The notes under the pieces: generated by a model | What the model was told of the DNA's origin: nothing | The model's database searches: none | What the model saw: the letters and a program-made list of their open reading frames with translations, nothing else | In this document: positions 1-48,836 of the stretch, one piece after another | Numbering within the stretch: position 1 is the stretch's first letter | Layout of the letters: each line of letters begins with the position of its first letter | NCBI RefSeq assembly: GCF_000385215.1 | Contig: NZ_ARQK01000038.1 | Coordinates: 1-48,836, forward strand | Reading direction: 5' to 3' | DNA: 48,836 nt | DNA from: Thioalkalivibrio thiocyanoxidans ARh2 | GTDB lineage: Bacteria > Pseudomonadota > Gammaproteobacteria > Ectothiorhodospirales > Ectothiorhodospiraceae | Program-made: the position numbers and the translations under genes

Positions 1-96
1 GCAAGAAAGTACCTCGCGGCGCGCTGGCGAGACAGCGCAGGCAGGCGGCAGGCCGAAGGCACGTAAACTCCAGATGCCGATCCAGGCCCAGCCTGA
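1..96. repeat. Dispersed repeat copy downstream of proC (window-edge repeat, copy 1)
   Basis: The first ~96 bases align in inverted orientation with 48689-48786. Shared blocks include GTACCTCGCGGCGCGCT, GGCAGGCGG, GCCGAAG, CGTAAAC and CCAGGCCCAGCCT. Relative to the neighbouring gene both copies have the same orientation: each starts a few bases after a stop codon (proC here, slt at the other end). I see no coding sequence in 1-115. The copy may continue beyond the window. Confidence 0.6.
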
Positions 97-115
97 AACG
101 CGGCGGACGAAGCCC

Positions 116-934
116 CTACTGTCCGAGTTCGCGCGAGCGTTCGGCCGCCGCCGCCATCGCGCGGCGCATGAGACCGCGCAGGTCGCCGTCCTCCAGCACC
201 TGCAGGGCGCGCTCTGTCGTGCCGCCCGGCGATGTCACGCGGTGGCGCAGTTCCGCCGGCGGCTCGTCGCTCTCGGCGGCCAGCCGGGTTGCACCCGCCA
301 AGGTACCGAGGGTCAGTTCCAGCGCGGTGTCCGGTGGCAGCCCGAGCGACTGCGCGGCCTCCTGCATCGCCTCGATCATCAGGAAGACGTAGGCCGGGCC
401 GCTGCCCGAGGTCGCCGTGACCGCGTGCATCAGCTCCTCGCCCGCCACGGGGATCGCCCGTCCCACCGACTCCAGCAGGCGGGTGGCGGTGTCGCGGTCC
501 TCGGGGGTGGCGGTGGGGGCGGTAAACAGACCGGTCACGCCGGCGCCAACCAGGGCCGGCGTGTTGGGCATCGCGCGCACCAGGCGGGTGTCGTCACCCA
601 GCCAGCTGGCCAGTTGGGCCGTGGTGATGCCTGCGGCCACCGAGATCACCAGGGGCTGCCCGCGGGTGACGGCCTCGCGCAGCGTGGGAGCCAGGTCCGG
701 CAGCGTCTGCGGCTTGACCGCGAGGACCAGCGTGTCGCTGTCCTCGGCGAGCGCCTCGGCACTTGCGGCCTGCAGCCCGGGGTAGCGGGCCTGGAGATCG
801 CGCACGCGCTCGGCACTCTTGTCGGCGACGGCGATGCGCTCGGCGTCGTGGCCGGACTGGATCAGGCCCTGCAGCAGGGCTTCGCCCATGTTGCCGGCGC
901 CGATAAAGCCGACTTCGAAGCGGTGTTCCGTCAT
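116..934 (-). CDS. proC: Pyrroline-5-carboxylate reductase
   Basis: Catalyses the last step of proline synthesis in the cytoplasm, reducing pyrroline-5-carboxylate to proline with NAD(P)H. The 272-residue product has the usual family length. A Rossmann nucleotide-binding loop GFIGAGNMGEALLQGL is at residues 9-24, followed by VKPQTL and AMPNTPALVGAG. The C-terminal dimerisation/active-site half carries TSGSGPAYVF and SPGGTTERAL. The ATG lies 14 bases after the yggS stop on the same strand, so the two form an operon; yggS-proC pairing is widespread in proteobacteria. Confidence 0.96.
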   Translation of the reverse strand: MTEHRFEVGFIGAGNMGEALLQGLIQSGHDAERIAVADKSAERVRDLQARYPGLQAASAEALAEDSDTLVLAVKPQTLPDLAPTLREAVTRGQPLVISVAAGITTAQLASWLGDDTRLVRAMPNTPALVGAGVTGLFTAPTATPEDRDTATRLLESVGRAIPVAGEELMHAVTATSGSGPAYVFLMIEAMQEAAQSLGLPPDTALELTLGTLAGATRLAAESDEPPAELRHRVTSPGGTTERALQVLEDGDLRGLMRRAMAAAAERSRELGQ

Positions 935-948
935 GCGGACTCCTGTTC

Positions 949-1662
949 TTACTGGTTTGTTGCGGGTTTGTTGCGGGGCCCGAACAGCGCGGTGCCGATG
1001 CGTACCAGGGTGGCACCCTCGAGGATCGCGGCCTCGAGATCGCCGGACATGCCCATGGACAGGGTATCCAGGTCATGTCCCTGCGCATTGAGTTCGTCCT
1101 TCAGTTGCCGCAGCCGGGCAAATGGCTGGCGCTGGCGCTCGCGATTGCTCTCGGCGGCCGGCAGGGTCATCAGGCCCCGTAACGTCAGCCCGGGCAGATT
1201 CGCGACGGTGTCGGCCAGCGCGGCGGCGGCTTCCGGCGGTACACCCGCCTTCTGGCGCTCGCCCGAGACATTGATCTGCAGGCAGACCTGCAAGGGCGGC
1301 AGGTGTTCCGGGCGCTGTTGCGACAGGCGGCGGGCAATGCGCTCGCGGTCGATGGTGTGGACCCAGTGGGCGCGTTCGGCCACGGGGCGTGTCTTGTTGC
1401 TCTGCAGTGCGCCGATGTAGTGCCACTCGAGGCCCAGGGGGGTCGCGCCGGTCTCGAGGGCGTCGAACTTGTCGATGAGTTCCTGCACGTAGTTCTCGCC
1501 GAACGCCGTCTGCCCGAGGGCGTGCAGCGCGCGGATCTCGTCGGCCGTACGCGTCTTGGATACGGCCAGAAGGTGCACGCTCCCGGGGTTGCGTCCGGCC
1601 TGTTCGCAGGCGTGAACGATGCGTTCGCGAACGGCCCTGAATGCGTGGTCTGGTGCGCTCAT
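949..1662 (-). CDS. yggS: PLP homeostasis protein, YggS/PLPBP family
   Basis: A pyridoxal-phosphate-binding protein without known enzymatic activity that buffers PLP and affects amino-acid homeostasis. The 237-residue product shows LLAVSKT with the PLP lysine at residue 36, GENYVQE, WHYIGALQSNK and the C-terminal SMGMSGDLEAAI phosphate-binding loop. I start at the ATG giving MSAPDHAF, where the family normally begins. An in-frame ATG 63 bases upstream would add a non-homologous N-terminus and run into the pilT leader. The gene is transcribed divergently from pilT across 1663-1805. Confidence 0.93.
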   Translation of the reverse strand: MSAPDHAFRAVRERIVHACEQAGRNPGSVHLLAVSKTRTADEIRALHALGQTAFGENYVQELIDKFDALETGATPLGLEWHYIGALQSNKTRPVAERAHWVHTIDRERIARRLSQQRPEHLPPLQVCLQINVSGERQKAGVPPEAAAALADTVANLPGLTLRGLMTLPAAESNRERQRQPFARLRQLKDELNAQGHDLDTLSMGMSGDLEAAILEGATLVRIGTALFGPRNKPATNQ

Positions 1663-1805
1663 GGCCCTATGATATAGTCCGGTGAAACGTAAGGGCACCG
1701 CCGCCAGGCGGGCGGTGTCCGCCACACGCAGCGGGGCCCGGCAGGGCGCCGCCCGGGGCGGGGCGCTGGGGCTGGCGGCTCGTTTCCGGTTGTACAGGGG
1801 GATGC
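1663..1805. promoter_or_regulatory. Divergent yggS/pilT intergenic region
   Basis: A 143-base spacer between divergent start codons. The only AT-rich patch is CTATGATATAGT at 1667-1678, close to the yggS start, and it could supply -10 elements in either direction. No confident -35 partner is visible. The rest is GC-rich without recognisable operators. Calling it promoter-bearing rests mainly on the divergent layout. Confidence 0.35.
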
Positions 1806-2840
1806 ATGGATATCACGCAGCTGCTGGCCTTTGCGGTCAAGAACGGGGCCTCGGATCTGCACATCTCGGCGGGCATGCCGCCGATGGTGCGCATCGATGG
1901 CGATATGCGTCGCGTGAATGTGCCGGTCATGGACCACAAGGAGGTCCAGGGCCTGATCTACGACATCATGAACGACCGCCAGCGCAAGGACTACGAGGAG
2001 TTCCTGGAGACGGACTTCTCGTTCGAGGTCACCGGGCTGGCGCGCTTTCGTGTCAATGCGTTCAATCAGGACCGGGGCGCGGCCGCAGTCTTCCGTACCA
2101 TCCCCTCCAAGGTGCTCACCCTGGAAGAGCTGGCGGCACCGCGCATCTTCGAGGAGATCTCCAACTATCCGCGCGGGATCGTGCTGGTCACCGGCCCGAC
2201 CGGCTCGGGCAAGTCGACCACGCTGGCGGGCATGGTCAACCACCGCAACGAGAACGACTACGGCCACATCCTGACGATCGAGGACCCGATCGAGTTCGTG
2301 CACGAGTCGAAGAAGTCGCTGGTCAACCAGCGCGAGGTGCACCGCGACACCCACGGCTTTTCCGAGGCCTTGCGCTCCGCACTGCGCGAGGACCCGGACA
2401 CCATCCTGGTCGGCGAGTTGCGTGACCTCGAGACCATCCGCCTGGCGCTGACCGCGGCCGAGACGGGCCACCTCGTCTTCGGCACCCTGCATACCAGCTC
2501 CGCCGCCAAGACGATCGACCGTATCGTCGATGTGTTCCCGGCGGCCGAGAAGGACATGGTGCGGGCGATGCTGTCCGAGTCGCTGCGGGCGGTGATCGCG
2601 CAGACCCTGATGAAGAAGATCGGCGGCGGGCGAATCGCCGCGCACGAGATCATGCTCGGCACGCCGGCGATCCGGAACCTGATCCGCGAGAACAAGATCG
2701 CGCAGATGTATTCGACCATCCAGACCAGCGCCGGCACCGGCATGCAGACGCTGGACCAGTGCCTGAAGGACATGCTGGCCCAGGGTGTGATCAGCCGCGA
2801 GGACGCCAAGCGCAAGGCCTCCAACCCGGATTCGTTCTGA
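1806..2840 (+). CDS. pilT: Type IV pilus retraction ATPase PilT
   Basis: Hexameric cytoplasmic AAA-like ATPase that powers pilus depolymerisation for twitching motility. The 344-residue protein has Walker A GPTGSGKST at residues 130-138 (K136), an Asp box TIEDPIEF, Walker B-type ILVGELRD and a His box GHLVFGTLHT. The PilT signature AIRNLIRE starts at A288, exactly where the P. aeruginosa protein has it; this motif is needed for retraction and separates PilT from PilU. It is the first of three consecutive paralogues and lies 42 bases before pilU. Confidence 0.97.
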   Translation: MDITQLLAFAVKNGASDLHISAGMPPMVRIDGDMRRVNVPVMDHKEVQGLIYDIMNDRQRKDYEEFLETDFSFEVTGLARFRVNAFNQDRGAAAVFRTIPSKVLTLEELAAPRIFEEISNYPRGIVLVTGPTGSGKSTTLAGMVNHRNENDYGHILTIEDPIEFVHESKKSLVNQREVHRDTHGFSEALRSALREDPDTILVGELRDLETIRLALTAAETGHLVFGTLHTSSAAKTIDRIVDVFPAAEKDMVRAMLSESLRAVIAQTLMKKIGGGRIAAHEIMLGTPAIRNLIRENKIAQMYSTIQTSAGTGMQTLDQCLKDMLAQGVISREDAKRKASNPDSF

Positions 2841-2882
2841 GCCCGCGCCCCGTCCTGGGGCCTCGGCAAGGGGAGAAGCACC

Positions 2883-4055
2883 ATGGATCGTGACAAGGCG
2901 ATCAAGTACATGCACGACCTGCTCCGCGCCCTGGTGGACCGCGGCGGTTCGGACCTGTTCATTACGGTGGGCATGCCGCCGGCGGCCAAGATCGATGGCC
3001 GTGTGGTACCGATGACCGAGCAGAAGCTCACCGCCTCGCATACCCAGGCGCTGGTGCGCGCACTGATGAACGACAAGCAGTCCGCCGAATACGAGCGCCA
3101 TCAGGAGTGCAATTTCGCGATCGGCCTGCAGGGCGTGTCGCGCTTTCGCGTGAACGTGTTCACCCAGCGCGGCAGCCCCGGAATGGTGCTGCGCACGATC
3201 AACTCGGTGATCCCGAAGTTCGAGGACATCCAGATGCCGCCGCAGCTGGAGAAGATCACCATGGAGCGCCGCGGGCTGGTGATCTTCGTGGGGGGTACCG
3301 GCTCGGGCAAGTCGACCTCGCTGGCCGCGATGATTGGCCATCGCAATCGCAATGCCCCCGATCACATCGTAACCATCGAGGACCCGATCGAATTCGTCCA
3401 CGAGCACGAAAAGAGCATCATCACCCAGCGCGAGGTGGGCGTGGATACCGAGGGCTACGAGATCGCGCTGAAGAACACTCTGCGTCAGGCACCGGATGTG
3501 ATCCTGATCGGCGAGATCCGCGATCGGGAGACGATGGACTACGCGATCGCCTTTGCCGAGACCGGTCACCTGTGCCTGTCCACCCTGCATGCCAACAGCA
3601 CTAACCAGGCGCTGGACCGTATCATCAACTTCTTTCCCGAGGACCGGCGCGAGCAGCTCCTGATGGACCTGTCGCTGAACCTCAAGGCGGTGATCTCGCA
3701 GCGCCTGGTGCGGCACGAGAACGGCGAGGGCCGCGTGCCGGCGGTGGAGATCCTGATCAACTCCCCGCTGATGGCCGACCTGATGCTGAAGGGCGCGGTG
3801 CACGAGATGAAGGAGCTGATGTCGCGTTCCCGCGAGCAGGGCATGCAGACCTTTGACCAGGCCCTGTTCGACCTCTACGAGACCCGCAAGATCAGCTACG
3901 AAGAGGCCCTGCGCAACGCCGATTCGGTGAACGACCTGCGGCTGCGTATCAAGCTCGATTCGCAGCGTGCACAGGAGGACGGCGCACCGGCGGTGGCCGA
4001 CGAGGGCGAGGGCCTGTCCGTGGACGACCGTCCCGAGGACTACAGTGTCCGCTAG
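2883..4055 (+). CDS. pilU: Type IV pilus retraction ATPase PilU
   Basis: PilT-dependent accessory retraction ATPase of the type IV pilus base. The 390-residue protein carries Walker A GGTGSGKST near residues 137-145, TIEDPIEFVHEHEKS, VILIGEIRDRE and GHLCLSTLHAN. It lacks AIRNLIRE and instead has SPLMADLMLKG, as PilU proteins do. An acidic, probably flexible tail follows residue ~360. A purine-rich AAGGGGAGAAGC precedes the ATG as ribosome-binding site. The gene order pilT-pilU matches Pseudomonas. Confidence 0.95.
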   Translation: MDRDKAIKYMHDLLRALVDRGGSDLFITVGMPPAAKIDGRVVPMTEQKLTASHTQALVRALMNDKQSAEYERHQECNFAIGLQGVSRFRVNVFTQRGSPGMVLRTINSVIPKFEDIQMPPQLEKITMERRGLVIFVGGTGSGKSTSLAAMIGHRNRNAPDHIVTIEDPIEFVHEHEKSIITQREVGVDTEGYEIALKNTLRQAPDVILIGEIRDRETMDYAIAFAETGHLCLSTLHANSTNQALDRIINFFPEDRREQLLMDLSLNLKAVISQRLVRHENGEGRVPAVEILINSPLMADLMLKGAVHEMKELMSRSREQGMQTFDQALFDLYETRKISYEEALRNADSVNDLRLRIKLDSQRAQEDGAPAVADEGEGLSVDDRPEDYSVR

Positions 4056-4082
4056 CGGTCCGCACCCATCGGGAGACCAGCG

Positions 4083-5201
4083 ATGAGCCAGCTGCAGATC
4101 GAACCGTACCTGAGCCTGATGGCGCAGAAGGCCGCCTCGGATCTGTTCTTCCTGACCGGCGCGCCCGCGAGCATCAAGGTCGATGGGGTCCTGCAGCCGA
4201 TCTCGCGCAAGGCCCTCGCCCCCGGTCAGGCCGAGACCATCGCGCGCGAGATGATGAACGCGCATCAGGCCGAGATCTTCGAGCGCGAGACTGCGGTCAA
4301 CTTTGGTATCTCGCGCGAGGGTCTGGGACGCTTCCGCGTGAACGTCTATCGCCAGCGCGGCGAGGTCGCGATGGTGATCCGCTTCATCCGCATGTCCATC
4401 CCGACCATCGAACAGCTCGGTCTGCCTCCGGTACTGCAGGATTTTGTCGCGCACCAGGACGGGCTGGTGCTGATCGTTGGCGCCACCGGGACCGGGAAGT
4501 CCACCACGCTGGCCTCGATGATCGACCATCGCAATACGCACTCCAGCGGACACATCCTCACGGTCGAGGACCCGATCGAATTTCTCTTTACCCACAAGCG
4601 CTCGATCATCGGGCAGCGCGAGGTCGGGATCGACACGCCGAGCTATGATCACGCCCTCCAGGAAGGCATGCGCGAGGCCCCGGACGTGATCATGATCGGC
4701 GAGGTGCGTTCCCGCGAGACCATGCGCGCGGCGCTGACCTATGCGGATACAGGCCACCTGGTGCTGACGACCCTGCACGCGACCAATGCCAGCCAGGCCC
4801 TGGATCGCGTGATCAATCTCTTTCCCGAAGACAATCGTTCGCAGATCCTTTCCGATCTGTCACTGAACCTGCGCGCGATCATCGCCCAGCGCCTGTTGCA
4901 GACCAAGGACGGCCAGCGTGTGGCTGCGCTGGAGATCATGGTGAACACGCCGTATATCTCCGAACTGATCCGCGATGAGAAGATCAGCGAGATTAAGGAG
5001 ATTATGGCCAAGGGCAGCTCGGTGGGGATGCAGACCTTCGATCAGGCCATCGTCAAGCTGTTCAAGGGTGGCCGAGTGATGCTGGACGAGGCCCTGAACA
5101 AGGCGGACTCGCGTGCCGATCTCGAATGGCGCCTGAACTTCGGCGGTGGTGTCGCCGCGGCCGACGAGGCCGAGGAAGACCTTGAACTCCCCGACAAGTA
5201 G
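4083..5201 (+). CDS. Third PilT/PilU-type ATPase (PilU-like paralogue)
   Basis: A 372-residue PilT/PilU-family ATPase encoded 27 bases after pilU. Walker A GATGTGKST is at residues 133-141 (K139), followed by TVEDPIEFLFTHKRS, VIMIGEVRSRE and GHLVLTTLHATN, so all nucleotide-binding elements are intact. The PilT-specific AIRNLIRE position reads TPYISELIRDEKI, closer to PilU than to PilT. The C-terminus is acidic (DEAEEDLELPDK). Most gammaproteobacterial loci of this type have only pilT-pilU. The protein probably acts with PilT/PilU on retraction, but its own role cannot be told from sequence. Confidence 0.85.
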   Translation: MSQLQIEPYLSLMAQKAASDLFFLTGAPASIKVDGVLQPISRKALAPGQAETIAREMMNAHQAEIFERETAVNFGISREGLGRFRVNVYRQRGEVAMVIRFIRMSIPTIEQLGLPPVLQDFVAHQDGLVLIVGATGTGKSTTLASMIDHRNTHSSGHILTVEDPIEFLFTHKRSIIGQREVGIDTPSYDHALQEGMREAPDVIMIGEVRSRETMRAALTYADTGHLVLTTLHATNASQALDRVINLFPEDNRSQILSDLSLNLRAIIAQRLLQTKDGQRVAALEIMVNTPYISELIRDEKISEIKEIMAKGSSVGMQTFDQAIVKLFKGGRVMLDEALNKADSRADLEWRLNFGGGVAAADEAEEDLELPDK

Positions 5202-5228
5202 GATGCGCTGAGCGAAGCGAACCGCATC
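5202..5228. repeat. REP-like palindrome after the third pil ATPase
   Basis: GATGCG (5202-5207) and CGCATC (5223-5228) form a 6-bp inverted repeat around GCTGAGCGAAGCGAAC, starting one base after the TAG stop. Short palindromes of this type with GCGAAGCG cores occur as dispersed repeats in many gammaproteobacteria. It may also act as a weak terminator or mRNA-stabilising hairpin between the convergent pil and pyrK genes. There is no T-tract. The remaining 5229-5307 shows nothing recognisable. Confidence 0.4.
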
Positions 5229-5307
5229 ACCTTCCGTCCTGCAACTCAGACTCCGGGGCGTCGCCGCGAGCTTTACGGGGTGAAGGCCTCGGTCCGGGTT
5301 TCGCTCC

Positions 5308-6207
5308 TCAGGCCGGTTCTGGGAACACGTCGGCGGCGGCGAAGACCGGGCCGTCCACGCAGACTCGCTTCATCGCGACCCCGTCGGGCGTGCGCACCGG
5401 TACCGTGCAGCCGGCGCAGCCACCCACCGCACAGGCCATGAATTCCTCCAGAGAAACCTGACAAGGCAGGTCGAACTCCGCTGCCAGTTCCGCGCAGGCC
5501 TCGAGCATCGGGTGCGGGCCGCAGGCGTAGAGCTCGACCTGGTCACGTTCCGCGGGCGAGAGCGTGTTGAGCCAGGCCCGGGCGAGATCGGTCACGAAGC
5601 CGTCATGGGCGCCGGGGATACCGGCCTTCGAGGTCAGGCGGCAGGCCACACCCCAGTCCTCCAGCAGCGGCAGGGTCGCGATCGCGCCATCCGGCAGCCC
5701 TGGCCAGAGGATCTCCGAGGGCTTGGCGCGAAACGGGAACGGCACCTCGGAGCCGAGGATCGCGCGGGTCTGGCCCGCCTCGCCCTGGCGGCGCAGGTGA
5801 TCGGCCAGAAAGATCATCGGCGGGATCCCGACGCCACCCCCGAGCAACAGCCGCAGCGGGCGTTCGGGATTCAGCCGGAACGGGACCCCGATCGGCCCCA
5901 GCACACTCAGGAAATCGCCCACCGGCTGTTGCGACAGCGCCCGCGTGCCGTCGCCCACGACCTTGTAGAGGAATTCGACCCACCCGGCCTCGCGGTCGAC
6001 CCGCTGGATCGACAGGGGGCGCCGCATCGGCAGGTTCGGCGAGCACTGGATATGGGCGAACTGCCCGGGCGCGGCACGTTGCGCACATTCCGGTGCCTGG
6101 ACGCGCAGGATCCACTGCCCGGCCCCGGCATCCTGGTGATCGAGGATGCGGGCCGCCTCCTCGAAGATCGTGCCGCGGTGGGGGCGTTCGGCGTCGGTGG
6201 GGGTCAT
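5308..6207 (-). CDS. pyrK: Dihydroorotate dehydrogenase electron-transfer subunit, PyrK-like
   Basis: A 299-residue ferredoxin-reductase-type flavoprotein. An FAD-binding barrel with MRRPLSIQRV (residues ~61-70) and VGDGTRAL is followed by an NAD-binding half with LLLGGGVGIPP and ELYACGPHPMLEA. The tail holds the cysteine set FMACAVGGCAGCTVPV plus RVCVDGPVF, the [2Fe-2S] site typical of PyrK. PyrK passes electrons between NAD and class 1B dihydroorotate dehydrogenase (PyrD). No pyrD lies in this window. Gammaproteobacteria mostly use quinone-linked class 2 PyrD, so the partner is uncertain. AAGGA sits six bases before the ATG. An inverted-repeat element separates it from pyrC'. Confidence 0.85.
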   Translation of the reverse strand: MTPTDAERPHRGTIFEEAARILDHQDAGAGQWILRVQAPECAQRAAPGQFAHIQCSPNLPMRRPLSIQRVDREAGWVEFLYKVVGDGTRALSQQPVGDFLSVLGPIGVPFRLNPERPLRLLLGGGVGIPPMIFLADHLRRQGEAGQTRAILGSEVPFPFRAKPSEILWPGLPDGAIATLPLLEDWGVACRLTSKAGIPGAHDGFVTDLARAWLNTLSPAERDQVELYACGPHPMLEACAELAAEFDLPCQVSLEEFMACAVGGCAGCTVPVRTPDGVAMKRVCVDGPVFAAADVFPEPA

Positions 6208-6219
6208 GCGTTGTCCTTA

Positions 6220-6530
6220 GGGAAACACTGGATAATGTACACGCTCGCGCTCGAGTCGCTTTTGCGTGCGAACAAGGCGCGGTGACTGCCGTGCAGTGAC
6301 TCTGCACAAGGGAGCCGCAACGCCGTGCGCGCGCCCGTTTTTGATAACAACGGGCGGCCGAGCCCCTGCTTTAATGGCTTGTGGGGTTGGCATCCCAGGT
6401 TCCCCGATCCGGCGTTGCGCCCCGAATCAATCAGAAACGGGCGGGTAGAACCACTACCCGCTGCACGACGCGCCTTGTCTCGGAAAACCTGGGGTGCCAA
6501 CGCGAGCGTGTACATTATTCAGTGTTTCCC
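6220..6530. mobile_element. MITE-like element, 311 bp, between pyrC' and pyrK
   Basis: The left end GGGAAACACTGGATAATGTA continues CACGCTCGCG. The reverse complement of the right end matches it over 30 bases with one mismatch. The element is flanked by TTA at 6217-6219 and 6531-6533, a likely 3-bp target duplication. It encodes no transposase. An internal subterminal inverted repeat (6386-6401 against 6486-6501, 15 of 16) and a GGGTAG/CTACCC hairpin near 6451-6468 make it fold back strongly. Its right ~75 bases recur at 11861-11936. The ends resemble those of IS elements with 3-bp duplications, but I cannot name the parent IS. Confidence 0.8.
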
Positions 6531-7810
6531 TTAGTGGGCTGGGTCCAGGCCGGACGGCCCGCCACCCAAGTCTCGCGAACCTGGCCGGAGAAGGTCCAGC
6601 CGAAAAACGGCGAGTTGCGTCCGCTGCTCAGCCAGTCCAGCTGTCGGACCTCCTGCAGAGCCGCGGGATCATACAGCACGAAATCGGCCCGTGCGCCGGC
6701 GCCGAGCCGGCCCTGCTCGAAGCCAAGGATCTCGGCGGGTCCGGACGTCACACGTGCCAGGGCATCACCGAGACTCAGCAACCCGTCCTCGACCAGGCGC
6801 AGCGTCAGGGGCAGCAGGGTCTCCAGGGCCGAGATGCCCGGCTCGGTACTGGCGAACGGCCCGAGCTTGGCGTCCGCCTCGTGCGGTTGGTGGTCCGAGC
6901 AGATGGCGCTGATATCGCCGCGCGCGACGGCTTCGCGCAGGCCGTCACGGTCGCGCTGGGCACGCAGCGGCGGGATTACATGGCCGTTCGGGTCGAACTC
7001 GGCGACATCGACTTCGGTCAGGAACAGCTGGTGGGCGGCCACATCGGCGCTGATCGGCAGGCCCTCGGCGCGCGCCTTGGCGATCATCTCGGCCCCGCGG
7101 CGCGTCGACAGCCGCGCGACATGGACGCGTGCCCCGGTCTGCTCGACCAGGGCCAGGATGGCGCCCAGCGCGGCGGTCTCGGCCGCCTCGGGGATGCCCG
7201 ACAGGCCCAGGCGCGTGGAGACCGCGCCCTCGTGCATGCAGCCCGAGCCGGTCAGCGACAGGTCCTGAGCGGGCAGTACAGTCGTCAGGCCGAACGTGGT
7301 CGCGTATTCCAGGGCCCGACGCAGCACCAGCAGGCTGGACAGCGGTTTGTGGGCGTTGCTCACGCCGCGGGCTCCCGCCTGTTGCAGCGCCGCCATCTCG
7401 GCGAGCTGCTGCCCCTCCAGGCGCTGCGTCAGGGCACCCAGGGTATAGACCCGCACCCCGCAGGCCTGCCGTGCGCGGCGTGCGATCAACTCGATCTCGG
7501 CCGGCGAGTCGATGGGCGGATCGGTGTCCGGGGGAATCACGACGCTGGTGATGCCCCCGCGCGCGGCGGCCAGGGTCTCGCTGGCGATGGTGGCCTTGTG
7601 CTCCTCGCCGGGTTCGCGCATGCGCGCGGACAGGTCGATCAGGCCGGGGAACACCCAAAGCCCGGTACCGTCAATGCGCCTTCGCGGCTCGAAGCCGTCC
7701 GGTACCTGTCCGCGCGCGAGGATCTCGGCACCCTGCAGGCAGAGCGCCCCGACCTCGTCGTAGTCGTCTGCCGGGTCGATGATCCGTACGTTCTCGATCA
7801 GTACGCTCAC
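6515..7810 (-). CDS. pyrC': Dihydroorotase-like non-catalytic subunit PyrC'
   Basis: A 431-residue amidohydrolase-fold protein. In active dihydroorotases the first metal-binding motif reads D-x-H-x-H followed by REPG. Here it is [10 protein letters not shown], so both histidines are missing and the enzyme should be inactive. This matches the PyrC' (PyrX) scaffolds of Pseudomonas-type aspartate transcarbamoylase, which hold PyrB trimers in a dodecamer. The start overlaps the pyrB stop by four bases (ATGA). The last residues GNTE and the TAA stop are read from the terminal repeat of the adjacent inserted element. A true dihydroorotase must be encoded elsewhere. Confidence 0.9.
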
Positions 7811-8829
7811 GACTGATGCGCCCCCATCACCATGGACATCACGGCCTGACGCACCGAGATGCCGTAGGTCACCTGCTGCAGGATCACCGAGTGCGGCCCG
7901 TCCGCCACCGCGGACTCGATTTCCACCCCGCGGTTGGCCGGGCCCGGGTGCATCACCAGGCAGGTGGGGTGCGCGAGCTGCAGACGGCGCGACGTCAGGC
8001 CGAACAGCTGGTAGTACTCGTGCTCGGAGGGGAGATGGGCGTGTTCCATGCGCTCGCGCTGCAGGCGCAGCATGATGATCACGTCGACGTCCTTCAGCCC
8101 GGCGTCGAGGTCGTTGTAGACGTGCACGCCGAGCTGATCGACATCCGCCGGCAGCAGCGAACAGGGCGCGACCACGCGCACCTCGCCGGTCTGCAGGATG
8201 TTGAGCGCGTGGATCTGCGAACGCGCGACGCGCGAGTGCAGGATGTCGCCGACGATCGCGACCTTCAGCTTGGTGAAGTCGCCCTTGTGCCGGCGGATGG
8301 TGAACATGTCCAGCAGGGCCTGGGTGGGGTGCGCGTGGCGGCCGTCGCCGGCGTTCAGCACGCTGATCCCGGGCGCCGCATGGCGGGCGATGAAATGCGC
8401 GGTCCCGCTCTCCTCGTGGCGCACGACGAACATGTCCACGTTCATCGCCTCGAGGTTGCGCAGGGTGTCCAGCAGGCTCTCGCCCTTGACCGCCGAGGAG
8501 GTGCTGATGTTGATGTTGAGCACGTCCGCGGACAGGCGCTTGGCGGCCAGTTCGAAGGTGGTGCGGGTGCGGGTGCTGGCCTCGAAGAACAGGTTGACGA
8601 TGGTCTTGCCGCGCAGCAGCGGGACCTTCTTCACCGCCTTCTCGTTCATGTTTGCGAACGACTCGGCGGTATCCAGGATCTCGATCAGGAGGTCGCGGTT
8701 GAGGCCCTCGATGGTCAGCAGGTGGCGCAGCTGGCCGTCATCGGTCAGCTGCAGGCGATTGGGCAACGGGCCCGGCTCCGGCAGGCGGGTGGCCCCGGCC
8801 AGGGCCGGGGTGACCACGGTATCGCTCAT
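7807..8829 (-). CDS. pyrB: Aspartate carbamoyltransferase catalytic subunit
   Basis: Condenses carbamoyl phosphate with aspartate, the committed step of pyrimidine synthesis. The 340-residue protein has the carbamoyl-phosphate motif STRTRT at residues 85-90, [14 protein letters not shown], and the C-terminal [12 protein letters not shown]. An N-terminal extension of about 30 residues precedes the core; such extensions in Pseudomonas-type enzymes hold effector-binding determinants. The start overlaps pyrR by four bases and the stop overlaps pyrC' by four bases, indicating translational coupling and a PyrB-PyrC' complex. Confidence 0.96.
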
Positions 8830-9350
8830 GCGTCGGCGTCCCCGTCGGTCTCGAGGGTGACGCGCTCCAGGCGCAGGGGTTCGGGGCCGCGCAGCTTGAT
8901 CTGTTCCCGGGTGCCCAGTTCCATGTGTTCTCCGACGATCGCGGCGGCGATCGGCAGCTCGCGCCCGTCACGCTCGACCAGCACGGCGAGCGTGACCGAG
9001 GCGGGACGCCCGTAGTCGAACAGTTCGTTCAGGGCGGCGCGGATCGTGCGCCCGGTGTAGAGCACGTCATCCACCAGCAGGACATGCACGCCGTCCAGGT
9101 CCTCCGGCAGCTCGGACGGGCGGACCTGCGGATGCATGCCGATGCGCGAGAAGTCGTCGCGGTAGAAGCTGATATCCAGCTTGCCCAGCGGCCTCTCCAC
9201 CCCGAGGCGTTCGCGTAGGTGCTCGGCGATCCAGACACCGCCGGAGTGGATACCGACCACCATCGGGTTGTCGATGCCGTGCCTGGCCAGGTACTGGCGC
9301 GTCTGTTCGGCCATGCTGTCGAGCAGGGTTGGGACATCCGGCGTCTTCAT
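8826..9350 (-). CDS. pyrR: Bifunctional pyr regulator / uracil phosphoribosyltransferase-like PyrR
   Basis: A 174-residue type I phosphoribosyltransferase. The PRPP-binding motif [18 protein letters not shown] occupies residues ~90-107, and [10 protein letters not shown] forms the N-terminal loop. In Firmicutes PyrR is an RNA-binding attenuator. In pseudomonads it sits upstream of pyrB-pyrC' as here and affects pyr gene expression. I start at the ATG giving MKTPDV, which overlaps the ruvX stop as ATGA. The open frame continues upstream only as a shadow of ruvX and yqgE. Confidence 0.92.
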
Positions 9351-9739
9351 GCGTTCTCCTGAAACCAGCCTTCGAGGATGACCGCGGCAGCGTGGGCGTC
9401 CAGCCCCGGGTCGTGGCGTCCCCGCCCGCTGCGCTCGCGGGCCAGGTGCGATGTCAGATGCTCGTCGTACCAGTATACCGGCTGGCCGTAGCGCGCTTCG
9501 AGAGCGGCCCCGAACGCGCGGATGCGTTTCGCCAGCGGGGTGGGTTTGCCGTCCGCTTGGGTAGGCCAGCCGACGACAAAGCCTTCGGGCGCCCAGTCGC
9601 TTACCAGGCTGTCGATCATCGGCCACAGCTCCGGTGAATCGGTGTTGAGCGTGCGCAGTCCGCGCGCGGCGCCGGTCAGTTCCTCGCCCACTGCGATCCC
9701 GATCCGCCGGCGGCCGTAGTCGAAGGCCAGAAGCCCCAT
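9347..9739 (-). CDS. ruvX: Putative pre-16S rRNA nuclease RuvX/YqgF
   Basis: An RNase H-fold nuclease family protein implicated in processing the 16S rRNA 5' end. The 130 residues begin with LLAFDYGRRRIGIAVG (first acidic metal ligand D7), then GWPTQADGK, and PVYWYDEHLTS carrying the second acidic residue. Length is normal for YqgF. It lies 18 bases downstream of yqgE and overlaps pyrR by four bases. The yqgE-ruvX pair is strongly conserved across gammaproteobacteria. Confidence 0.95.
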   Translation of the reverse strand: MGLLAFDYGRRRIGIAVGEELTGAARGLRTLNTDSPELWPMIDSLVSDWAPEGFVVGWPTQADGKPTPLAKRIRAFGAALEARYGQPVYWYDEHLTSHLARERSGRGRHDPGLDAHAAAVILEGWFQENA

Positions 9740-9757
9740 GACGTTGCCGGGCCCGCC

Positions 9758-10336
9758 TCAGGCGTGGCCGGGCGCGGAACTGATCAGGTTGACGTCGATG
9801 CCGATCAGCTTCGCCGCCGCGGCCCAGCGCTCGGCGCTGGGGTGGTCGAACAGGATGTCGGCATCGGCGCGGGTGGTCAGCCAGGCGTTTTCGGCCAGTT
9901 CGCTCTCGAGCTGTCCCGGTCCCCAGCCGGCGTGTCCCAGGGCAATGAGGACGCGGTTCGGGCCGCGGCCCTCGTTGATGGCCTCCAGGATGTCGCGCGA
10001 GGTCGTCAGCACGATGGAGTCGGTAATGGGTTGGCTCCCCCGCCATTCGGGCTGGCCGGTATGCAGCACGAAGCCGTGCTCGGGCTGGACCGGGCCGCCG
10101 CGGTAGACCGGGATCTCCGGCAGCTCGTCGCGAGGTTCGAGATCGACGTGTTGTAGCAGATCGCGCAGCGAAAGCTCGGTTGGCTGGTTGATTACCAGCC
10201 CCAGGGCCCCTTCGGCGTCGTGATCGCAGATATAGGTGACCGCATGGCTGAAGTAGCCATCATTCAGGCTCGGCATCGCGATCAGGAAGTGATCGCGCAG
10301 GCTGGCCGCGCTCGAGCTGGAGGGGGCTTGCGTCAT
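9758..10336 (-). CDS. yqgE: UPF0301 family protein YqgE/AlgH
   Basis: A 192-residue member of the YqgE/AlgH family, whose biochemical role remains unsettled; AlgH was named as an alginate regulator in Pseudomonas. Recognisable family blocks are FLIAMPSLNDGYFSHAVTYI, GALGLVINQP, VYRGGPVQPEHGFVLH, and GHAGWGPGQLESELAENAWL. No signal peptide or membrane segment is present. It precedes ruvX by 18 bases and follows the tonB-like gene after 58 bases. Confidence 0.95.
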   Translation of the reverse strand: MTQAPSSSSAASLRDHFLIAMPSLNDGYFSHAVTYICDHDAEGALGLVINQPTELSLRDLLQHVDLEPRDELPEIPVYRGGPVQPEHGFVLHTGQPEWRGSQPITDSIVLTTSRDILEAINEGRGPNRVLIALGHAGWGPGQLESELAENAWLTTRADADILFDHPSAERWAAAAKLIGIDVNLISSAPGHA

Positions 10337-10394
10337 GTGCTCAGTATCGACGCTGCTCCGTTATGCCGCAAGGAACCGGGGCCCGGATGTTCCC

Positions 10395-11321
10395 CTAGCG
10401 AATCTGCTCTATCTGGTCGCGGCGGAAGGCCCAGGTCCGCGTGATCACGAGTTCGTCGTATTCCTCGCGCATCTGTTCGGTAAACGGGGCATAGGGGGCG
10501 GCGAGTTCCACGATGCGCATCGCCGCCTGGTCGAGCACCGGTTCGCCGGAGCTGCGGGCGATCTCGATGTTCATCAGCTCGCCGTCCGGGTTCAGGCGCA
10601 CCGACAGCACCAGCGTGCCGGACAGGCCCCGGCGGCGGGCCTCGTCGGGGTAGTTCAGGTTGCCCACGCGCTCGACCTTGTTGATCCAGGCCTGCAGATA
10701 CGCGGCCTCCGGCGCGCTGCGCGCGGCGAGGCTGTCGAGGTAGCGGGTGCGGGTGGCGCGGGTGGAGAACTCGCGGCGCTCTTCGGCCGGGGCCGCGCGC
10801 GCGGTGTCCAGGCCCCGGTTCATCAGCGCGGCGGCTGACGGGCGCTCCTCCGCCTCGGGCGATTCGATCGGCTCCGGTTCGGCGACCTCGGGGGCAGTCG
10901 GTTCCGCTTCGTCCGTCTCGGCCTCCACGGCCTCGGGTTCCGGCTCCGGTTCCGGTTGGGCGGGCTCCATGACCAGCGGCCCCGGGTCTGGGAGCGGGGC
11001 TTCGACGCCCTCGGGTTCCGGTTTACCGACACCCTCGGTCTCGGCCTCCGGGGACAGCGCCTCCTGCACTTCCTCGCCTTCGCCGCTGGCGGCCTGGTCC
11101 TCGGTGGCGATGCGCTCGACCTCTTCCGGCTCCGGCGCGTCCGGATCGGTCACCCAGGTCACGTCCAGGGGCTCGCGGGACGCGGTGTCCAGCGGGTCCA
11201 CCGCGAAGCCGATGCCGAGGATGATCAGGGCGTGCGCGACCACGGCCAGAAACAGCATCGGGGCCAGCTGGCCGCGACGCTGCGGGGATTCGGGTTCAAG
11301 GATGCCGTGCGAGACGGACAT
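10395..11321 (-). CDS. TonB-family energy transducer-like protein
   Basis: A 308-residue protein with one membrane anchor (residues ~20-41, APMLFLAVVAHALIILGIGF). A long Glu/Pro/Ala-rich periplasmic spacer (roughly 70-175) follows, then a TonB-like C-terminal domain with LNYPDEARRRGLSGTLVLSV and WAFRR near the end. It occupies the position of tonB3 in Pseudomonas, a gene linked there to twitching motility and pilus assembly. No exbB/exbD or TonB-dependent receptor is nearby. Its start lies inside the 3' end of the Gx-transporter gene (26-base overlap), so it is probably co-translated with the ApbE/NusG-II/Gx genes. Confidence 0.85.
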   Translation of the reverse strand: MSVSHGILEPESPQRRGQLAPMLFLAVVAHALIILGIGFAVDPLDTASREPLDVTWVTDPDAPEPEEVERIATEDQAASGEGEEVQEALSPEAETEGVGKPEPEGVEAPLPDPGPLVMEPAQPEPEPEPEAVEAETDEAEPTAPEVAEPEPIESPEAEERPSAAALMNRGLDTARAAPAEERREFSTRATRTRYLDSLAARSAPEAAYLQAWINKVERVGNLNYPDEARRRGLSGTLVLSVRLNPDGELMNIEIARSSGEPVLDQAAMRIVELAAPYAPFTEQMREEYDELVITRTWAFRRDQIEQIR

Positions 11322-11841
11322 GGCGCTGGATCCGGGGGTCTGCGAGCACGTGTGCGGCCAGTATACCGGTCACGCTGCCGGCAATCAGCGCAGCCAGCAA
11401 TAGTGGGGGTAGCACCAGTGGCAGGTTCGGGTGGGGGATGATCACGCCCCAGGCCAGCAGGAACTGGCCGGTGATGTGCGCCATCGCCGCGGCGATGGCG
11501 AGGCCCAGGGCGCCGACATGTCGTGGCGCCAGTGGACGCAGCAGGCCGAGCGCGGCCAGGGCGGCCAGGGCCCCGGCCAGCGATAGCCAGAAGGTGGGGC
11601 TCAGCAGTGTGCCGAGCAGCAGGGCGGCGCCGACGACCCGGATCAGGGTCACCGCGACCGCCGCGCGCCAGCCGAGGGTTAGCAGGGCGATCAGGGTCAC
11701 GATGTTCGCGAGTCCCGGTTTGATCCCGGGCACCGGGCTCGGGATCGCCGCCTCCAGGACCTGGACCCCAATGGCGATGGCGGCCAGCGCGGCGATCGCA
11801 CGGTCGCGCTGCGTCAGCGTGTCGGGGAATGAGGCGGTCAC
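11296..11841 (-). CDS. Gx-transporter family membrane protein
   Basis: A 181-residue hydrophobic protein with about five to six membrane segments and the family hallmark VPGIKPGLANIVTLIALLTL. The family is annotated as Gx transporter or, misleadingly, heptaprenyl diphosphate synthase component I. It is related to ECF-type substrate-binding membrane proteins and recurs next to ApbE and NusG-II proteins in redox gene clusters. The start is GTG (MTASF). It is separated from the NusG-II gene only by an 85-base repeat element. Substrate unknown. Confidence 0.85.
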   Translation of the reverse strand: MTASFPDTLTQRDRAIAALAAIAIGVQVLEAAIPSPVPGIKPGLANIVTLIALLTLGWRAAVAVTLIRVVGAALLLGTLLSPTFWLSLAGALAALAALGLLRPLAPRHVGALGLAIAAAMAHITGQFLLAWGVIIPHPNLPLVLPPLLLAALIAGSVTGILAAHVLADPRIQRHVRLARHP

Positions 11842-11851
11842 GTCGTACCCA

Positions 11852-11936
11852 GGGAAACACTACCCGCTGCACGACGCGCCTTGTATCGGAAAACCTGGGG
11901 CACCAGCGCGAGCGTGTACATTGATCAGTGTTTCCC
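11852..11936. mobile_element. Internally deleted MITE copy between NusG-II and Gx genes
   Basis: Bases 11861-11936 are nearly identical to 6455-6530, from TACCCGCTGC to the GTGTTTCCC end. The left end is reduced to GGGAAACAC, giving a 9-bp terminal repeat. The right flank is TTA, as at the 311-bp element, but the left flank is CCA, so no intact target duplication remains. The structure is explained by deletion of the left and central part of the 311-bp form at a short CAC homology. Without it the NusG-II stop and the Gx GTG would be about 10 bases apart. Confidence 0.75.
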
Positions 11937-12311
11937 TTAGTAGTGAATACTGTCGTAGCCGGGGCCGCGGCCCTGGACCTGCAGGGTCAGCCGGTTGGGC
12001 AGGCTGACCGCGACCTCGCCGTGACGCTGCAGCCAGCCGCTGTTCTCGCAGATGTTGCGTGTGCCGGGGGAGTCGGCGCAGCGGGCCCGGCCCGGCTCGA
12101 TCTGTACGCGGGTGATGCCGGCCGGGCCGTGGATCTCGATCTCGCGGGCTCGGTCCAGGGGCTCCTGCCGCGGCGGTTCTCCGGTCTGGGTGATGACCAG
12201 CATGGAGGCCTCGGTATCCGGCAGGTAGGCGAGGGCAAAGGCCGCAACCACCGCGCCGCTGGCCAGGGCGGCGATTACCCCGTCGCCCCAGCGCAGACCA
12301 GATAACGTCAC
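11937..12311 (-). CDS. NusG domain II-containing protein
   Basis: A 124-residue protein with one N-terminal membrane anchor (residues ~11-30) and an exported small beta-domain. NIENSGW-like text reads ICENSGWLQRHGEVAVSLPN, a characteristic of the NusG_II family, which is unrelated to transcription despite its name. Such proteins accompany ApbE and Gx transporters in flavin-based extracytoplasmic electron-transfer clusters. The GTG start overlaps the apbE stop by four bases (GTGA). The TAA stop abuts the end of the inserted repeat element. Confidence 0.82.
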   Translation of the reverse strand: MTLSGLRWGDGVIAALASGAVVAAFALAYLPDTEASMLVITQTGEPPRQEPLDRAREIEIHGPAGITRVQIEPGRARCADSPGTRNICENSGWLQRHGEVAVSLPNRLTLQVQGRGPGYDSIHY

Positions 12312-13366
12312 GGCAGCCCGCGCTCCTCGAGCGCGGGCTGGTCGTCCTCCATGCGCACGCGCTCGGCCATCGCCGGCGTTGCCTCGATGCGGTCATCGAG
12401 TACCACGAGGGCGGCCTCGATGCCCATCTTGCGGGCATAGTGCGGCCATTCCTCGGGGCCGGCGATCATCAGCGTGGTCGCGGCGGCATCGGCCAGCGCG
12501 GGGTCGCTGTGCAGCACGGTGGCCCCGTGGACGCCTTCACTGGGGCGTCCGGTGCGCGGGTCGATCACATGGTGGATGTGTTCACCTTCCCATTCATAGC
12601 CGCGCTCGTAGTCGCCGGAGCTGAACAGGGCCTCGACCGCGTCGAGTTCGATACTCCCGAGAATGCCCCCCTGCGGATGGCGGATCGCGACTTGCCAGGC
12701 TCGATCCGCGGGTCGCCCGAGGGTCATCAGGTCACCCCCGGCGTTGAAGATCGCGGCCTCCACGCCCTGATTCTGCAGCAGGTCGAGCATGCGTTCGACG
12801 GCGAGGCCCTTGGCGAGGCCGCCGAAGTCCAGCTGCAGATCCGCGTGCTGGCCGCGCAGGCGCACGCCGTTGCGCTCGATGTCGCGCATGCTGGGCGGGT
12901 CTTCGAGCAGCGCCTCCAGGGTTTCGGCGTCCGGCGGCGGGCCCTCGGGCTCGTCCTGGTGAAATCCCCAGGCGGCGACAAGCTTGCCCAGCGCGGGATT
13001 GAACAGGCCGTCGCTCAGCGCCTCCATCTCCTTTCCGCGCTCGATCAGCGGCAGCACGGACGGGGGGGCGCTGAACTCGGCCTGCAGCGCCAGCAGTTCG
13101 TTGGTGCGCCCGAGTGACCCGGGCTCCCAGGCATGCCAGGAGGTATGCAGGATCTCCAGCTCGGCCTGCAGCTCGGACTCCAGCGCCTCGAGGTCGTAGG
13201 CCCCGGCGGGGTAGAGCGTGATGTCCACGATCGTGCCGAAGGCAAAGAAGTTCAGCGTCTCGGTGTCCGGTGTGTCGCGGTCGCATCCGGCCAGGGCCAG
13301 CGCGGCGAGCAGGATCGGCCCGAGAAGGGCCTGGCGGGTGCGCAGGGGGATCGGCATGGGCATCAC
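12308..13366 (-). CDS. apbE: ApbE-type FAD:protein FMN transferase, lipoprotein
   Basis: Transfers FMN from FAD onto Thr/Ser of exported redox proteins such as RnfG/RnfD and NqrB/C. The 352-residue product has a lipoprotein signal with lipobox LALAGC (C28). It also has DFGGLAKGLAVERM, FNAGGDLMTLG and HHVIDPRTGRPSEGV, the flavin and metal site motifs of ApbE. It lies 9 bases after gshB and overlaps the NusG-II gene by four bases. No obvious FMN-accepting protein is encoded in the window, so its substrate must lie elsewhere. Confidence 0.94.
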   Translation of the reverse strand: MMPMPIPLRTRQALLGPILLAALALAGCDRDTPDTETLNFFAFGTIVDITLYPAGAYDLEALESELQAELEILHTSWHAWEPGSLGRTNELLALQAEFSAPPSVLPLIERGKEMEALSDGLFNPALGKLVAAWGFHQDEPEGPPPDAETLEALLEDPPSMRDIERNGVRLRGQHADLQLDFGGLAKGLAVERMLDLLQNQGVEAAIFNAGGDLMTLGRPADRAWQVAIRHPQGGILGSIELDAVEALFSSGDYERGYEWEGEHIHHVIDPRTGRPSEGVHGATVLHSDPALADAAATTLMIAGPEEWPHYARKMGIEAALVVLDDRIEATPAMAERVRMEDDQPALEERGLP

Positions 13367-13375
13367 CTCGCGGGG

Positions 13376-14317
13376 TCAGGGGCGGGTCAGGTAGTCGATG
13401 AACTGGCCGGCGAGGTCGTCGCCGCAGGCGGCATCGAGCTCGCGTACGCCGGTAGGGCTCGTCACGTTGATCTCCGTCAGGTAGTCGCCAATCACGTCGA
13501 TGCCGACAAAGTCCAGGCCGCGGCGTTTCAGTTCCGGGGCGATCTGCGCACAGATCCAGCGGTCGCGATCGGTCAGGGGTACGGCCTCGCCGCGCCCCCC
13601 GGCGGCCAGGTTCGCCCGGGTCTCGCCCTCGGCCGGGATCCGCGCCAGCGCGTAGTCGTAGGGTTCGCCGCCGATCAGGATGATGCGCTTGTCGCCGGCG
13701 GTGTATTCCGGCAGGAAGCGCTGGGCGACGATGGTGCGCTGGTCGAATTCGGTCATGGTCTCGAGGATCACCGAGAGGTTGGGGTCTCCCTCGCGGATAC
13801 GGAATACCGAGGCCCCGCCCATGCCGTCCAGCGGCTTGACCACGATGTCGCCCTGACGCTCGAGAAAGGCGCGGATACGCGCGCGGTCGCGGGTGATCAG
13901 GGTGGGTGGCCCGCAGTCCGCGAAATGCGTGGCAAAGGCCTTCTCGTTGACATCGCGCAGGGCGCCGGGCCGGTTGACCACGCGCACCCCGTCCCGCTCG
14001 GCGAGGTCCAGGGCGTAGGTGGCGTAGATGTATTCGAGGTCGAACGGCGGGTCCTTGCGCATCAGCAGGAGATCGAAACGACTGGCGTCGCCCTCGTCTT
14101 CCGGCCCCAGGGTGTAATAGCCCTCGCGCTGGTCCCGCACGGTCACCGGGCGACTTCGCACCTGGGCGCGTCCCGCGTCGATCCACAGGTCGCCGGGTTC
14201 CAGGTAGTGCAGGCGATGCCCGCGGGCCTGGGCGGCGAGCAGCATGGCGAAGGTCGTGTCTTTCCACGGCTTGATGCTGGCGATGGGGTCCATCAGGACA
14301 GCGATGTCATGCGCCAC
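13376..14317 (-). CDS. gshB: Glutathione synthetase
   Basis: ATP-grasp ligase that joins gamma-glutamylcysteine and glycine to make glutathione. I choose the GTG giving MAHDIAVLMDPIASIKPWKD (313 residues), because the E. coli enzyme starts ten residues before the same MDPI motif and is 316 long. The frame is open a further 216 bases but has no homology and would overlap the pilG promoter. ATP-grasp elements include VVKPLDGMGGASVF, RFLPEYTAGDKRI and FVGIDVIGDYLTEINVTSP. It heads the minus-strand run and is divergent from pilG. Confidence 0.95.
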   Translation of the reverse strand: MAHDIAVLMDPIASIKPWKDTTFAMLLAAQARGHRLHYLEPGDLWIDAGRAQVRSRPVTVRDQREGYYTLGPEDEGDASRFDLLLMRKDPPFDLEYIYATYALDLAERDGVRVVNRPGALRDVNEKAFATHFADCGPPTLITRDRARIRAFLERQGDIVVKPLDGMGGASVFRIREGDPNLSVILETMTEFDQRTIVAQRFLPEYTAGDKRIILIGGEPYDYALARIPAEGETRANLAAGGRGEAVPLTDRDRWICAQIAPELKRRGLDFVGIDVIGDYLTEINVTSPTGVRELDAACGDDLAGQFIDYLTRP

Positions 14318-14459
14318 GAGCGGTTCCGGGGTGTCGGTGTGCCCCGAGTATGCCACGCCATCGGGGTGTTCATGGATTCCCGGATCAAGGGCGTCTGCAG
14401 GGTGCTCGTTGTAGGCTGCCCACTGCCGGGGGTGCCGCGGCAATATCATTGTGTGCTGT

Positions 14460-14488
14460 TTGTCACGGACTCGCGCTTCCGCTAGATT
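14460..14488 (+). promoter_or_regulatory. Predicted sigma-70 promoter of the pil-chp operon
   Basis: TTGTCA at 14460-14465 and TAGATT at 14483-14488 are separated by exactly 17 bases (5 of 6 and 4 of 6 consensus matches). They lie 32 bases upstream of the pilG GTG, in the 203-base divergent region between gshB and pilG. A GGGGGGAACAGG stretch just before the GTG serves as ribosome-binding site. Confidence 0.55.
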
Positions 14489-14520
14489 CGAGGGCGCAGA
14501 GAGCCTTCGGGGGGAACAGG

Positions 14521-14940
14521 GTGGCGAACGCACTGGCAGAGGCGGACTCGGCTGCCGAGTTTCAAGGGCTGAAAGTCATGGTCATCGATGACAGCAAGAC
14601 CATTCGGCGCACCGCCGAATCCTTGCTGCAAAAGCACGGTGCGGACGTGATTACGGCCGTGGATGGTTTCGAGGCCCTGGCCAAGGTGGTCAATTCCAAT
14701 CCCGACATCATCTTCATCGATGTCATGATGCCGCGTCTGGACGGCTACCAGACCTGCGCCCTGATCAAGAACAACAAGCGGTTTCGGGCCACGCCGATCA
14801 TCATGCTGTCGAGCAAGGACAGCGTGTTCGACAAGGCCAAGGGCCGTGTGGTCGGGTCCGAGGATTACCTCACCAAGCCCTTTACCCGGGATGACCTCCT
14901 GGGCGCGATGCGCCAGTACACCCGCCCGGCAGGAAGCTGA
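14521..14940 (+). CDS. pilG: Twitching motility response regulator PilG
   Basis: Single-domain CheY-like regulator of the Pil-Chp pathway; in Pseudomonas it promotes pilus extension and cAMP signalling. The 139 residues contain VMVIDDSKTIRRTAESLL, IIFIDVMMPRLDGYQTCALI with phospho-acceptor D67, IMLSSKD and SEDYLTKPFTRDDLL. Similarity to PilG is recognisable over nearly the whole length. I choose the GTG at the first base because a G-rich ribosome site precedes it. An internal ATG at residue 20 would cut into the receiver domain. First gene of the pil-chp operon. Confidence 0.95.
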   Translation: MANALAEADSAAEFQGLKVMVIDDSKTIRRTAESLLQKHGADVITAVDGFEALAKVVNSNPDIIFIDVMMPRLDGYQTCALIKNNKRFRATPIIMLSSKDSVFDKAKGRVVGSEDYLTKPFTRDDLLGAMRQYTRPAGS

Positions 14941-14978
14941 AACCCGCCGCACCACAAGATGCCGACAAGGAATGACCC

Positions 14979-15344
14979 ATGGCCCGCATCCTGATCGTTG
15001 ACGATTCACCGACCGAGATTCATGTCCTGCGCACCATGCTGGAGAAGCATGGCCACGCCGTGACCACGGCCGAAAGCGGCGAGGAAGGCGTCGCCGCGGC
15101 CAGGGCGCAGGTTCCGGATCTGGTGCTGATGGATGTGGTGATGCCGGGCCTGAACGGCTTTCAGGCCACCCGCGAGCTGTCGAAAGCCGATGAGACCTCG
15201 CATGTGCCCGTGGTCGTGGTGTCCACCAAGGACCAGGCCACCGACCGTGTATGGGCAATGCGCCAGGGTGCCCGCGACTACATCACCAAACCGGTGGCCG
15301 AAAAGGATCTGCTGCAGACCATCGGGAAGTATCTGAACCCATGA
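14979..15344 (+). CDS. pilH: Twitching motility response regulator PilH
   Basis: Second single-domain CheY-like regulator of the Pil-Chp system, associated in Pseudomonas with pilus retraction and phosphate-flow control. The 121 residues show RILIVDDSPTEIHVLRTMLE, VLMDVVMPGLNGFQATREL with phospho-acceptor D52, VVSTKDQ and ARDYITKPVAEKDLL. It lies 38 bases after pilG, with AAGGAA before the ATG. Its stop overlaps the pilI ATG (ATGA). Confidence 0.95.
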   Translation: MARILIVDDSPTEIHVLRTMLEKHGHAVTTAESGEEGVAAARAQVPDLVLMDVVMPGLNGFQATRELSKADETSHVPVVVVSTKDQATDRVWAMRQGARDYITKPVAEKDLLQTIGKYLNP

Positions 15345-15919
15345 AGGTCGATCGGTCCACGCCCTATGCCTTGCTCGCGAGTCTCGATCGCGAAGGGCGC
15401 CGCGTGAACCGCGAACTGCGACGGGATATCGGCACGGGCTGGCGCGGGGTGTTGCTGCGCGTCGCCGATTTTCGTTTTCTGGTCGACATGGATTCGATCG
15501 CCGAGGTTGCCGACCCGTTGTCCCTGACGCGCGTGCCACTGGCGGATCCAGCGGTGCTGGGGGTGGGGAACCTGCGTGGGCTGGTCCTGCCGGTGTTCGA
15601 CATGGGCAAGCTGCTGCTGGATTCGCCCCTGCCGCATGACGCGACCGGGCAGCGCGTCGTGGTGGCACCCCAGGGACACGGGATGGCCGGGCTGCTGGTG
15701 AGTCAGGTCGAGGGCATGCGGCGCTGTATCCCGTCGCAACGGCGACTGGAAGTGTCGGTGCCCGACAGTGTTCGCCCCTTTATTACCGGCGGGTTCGATC
15801 TCGGGCACCGGCTGCACCCGGTGCTGGATCTGGACCTGCTCTTGAATGACACCAATCGCTTTGCCGGCATGGAGCTGGCCGGGGCACCGAATACCGAACA
15901 GACCGCGGCTGCTGTGTAA
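15341..15919 (+). CDS. pilI: CheW-like coupling protein PilI
   Basis: Adaptor that links the receptor PilJ to the kinase ChpA at the membrane. The 192-residue protein is essentially one CheW domain, with GVLLRVADFRFLVDMDSIAEV, LGVGNLRGLVLPVFDMGKLL and VEGMRRCIPS. I start at the ATG overlapping the pilH stop by four bases. The longer open frame upstream is only a shadow of pilH. Operon position equals that of Pseudomonas pilI. Confidence 0.93.
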   Translation: MKVDRSTPYALLASLDREGRRVNRELRRDIGTGWRGVLLRVADFRFLVDMDSIAEVADPLSLTRVPLADPAVLGVGNLRGLVLPVFDMGKLLLDSPLPHDATGQRVVVAPQGHGMAGLLVSQVEGMRRCIPSQRRLEVSVPDSVRPFITGGFDLGHRLHPVLDLDLLLNDTNRFAGMELAGAPNTEQTAAAV

Positions 15920-15954
15920 GCGGAGGCGACGGGCTGCAACAGGGGGTATGACGT

Positions 15955-18033
15955 ATGGGATCGAGTCGCCGATTGCGCAATATCGTCCTCGGGGGGCTGC
16001 TGGTGCTGGCCCTGATCGCGACGGGCGTGGCCTTTACCTATCACGAATTCGAACAAAGCCAGTATCGCGATCGCATCGCCCTGGCCAGCGAGATGCAGTT
16101 GCTGTCGCAGCGCTTGGCGACCGGTACGCTGGAGGCGGCCGGGGGTTCCGAGCAGGCGATCTCGGATATCACGGAGCTGCGCAACCGCTTCGATGACCAG
16201 GTCGAACGGCTGCGTGATGGCGGCGATGGCCTGTTGCCGCTGCCCGATGCGGTATCCACCGAGCTCTCTGCCGTCAATCGCGAATGGTCGCAGTATCGCG
16301 ATGATGTCACTACCGTAATCGTCGGTTCCGACGATATCGAGCAGGTGACGGAATTCTCCGAGGCGGTGGAGGCCTTCTCGCCGGAGCTGGCACGTCTGTC
16401 CGACGACGTGGTACGGCGCATGGTCCAGATCGGCGAATCCCCGGAGCAGGTCTATGTGGCCTCGCGCCAGACCATGCTGATCCAGCGGATCGCCAACAAC
16501 CTCAACCAGGTGCTGCAGGGTGGCACGGCGGCGGCTACCGCGATCGAACGTTTCGAACGCGACGCCACGCTGTACGGGCGCGTGCTCGACGGGCTGATCG
16601 AGGGCTTCGAACCGCTCGGTGTCGAACGCGTCGATGACACCGAGACGCAGCGCATGCTGCAGGAGATCGCCACCTTGTTCATCGCCTTCAGCGAGGCGGT
16701 CGAGGGGGTCCTGGATACCTCGTCGCAGATCTTCGAGATCAATGCGGCGGCCTCCTCCGTCGAGGCCCGCTCCGGAGTGATGCTGGAGGTCACCGGCGAC
16801 CTGGAGGCGGCCCTGAACCGGGAGGCCGCGCAGGCGGGCGTGATCGCCCTGGTCGGTTTTGCCCTGGGTGCTCTGGCGCTGCTGCTGCTGATCGCGATGG
16901 GCCTTTTCCTCTATCGCGATACCAAGCGCGAGCTGGCCGAGACCGAGGCGCAGAACGAACGTAACCAGCAGGCGATCCTGCGCCTGCTGGACGAGATGAT
17001 GAACCTCGCCGACGGGGACCTCACCGTCAACGCGACCGTGACCGAGGACTTCACCGGAGCGATCGCGGACTCGATGAACTACGCGATCGAGAACCTGCGT
17101 ACCCTGGTCGCGACGATCAATACGGTGGCCGCGGATATCAGCGAATCGTCGGCCGCCACACGCTCGCAGGTGCTGGGGCTGGCCGAGAAGTCCGAGGAAC
17201 AGGCCCGCGAGATCCAGCAGGCGAACGATGCGATCGACGAGGTGAGTCAGTCGGTCGACAAGGTTGCGCAGGATGCCGGGCAGTCGGCCCAGGTAGCACG
17301 AAACTCGGTGGAGATCGCTTCCAAGGGGGCGGCCACAGTGCGCCGCTCGATCGAGGGGATGGATACCATTCGCGAGCAGATCCAGGAAACCGCGAAACGG
17401 ATCAAGCGCCTGGGCGAATCCTCGCAGGAGATCGGCGACATCATCGGGCTGATCAACGACATCGCCGAGCAGACCAACGTGCTCGCGTTGAACGCAGCGA
17501 TCCAGGCCTCCGCCGCGGGCGAAGCGGGCCGCGGCTTCGCGGTGGTGGCAGACGAGGTCCAGCGCCTCGCGGAGCGCTCCTCCGGGGCGACCCGACAGGT
17601 CGAGGGGCTAGTCAAGGCGATCCAGGCGGATACCAGCGAGGCGGTATCGTCGATGGAACAGAGTACCGCCAACGTGGTGTCCGGGGCCGAGATGGCCCAG
17701 GCCGCGGGCGAGGCGCTGGCCGAGATCGAGCAGGTTTCCGCGGACCTGGCGGACCTGATCGACGGGATCGCGAGCTCGGCACGCCAGCAGTCCGAAATGG
17801 CGCGCAACGTGACCTCGATCATGGGGGAGATTCGCGAGATCACCTCGGAGACTACCCAGGGTACCCAGTCCACCGCGGCCGCCATCGGCGATCTGGCGCA
17901 ACTGTCTGCGCAACTCCAGTCCTCGGTGTCGGACTTCAAGCTCCCCGATCCGACGCTGCCCGAGCCTGGCGAGGCCCCCGCCGAGCCCGATGCGTCGCCC
18001 GAGGAGACCGTCCCGAACGAGCAGCGCGCCTGA
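15955..18033 (+). CDS. pilJ: Methyl-accepting chemotaxis protein PilJ
   Basis: Transmembrane receptor of the Pil-Chp system, thought to sense pilus state or surface contact. The 692 residues have a first membrane segment at ~10-29 and a PilJ-type periplasmic helical region to ~295. A second segment ([20 protein letters not shown]) and a HAMP-like linker follow. The signalling tip reads [20 protein letters not shown] followed by [14 protein letters not shown] (from about residue 502). The acidic/Pro-rich tail ends without a recognised methylase-tethering pentapeptide. It follows pilI after 35 bases. No adjacent pilK methyltransferase gene is present. Confidence 0.95.
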
Positions 18034-18048
18034 CGTCGGGCCGCGGAT

Positions 18049-21000
18049 ATGGCACCCAGCGCACTGAATTGGGTCCGCGACGAGCTCGACAAGCTCTTTG
18101 TCGAGCTCCAGGACGCCCTGCGTCGTTATGCCGAGGACCCCGCCTGTGGCGAGTGTCTGGATGAGGCCCGTGCGATTCTGGATCAGATTCGCGGCACCCT
18201 GACCATGGTGCAGGTCGAGAGTGTTGTCCTGATCTGCGACGAGATGCTGCAGGTGATGGATCTGCAGCAGGGCGCGGAATCCCTTGGACCTGAGGCGACC
18301 GAGGCATTATTGCGTGCCGCTTTGCAGCTGCCCGACTACCTCGAGCAGGAGGGTGATACGGAGCGGCCATCGCCGATGATCCTGGTGCCGCTGCTCAACG
18401 AGCTGCGGGCGGCGCGGGGCGCGACCCTCCTGATGGATGTTGCGGCCTTGATGCCGGATCTTCAGGCCGTGGACGACGACCGGGTCGGGTCGGGTGGCGA
18501 TGCGCCGCAGCCGAAGGAGCGGGCGCGGCGCCTGCAGGAGGCCCGCCGGGGCTTCCAGCGCGAGCTCCTGGAGCTGGTGCGTGGTGATGTAATGGCGGCC
18601 GCAGCCCGTCTGCAGCCCATCGCTCACCAGATCGAGGAGCTGGTCCCGCCCGGCGATCTCCGGCGCCTGTTCTGGATTGCCGGCGGCATCCTGGAGTCAC
18701 TCGCCGATCAGGGACTCGAGGCGAGTACCGACATTCGCCGCCTGATTGGGCGCGTGGACCGGGAGCTCGGGCGTTATCTCGGCATCCTCGCCGAGCATTG
18801 CGAATCCAGCGATGATGGTTCGGAGCCCGAATACGCCATCCCCGATGACCTGATCAAGACCCTGCTGTTCCATATTGCGGGAGCGAGCTCCGACGGCGAG
18901 CAGACGCGCGCCGTGCGCGAGGTGTTCGGCCTGCAGACCCTGAACAGTGACCAGGACGGGGGTGTTGGCCATGCGGTCTACCAGAATCTGCGTGCCGCCC
19001 TTGAAGATGATCTGGCCGAGGTCCGCGAGCGTCTGGATGTCCTGATGCGCTCGCCGCAGCGCAGCCACGAGGAACTGGCCAGCCTGAGCGAACAGGTCGA
19101 GCGAATCGGCTCGACCCTGAGCCTGTTGGGACTCGAGGCCGGCCAGCGCCATACCGAGGCCCTGATCGAGGCCCTGAACCCGGAACGGGCCGGGCAGTCT
19201 GACGAACAGGTCGACATGGAACTGGCCGAGCACCTGCTGGCACTGGAGTCGCTGCTCGAATCCGGTCTGCGCCGGCGGGCGGCCAGCGGCCCGCGCGCCG
19301 ACTTCGATCGCCATCTGGCGGCCGCCATCTACCAGGAGGCCCTGGTGGACGTGCGGCGCGTGCGCGATACCCTGCTCGGATACCTGTCGGGGGAAGGCGC
19401 GGACCACGGGTTGCGCGAGGCTCGCAGTGCACTGGAACGGGTCGACGGTGCGATGTCGATCGGGGGGTTCGAGACCCTGCAGGCCCTGCTGCAGCCATTG
19501 ATCCGCTATCTGGATGCCCGTGTCGACACCGGGGTCACAGCGCAGGAGTTGGGCGAGGACGAGGTCGAGGCCCTGGCCGAGGTGCTGAGTTCGATCGAGC
19601 TGGCGCTCGAGTCGTCCGGGCAGCCCTGGCGCGAGCTGGACAGTGTCCATGAGCGGGGCGTGGCCGCGCTGCAGCGCCTGGGTGCAATCTCCGGTGGCGA
19701 TGCGATCGAGCGCCCCGTTGCGCTGACCGACGTGCCGGCGCCCGCAAGCGAGGGGGAGGACAGCCCGGCCCGCCAGGTCGAGGAGGCCGCGCAGGAAGAG
19801 CCGCTGGCCGCCACGTTCGGCGAGGCCGCGGGAGCCGCGGAGGCCGAGGCGCCCCCGGAACCGGAGGCTGCAACCGAAACCCCTTCGTCACCATCGTCAG
19901 TGGCGCCGGTCCAGGGCGCGACCCGCCTGCACTACGACGAGTCCGTGCTGTCCTCGCAGGTCCGGGGGCCGGATATCGACCCCGAGATCCTCGACATCTT
20001 CCTGGAGGAGGCCGACGAGGAAATCGCGAGCCTCGGCGAGCAGTTCCCGCGCTGGCAGGCTGCACCCTCCGACAGGGATGCCCTGACGGTGATCCGCCGC
20101 TCCTTTCATACGCTCAAGGGCTCCGGGCGCCTGGCCGGGGCCCTGCGTCTGGGGGAATTTGCCTGGGTCGTGGAGTCGTTCCTCAACCGTCTGCTGGAAG
20201 GCGGCGACGAGGCCGATTTCGCGACCATCCAGGCACTCGAGGATGCGATCGGGGTGCTGCCGGGCCTTGTGGCCGAGGTCCGCGACGATACCGGTCCGGA
20301 CACCCCCGTGCTGGACATCGCCCTGCGCCTGCAGGCGTTACTGTCCGGCGCGATGGAGCCTTCGGAGGAACCCGGTGAGGTGCCGGCCGGTGTGGAGGAT
20401 GACTTTGCCGAGCTGGCGCGCAGTATGGATGCGCTCGAGCCTGCCGGCGAGGACGAGGGCGAATCCGAATGGCCGACAGTCCCCATCCCCGAGGCCCCGG
20501 AGGGCGAACTGGAGGCGGCGCAGCCGCTGTCCGCGGGTGCGCAGGAGCTGGAGGAGCCCCTGGAAGCACCCGGGCCCGAGTCTGACTCTGAGCCCGAGTC
20601 CGAGTCCGAGTCCGAGTCCGAGTCCGAGACTGAGGACGAGCCGGATGCCCCGCTGGAACCCGTGCTGGAAACGAGCGACGAAATGCTCGATGTGCCCGCG
20701 GATACGAGCACCGATCCGCAACTCTGGCAGGTGTTCGCAGCCGAGGCCCGCACCCATCTCGCAACGCTGCGCGCATGGATCGACGAGTCCGGGAATCGGC
20801 CCGACCGGGTGCCGAACCACGAGCTCGAGCGCGCGCTGCACACCCTGAACGGCAGCGCCCGAACGGCTGACATCCGCGGTATCTATGCTGTCTGCGGGCC
20901 CTTCGAGCGCATCGTGCGCATCCATAAGGAGATGGGGTGGCCGCTGTCCGCGCGCGCCCAGACCTTGCTCGCCGAGCTCGAGGGCTACGTGGCGGATGCG

Positions 21001-23661
21001 GTGGCCGACGAGCAGCCCGATCCGGTCAAGACTGAAGCTCCCCCCGCCTGGTCATCCGAGGTCTATGACCTCCTCGATCACGCGACCGCCGAGCAGCTGC
21101 TGCGCGCCGCGGACGATGACGCCGCCGAACAGATGCCCGCGCCGCCACGACCGGATGAAGACGCGCCGGATCTCGACCTGCCGCCTCTGGACGCCGAGGA
21201 GACACAGCCGCTGGATTCCGCGCCGGCGATGCCCGAGCCGGTTGCCGGCGAACCCAGCGACTTGGGCCCGGCGGAACCACAGGACACGGGTCTGGAGCCC
21301 GAGCCCGAGCCCGAGCCCGAGCCGGAAGAGGAGATCGATCCGGAGTTTGCCGAGGTCTTCATCGAGGAGGCCCGCGATATCCTCGATGCGGCATTTGCGG
21401 CCCTCGCGGCGTGGCGCCAGGCCGGCGGCCGCCCGGGCCCGGATCAGAATGCGTTCCAGCGCGAAGTGCACACGCTCAAGGGCAGTGCGCGCATGGCCGG
21501 CTTCGAGGTGGTCGGGGCCATCGCCCATGCCCTCGAGAGTGCGCTGGGCGTGGAGACCGAGACGGGGCTGGAGCCTCGCGAGGGTTTTTTCCGGCTGGTC
21601 GAACGCGCACTGAGTGATGTTCAGCGCCTTGTGGAACGCGGGGTGGGCGGCTGGCAGACGGACGAGGATGCCAGCGAGACCCTTCCGGCCCTGCGCGACT
21701 GGGCCTCCGGTGGCGGCGACGAGTTCGAGAGCCCGTCGCCCGCATCCAGCGACGACGAGGCTGCTGCGGGCGGGGCCCGTCCGGAAGAGGACACGTCGGC
21801 GGCGGCCTCGCCAGCTGTTCCGATGGAGGAGGCGCGCCGCATCCAGGATCAGGTGCGCATGGACGCCGAAGTGCTGGACGCGCTGGTCAACCATGCCGGC
21901 GAACTCGCCACCTTCCATCGCCGTTTCGAACAGACTGTGGGCCGGGTCGAGGGCGAGGTCGATGAACTCGAGCGCACCATTGCCCGTCTGCGCGAACAGC
22001 TGCGCAAGCTCGAGATCGAGACCGAGGCACAGATCCTGTTCCGGGTGGAGAAGGAGAGCGGCGACGAAGCGGTGGATTTCGACCCGCTGGAAATGGACCG
22101 ATATTCGGGCATCCAGCAGCTCTCTCGCGCCCTGGCCGAGAGTGTCAGTGACCTTGAGGCATTGAAGCAGGACGTCGCCGACGAACTGCAGAATGCGAGC
22201 GGCATCCTGCTGCAACAGCGCCGGGTAGGTACGGACTTGCAGGACCAGCTCATGCGTCAGCGCATGGTGCGGTTTGCGCGCATGGCTCCCCGCCTGCGAC
22301 GGGTGGTCCGCCAGGCGAGCGATGACCTGGGCAAGCCGGTGCGGGTGGAGTTTTCCGGTCAGGGCGCCGAGCTGGATCGGGCTCTGCTGGAGCGCCTGGT
22401 CGCCCCGCTGGAGCATCTGCTGCGTAACGCGATTGCCCACGGGATCGAGGACCCGGAATCACGTCGCGCGGCCGGCAAGTCGGAAACGGGGCATATTGCG
22501 GTGTCGCTGGAACAGTCGGGAAGCGAAATCCGCCTGCAGGTGACCGACGACGGTGCCGGGATCGATGCCAATGCCATCCGCGCCCGGGCCGTGGAGCGCG
22601 GCCTGCTGTCCGCCGACGCGCAGATCACCGATCCGCAGGCGTTGCAGTTGATCCTGCAGTCCGGGTTTTCCACCGCCTCGAAGGTCTCTCAGGTGGCCGG
22701 GCGCGGTGTGGGCCTGGATGTGGTCAACAGCGACGTCAAACAGTTGGGCGGTACGCTGGACATCGACTCGACTCCGGGGCAAGGCTCGCGCTTTACCATG
22801 CGCCTGCCGTTTACGCTGGCCATTTCGCAGGCGCTGCTGGTGCAGGTGGGCGAGGAGACCTTCGCCGTGCCGATGGCCTCCGTGGAAGGCGTGGTGCGCG
22901 CACATGCCGAGGAGGTTGTCACCCGCGACGATGGGCGCGTGACCTATCCGTACGCTGGCCAGGACTACGCCGTGCGGGCCCTTGGCGATCTGATGGGCGT
23001 CGAGACGCAGGCCAGTGCGAGCCATCTGCCCGACCATGCGTTCCCGTTGTTGCTGGTACGGGCCGACGATCAGCGTGTGGCGCTCCGGATCGACGGTTTG
23101 CTGGGGAGCCAGGAGGTGGTGGTGAAGTCGGTGGGCCCGGTGCTCAGCCGCATCCCGGGAGTTGCCGGCGCTACCCTGCAAGGGGATGGTTCGGTCATGC
23201 TGATCCTGGATCTGAGCATGCTGGTGCGTTTTGCGGCCGCCACGGCGGCGATCGGCGAGGCCGGCCCAGTGGCGGATGCCGCCAGCGCGCCGCGCATCAT
23301 GGTCGTCGACGACTCGATCACGATCCGCAAGGTCACCGCGCGCCTGCTCGCCCGTCACGGCTATGACGTGGTGACCGCCCGGGACGGGCTGGACGCGGTG
23401 GCGATGCTGGAAGAGCGGCGACCGCAGCTGATCCTGCTGGATGTGGAGATGCCCCGCATGGACGGCTTCGAGTTCGCCGCCCATGTCCGTGATCACCCGG
23501 AGCTGAGCCAGGTGCCGATCATCATGATTACGTCGCGCAGCGGCACCAAGCATCGCGAGCGCGCCTCGCGCCTGGGCGTCAACGGCTATCTGGGCAAGCC
23601 GTACCTGGAGAATGACTTGCTGGAAGAGATCCGGCGCCATCTCGAGGAGGTCGCCGTATGA
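18049..23661 (+). CDS. chpA: Hybrid chemosensory histidine kinase ChpA (PilL)
   Basis: Central kinase of the pilus chemosensory system, 1870 residues. A ~600-residue N-terminal helical region resembles degenerate Hpt domains. Three canonical Hpt sites follow: HTLKGSGRLAG (H687), HTLNGSART (H931) and HTLKGSARMAG (H1141). Then come a coiled dimerisation region (~1270-1400) and a CheA-type ATPase with EHLLRNAIAHGIEDP (N1460), TDDGAGID and GRGVGLDVV. A CheW domain starts near 1590, and the C-terminal receiver has LLDVEMPRMDG (D1798). Acidic linkers with ES/EP dipeptide repeats separate the Hpt domains. The stop overlaps chpC by four bases. Confidence 0.96.
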   Translation: MAPSALNWVRDELDKLFVELQDALRRYAEDPACGECLDEARAILDQIRGTLTMVQVESVVLICDEMLQVMDLQQGAESLGPEATEALLRAALQLPDYLEQEGDTERPSPMILVPLLNELRAARGATLLMDVAALMPDLQAVDDDRVGSGGDAPQPKERARRLQEARRGFQRELLELVRGDVMAAAARLQPIAHQIEELVPPGDLRRLFWIAGGILESLADQGLEASTDIRRLIGRVDRELGRYLGILAEHCESSDDGSEPEYAIPDDLIKTLLFHIAGASSDGEQTRAVREVFGLQTLNSDQDGGVGHAVYQNLRAALEDDLAEVRERLDVLMRSPQRSHEELASLSEQVERIGSTLSLLGLEAGQRHTEALIEALNPERAGQSDEQVDMELAEHLLALESLLESGLRRRAASGPRADFDRHLAAAIYQEALVDVRRVRDTLLGYLSGEGADHGLREARSALERVDGAMSIGGFETLQALLQPLIRYLDARVDTGVTAQELGEDEVEALAEVLSSIELALESSGQPWRELDSVHERGVAALQRLGAISGGDAIERPVALTDVPAPASEGEDSPARQVEEAAQEEPLAATFGEAAGAAEAEAPPEPEAATETPSSPSSVAPVQGATRLHYDESVLSSQVRGPDIDPEILDIFLEEADEEIASLGEQFPRWQAAPSDRDALTVIRRSFHTLKGSGRLAGALRLGEFAWVVESFLNRLLEGGDEADFATIQALEDAIGVLPGLVAEVRDDTGPDTPVLDIALRLQALLSGAMEPSEEPGEVPAGVEDDFAELARSMDALEPAGEDEGESEWPTVPIPEAPEGELEAAQPLSAGAQELEEPLEAPGPESDSEPESESESESESETEDEPDAPLEPVLETSDEMLDVPADTSTDPQLWQVFAAEARTHLATLRAWIDESGNRPDRVPNHELERALHTLNGSARTADIRGIYAVCGPFERIVRIHKEMGWPLSARAQTLLAELEGYVADAVADEQPDPVKTEAPPAWSSEVYDLLDHATAEQLLRAADDDAAEQMPAPPRPDEDAPDLDLPPLDAEETQPLDSAPAMPEPVAGEPSDLGPAEPQDTGLEPEPEPEPEPEEEIDPEFAEVFIEEARDILDAAFAALAAWRQAGGRPGPDQNAFQREVHTLKGSARMAGFEVVGAIAHALESALGVETETGLEPREGFFRLVERALSDVQRLVERGVGGWQTDEDASETLPALRDWASGGGDEFESPSPASSDDEAAAGGARPEEDTSAAASPAVPMEEARRIQDQVRMDAEVLDALVNHAGELATFHRRFEQTVGRVEGEVDELERTIARLREQLRKLEIETEAQILFRVEKESGDEAVDFDPLEMDRYSGIQQLSRALAESVSDLEALKQDVADELQNASGILLQQRRVGTDLQDQLMRQRMVRFARMAPRLRRVVRQASDDLGKPVRVEFSGQGAELDRALLERLVAPLEHLLRNAIAHGIEDPESRRAAGKSETGHIAVSLEQSGSEIRLQVTDDGAGIDANAIRARAVERGLLSADAQITDPQALQLILQSGFSTASKVSQVAGRGVGLDVVNSDVKQLGGTLDIDSTPGQGSRFTMRLPFTLAISQALLVQVGEETFAVPMASVEGVVRAHAEEVVTRDDGRVTYPYAGQDYAVRALGDLMGVETQASASHLPDHAFPLLLVRADDQRVALRIDGLLGSQEVVVKSVGPVLSRIPGVAGATLQGDGSVMLILDLSMLVRFAAATAAIGEAGPVADAASAPRIMVVDDSITIRKVTARLLARHGYDVVTARDGLDAVAMLEERRPQLILLDVEMPRMDGFEFAAHVRDHPELSQVPIIMITSRSGTKHRERASRLGVNGYLGKPYLENDLLEEIRRHLEEVAV
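20577..20640 (+). repeat. In-frame GAGTCC-type hexanucleotide repeat in chpA
   Basis: Between the first and second canonical Hpt domains, repeated GAGTCC/GAGTCT/GAGCCC units encode an alternating Glu-Ser (with some Asp-Ser, Glu-Pro) linker around residues 845-862. Because the unit is six bases, gain or loss keeps the frame and changes only linker length. A second GAGCCC run at 21298-21324 encodes Glu-Pro repeats before the third Hpt domain. Confidence 0.75.
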
Positions 23662-24149
23662 GCGAGGAGATCCGGGACCCGTCCGTCGAATCCGTGATCG
23701 TGCAGCTGGACACCGGGTCCATCGTGCTGCCGCGTAGTTGCTTTCTCGAGGTCACGACGCGGGCGGGGGCCCTGCAGACCGATCACGAACATACGGATAT
23801 CCCCTGGCTGGAGCCCACGCTGATCTGGCAGGACGTCCAGGTGCCGGTGATCAATGTCCACCGCTTGTTGTATCCCGAAGAGCCTGCCGAGGATGCCCAG
23901 CGCCGGTTTACCCGTCTGCTGGTCATGCAGGCCATTACGCAGCCCGAGCGGTTGCCGTTCTATGCGCTGGAGGTGCGTGGCACCCCGCATCCGGTAAGGA
24001 TCACGCCGCAAAACATCTATGCGGTCGATGACGCGGATGCCTCGCCCTGGGCATGGCGCGTGAAGGCGTCGGGTGTGACCAGCCACCTGCTGCGGCTCGA
24101 TGCGATCGAAGGCCGCTTGCTGGAACTTTCGCGGCCAGAGACGGCGTAA
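23658..24149 (+). CDS. chpC: CheW-like protein ChpC
   Basis: A 163-residue second CheW-type adaptor of the Pil-Chp pathway. It shows VIVQLDTGSIVLPRSCFLEV, WQDVQVPVINVHRLLYPEE and a C-terminal half PERLPFYALEVRGTPHPVRI typical of ChpC. Its ATG overlaps the chpA stop, placing it directly after the kinase where Pseudomonas has chpB then chpC. After its stop, a TTCCCG/CGGGAA hairpin (24154-24173) without a T-tract may weakly separate it from the convergent rsmE gene. Confidence 0.87.
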   Translation: MSEEIRDPSVESVIVQLDTGSIVLPRSCFLEVTTRAGALQTDHEHTDIPWLEPTLIWQDVQVPVINVHRLLYPEEPAEDAQRRFTRLLVMQAITQPERLPFYALEVRGTPHPVRITPQNIYAVDDADASPWAWRVKASGVTSHLLRLDAIEGRLLELSRPETA

Positions 24150-24195
24150 GTCGTTCCCGGCCGATCACGGGAAGCGGGGGGCGTCCGGCGTTCGC

Positions 24196-24963
24196 CTAAC
24201 TTGGGCCCGCGCCGCCGTCGAGATCGCCCAGCTGCCACTGCACCAGGGTCAGCAGGCTGATCGCCGCCGTCTCGGTGCGCAGGGTGCGCGGGCCGATGGA
24301 CACAGGGCGAAATCCGCCCTCGCGCGCCTGGTCGCGTTCCTCGGCGGTGAGCCCGCCCTCCGGCCCGATCAGTATTCGCACACGCTGGGGCGACCCGGTC
24401 TTTCCGGACGGTCCGAGAACCACGGACAATGGTGGCCCGTCCTCGTCGGCCATCAGGTCGAGCGCGGGTTCCGCGGCGTTCAGGGCATCAGCCAGCTCAA
24501 CCGGCTGGGCAAGGAGCGGGAGTTCGTTACGGCCGCATTGTTCGGCCGCGGCCTGGATGATCCCGGTCCAGTGGGCGTGGCGCTTGTCCAGCCCGCGGTG
24601 CGCGGCGGCCGAGCGGCTCCGTGCGCAGAGCACCGGCCGAATCACGCTGGCACCCAGTTCCACCGCCTTCTGCACGGCCAGGTCCATATGATCTCCGCGG
24701 GCGATGCCCTGGAGCAGTTCAATGGGGCGTGCGGGCGTGGTGGGAGCGGCGGCGTGTTCGCCCAGGTGAAAAGTGCCGCTGCGGCGTCCGGTGATCTCCA
24801 GACGGGCGTGGAATTCGTTGCCCTGGCCGTCGAATACCCGGCAGGCGGCATCGTTTTTCAGGCGCAGGACGTTGGTGGCGTAGTGCAGCCGGTCCTGCGG
24901 GGCGGAAATGGACTGCCCCGCGGCCAGATCCGTGTCGGTGATCAGCAGCCGGGGGCAGCGCAT
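24196..24963 (-). CDS. rsmE: 16S rRNA (uracil-1498-N3)-methyltransferase
   Basis: Methylates U1498 of 16S rRNA using S-adenosylmethionine; SPOUT/trefoil-knot fold. The 255 residues show LHYATNVLRLKN in the N-terminal RNA-binding part. GDHMDLAVQKAVELGASVI, IIQAAAEQCGRNELP, ILIGPEGGLTAEE and LGPRTLRTETAAI-like SIGPRTLRTETAAI follow in the catalytic part. It lies 6 bases after metF, so it is the last gene of a methyl-cycle operon, a plausible link since the enzyme consumes SAM. Confidence 0.95.
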   Translation of the reverse strand: MRCPRLLITDTDLAAGQSISAPQDRLHYATNVLRLKNDAACRVFDGQGNEFHARLEITGRRSGTFHLGEHAAAPTTPARPIELLQGIARGDHMDLAVQKAVELGASVIRPVLCARSRSAAAHRGLDKRHAHWTGIIQAAAEQCGRNELPLLAQPVELADALNAAEPALDLMADEDGPPLSVVLGPSGKTGSPQRVRILIGPEGGLTAEERDQAREGGFRPVSIGPRTLRTETAAISLLTLVQWQLGDLDGGAGPS

Positions 24964-24969
24964 CGGGCG

Positions 24970-25824
24970 TTACCGACGGTTGTCCAGGTCCAGATTCTTC
25001 CAGATGGTCTCGGTCGGACCGGCCTGGTTCATCGAGTAGAAGTGGATGCCCGGGGCACCTTTTTCGAGCACGTCGTCGGTCAGGCGCGTGGCGATCTCGA
25101 TCCCGAATTTGCGGATCGACTCCTTGTCGTCGCCGTAGGCCTCCATCCGCTTGCGGATGTAGCGCGGGATCTCGGCGCCGCACATCTCGGAGAAGCGCAC
25201 GATCTGGGTGTAGTTGGTGATCGGCATGATCCCGACAATGATCGGGATGGTGATGCCCATCGCCTGCACCCGTTCCATGAAGGCCTCGTAGGCGTCCACG
25301 TTGTAAAAATACTGGGTGATCGCGGCGTCGGCGCCGGCATCCACCTTGGTCTTGAAGTTCTCCAGATCCTTCTCGGCATTCGGGGCCTGCGGATGGAATT
25401 CCGGATAGGCCGCGACCTCGATCTTGAACTGGTCGCCGAACTCGGCGCGCACGAACTCCACGAGCTCGGAGGCGTAACGGAAATCACCGCCGGAGTTCTT
25501 GGTGCCGGATGGCAGATCGCCGCGCAGCGCGACAATGCGGTTAACCCCGATGTCACGGTAGGTCGCCAGCAGGTCATACAGCTCGCCTCGGGTAGAGGAG
25601 ATGCAGGACACATGCGGGGCGGCCGGGATGCCGTCCTTGTCGATGATGTCCCTGACCGTTTCCAGGGTGCGGTCGCGGGTGGAGCCGCCGGCACCAAAGG
25701 TCACGGAGTAGAACTCGGGTTTCAGGGTGCCCAGACGCTTGCGGGCCTTCGCCAGACGCTCGGCCCCGGCCTCGTCCTTGGGCGGGAAGAATTCAACGCT
25801 GAAGACGCGTTTTTGGTCAGACAT
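24970..25824 (-). CDS. metF: Methylenetetrahydrofolate reductase
   Basis: FAD enzyme that makes 5-methyltetrahydrofolate for methionine synthesis. The 284-residue protein begins RVFSVEFFPPKDEAG and has SVTFGAGGSTRDRT, VALRGDLPSGT, KVDAGADAAITQYFYNVDAY and IPIIVGIMPITNY, all family landmarks. Length is close to the bacterial norm of ~290. A terminator-like hairpin lies between it and the upstream ahcY gene, so metF may depend on readthrough or on its own promoter. Confidence 0.96.
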   Translation of the reverse strand: MSDQKRVFSVEFFPPKDEAGAERLAKARKRLGTLKPEFYSVTFGAGGSTRDRTLETVRDIIDKDGIPAAPHVSCISSTRGELYDLLATYRDIGVNRIVALRGDLPSGTKNSGGDFRYASELVEFVRAEFGDQFKIEVAAYPEFHPQAPNAEKDLENFKTKVDAGADAAITQYFYNVDAYEAFMERVQAMGITIPIIVGIMPITNYTQIVRFSEMCGAEIPRYIRKRMEAYGDDKESIRKFGIEIATRLTDDVLEKGAPGIHFYSMNQAGPTETIWKNLDLDNRR

Positions 25825-25836
25825 GTTTGTCCTCCA

Positions 25837-25875
25837 GACAAAAAGAAGGCGGACCGCACGAACATGCGGCCCGCC
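25837..25875 (-). terminator. Rho-independent terminator between ahcY and metF
   Basis: On the minus strand GGCGGGCCGCA pairs with TGCGGTCCGCC (25848-25875, 11 pairs with one G-T wobble) around a 6-base loop. TTCTTTTTGTCT follows at 25836-25847. Position and T-tract fit termination of ahcY transcripts ahead of metF. Efficiency, and hence whether metF-rsmE are partly co-transcribed, cannot be judged. Confidence 0.65.
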
Positions 25876-25919
25876 CCGGCGTTCACATTAACAACGAATT
25901 GAAATGTGAGGCTGGCCGA

Positions 25920-27332
25920 TCAGTAGCGGTAGTGTTCCGGCTTGAACGGACCATCCACCGGCAGACCCAGGTACTTGGCCTGATCGTCGGTCAGACGGGT
26001 CAGGTTGGCACCCAGCTTCTTCAGGTGCAGCTGCGCGACCTTCTCGTCCAGGTGCTTCGGCAGCACGTAGACGTTCTTGTCGTACTGGTCACCCTTAGTC
26101 CACAGCTCGATCTGAGCCAGGGTCTGGTTGGTGAAGGAGTTGGACATCACGAAGCTCGGATGACCGGTGCCGCAGCCCAGGTTCACCAGGCGGCCTTCGG
26201 CCAGCATGATGATCCGGTTGCCGTTCGGCAGGATGATGTGGTCAACCTGCGGCTTGATGTTTTCCCACTCGTACTTGCGCATCGCGGCCACGGCGATCTC
26301 GGAGTCGAAGTGACCGATGTTGCAGACGATGGCCTGGTCCTTCATGCGGGTCATGTGATCTTCGGTGATCACGTCCTTGTTACCGGTGGCGGTAACGAAG
26401 ATCTCGGCCTTGTCGGCGGCCTCGTCCATCGTGACCACGCGGAAGCCTTCCATCGAGGCCTGCAGGGCGCAGATCGGGTCGATCTCGGTGATCCACACGG
26501 TGGCACCCAGGCCGGCCAGCGACTGGGCGGCACCCTTGCCGACGTCACCATAACCGGCGACCACGGCGATCTTGCCCGCGATCATCACGTCGGTGGCGCG
26601 CTTGATGGAGTCCACGGTGGACTCGCGGCAGCCGTACAGGTTGTCGAACTTGGACTTGGTGACCGAGTCGTTGACGTTGATCGCCGGGAAGGCCAGCTCG
26701 CCATCCTTCGCCATCTGGTACAGGCGATGGACACCGGTGGTGGTCTCTTCGGTCACGCCCTGGATCTTGGCGAGTTGCTCGGAGTACCAGTTCGGCTGCT
26801 TGGCGAGACGATCCTTGATCGAGGCAAACAGGGCGATCTCTTCTTCGTTCTCCGGGTTGGAGATGACGGACTGGTCCTTCTCGGCCTTGGCGCCGATGTG
26901 CAGGAGCAGCGTGGCGTCACCACCGTCGTCCAGGATCATGTTGGCGCCGCCGTCGAATTCAAAGATGCGGTGGCAGTAGTCCCAGTACTCTTCCAGGGTC
27001 TCGCCCTTCACGGCGAACACGGGGGTGCCGTTGTCGGCGATCGCGGCCGCGGCATGGTCCTGGGTGGAGTAGATGTTGCAGGAGGCCCAGCGCACGTCGG
27101 CACCCAGGGCTTCCAGGGTCTGGATCAGGACCGCGGTCTGGATGGTCATGTGCAGGGAACCGGCGATCTTCGCGCCCTTCAGCGGTTTGGAGGCCGCGAA
27201 CTCTTCGCGCGTCTGGATCAGACCGGGCATTTCGGTCTCGGCGATCGCAATTTCCTTGCGGCCGAACTCGGCAAGGTTAATGTCCTTGACGACGTAATCG
27301 GTCGTTTTCTTGTCGTTCATCACAGCATTCAT
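25920..27332 (-). CDS. ahcY: Adenosylhomocysteinase
   Basis: Hydrolyses S-adenosylhomocysteine to adenosine and homocysteine, clearing the inhibitory by-product of methylation. The 470-residue protein has [36 protein letters not shown], the NAD loop [16 protein letters not shown], and the C-terminal FKPEHYRY seen across the family. Length fits the long bacterial form with an insertion. Start is the ATG at the first Met (MNAVMNDKK); a second ATG lies four codons in. It sits directly behind an S-adenosylhomocysteine riboswitch. Confidence 0.97.
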
Positions 27333-27354
27333 GGATCAACTTCTCCGTCTATCT

Positions 27355-27435
27355 GGATGAGCGCCGTGTTCACGTTTCAGGGGAACATCCGGCTGAGCCT
27401 GACGGTTAAACCGCTGCAGCGCTCCTCAGCCGGAT
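27355..27435 (-). promoter_or_regulatory. S-adenosylhomocysteine (SAH) riboswitch upstream of ahcY
   Basis: The minus-strand leader contains the conserved SAH-aptamer blocks in order: GAGGAGCGCTGCAGCGG (27415-27431), AGGCTCAGCCGG closing the outer stem with CCGGCTGAGG, and AACACGGCGCTCATCC (27355-27370) pairing with GAGCGC as a pseudoknot. Gene context (ahcY, 22 bases downstream) is the classic one. SAH binding is known to turn ahcY expression on. The stems are visible by eye; no covariance search was run. Confidence 0.9.
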
Positions 27436-27466
27436 GGGTATTTCGCTTACAAAATGTCGGGTGCTC

Positions 27467-28639
<1,173 letters not shown>

Positions 28640-28654
28640 TAGCGTTCCTTTGTG

Positions 28655-28687
28655 GGTCGTTTCGATTTAGTTTTGCGCAAAACGACC
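28655..28687 (-). promoter_or_regulatory. Palindromic candidate operator or leader hairpin upstream of metK
   Basis: GTTTTGCGCAAAAC (28670-28683) is a perfect 14-bp palindrome 31 bases before the metK ATG. It overlaps a second inverted repeat, GGTCGTTT/AAACGACC (28655-28662 and 28680-28687). It could be a transcription-factor operator or a leader with two mutually exclusive hairpins. I do not recognise it as a known SAM riboswitch. Confidence 0.4.
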
Positions 28688-28995
28688 AGTACTGTAACGC
28701 AACTCGACGAGATTTTCTAAGCCCCCCTCCCGGTGTTTCTGCAGCCCCGGGCAGCGCGAATGACTTCGAGACCGCGTTCTGGTGCGCCCTGGCGTCGACT
28801 TGCCCCGATCGCGGAAAGTGGCCAAAATGCATCGCCTTTGCTGGGGCTGCTCGGGCCGTTCCGTGTCTTTGAGCGCCGGCAGGATCTGAGTGCCCTCGAT
28901 CGGTCGACCTGTCCGGGTCCGGCCGCCGCTGGCGCCCCGCGCCGCTGATCGCCGCCAGCCGACCCAACACTATTTCGAAAGAGCAGGAGTTCAGC
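28688..28995. promoter_or_regulatory. Divergent metK/tktA intergenic region
   Basis: About 300 bases without a supported gene. A possible tktA promoter is TTGCCC (28800-28805), 17-base spacer, CAAAAT (28823-28828), 4 of 6 matches each. It would give a leader of ~160 bases. AGAGCAGGAG before the tktA ATG is a good ribosome-binding site. A CbbR-type control would be expected if this is a Calvin-cycle operon, but I cannot point to a convincing operator. Confidence 0.3.
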
Positions 28996-32045
<3,050 letters not shown>

Positions 32046-32052
32046 GGCCTGA

Positions 32053-32090
32053 CGGCCGGGCCCAGCCGGGGTCCGGCCGTGTTTCTCTTC
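32053..32090 (+). terminator. Stem-loop between gap and pgk
   Basis: CGGCCGGGCCC (32053-32063) pairs with GGGTCCGGCCG (32069-32079) as an 11-bp stem with one G-T pair, followed by TGTTTCTCTTCC. The tract is mixed rather than pure T. It may be a partial terminator or an mRNA-processing/stability hairpin setting the gap:pgk ratio. Confidence 0.45.
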
Positions 32091-32174
32091 CCGGGTCCAG
32101 AGGCCTGGGGCCAGTCCCCGCGGGGGCTAGCCCGAAGCCTTTTTCCTTTTCAACGAATTTCGAGAGGTACTCCC

Positions 32175-33353
32175 ATGTCTGTCATCAAGATGACCGATCT
32201 CGACCTGAACGGCCGCCGCGTACTGGTGCGCCAGGACCTGAACGTGCCGGTGAAGGGCGGCAAGGTCACCTCCGACGCCCGTATCCGTGCGAGCCTCGAG
32301 ACCGTGCAGAAGGCGCTGGACGGCGGTGCTGCGGTGATGCTGATGTCGCACCTGGGCCGCCCGACCGAGGGCGAGTTCTCCGAGGAGGATTCCCTGGCCC
32401 CGGTCGCCGAGCACATGGCCGGCCTGCTGGGCCGCGAAGTGCGCCTGGTGCGGGATTACCTCGATGGTGTGGACGCCCAGCCGGGTGAGGTCATCCTGCT
32501 CGAAAACGTCCGCTTCAACGCCGGCGAGAAGAAGGATGACGAGGCGCTCGCCAAGAAGTATGCGGCCCTGTGCGACGTATTCGTGATGGATGCCTTCGGC
32601 ACCGCCCACCGTGCCCAGGCCTCGACCCATGGCGTGGCGAAGTTTGCGCCGCAGGCCTGCGCCGGCCCGCTGCTGGCCAAGGAGCTGGAGGCCCTGGGCA
32701 AGGCGCTGGAGACCCCGAAGCGTCCGCTGGTGGCCATCGTGGGTGGCTCCAAGGTTTCGACCAAGCTGACCGTCCTGGAGTCGCTGTCCAATGTGGTGGA
32801 CCAGCTGATTGTCGGCGGCGGTATCGCGAACACCTTCATCGCCGCCCAGGGCCACGGGGTCGGCAAGTCCCTGTACGAGGCCGATCTGGTCGACGAGTCC
32901 AGGCGCCTGATGGAGGCCGCCCGCGCCAAGGGCGGCGAGATCCCGGTGCCGACCGACGTGACCGTGGGCAAGGAATTCTCCGAGTCGACCCCGGCCGAGA
33001 CCAAGTCCGTGGATGCGGTGGCCGATGACGACATGATCTTCGACGTCGGCCCCGAGACCGCGGCGACCTATGCCGAGGCCCTGCGCAATGCCGGCACCAT
33101 CGTCTGGAACGGCCCGGTCGGCGTGTTCGAGTTCGACCAGTTCGCCGCCGGCACCAAGGCCCTGGGTGAGGCGATCGCCGAGAGCAATGCGTTCTCCATC
33201 GCCGGTGGTGGTGACACCCTGGCCGCGATCGACAAGTACAACCTGGCCGACCGCATCAGCTATATCTCCACCGGTGGCGGTGCCTTCCTGGAGTTCCTGG
33301 AAGGCAAGACCCTGCCGGCCGTCGCCATCCTGGAAGAGCGCGCCCGCGGCTGA
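32175..33353 (+). CDS. pgk: Phosphoglycerate kinase
   Basis: Phosphoryl transfer between 1,3-bisphosphoglycerate and ADP. The 392-residue form starts [20 protein letters not shown], matching the family N-terminus; the frame is open 96 bases upstream but without homology. Motifs: [49 protein letters not shown] and [19 protein letters not shown] before the ATG acts as ribosome site. Gap and pyk flank it on the same strand. Confidence 0.97.
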
Positions 33354-33362
33354 TGCCCGGCG

Positions 33363-33384
33363 CGCTCTCCGCTGACGGAGAGCG
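33363..33384 (+). promoter_or_regulatory. Hairpin sequestering the pyk ribosome-binding site
   Basis: CGCTCTCCG (33363-33371) and CGGAGAGCG (33376-33384) form a perfect 9-bp stem with loop CTGA. The 3' arm contains GGAGAG (33377-33382), the only good Shine-Dalgarno for the pyk ATG at 33391 (8-base spacing). Folding would hide it, so pyk translation may depend on unfolding by upstream ribosomes or a factor. Structure seen by eye; effect inferred. Confidence 0.55.
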
Positions 33385-33390
33385 ACGCGG

Positions 33391-34821
33391 ATGAGACGTA
33401 CCAAGATCGTGGCCACCCTCGGGCCGGCCACGGATACCGACGAGGCCATGGAGGCCATCATTCGGGCCGGCGTGGATGTCGTCCGTCTGAACTTCTCCCA
33501 TGGCGATCCGGACGACCACCGTGCCCGTCTGAAGCGCCTGCGCGCCGCGGCGGGCCGTGTTGGCCGCTGCGTCGGCGTCCTTGGCGATCTCCAGGGCCCG
33601 AAGATCCGTATTGACCGCTTTCGCGAAGGCAAGGTCCTGCTGCAGGAAGGCGCGCCGTTCGCGCTGGACGCGGATCTTGATCGCGATGCGGGGGATGAGA
33701 CCCAGGTCGGGCTGACCTACAAGGAGCTGCCGCAGGACGTCCGCCCCGATGACGTCCTCTTGCTGGACGACGGGCGTATTGTGCTCAAGGTGAGCGCGGT
33801 CAACGGCGGGCGGATCGAAACGACCGTCGTGGTCGGGGGCGAGCTGTCCAACAACAAGGGCATCAACCGCCAGGGCGGTGGCCTCTCCGCTCCGGCCATC
33901 ACCGACAAGGATCGCGAAGACATCCGCCTGGCGGCCGAGCTGCAGGTGGACTACCTGGCGGTCTCCTTCCCTCGCTCGGCACAGGACCTGCACCTGGCGC
34001 GCAGCCTGCTGCAGGATGCCGGCTGGGAGGCCGGGGTCTGCGCGAAGATCGAGCGTTCCGAGGCCCTGGACGTGATCGACGAGATCATCGCCGCATCCGA
34101 AGTGATCATGATCGCCCGCGGAGACCTGGGCGTGGAGATCGGAGACGCCGAGCTGCCCGGGGTGCAGAAGACCCTGATCTCGCGGGCGCGTACGCTCAAT
34201 CGTCTGGTGATTACAGCGACCCAGATGATGGAGACCATGATCCAGAACCCGATCCCGACGCGCGCCGAGGTGTTCGATGTCGCCAATGCGGTGCTCGACG
34301 GGACGGATGCGGTGATGCTGTCGGGTGAGACCGCGACCGGTCGCTACCCGGACCGTGTGGTCGAGAGCATGCACCGAATCTGCGAGGCTGCCGAGCGCCA
34401 GCGCGCCGCACGCCAGTCGGACCATCGCATGGACTCGACCTTTGGCCGCGTGGACGAGGCCATCGCGATGGCTACGATGTACACCGCGAACCACCTGGAC
34501 GTTGCGGCGATTGCCGCGTTGACCGAATCCGGCGCCACCGCCCTGTGGATGTCGCGTATCAGTTCCGGCATTCCGATCTACGCGCTGACCCAGCACGAGT
34601 CCACCAGCCGCCGCATGACACTTTATCGCGGGGTTTATCCGGTCATCATCAGCACCATGCCCCAGAGCCACGAGAGCGTGAACCGTGAGGCGGTCAACTT
34701 GCTCCAGGCCGAGGGCGTCGTGCAGGATGGCGGGCTGGTTATCATTACCAAGGGTGATCTGCAGGGCGAACATGGTGGAACGAACGCCATGAAGATCGTG
34801 CGCGTTGGCGACGAGCTGTGA
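33391..34821 (+). CDS. pyk: Pyruvate kinase
   Basis: Converts phosphoenolpyruvate and ADP to pyruvate and ATP. The 476-residue product begins RRTKIVATLGPATDT and has NFSHGDPDDH, GDLQGPKIRIDRF, MIARGDLGVEIG, ITATQMMETMIQNP and DAVMLSGETATGRYP, covering substrate, Mg/K and nucleotide sites. It lies 37 bases after pgk with its ribosome site in a hairpin, and 69 bases before fba. A catabolic enzyme embedded among Calvin/gluconeogenic genes would benefit from separate control. Confidence 0.97.
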   Translation: MRRTKIVATLGPATDTDEAMEAIIRAGVDVVRLNFSHGDPDDHRARLKRLRAAAGRVGRCVGVLGDLQGPKIRIDRFREGKVLLQEGAPFALDADLDRDAGDETQVGLTYKELPQDVRPDDVLLLDDGRIVLKVSAVNGGRIETTVVVGGELSNNKGINRQGGGLSAPAITDKDREDIRLAAELQVDYLAVSFPRSAQDLHLARSLLQDAGWEAGVCAKIERSEALDVIDEIIAASEVIMIARGDLGVEIGDAELPGVQKTLISRARTLNRLVITATQMMETMIQNPIPTRAEVFDVANAVLDGTDAVMLSGETATGRYPDRVVESMHRICEAAERQRAARQSDHRMDSTFGRVDEAIAMATMYTANHLDVAAIAALTESGATALWMSRISSGIPIYALTQHESTSRRMTLYRGVYPVIISTMPQSHESVNREAVNLLQAEGVVQDGGLVIITKGDLQGEHGGTNAMKIVRVGDEL

Positions 34822-34890
34822 ACGCGCGACTCCCCCTGGCAAACCCGAGATTTTTCACTACATCAGTCCGATCCCGTTAAGGAGGAACCC

Positions 34891-35955
34891 ATGGCACTGA
34901 TCTCCCTTCGCCAGCTACTGGACCATGCCGCCGAGCATGGCTACGGCATGCCGGCCTACAACGCGAACAACATGGAACAGGTCCACTCGATCATGGAAGC
35001 GGCCGCCGCGGTCGACTCCCCGGTGATCATTCAGGCCTCCGCCGGTGCGCGCAAGTACGCCGGCGAGCCCTTCCTGCGCCACAACATCATCGCCGCCATC
35101 GAGCAGTACCCGGACATCCCGGTCGTGCTGCATCAGGACCACGGTTCCGAGCCGGCGGTCTGCCTGCGCTCCATCCAGTCCGGCTTCAGCTCGGTGATGA
35201 TGGACGGCTCGCTGATGCCCGACATGAAGACCCCGGCCAGCTACGACTACAACCGTGACGTGACCGCCAAGGTCGCCGAGATGGCGCACTCCTGCGGCGT
35301 GTCCGTGGAAGGCGAGCTGGGCTGCCTGGGTTCGCTGGAAACCGGCATGGCCGGCGAGGAAGACGGCTCCGGTGCCGAGGGCAAGCTGTCCCACGATCAG
35401 CTGCTGACCGATCCGGACGAGGCCGCCGACTTCGTGAAGAACACCAAGTGCGATGCCCTGGCGATCGCCATCGGTACGTCTCACGGCGCCTACAAGTTCA
35501 CCCGTCCGCCGACCGGTGACATCCTGGCCATCGAGCGCATCAAGGAGATTCATAACCGCATCCCGGATACGCATCTGGTCATGCACGGTTCTTCCTCGGT
35601 GCCGCAGGAGTGGCTGGAAATCATCAACAAGTACGGTGGCGACATGGGCGAGACCTATGGCGTGCCGGTTGAAGAGATCCAGGAAGGCATCAAGCACGGC
35701 GTGCGCAAGGTCAACATCGACACCGACCTGCGCATGGCCTCCACCGGCGCGGTGCGCAAGTTCCTCGCGGAAAACCCGAAGGAATTCGACCCGCGCAAAT
35801 TCCTGAAGGCCTCCACCGCGGCCATGAAGGACATCTGCCAGGCGCGTTACGAGGCCTTCGGTTGCGCCGGCATGGCGTCCAAGATCAAGCCGATCTCGCT
35901 GGACGACATGGTCGCTCGCTACAAGAGCGGCGAGCTGGATCCGAAGGTCAACTGA
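34891..35955 (+). CDS. fba: Class II fructose-1,6-bisphosphate aldolase (CbbA type)
   Basis: Zinc-dependent aldolase of glycolysis and the Calvin cycle. The 354-residue protein has [18 protein letters not shown], metal-binding [36 protein letters not shown] and [12 protein letters not shown]. The sequence pattern is that of the CbbA/FbaB-like class II group common in autotrophic proteobacteria. An ideal TAAGGAGGAA lies before the ATG. Last gene of the operon, ended by a strong terminator 20 bases after the stop. Confidence 0.96.
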
Positions 35956-35974
35956 TCTGCGGATCGCAGCACGG

Positions 35975-36001
35975 AAAAGGGGGCTTCGGCCCCCTTTTTT
36001 T
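35975..36001 (+). terminator. Rho-independent terminator after fba
   Basis: AAAAGGGGGC-TTCG-GCCCCCTTTT followed by further Ts: a 10-bp stem, UUCG tetraloop and T-tract, 20 bases downstream of the fba stop. It clearly ends the tktA-fba transcription unit before the SYLF gene. Confidence 0.93.
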
Positions 36002-36044
36002 ATGCGATGATGTCGCCCACCGAACCATCCGGAGCGTTCATCCA

Positions 36045-36848
36045 ATGCCGCGACTGATCCACTTTTGTCTGACGGTTCTGGTGGTGGCTGCCCTGTCCGC
36101 GACCGCCCACGCAAACCCGTTCAGCCGCGAGGTTGATCCGCAGGACGTTGTCGATCGGGCGAAGGTCACGCTGGAGCGTCTCGCCACACACCCCGAATAC
36201 GAGCACCTCAAGGAAGACCTGCGCACCGCCCGCGGTGTCGTTATCTTCCCGCGTATCGCTCGTGGTGCCTTCCTGGTGGGCGGCTCCGGAGGCCTGGGGG
36301 TGTTCCTGGCCTGGGACGAGGACAAGGGTGACTACTCCCCGGTCGCCTTCTACTCCATGGGGTCCGTGAGCTTCGGCATGCAGTTCGGCGGTGACGCCGC
36401 CGAGGTGGTGATGGTCGCGCGTACCCAGGATGCGGTCGACTCGATGTTCGGTTCGGCCATCCGCCTCGGGGCCGATGCCTCCGTCGCCGCCGGGCCGGTA
36501 GGGGCCGGGCGCGGGTCCACACCAACCGCGGACTTCCTGTCCTATTCGCGCGCGCGGGGGGCCTATCTGGGCATGAGCTTCTCCGGCTCGCGCCTGACCG
36601 TACGCGACGATTTCAACGAGGCGTACTACGGCGAGGCGCAGCGACCGGTGCACATCATCGAGAGCCGCCGCGTGGATCACGCCGGGACGCGCGAGCTGCG
36701 TGACCTGCTGGCCTCGTTCCGTCAGTCCGAAGAGGCCGCAGAACCCGGTGCCGGGGACGGTGACATGCGCCCGGATCAGACCCTGGACGAGGTCACGCCG
36801 GGCGAGGGCGGCATCCGCCAGGACGACTTCCAGGTCGAGAGCTTCTGA
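36045..36848 (+). CDS. SYLF (YSC84-type) lipid-binding domain protein, exported
   Basis: A 267-residue protein with a signal peptide (residues ~1-24, LTVLVVAALSATAHA then NPFS). The body matches the SYLF/YSC84 family: VDRAKVTLERL, RTARGVVIFPRIARGAFLVG, GGSGGLGVFLA, FGMQFGGDAAEVVMV, and AYLGMSFSGSRLTVRDDFNE. SYLF domains bind phosphoinositides in eukaryotes; bacterial members are periplasmic and of unknown role. I start at the ATG directly before the signal peptide. The acidic tail overlaps the convergent bioD gene by 73 bases. Confidence 0.85.
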   Translation: MPRLIHFCLTVLVVAALSATAHANPFSREVDPQDVVDRAKVTLERLATHPEYEHLKEDLRTARGVVIFPRIARGAFLVGGSGGLGVFLAWDEDKGDYSPVAFYSMGSVSFGMQFGGDAAEVVMVARTQDAVDSMFGSAIRLGADASVAAGPVGAGRGSTPTADFLSYSRARGAYLGMSFSGSRLTVRDDFNEAYYGEAQRPVHIIESRRVDHAGTRELRDLLASFRQSEEAAEPGAGDGDMRPDQTLDEVTPGEGGIRQDDFQVESF

Positions 36849-37492
36849 GTCGCATCCTCCGGGGTTATCCCCTCCGGCAGCGAGAGGATGGGCGCGGGGG
36901 TGTGCCGGGCCAGTGCGCTCGCGTTGTCCAGCAGGGGGTCGGCATCGGCGCGGCGCCGGTTGAGCACGATCCCGGCCAGTTGCAGGCCACGCCGTTCCAG
37001 GGCCTCCAGCGTCAGCAGACAGGTGTTCAGAACGCCCAGCCGGTCCTCGGCGACCAGCAGCACCGGAAGGCCCAGCGCCTGCGCCAGATCGGCGTTCAGG
37101 CCATCGCTGCACAGCGGCGAATAGAACCCGCCCGCGCCCTCCACCAGCCGGGGGGCATCGCCCGGTGCCTCGCAGGCCCGGGCCAGTTCTGCGACCGTCA
37201 GCTGCACACCCTGGCGCGCAGCGGCCTGATCGGGTGCCAGTGCATCGGGGAACCGCCAGGGCGTCACCTGCTCCACGGCGCTCGCAGAAAGCCCGGCCGC
37301 TGCGGTCAGCGCTGCGCCGTCCTCGGGGAACAGCGCGCCGTCGCGTTCCGGACAGCCGGATTCCACCGGCTTGCGCGGCTGTGGAGACAGGCCCTCGGCG
37401 CGCCAGGCCGCCAGCAGGGCACAGCCGACAAAGGTCTTGCCGACTGCGGTATCGCTCCCGGTAACAAACAGGCCCTGTGGCACGTCGCTCAT
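36776..37492 (-). CDS. bioD: Dethiobiotin synthetase
   Basis: ATP-dependent ring closure making dethiobiotin from diaminopelargonate and CO2. The 238 residues begin [20 protein letters not shown] (P-loop), then QPRKPVESG and [12 protein letters not shown]. The last ~25 residues ([16 protein letters not shown]...) are read from the strand opposite the SYLF 3' end and look like a non-homologous extension after a lost stop. The start overlaps the purC stop by four bases. Other bio genes are not in this window. Confidence 0.93.
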
Positions 37493-38385
37493 GCGTCGCG
37501 GGTCAGCCGTTCCAGGGCCTCGCGGTAGCGCGCGGCCGTTTGCTCCGCGACCTCGGGCGGCAGCTCGGGTCCGGGGGCGGTCTTGTCCCAGTCCAGGGTC
37601 TCGAGATAATCGCGCACGTACTGCTTGTCGAAGGACTCGGGGCTGCGGCCTGGCGCATATTGATCGGCCGGCCAGAAGCGCGAGGAATCGGGTGTGAGGA
37701 CCTCGTCGATCAGGTGCAGGGCCCCGTTCGCGTCCACCCCGAACTCGAATTTGGTATCGGCGATGATGATCCCGCGCTCGGCCGCGTAGTCGCGCGCCAT
37801 CGCGTAGATCGCCAGTGCGGCGTCGCGTACCTGTCGGGCCTGTTTCTCGCCGATCGTCTCCACCACGGTCGCGAAGTCGATGTTCGCGTCATGATCGCCG
37901 ACCGCCGCCTTGGTGCTCGGGGTGAAGATCGCCTCCGGCAGCTTCGAGGCCAGTTCCAGACCGGCCGGCAGCGGGATGCCGCAGACCGCGCCGCTGGCCT
38001 GGTAGTCCTTCCAGCCGGACCCGATCAGGTAGCCGCGCACCACGGCCTCCACCGGCAGCGCCTCGAGCCGGCGAATCACCAGACTGCGGCCCTCCAGTGG
38101 CGCCCGGATCGCCGGGTCGGGGACCACCTGCTCCAGCGGGATGTCGGTCAGCTGGTTGGGGATGCCCAGCTCGCGTTCCACCTTGTGCATCCAGAACTCG
38201 GTAATCGCGGTCAGCATGCGCCCCTTGCCCGGAATGGGGGTGGGCAGGATCACGTCAAAGGCCGACAGGCGGTCGGTGGTGACCATCAGCCAGTGGTCGG
38301 CATCGATCGCGTACAGGTCGCGCACCTTGCCGCGATGGACCAGTTCGAGATCGGGGATTTGGCTTTCCAGCAGGGCGTCGCTCAT
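37489..38385 (-). CDS. purC: Phosphoribosylaminoimidazole-succinocarboxamide synthase
   Basis: SAICAR synthetase of purine synthesis. The 298-residue protein is the long form found in pseudomonads and fungi rather than the ~237-residue E. coli type. Motifs: [61 protein letters not shown] and [13 protein letters not shown]. It lies 27 bases after rimO and its stop overlaps the bioD start (ATGA). Confidence 0.96.
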
Positions 38386-38412
38386 CAGTGCTTCCGTTCG
38401 GTCGGCTTGTGG

Positions 38413-39774
38413 TCAGTCGTCTGGCAGTTCGGCGATCAGGTCGTGCTCGTCGGTGTCGGTGATCGCGACCTCGATGAAGTCCCCGATATCCACCGACTCC
38501 GGGTCGACCCCGGCCACGCGAATCACGCCGTCGATCTCCGGGGCTTCCGCGGCCGAGCGGGCAATCACGGTCCCGTCCGCGTGCACCTCGTCGACCAGCA
38601 CCACCGGCTGGCTGCCGATCCGGCGGCGCAGACGCTCGGCGCTGATCCGGGCCTGCACGTCCATGAAGCGCGCCAGGCGCTCCTCGCGCACGGCCTCCGG
38701 CACCGGGTCCGGCAGGTCGTTGGCCACCGCGCCCTCCACCGGCGAGTAGGCAAAGGCCCCGACGCGGTCGAGCTGCGCCTCGCGCAGGAACTCCAGCAGG
38801 GTCTCGAACTCGGCCTCGGTCTCGCCCGGAAAGCCCACGATAAACGTCGAGCGCAGCGTCAGGTCGGGGACCTGCTCGCGCCAGCTCGCAATGCGTTCCA
38901 GCACGCGCTCGGCGGCGGCCGGGCGGCGCATCGCCTTGAGTACCCGGGGGTGGCCATGCTGCAGCGGCATGTCCAGGTACGGCAGGATCCCGCCGTCCTC
39001 GCCCGAACCCATCAGCGGGATCAGCCGATCCACATGCGGGTAGGGGTAGACATAGTGCAGGCGCACCCAGATGCCGAGCTGGCCCAGCGCCTCGGCCAGG
39101 TGGGCGATGTCGGAACGGACCGGGCGCCCGCCATGGAAGCCGGTGCGGTACTTCACGTCCACGCCATAGGCCGAGGTGTCCTGCGAGATCACCAGGATCT
39201 CGCGCACGCCGGCCGCGGCCAGGCGTTCCGCTTCGGCCAGTACCTCGCCGATCGGGCGGCTGACCAGGTCGCCACGCAGGCTGGGGATGATGCAGAAGCT
39301 GCAGCGGTGGTTGCAGCCCTCGGAGATCTTCAGATAGGCGTAGTGGCGCGGGGTCAGGCGGATGCCCTGCGGCGGCACGAGTGACTCGAACGGGGTCGCC
39401 GGCGGCGGCAGGTGTTCGTGCACCGCGCCGACGACTTCCTCGTAGGCATGCGGCCCGGTGACCGCGAGCACACCCGGGTGGGTCTCGTGGATGCGTTCGG
39501 CATCCTTGCCCAGACAGCCGGTCACGATTACCCGGCCGTTGGCATCCAGGGCCTCGCCGATCGCGTCCAGGGATTCGGCCACCGCATCGTCGATAAAGCC
39601 GCAGGTATTGACCACCACCAGGTCCGCGCCGTCGTAGTCGGCGGCGATCTCGTAGCCCTCGGCGCGCAGGCGCGTGAGGATCTGCTCGGAGTCCACCAGG
39701 GCCTTCGGGCAGCCGAGGCTGACAAAGCCCACGCGCTGCGCGCTGTCAGGGGACGGGGTGTTGCTTTTGTTCAC
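38413..39774 (-). CDS. rimO: Ribosomal protein S12 methylthiotransferase RimO
   Basis: Radical-SAM enzyme adding a methylthio group to Asp-88/89 of ribosomal protein S12. The 453 residues begin an UPF0004 domain ([19 protein letters not shown]) with a second-cluster cysteine in VVNTCGF and a third in VTGCLGKDA. The radical-SAM triad is in [13 protein letters not shown], with [11 protein letters not shown] in the barrel and a C-terminal TRAM domain. It starts the rimO-purC-bioD minus-strand run. Confidence 0.96.
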
Positions 39775-39943
39775 AGTGCGTTATCGCCTTCTGGGGGTTG
39801 CTCCAGGCGCGCCGAAACCCGGGCGCGCGGGCTGGTTTTTACCCAGATTGTTCTTTTGGTTTAACGGGTTGCGTAGGCCGGTCGCCGATCAAGGGCCGAC
39901 TCCGGTGTGTCCCGTGGCCCCTTGGTTGGCAGCCGCTGACAAT

Positions 39944-39964
39944 TCGTCCACAAGGTTATCCACA
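39944..39964 (+). promoter_or_regulatory. DnaA-box pair upstream of rpmE
   Basis: TTATCCACA (39956-39964) is a perfect DnaA box. TCGTCCACA (39944-39952), 12 bases upstream in the same orientation, matches 7 of 9. They lie in the 337-base region between rimO and rpmE. The rest of this region holds a GACTTGCG/CGCAAGTC hairpin (40003-40029) and the rpmE promoter. A lone box can occur by chance. Confidence 0.4.
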
Positions 39965-40047
39965 AGCCGCCCTGGGCCCCTCGAAGGGGCGGGGTCTTCA
40001 AGGACTTGCGTCCGCGAGACCCGCAAGTCGCCCTCCAGGGCGGACCT

Positions 40048-40076
40048 TGCAACGCCCCCGGGAAGGCGGCTATGCT
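40048..40076 (+). promoter_or_regulatory. Predicted sigma-70 promoter of rpmE
   Basis: TTGCAA (40048-40053), 17-base spacer, TATGCT (40071-40076), four matches to each consensus hexamer. The start of transcription would fall near 40083, giving a ~30-base leader before the rpmE ATG. Spacing and position make this the best promoter candidate in the region. Confidence 0.55.
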
Positions 40077-40111
40077 ATCGCACTTTTCGCCAGAACACGC
40101 GTGAGCCGACC

Positions 40112-40315
40112 ATGAAAGCCGACATTCATCCGAACTACCACAACGTCAAGGTCATCTGCAGCTGCGGCTCGCAGTTCGAGACCCGCTCCACCCTCTCGAA
40201 GGACGAGATGCATTTGGACGTGTGCTCGCAGTGCCATCCGTTCTACACCGGCAAGCAGAAGATCGTTGACACCGCCGGTCAGGTCGACAAGTTCAACCGC
40301 CGCTTCGCATTCTAA
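40112..40315 (+). CDS. rpmE: 50S ribosomal protein L31 (zinc-binding form)
   Basis: A 67-residue large-subunit ribosomal protein. [20 protein letters not shown] gives the first cysteine pair (C16, C18) and [14 protein letters not shown] the second (C37, C40). These are the four zinc ligands of the C+ paralogue, so it is rpmE and not the zinc-free rpmE2. The frame is open further upstream but the family start is this ATG. The next gene begins 16 bases downstream. Confidence 0.96.
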
Positions 40316-40331
40316 AGTGCGTTCGCGCCTG

Positions 40332-41192
40332 ATGGCGCGAGGCGGGTTCTGGCGGGGCGTCCAGTGGATGCTCGCGCCACTCAACGAGGGCGTCCTGCGG
40401 GGCGCCCTCGCTTGTTTGGTCGCGCTGTCGGTGTGGCTGTTCGCCCCGGGGGCAGCGGCGCAGTGTGCGCTGGAGGACCACGACTCCCGCGATCTGCAGC
40501 GCGTGACGGTCGAGCGCGTCTGGGCGCCGGATGCCCTGGAGCTGGAAGACGGGCGACACATCCGCCTGCTGGGGCTGGCGCCGGCGGCTGCGCGCCCGTC
40601 GGTGGCGCCACACCTGCTGCCGGTGGGCTTCGGGCTGGACCTGCATGGCGCGTTGACGGAGCACCTGCGCAGCGCCGAGCACCGCCTGGTGCTGTTGCCG
40701 GGGCGTCCGGCCCGCGACGTCTACGGGCATCTGCGCATGCATGCCTGGATCGACGACGGTCCGCTCCTGGCGGCCAGCCTGATCGGGCAGGGCCTGGCGA
40801 TGCCGCGTCCGGGGCCGGAACCGGGACCCCTGGATGAGTGCTACTACGGGGCCGAGGCCGCGGCGCGCGAGGAATCGCGTGGGCTCTGGCTGGAGCGGCC
40901 AGCGGCCTTCCCGGTTGGCTGGCTGGACCCCCCGCGCGAGCGCTCGCAGGGCCGGCTGCGGGTCCAGGGCGAGGTGATCGACGTGCGGGTGCGCGAGCCG
41001 CACTGGGTCCTGGTGCTGGACGGCCCGGTGGACCTGCTGATCTCCGGGGGTGATCGTGAGTTTTTCGAGGATCTGGAACCACGCTCACTGCTGGGAAACA
41101 CCGTGGTCGCCCGCGGTGCGGTGTATCCTTGGAGGGAGCGAGGGCGGATGCGTATCCGCCACCCCCTTGATCTCGAGGTGATCGATCCATGA
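40332..41192 (+). CDS. Exported staphylococcal nuclease-like (SNase) domain protein
   Basis: A 286-residue protein with a hydrophobic export signal (residues ~22-45, ending APGAAAQC). An SNase/thermonuclease-like core follows, with VERVWAPDALELEDGRHIRL, RDVYGHLRMHAWI and LIGQGLAMPRPG. A C-terminal ~90-residue part ending RIRHPLDLEVIDP resembles an OB-type region. The Arg/Glu catalytic residues are only partly recognisable, so nuclease activity is not assured. Start is uncertain: ATG at residue 13 (40368) is an alternative that shortens the pre-signal segment. The stop overlaps the M48 protease ATG. Confidence 0.7.
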   Translation: MARGGFWRGVQWMLAPLNEGVLRGALACLVALSVWLFAPGAAAQCALEDHDSRDLQRVTVERVWAPDALELEDGRHIRLLGLAPAAARPSVAPHLLPVGFGLDLHGALTEHLRSAEHRLVLLPGRPARDVYGHLRMHAWIDDGPLLAASLIGQGLAMPRPGPEPGPLDECYYGAEAAAREESRGLWLERPAAFPVGWLDPPRERSQGRLRVQGEVIDVRVREPHWVLVLDGPVDLLISGGDREFFEDLEPRSLLGNTVVARGAVYPWRERGRMRIRHPLDLEVIDP

Positions 41193-42046
41193 ACGCCCTG
41201 TCCCGCCTGTTTCCCCGTCGCTGGGCGGCGCTGGCCCTGACGCTGCTGATCGGCGCGGGCCTGGCCGTCGCGCTGCCGGGGTGCACCACCAACCCGGTCA
41301 CCGGGCGCTCGCAGCTGATGCTGGTCTCCGAGAATCAGGCGATCGACGCCTCGCGTACCGCCTATGTGGAGATGCTCGCCCCGGCGCGCGAGGAGGGGCG
41401 GGTGGATGCCGACCCCGAGATGACTGCGCGCGTGCAGCGGATCACCGAGCGCGTGGTGGCACAGGCGGTCAAGTATCGCCCCGAGACCGCCGACTGGGAG
41501 TGGGAGATTCGCGTGATCGAGGCACCGGACACGGTCAACGCCTTCGCCATGGCCGGTGGCAAGATGGCGATCTACTCCGGCATCATCGAGCAGCTGGAGC
41601 TGACCGACGACGAGCTGGCGCAGATCATCGGCCACGAGATCGCGCATGCACTGTCCGCGCACACGGCCGAGAAGATGTCGGTGGCCCTGGCCAGCAATCT
41701 CGCGGTGGCGGGCTACGCGATGACGGGTGACCGCTCGCCCGTGGCGCTGACCGGCGCCGCCCTGGGGGCCGCGCTCGCGGTGCAGCTGCCGCACAGCCGC
41801 CGGATGGAGGCGGAGGCCGACCGCATCGGGATCGAACTGGCGGCGCGGGCCGGTTATGATCCGGACGCAGCCGCGAGCCTGTGGCGCAAGATGGCGGAGC
41901 AGGCCAACGGACGCCATCCGGTGTTTCTGAGCACGCACCCGGCGCCCGAGTCGCGTCAGCGCGACCTGACCCGCATGGCCGACGAGTTCCGGCCGCTGTA
42001 CGAACAGGCCCGGGGCTCCTCGGTCCCAACCCACCCGGTCAACTGA
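41189..42046 (+). CDS. M48-family metalloprotease, lipoprotein (LoiP/YggG-like)
   Basis: A 285-residue periplasmic membrane-anchored zinc protease. The lipobox VALPGC follows a hydrophobic segment (residues ~12-30), and TTNPVTGRSQLMLVSE is typical for this family after the lipidated Cys. Zinc motif HEIAH starts at H149 (HExxH), with the third ligand in RRMEAEADRIGIELAARAGY. FLSTHPAPESRQRDL closes the catalytic domain. E. coli LoiP acts in outer-membrane protein quality control. The ATG overlaps the previous stop by four bases. Confidence 0.93.
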   Translation: MNALSRLFPRRWAALALTLLIGAGLAVALPGCTTNPVTGRSQLMLVSENQAIDASRTAYVEMLAPAREEGRVDADPEMTARVQRITERVVAQAVKYRPETADWEWEIRVIEAPDTVNAFAMAGGKMAIYSGIIEQLELTDDELAQIIGHEIAHALSAHTAEKMSVALASNLAVAGYAMTGDRSPVALTGAALGAALAVQLPHSRRMEAEADRIGIELAARAGYDPDAAASLWRKMAEQANGRHPVFLSTHPAPESRQRDLTRMADEFRPLYEQARGSSVPTHPVN

Positions 42047-42125
42047 CGGGTTACGCGGGCGGCTGGATCGGCCCCGTAACCCCGCTGCATTCTGACAGTC
42101 ACTGCTTGAAAGGCCCCGCAACTCC

Positions 42126-43346
<1,221 letters not shown>

Positions 43347-43347
43347 G

Positions 43348-43371
43348 GAAACGCTGATTGATCAGCGTTTC
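43348..43371. repeat. Perfect palindrome with MITE-like ends between malic enzyme and mdh genes
   Basis: GAAACGCTGAT-TG-ATCAGCGTTTC: 11-bp arms around 2 bases, directly after TAAG of the malic-enzyme stop. The arm GGAAACGCTGAT matches the GGGAAACACTGAT ends of the elements at 6220-6530 and 11852-11936 except for one internal base and one G. It looks like two element ends joined with no interior, or a minimal relative. It may also act as a transcript hairpin. Confidence 0.6.
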
Positions 43372-43403
43372 TCCAAACTCCACCTCCGTCAGACGAGGGA
43401 AGC

Positions 43404-44327
43404 ATGCAGAAAATCGCCATCATCGGAGCCGGACGCGTCGGCGAATCCACCGCCCAGTTCCTGGCCCGGCGCGATGTCGCCCGCGAGATCGCGTTGCTGG
43501 ACGTGCGCGAGGGGGCGGCGGCCGGTGCGGCGCTGGACATCCAGGAGACCGCACCCCTGCTGCGCTTCGATACGCGCCTGAGCGGCAGTCACGAACCCTC
43601 GGTGATCGCCGGGGCGGAACTGGTGATCGTCACGGCCGGGCTCCCGCGCAAGCCGGGCATGTCGCGCTCCGACGTCCTGGACAAGAACGTCGAGATCCTC
43701 GACCAGATTCTGCAGGACATCCTCGTCCACGCGCCGCAAAGCCGCATCCTGGTGGTGTCCAACCCGGTGGACGTGCTGACCTACCGTGCCTGGCAGAAGA
43801 CCGGCTGGAGCCGCGATCGCGTCTTCGGGCAGGCCGGGGTACTGGATACCTCGCGCATGGAGGCCTTCATCGCGCTTGAGACGGGGCTGTCCACCCACGA
43901 CATCCAGGCGCTGGTGCTGGGTGGTCATGGTGACGCGATGGTGCCACTGCTGCGCTATTCCAGTGTCAACGGGGTGCCGCTGAACCACTTCATGGACCAG
44001 GCGACACTCGACAGCATCGTCGAGCGTACACGCCATGGGGGTGCCGAGATCCTCGCCCTGAAACAGACCTCCAGCGCCTATGGCGCGCCAGCCGCGGCCA
44101 TTGCCGCGATGGTGGAGGCGATTGCCCTGGATCGCCGGCGCGTCCTGCCGACCGTGGCCCTGCTGGAGGGCGAGTACGGGGAGCGCGACGTGGCCATGGG
44201 TGTGCCCTGTATCCTCGGCCAGAGAGGCATGGAACGGGTGATCGAGCTGGAACTGGACGCGGATGAACGCGCGGCCTTCGACCAGTCCATCGCCGGGGTG
44301 CGCAAGGACCTTGAACGCCTGCACTGA
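43404..44327 (+). CDS. mdh: Malate dehydrogenase, LDH-like type
   Basis: Interconverts malate and oxaloacetate. The 307-residue protein belongs to the lactate-dehydrogenase-like MDH group (mdh type 3), not the E. coli type. It shows KIAIIGAGRVGESTAQFLA, TAGLPRKPGMSRSDVLDKN (substrate loop with Arg), VSNPVDVLTYRA and the catalytic VLGGHGDAMVPLLRY. GAGGGAAGC precedes the ATG. The next gene's open frame overlaps its 3' end. Malic enzyme and MDH together handle malate/pyruvate/oxaloacetate exchange. Confidence 0.93.
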   Translation: MQKIAIIGAGRVGESTAQFLARRDVAREIALLDVREGAAAGAALDIQETAPLLRFDTRLSGSHEPSVIAGAELVIVTAGLPRKPGMSRSDVLDKNVEILDQILQDILVHAPQSRILVVSNPVDVLTYRAWQKTGWSRDRVFGQAGVLDTSRMEAFIALETGLSTHDIQALVLGGHGDAMVPLLRYSSVNGVPLNHFMDQATLDSIVERTRHGGAEILALKQTSSAYGAPAAAIAAMVEAIALDRRRVLPTVALLEGEYGERDVAMGVPCILGQRGMERVIELELDADERAAFDQSIAGVRKDLERLH

Positions 44328-45258
44328 GTCGCACCCGGGGCCGCCGCGCCCGACCCTGACGCTGGTCGACTCCAGCATCTTTGTCTTTCGTGCCTGGTTC
44401 GCGCGCGGACTGGACCCGGATCCGCTCGGGCGGCCGGGCGGGGCCGTGCACGGGCTGGTGCATTCGCTCTGCCAGTGGCTGTCCGCCTGCGCCCCCGGTC
44501 CGATCGCCTTTTGTTTCGACGAGAGCCTGCGCAAGGGCTTTCGCCACCGGCTCGACCCTGCCTACAAGGCCCATCGCCCGCCGGCACCACCGGAGCTGCG
44601 CGAGCAGTTCGCGCGTATCCGGGAGCTGCTCGGTCAGCTCGGCTTCCGGACCCTGGCCCACCCCGAGTACGAGGCCGATGACCTGATCGCCAGCCTGGCG
44701 CGGGCCGGACGGGCCGCGGGCTATCGCATCGAGGTCAAGAGCGCGGACAAGGACCTGACCCAGGTCATCCTCGGTGATCAGGACCGGATGCATGATCCGG
44801 AACGCGGGACCGTGCTGGATCGCCGCGCGATCGAGAAGCGCTTTCGCATCCGGCCAGAACAGGTTGCGGACATGCTCGCCCTGGCGGGCGATGCCAGCGA
44901 TAACATCCCGGGTATCGAGGGCGTGGGCCCCAGGACTGCGGCGCGGATCCTGCGGCGCCTGGGCGATCTGGAGACGGTGCTGGCCGAACCGCAGGCCGTG
45001 GCGCGCTGCAATATCCGCCGGGCCGACGCGGTGGCCGCGCGCATCGCCGAGCAGTCGGAGCGGCTGCGCCTGTCGCGCCGGCTGACCGGGCTGGCGGACC
45101 GCATCCCCGACCTGCCGGTGCTCGAGGCCCTGCACCCCACCGGACCGAAACCCGATGCCGCGCGCTGGCTCGCGGAACTCGGGGTGGCGCGCGATTATCA
45201 TGGTCGCCTGCTGGCGGCCGCCGGTGCCTGGCGGTCCACGACCCCGGAGATTGCATGA
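44263..45258 (+). CDS. 5'-3' exonuclease (PolA N-terminal/Xni-like flap nuclease)
   Basis: A stand-alone 5'-nuclease related to the DNA polymerase I N-terminal domain. It shows [18 protein letters not shown] with a metal Asp, [46 protein letters not shown] and the helix-3-turn-helix [20 protein letters not shown]. The ATG used here lies 65 bases inside mdh and adds ~30 residues before the conserved start. TTG at 44311 is the likeliest alternative, since no ATG lies between. E. coli Xni is ~250 residues. The stop overlaps the DUF1007 ATG. Confidence 0.85.
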
Positions 45259-45920
45259 GGCCACGTTCTCTTCTCTACGCCATCCTTGCCGCGGGCCTGG
45301 TGTGGTTGCTGCTGGTCAGTGCGCCGGTACAGGCGCATCCGCATGCCTGGATCGACCTGGAGATCACGCTGGAGCGCGATGGCGAGGGGCGCATTACCCA
45401 CATGCTGCATCGCTGGCGCTTCGACCCAACCTACGGGCAGTACCTCTACGAGGATGCCCTGGCGCATCAGGAGGGCGCGACCGAAGAGGAGAAGCTGCAG
45501 GCGCTCGCCCGCGAGATCCTCGACAACCTCGAGGAATACGAGTGGTACAGCCATGTCGAGGCCGGCGGGCGCGAGATGGGCGTCGCTGCCGAGCCCGATC
45601 CCTCGATGCGCATGGATGGCGGGCTGCTGTTCTTCCGTTTCCGACTGGCGCTGGACGAGCCAGTCGATGTGGGTTCCGAGACCCTGGCGTACAAGGTCTA
45701 CGACCCGACCTATTTCATCGAGCTCCTGCACGAGGAGCCGGCCGGTACGCGCATCGTCGAGGCCGACGGGCTCGCGGCCGCGGGCTGCAGCGCGGAGCTG
45801 GAGCGTCCCCGGCCGGATCCTCAGCTCGTCGCCAAGGCCATGATGCTCGATTACGGCGCCACGGTAGACTACGACCTGGGCCGCCATTTCGCCGAGCGCG
45901 TGACCGTGCGCTGCGATTGA
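45255..45920 (+). CDS. DUF1007 family exported protein
   Basis: A 221-residue protein with a signal peptide (residues ~1-27, LLVSAPVQA before HPHAWID). The mature N-terminus [13 protein letters not shown] and the segment [15 protein letters not shown] are hallmarks of DUF1007, a periplasmic family often found near metal-transport (nickel/zinc-type) membrane genes. No such transporter is adjacent here. The His-rich mature end suggests metal binding; function unknown. Its ATG overlaps the exonuclease stop (ATGA) and its stop shares one base with the next ATG. Confidence 0.85.
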
Positions 45921-46462
45921 TGCACCGAATCGTTTTGTTCCACAAGCCTTGGGGTGTGCTGCCGCAGTTCACCGACCCGGAAGGGCGCCCCACGCTGGCG
46001 GATTACATCGACATCCCCGGGGTCTACCCGGCCGGGCGCCTGGATCGCGACAGCGAGGGGCTGATGGTGCTGACCGACGACGGGCGCCTGAATGCGCGGC
46101 TGACCCAGCCGCGCCACAAGACCAGCAAGACCTACTGGGTACAGGTGGAGGGCGAGCCCGATGACGCCGCGCTGGAGGCCCTGCGCACCGGGGTGGAGCT
46201 GAAGGACGGCCGCACGCAGCCGGCGAAGGTCGAGCGCATGGCCCCGCCCGACCTGCCGGAGCGCGATCCGCCTGTACGCTTTCGCAAGTCCGTCCCGACC
46301 ACCTGGCTCGCGCTGACCCTGCACGAGGGCCGCAACCGCCAGGTGCGGCGCATGACCGCCGCGGTGGGGCATCCGACCCTGCGCCTGGTGCGCTACCGGG
46401 TGGCCTCCTGGACCCTGGATGGCCTGGAACGCGGCGCCTTTTCCGTGATCGAACGCGGGTGA
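45920..46462 (+). CDS. rluE: 23S rRNA pseudouridine synthase, RluE/RsuA family
   Basis: A 180-residue RsuA-family pseudouridine synthase without an S4 domain, the size and layout of RluE, which modifies 23S U2457. It shows [36 protein letters not shown] with catalytic Asp in [42 protein letters not shown] and LRLVRYRV. The ATG overlaps the DUF1007 stop (TGATG). The frame is open far upstream only as a shadow of DUF1007. Confidence 0.92.
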
Positions 46463-46604
46463 TGCCGACTGCCGGTGGCCTGTCGGCGGACCCGGGGATT
46501 ATCTGGGAATGCGGCCGGTACGGTGCGAAATCACCACAAGGCCATTGCGCCTGCTACAGGTCGTGCGGAATATGAACGGATCAGACAAGCGAGAACGCAA
46601 TCCG

Positions 46605-48665
46605 ATGCGCCTGCCCAGGATACTCACCACGGGTCTGACCGGTCTGGTCATGGCCTTCGCCGCCGGGGCCCCGGCGGCTAACCCGGCCCCGACGGGGATG
46701 GTCTTCGAACGCAGCCTGTTCCTGCATGCCGAACGCGCCCTGAGCCGCGGCGACATGACGGCCTATCGCAATGCCCGCAGCACGCTCGAGGGTTATCCGC
46801 TGACGCCCTACCTGGATCATCGCGAATTGGCGCGCGACCTGGGGCGCGCGGACCCCGATGCCGTGCGTGCCTTTATCGAAGAGCACGACGACACCCCGCT
46901 GGCCGGCCAGTTGCGCAGCAACTACCTCTCGTATCTGGCTCGCGAAGAGGAGTGGTCACGGTATATCGACTTTGCCGACGATGGCCGCGACCTCTCCGTT
47001 ACGCAGGACTGCCAGCGGCGCAAGGCACTGATCGAGACCGGCAACACCTCGGCGGCGATCGAGGATATGGACTCGATCTGGCTGCACGGCCAGTCCCGCC
47101 CCAGTGCCTGTGATCCGGCGCTTAAGGCCTGGCGCGATGCCGGCGGGTTGACGGACGAACTGGCCTGGGAGCGTTTCGCCCTGGCGATGCAGGCGCGCCA
47201 GACCGGGCTCGCGAGCTACCTGCGCCGCTACCTGGCCAGCGCCGATCGCGACTGGGCGGAGCGCTGGCTGGAGCTCGAGTCGCGGCCGTCACGGGTGGTC
47301 GAGGTCGACTTCCGCGCGGACGATCACCGCTCGGCCGAGGCCATGCTGGAACAGGCGTTCAAGCGCTGGATTCCGCAGGACCTGGATGCGGCCCTGAAGG
47401 GCTGGGAGGAGCGTGGCGAGCGCCTGGGATTCCCGGCCGAGACGGCCCGCGAGATCGAACATGCGCTTGCGCTGCGTCTCGCCCTGCGTTTCCGCTCCGA
47501 GACGCTGGAGTTCATGGAGGGCCTGGACACCGAGGTCTTCGACGACCAGCTGCGCCAGTGGCAGGTACGCGCCGCACTCCATGATGGCGATTGGGAGACG
47601 GTCAAAAGCGCGATCCGCTCCATGGGCCGCGATGCCCGCGACGAAACCGCCTGGCAGTACTGGTACGCGCGGGCGCTGGAGCAGCTGGGCGATGCCGAGG
47701 AGGCGCGCTTTTTCTACGAGCGGGCGGCGCGCGAGCGCAATTTCCACGGGTTCCTGGCCGCCGATCGTCTGGGCCAGCCTTACCGCATTGCGCACCAGCC
47801 CCTGCAACTGGCTAATGGCGCGCGCGAATCGATCATGGAGCGCCCGTCCATGCAGCGCATGCGCGAACTGGTGGCGCTGGATCGCTACGCCGAGGCGCGC
47901 CGCGAGTGGACCCGCACGGTGGCCAACATGGAACCGCCCGAGCTCGAGGCTGCGGCTGCCGAGTTCGCCGACTGGAACTGGTACGACCGGGCGATCTTCA
48001 CCATCGCGCGGGCCCGCAACTGGGACGATATCGAGCTGCGCTTCCCGCTGGCCTTCGATTCCGTGATCGTCCCGGGCGCGGAAAAACAGGGCATCGACCC
48101 GGCCTGGGCGATGGCGATCGCCCGCCAGGAGAGCGCCTTTTTGCACGACGTGCGCTCCGGGGCCGGTGCGCTGGGGGTCATGCAGATCATGCCGGCGACC
48201 GGGCGCTCGATCGCCTCCAGCGCCGGGGTCCGGGTCAACTCCGATTGGGACATCCTCGACCCAGCGACCAATGCGACGCTGGGGACCTATTACCTGCGGC
48301 GCAACCTGGATCGCTTTGGCGGGCACAGCCTGCTGTCCACGGCGGCCTACAACGCCGGGGCGCATCGCGTGCGCTCCTGGCTGCCGGACGACGGCGAGAT
48401 GGACGCCGATATCTGGGCCGAGCTGATCCCGTTCTCGGAGACCCGCGATTATGTGCGCCGGGTATATGCCTACCAGATCGTCTATGCGGTGCGTCTGGGG
48501 CAGGACCCGCCGTCGCTGTCGCAGCTGCTGTTTCCGGTGACGCCAGAGTCCAAACTCGCGGCGAGCCGCGAGGATCACCTCCGGGCACTGCGCAACATGC
48601 GCGAGGACCTCGCGCTCGGCCGCGCCTTCTGCGACGCGCCCGGTTACACTGAAAACGCCTGCTGA
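46605..48665 (+). CDS. slt: Soluble lytic murein transglycosylase
   Basis: Periplasmic enzyme cleaving peptidoglycan glycan strands with 1,6-anhydro formation. The 686-residue form starts MRLPRILTTGLTGLVMAFAA, a signal peptide ending near APAAN. A long superhelical domain (~30-480) made of short helical pairs follows. The C-terminal catalytic domain has MAIARQESAFLHDVRSGAGA with the catalytic Glu in RQESAF, LGVMQIMPATGRSIA and LSTAAYNAGAHRVRSWL. Upstream in-frame ATGs at 46509 and 46572 would put ~32 or ~11 charged residues before the signal. The 142-base spacer after rluE shows no clear promoter. Confidence 0.94.
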   Translation: MRLPRILTTGLTGLVMAFAAGAPAANPAPTGMVFERSLFLHAERALSRGDMTAYRNARSTLEGYPLTPYLDHRELARDLGRADPDAVRAFIEEHDDTPLAGQLRSNYLSYLAREEEWSRYIDFADDGRDLSVTQDCQRRKALIETGNTSAAIEDMDSIWLHGQSRPSACDPALKAWRDAGGLTDELAWERFALAMQARQTGLASYLRRYLASADRDWAERWLELESRPSRVVEVDFRADDHRSAEAMLEQAFKRWIPQDLDAALKGWEERGERLGFPAETAREIEHALALRLALRFRSETLEFMEGLDTEVFDDQLRQWQVRAALHDGDWETVKSAIRSMGRDARDETAWQYWYARALEQLGDAEEARFFYERAARERNFHGFLAADRLGQPYRIAHQPLQLANGARESIMERPSMQRMRELVALDRYAEARREWTRTVANMEPPELEAAAAEFADWNWYDRAIFTIARARNWDDIELRFPLAFDSVIVPGAEKQGIDPAWAMAIARQESAFLHDVRSGAGALGVMQIMPATGRSIASSAGVRVNSDWDILDPATNATLGTYYLRRNLDRFGGHSLLSTAAYNAGAHRVRSWLPDDGEMDADIWAELIPFSETRDYVRRVYAYQIVYAVRLGQDPPSLSQLLFPVTPESKLAASREDHLRALRNMREDLALGRAFCDAPGYTENAC

Positions 48666-48688
48666 CGGGCTGGGGCATCTTCACACGC

Positions 48689-48786
48689 TGAGGCTGGGCC
48701 TGGTTCGCCCTTCGGTGTTTACGGTGGCTTCGGCTGGCCGCCTGCCAAGCGCTCACTCGCGAGCGCGCCGCGAGGTACTTCTTTGC
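48689..48786. repeat. Dispersed repeat copy downstream of slt (window-edge repeat, copy 2)
   Basis: The reverse complement of this stretch aligns with bases 1-96, sharing GTACCTCGCGGCGCGCT, GCAGGCGG, GCCGAAG, CGTAAAC and CAGGCCCAGCCT blocks. It begins 23 bases after the slt stop, mirroring the location of copy 1 after proC. The rest of 48666-48836 holds no supported gene. Confidence 0.6.
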
Positions 48787-48802
48787 TCGTGCAAAGAAGT
48801 AC
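48775..48802 (+). repeat. Perfect 12-bp-stem hairpin closing the slt-side repeat
   Basis: GTACTTCTTTGC-TCGT-GCAAAGAAGTAC: a perfect 12-bp inverted repeat with a 4-base loop, then CCCAAGAAA. Hairpins of this CTTCTTTGC/GCAAAGAAG type recur in intergenic DNA of many proteobacteria. It has no T-tract, so terminator function is uncertain. The equivalent hairpin for copy 1 would lie outside the window. Confidence 0.65.
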
Positions 48803-48836
48803 CCAAGAAACACGCCCGACTGCCGCGACCCCGGCC

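Follow-up and report, generated by a model that had tools for sequence, protein, structure and literature searches.

Bacterial MITEs of the IS5 type, in the passages of a review that treat them (PMC10969869), are shorter than 350 bp, have ends in common with an insertion sequence (IS) of the same genus, make a short duplication, occur in many copies and carry no transposase. The Thioalkalivibrio element described here is alike in all these respects, but differs in having an interior unrelated to the IS that we found, three hairpin modules that are each long or short, and an orientation preference between co-directional genes. The Chunjie MITE of Geobacter uraniireducens sits in an operon; a title cited in the same review says that the operon structure is undisturbed, and the review's text on Chunjie says that one copy of an operon was disrupted. 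Neither a bridging start-stop frame nor an orientation census is mentioned in those passages on Chunjie (PMC10969869).

Open frames in MITEs are already known as fusions to genes. ERIC/RU-1, YPAL/RU-2, RU-3 and the 107-bp Correia elements are, like our element, hairpin-forming MITEs with contiguous open frames, and the sections of Delihas (PMC2759123) and of PMC2229807 that deal with them describe these frames as fused in frame to genes; the frame of the Thioalkalivibrio element is instead separate, its ATG coinciding with the upstream stop or following it closely, and its end lying at or near the next start. The Rickettsia palindromic elements are likewise palindromic and mobile and contain an open frame, but in the relevant passages (PMC2229807, PMC10969869) they are in-frame inserts inside genes, whereas copies of our element lie mostly between genes. 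The GTAG REPs, palindromic repeats of 20-40 bp from the same genus, are set apart from the element by their description in the portion of PMC3733652 that covers them. Among the openly licensed papers listed, titles and abstract openings yielded none describing this Thioalkalivibrio element family or an orientation-biased, bridging MITE.

The window, by which we mean the whole 48,836-nucleotide stretch analyzed here, comes from the soda-lake bacterium Thioalkalivibrio thiocyanoxidans ARh2 and contains a copy of the element inside a pyr operon, with the following features:

7807..8829, minus strand: pyrB (aspartate carbamoyltransferase), overlapping pyrC' as GTGA
6515..7810, minus strand: pyrC' (dihydroorotase family), its last residues, GNTE, read from the element
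6531..6533, no strand: target duplication copy on the pyrC' side, TTA on the plus strand, compared with unoccupied alleles
6220..6530, minus strand: mobile element (MITE-like), module class ABC; the strand is the sense of the bridging frame, as for the pyr operon
6501..6530, minus strand: terminal inverted repeat on the pyrC' side, 30 nt
6513..6517, minus strand: TAATG, an overlap of the pyrC' stop (TAA) with the bridging-frame ATG, both supplied by the element end
6204..6515, minus strand: bridging open reading frame of 103 codons, from the element ATG to the former pyrC' TGA
6220..6249, minus strand: terminal inverted repeat on the pyrK side, with one mismatch to the repeat at 6501..6530
6217..6219, no strand: target duplication copy on the pyrK side, TTA on the plus strand, compared with unoccupied alleles
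6204..6207, minus strand: ATGA, in which the pyrK ATG and the bridging-frame stop overlap; relatives have the stop of pyrC' itself here
5308..6207, minus strand: pyrK-like gene (DHODB electron transfer subunit family), starting 307 nt beyond the end of pyrC'

Direct reading of the sequence bears out the anatomy given in the first-pass annotation, namely a 311-bp element (6220-6530) whose 30-bp ends differ by one mismatch and which has TTA on both sides; longer inverted arms of 34 nt (6216-6249/6501-6534) are 94% complementary. The PyrC' tail was also correctly attributed to the element, with pyrK 307 nt away: the reading frame ends in TKGNTE and a stop within it. The ATGA coupling claimed for the rest of the operon holds at pyrR/pyrB, whereas the pyrB/pyrC' overlap is GTGA. 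PyrC' scores 488.8 against the cut-off of 442 of the dihydroorotase model NF005791, and PyrB and PyrR exceed their NCBIfam cut-offs; PyrK has a DHODB Fe-S domain above the Pfam cut-off and is below the cut-off for every NCBIfam model listed. The pyrK-like gene is the last on the minus strand before a convergent secretion-ATPase gene (4083..5201, plus strand). A promoter- or terminator-like consensus was without a match at the window copy of the element, and so offers no other explanation of the orientation bias described below.

Insertions in operons are expected to lower downstream gene expression. Here the element brings TAATG and, leading on to ATGA, a frame of 103 codons, so that the split need not have uncoupled pyrC' from pyrK, and on sequence grounds the coupling was probably rebuilt rather than lost. 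We lean somewhat toward an account in which the TAATG restart and the through-frame carry ribosomes to pyrK, and in which selection sorts copies that lie between tandem genes. The insertion shifted the stop of pyrC' to a point a few codons inside the element and put a distance between the two genes; ribosomes finishing pyrC' would then restart on the bridging frame at TAATG, traverse an otherwise very structured 300 nt and hand translation to pyrK, and because the bridge would be translated the insertion would cause no polarity. The bridging peptide itself may be functionless. If this holds, PyrK co-expression may have survived the insertion, and the spread of a high-copy element through operons would be explained by its bringing a start of its own, a frame that stays open, and a stop located at the start that follows.

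The state of the junction before insertion can be read from relatives. We searched 30 Thioalkalivibrio genomes and obtained the pyrC' junction from 29 (G021 gave no match), of which 5 are occupied by the element (G000, G005, G013, G008 and G014) and 24 are unoccupied. An ATGA with the pyrC' TGA inside it, and its ATG in frame with pyrK, is present in all 22 unoccupied genomes that have an adjacent pyrK; the pyrK starts here are sequence-based inferences, with additional in-frame starts upstream in some. The first-pass annotation had reconstructed just such an overlap by deleting the element, so that its interpretation is supported, and the unoccupied allele of G009, CCC ACC GAG GAC ACC GCA TGA, equals its reconstruction in length. 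The spacer is shared only by the four nearest relatives, all of them element-bearing, and the next relatives are empty. The other two unoccupied genomes, G003 (L051) and G002 (L052), in which pyrK was not found in the fetched stretch beside pyrC', are also the two largest (3.8 and 4.0 Mb).

The five occupied genomes form one clade in both gene trees, which fits a single insertion; from this shared site the insertion would most simply have happened once, in an ancestor of the five. The pyrK-side target copy reads TAA on the minus strand in 5/5 occupied genomes, and the pyrC'-side copy reads TAA in G000 and G013 and TGA in G005, G008 and G014. The proposed TTA duplication thus stands for the two sides of the window copy but is mixed among the five genomes, and since the target copies differ, the exact target at insertion is uncertain. 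Elsewhere in the family, 11 of 17 other sites queried (among 30 loci fetched) have a homologous allele without the full element: an empty allele at 10, and a remnant only at one more. By reading, the duplication at those 10 sites is 2 nt at seven and 3 nt at three. In a simple flank comparison, equal 2-nt flanks occur in 35/91 copies and equal 3-nt flanks in 4/91, numbers low enough that many duplications must have decayed. A duplication of the form TTAG/YTAR was considered and dropped, as comparison with empty sites gives mostly 2 nt.

The element is no chance arrangement, and its copies are abundant. A 25-nt pattern of the element end (up to 3 mismatches) occurs 30 times forward and 30 times in reverse in the genome, whereas the reversed control gave none in either direction, and 40 places in the own draft genome have 150 or more matched bases, several of them cut by contig ends. 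Six contigs of G000 (C47, C11, C30, C53, C60 and C16) have element matches starting in their first 20 bases; the draft breaks at element copies, so that copy number is underestimated. The element was found in 16/30 Thioalkalivibrio genomes and in 0/28 genomes from outside the genus. A draw of 369 genomes across the class, less sensitive because only two candidates were scored per genome, gave matches in four, two of them Thioalkalivibrio and the other two short and marginal (30 and 39 nt, E 4e-4 and 9e-4). Plasmid and phage collections gave no match to the element.

A candidate source of its ends is a 1202-bp IS in G005 (L157) that starts GGGAAACGCTGATCAATG and finishes ATAAATCAGTGTTTCCC, matching the ends of the element, and whose transposase scores 319.3 bits against the IS5 family model NF033581 (cut-off 140). 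Of the 16 genomes with the element, 8 have a match to this transposase, which in 5 is long (90% or more of the query, at an identity of at least 91%), and none was found in the window's own draft genome or in G013, G008 and G014. Between the element and the IS, blastn aligns the ends over 11-18 nt and finds nothing else but short words with E above 1; having no subterminal sequence in common with the IS, the element does not appear to be a simple deletion derivative of it, and its interior may have another origin. The element is short, multi-copy and without transposase, has terminal inverted repeats, and shows a target duplication and empty alleles, and the bridging open reading frame is without a match to NCBIfam models at E 0.001. 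To judge from these features it is a high-copy non-autonomous transposable element with IS5-type ends, related through those ends to an IS from the same genus.

The lengths of 91 distinct copies cluster near 267, 282, 297 and 312, and the copies contain three hairpin modules that are each long or short and occur in all eight combinations (ABC 35, AbC 14, aBc 11, aBC 9, abC 8, abc 8, ABc 5 and Abc 1). In L013 and L015 the module C hairpin is the reverse complement of that in most module-C copies, which looks like an inversion in situ. The copy at the pyr site is of class ABC in G000 and G005, and G013, G008 and G014 have short forms of A and C there; these differing module states suggest that copies exchanged sequence after the insertion.

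The palindromic structure raises an alternative in which the element works at the RNA level: a strong hairpin within the operon mRNA would be cleaved or would stabilize ends, as for the NEMIS hairpins in the portion of a review that covers them (PMC2229807), and would set pyrK apart from pyrRBC', with an asymmetric internal RNA signal giving the orientation bias described below. The predicted fold is far more stable than that of shuffled sequences (z -10.5), stems are kept as the hairpin modules vary in length, and changes on both sides of pairs are found in the outer and inner stems, with at least two Watson-Crick pair types, each in at least 3 copies, at 20/29 outer-stem positions. Selection on sense RNA would nevertheless be expected to favor G-T over A-C, and among 195 copies the outer stem has 65 sense G-T pairs versus 192 A-C (61 versus 117 without position 24); a palindrome also pairs alike on both strands and by itself gives no explanation of orientation. 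Rfam gave no match in window positions 1-14000 at the gathering threshold and none to the element in six loci at E up to 5, where the matches outside it were a tRNA in L062 and a weak one to a miRNA model in L010. With no Rfam match and a wobble asymmetry in the wrong direction, the structured-RNA candidate was set aside, and we consider an RNA role for the element in the operon quite unlikely.

The account in which ribosomes cross the element turns on its open frame. The consensus element end contains TGA and TAA and then ATG, all within 18 nt. The terminal repeat usually stops two frames (143/197 copies at the left end); the idea that it stops all three was dropped, that being so in only 4 of the 197. 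The bridging frame has 103 codons in G000 and G005 and 93 in G013 and G008, and TAATG...ATGA with an open frame between is thus present in 4/5 occupied genomes, across 311- and 281-bp module states; in G014 the frame runs for 84 codons and ends at a TAA within the far terminal repeat, 24 nt before the pyrK ATG. The four genomes with the intact bridge lack one base of module B relative to its commonest long form (16 versus 17); this shifts the frame, in which the sole TGA is changed to TCA in all four. In this comparison, for which the loop was recognized in 86/91 copies, the loss of the TGA in the pyr lineage counts as a single event, and 6/10 copies in that frame keep the TGA, all six with the frame already broken ahead of it.

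Throughout the family (144 sites), the frame that opens at the terminal ATG runs right through the element at 108/128 sites with a start in the sense direction and at 14/131 in antisense. Stops in the bridging frame are depleted, 79/91 copies being stop-free versus 62.8 ± 3.3 in a variability-weighted permutation, with a milder depletion in the antisense frame r1 (68 versus 59.0 ± 3.4), although the permutation ignores the shared ancestry of copies and these values are indications rather than probabilities. A protein-coding gene, considered for the class-size steps of about 15 bp and the one open frame, was rejected, as module B adds 14 and the reading frame of the second (C-terminal) half varies among copies, leaving no conserved peptide. 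Between G000 and G005, which have 13 base differences in the element, 9/103 residues of the bridging peptide differ.

An alternative is an ordinary neutral MITE insertion, with pyrK translated from its own Shine-Dalgarno-like AAGGA, the element inert and the frame a by-product of a G+C-rich palindrome. The pyrK-side flank does retain TAAGGA, 6 nt ahead of the pyrK ATG; polarity would cost one gene only, pyrK being the last before the convergent gene; and r1 on the other strand is often open too, 61/91 copies having an uninterrupted stretch of 85 codons or more there. Frame integrity is also independent of context, at 31/38 copies with a start at forward tandem sites and 22/24 elsewhere, and so lends no support to selection on the frame after insertion. 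Against neutrality, the stop-start overlaps at both ends are kept in 4/5 occupied genomes despite a 30-bp change between them, and an inert palindrome gives no orientation preference, whereas the one observed is pronounced (75:19 between tandem genes, and 50:6 at gaps up to 100 nt; see below). Taken together we find neutral insertion rather unlikely. The context independence also counts against the ribosome-bridging account, and the bridging frame may be an inherited family property that determines which sites copies persist at, and not one restored site by site.

For the orientation census, 197 copies were reduced to 152 sites, 144 of which had both neighbors called and 139 of which were classified by a codon model trained on 24 stretches (the window and flanks of element sites); 9 matches that were partial or lay at a contig end, with no paired end, were dropped, as were, from the third set, 11 loci without an element match and 5 matches without paired ends. 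By codon usage, 75 sites are tandem forward, 19 tandem reverse, 21 divergent and 24 convergent. The tandem forward:reverse ratio is 42:7 in the first set, where the bias was noticed, and 33:12 in the sites fetched later (p 0.0025). With a simpler first gene caller, the three sets gave 40:5, 16:10 (p 0.33, not significant) and 17:5. Some frame is open for 150 nt on both sides and through the element at 8/144 sites, and excluding these leaves 69:19 with the first caller. At L252 (G008:C2) that caller ran one frame through the element, a possible in-gene insertion, and the codon model called otherwise. A Pfam check of 10 of the 20 flank proteins drawn per class matched 10/10 at forward sites and 6/10 at reverse sites, so that some reverse sites may be miscalled.

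The bias is strongest where genes are close, at 50:6 for gaps of up to 100 nt versus 25:13 for longer ones (difference p 0.008; long gaps alone p 0.07), and in the later sets alone at 20:2 versus 13:10 (p 0.017). The difference depends on the cut-off, with p 0.19 at 40 nt, 0.12 at 60 nt, 0.02 at 80 nt and 0.008 at 100 nt. By module, forward:reverse is 33:4 for copies with A versus 23:11 without it, a nominal p of 0.04 for one of three modules tested, and this difference was given no weight. Replication-strand bias was discarded as a cause, there being no strand pattern in the G005 chromosome (32 copies; 1908/2000 random strand sets do as well).

The orientation might alternatively be set at insertion, by a transposase or a target, such as stop or ribosome-binding sequences, that orients the element relative to genes. 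At 18/56 forward tandem sites the stop codon of the upstream gene has its last base at the first base of the element, and the TA of stop codons may be a favored target. The terminal repeats are near-identical, however, so that a TA target alone would not be able to orient the element, and the bias weakens in long gaps (25:13), as selection would predict; we judge an origin at insertion very improbable. Under ribosome bridging, copies between co-directional genes would favor the through-frame orientation because opposite-orientation copies would more often be lost by selection. The family-wide through-frame and the census suggest that selection keeps those insertions that ribosomes can cross. 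A broader reading, which we offer tentatively and rate a little short of even, is that of an operon-adapted mobile element, whose terminal repeat would serve as a stop/restart cassette and whose interior is open one way, making it a movable translational linker without polarity, its copies sorted genus-wide by ribosome crossing. The idea is open to direct testing, since empty alleles and remnants occur naturally and about 140 sites can be compared.

Remnants of the element occur at several places. Two of the 11 other sites with an allele lacking the full element retain a terminal remnant (L224 in G005 and L238 in G000). At the pyrC' end, G010 (L036) and G015 (L041) are without the full element and have 12 extra in-frame bases exactly at the insertion point, reading GTCC TCGG GGTTTCCC TCGG TGGG on the plus strand, where the final bases of the element are enclosed by two copies of TCGG; G009 has a single TCGG at this position. 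G010 and G015 are not sisters in either gene tree, and the remnant was therefore either ancestral and then lost, or moved by recombination; an independent insertion behind it is possible. Deletion between short repeats seems the likelier cause of the remnants and of an 85-bp relic of the family elsewhere in the window (11852-11936), which has both ends, lacks most of the interior and is flanked by CCA and TTA. At 43346-43373, the window also contains a short sequence, AGGAAACGCTGATTGATCAGCGTTTCTC, that resembles two element ends joined head to head.
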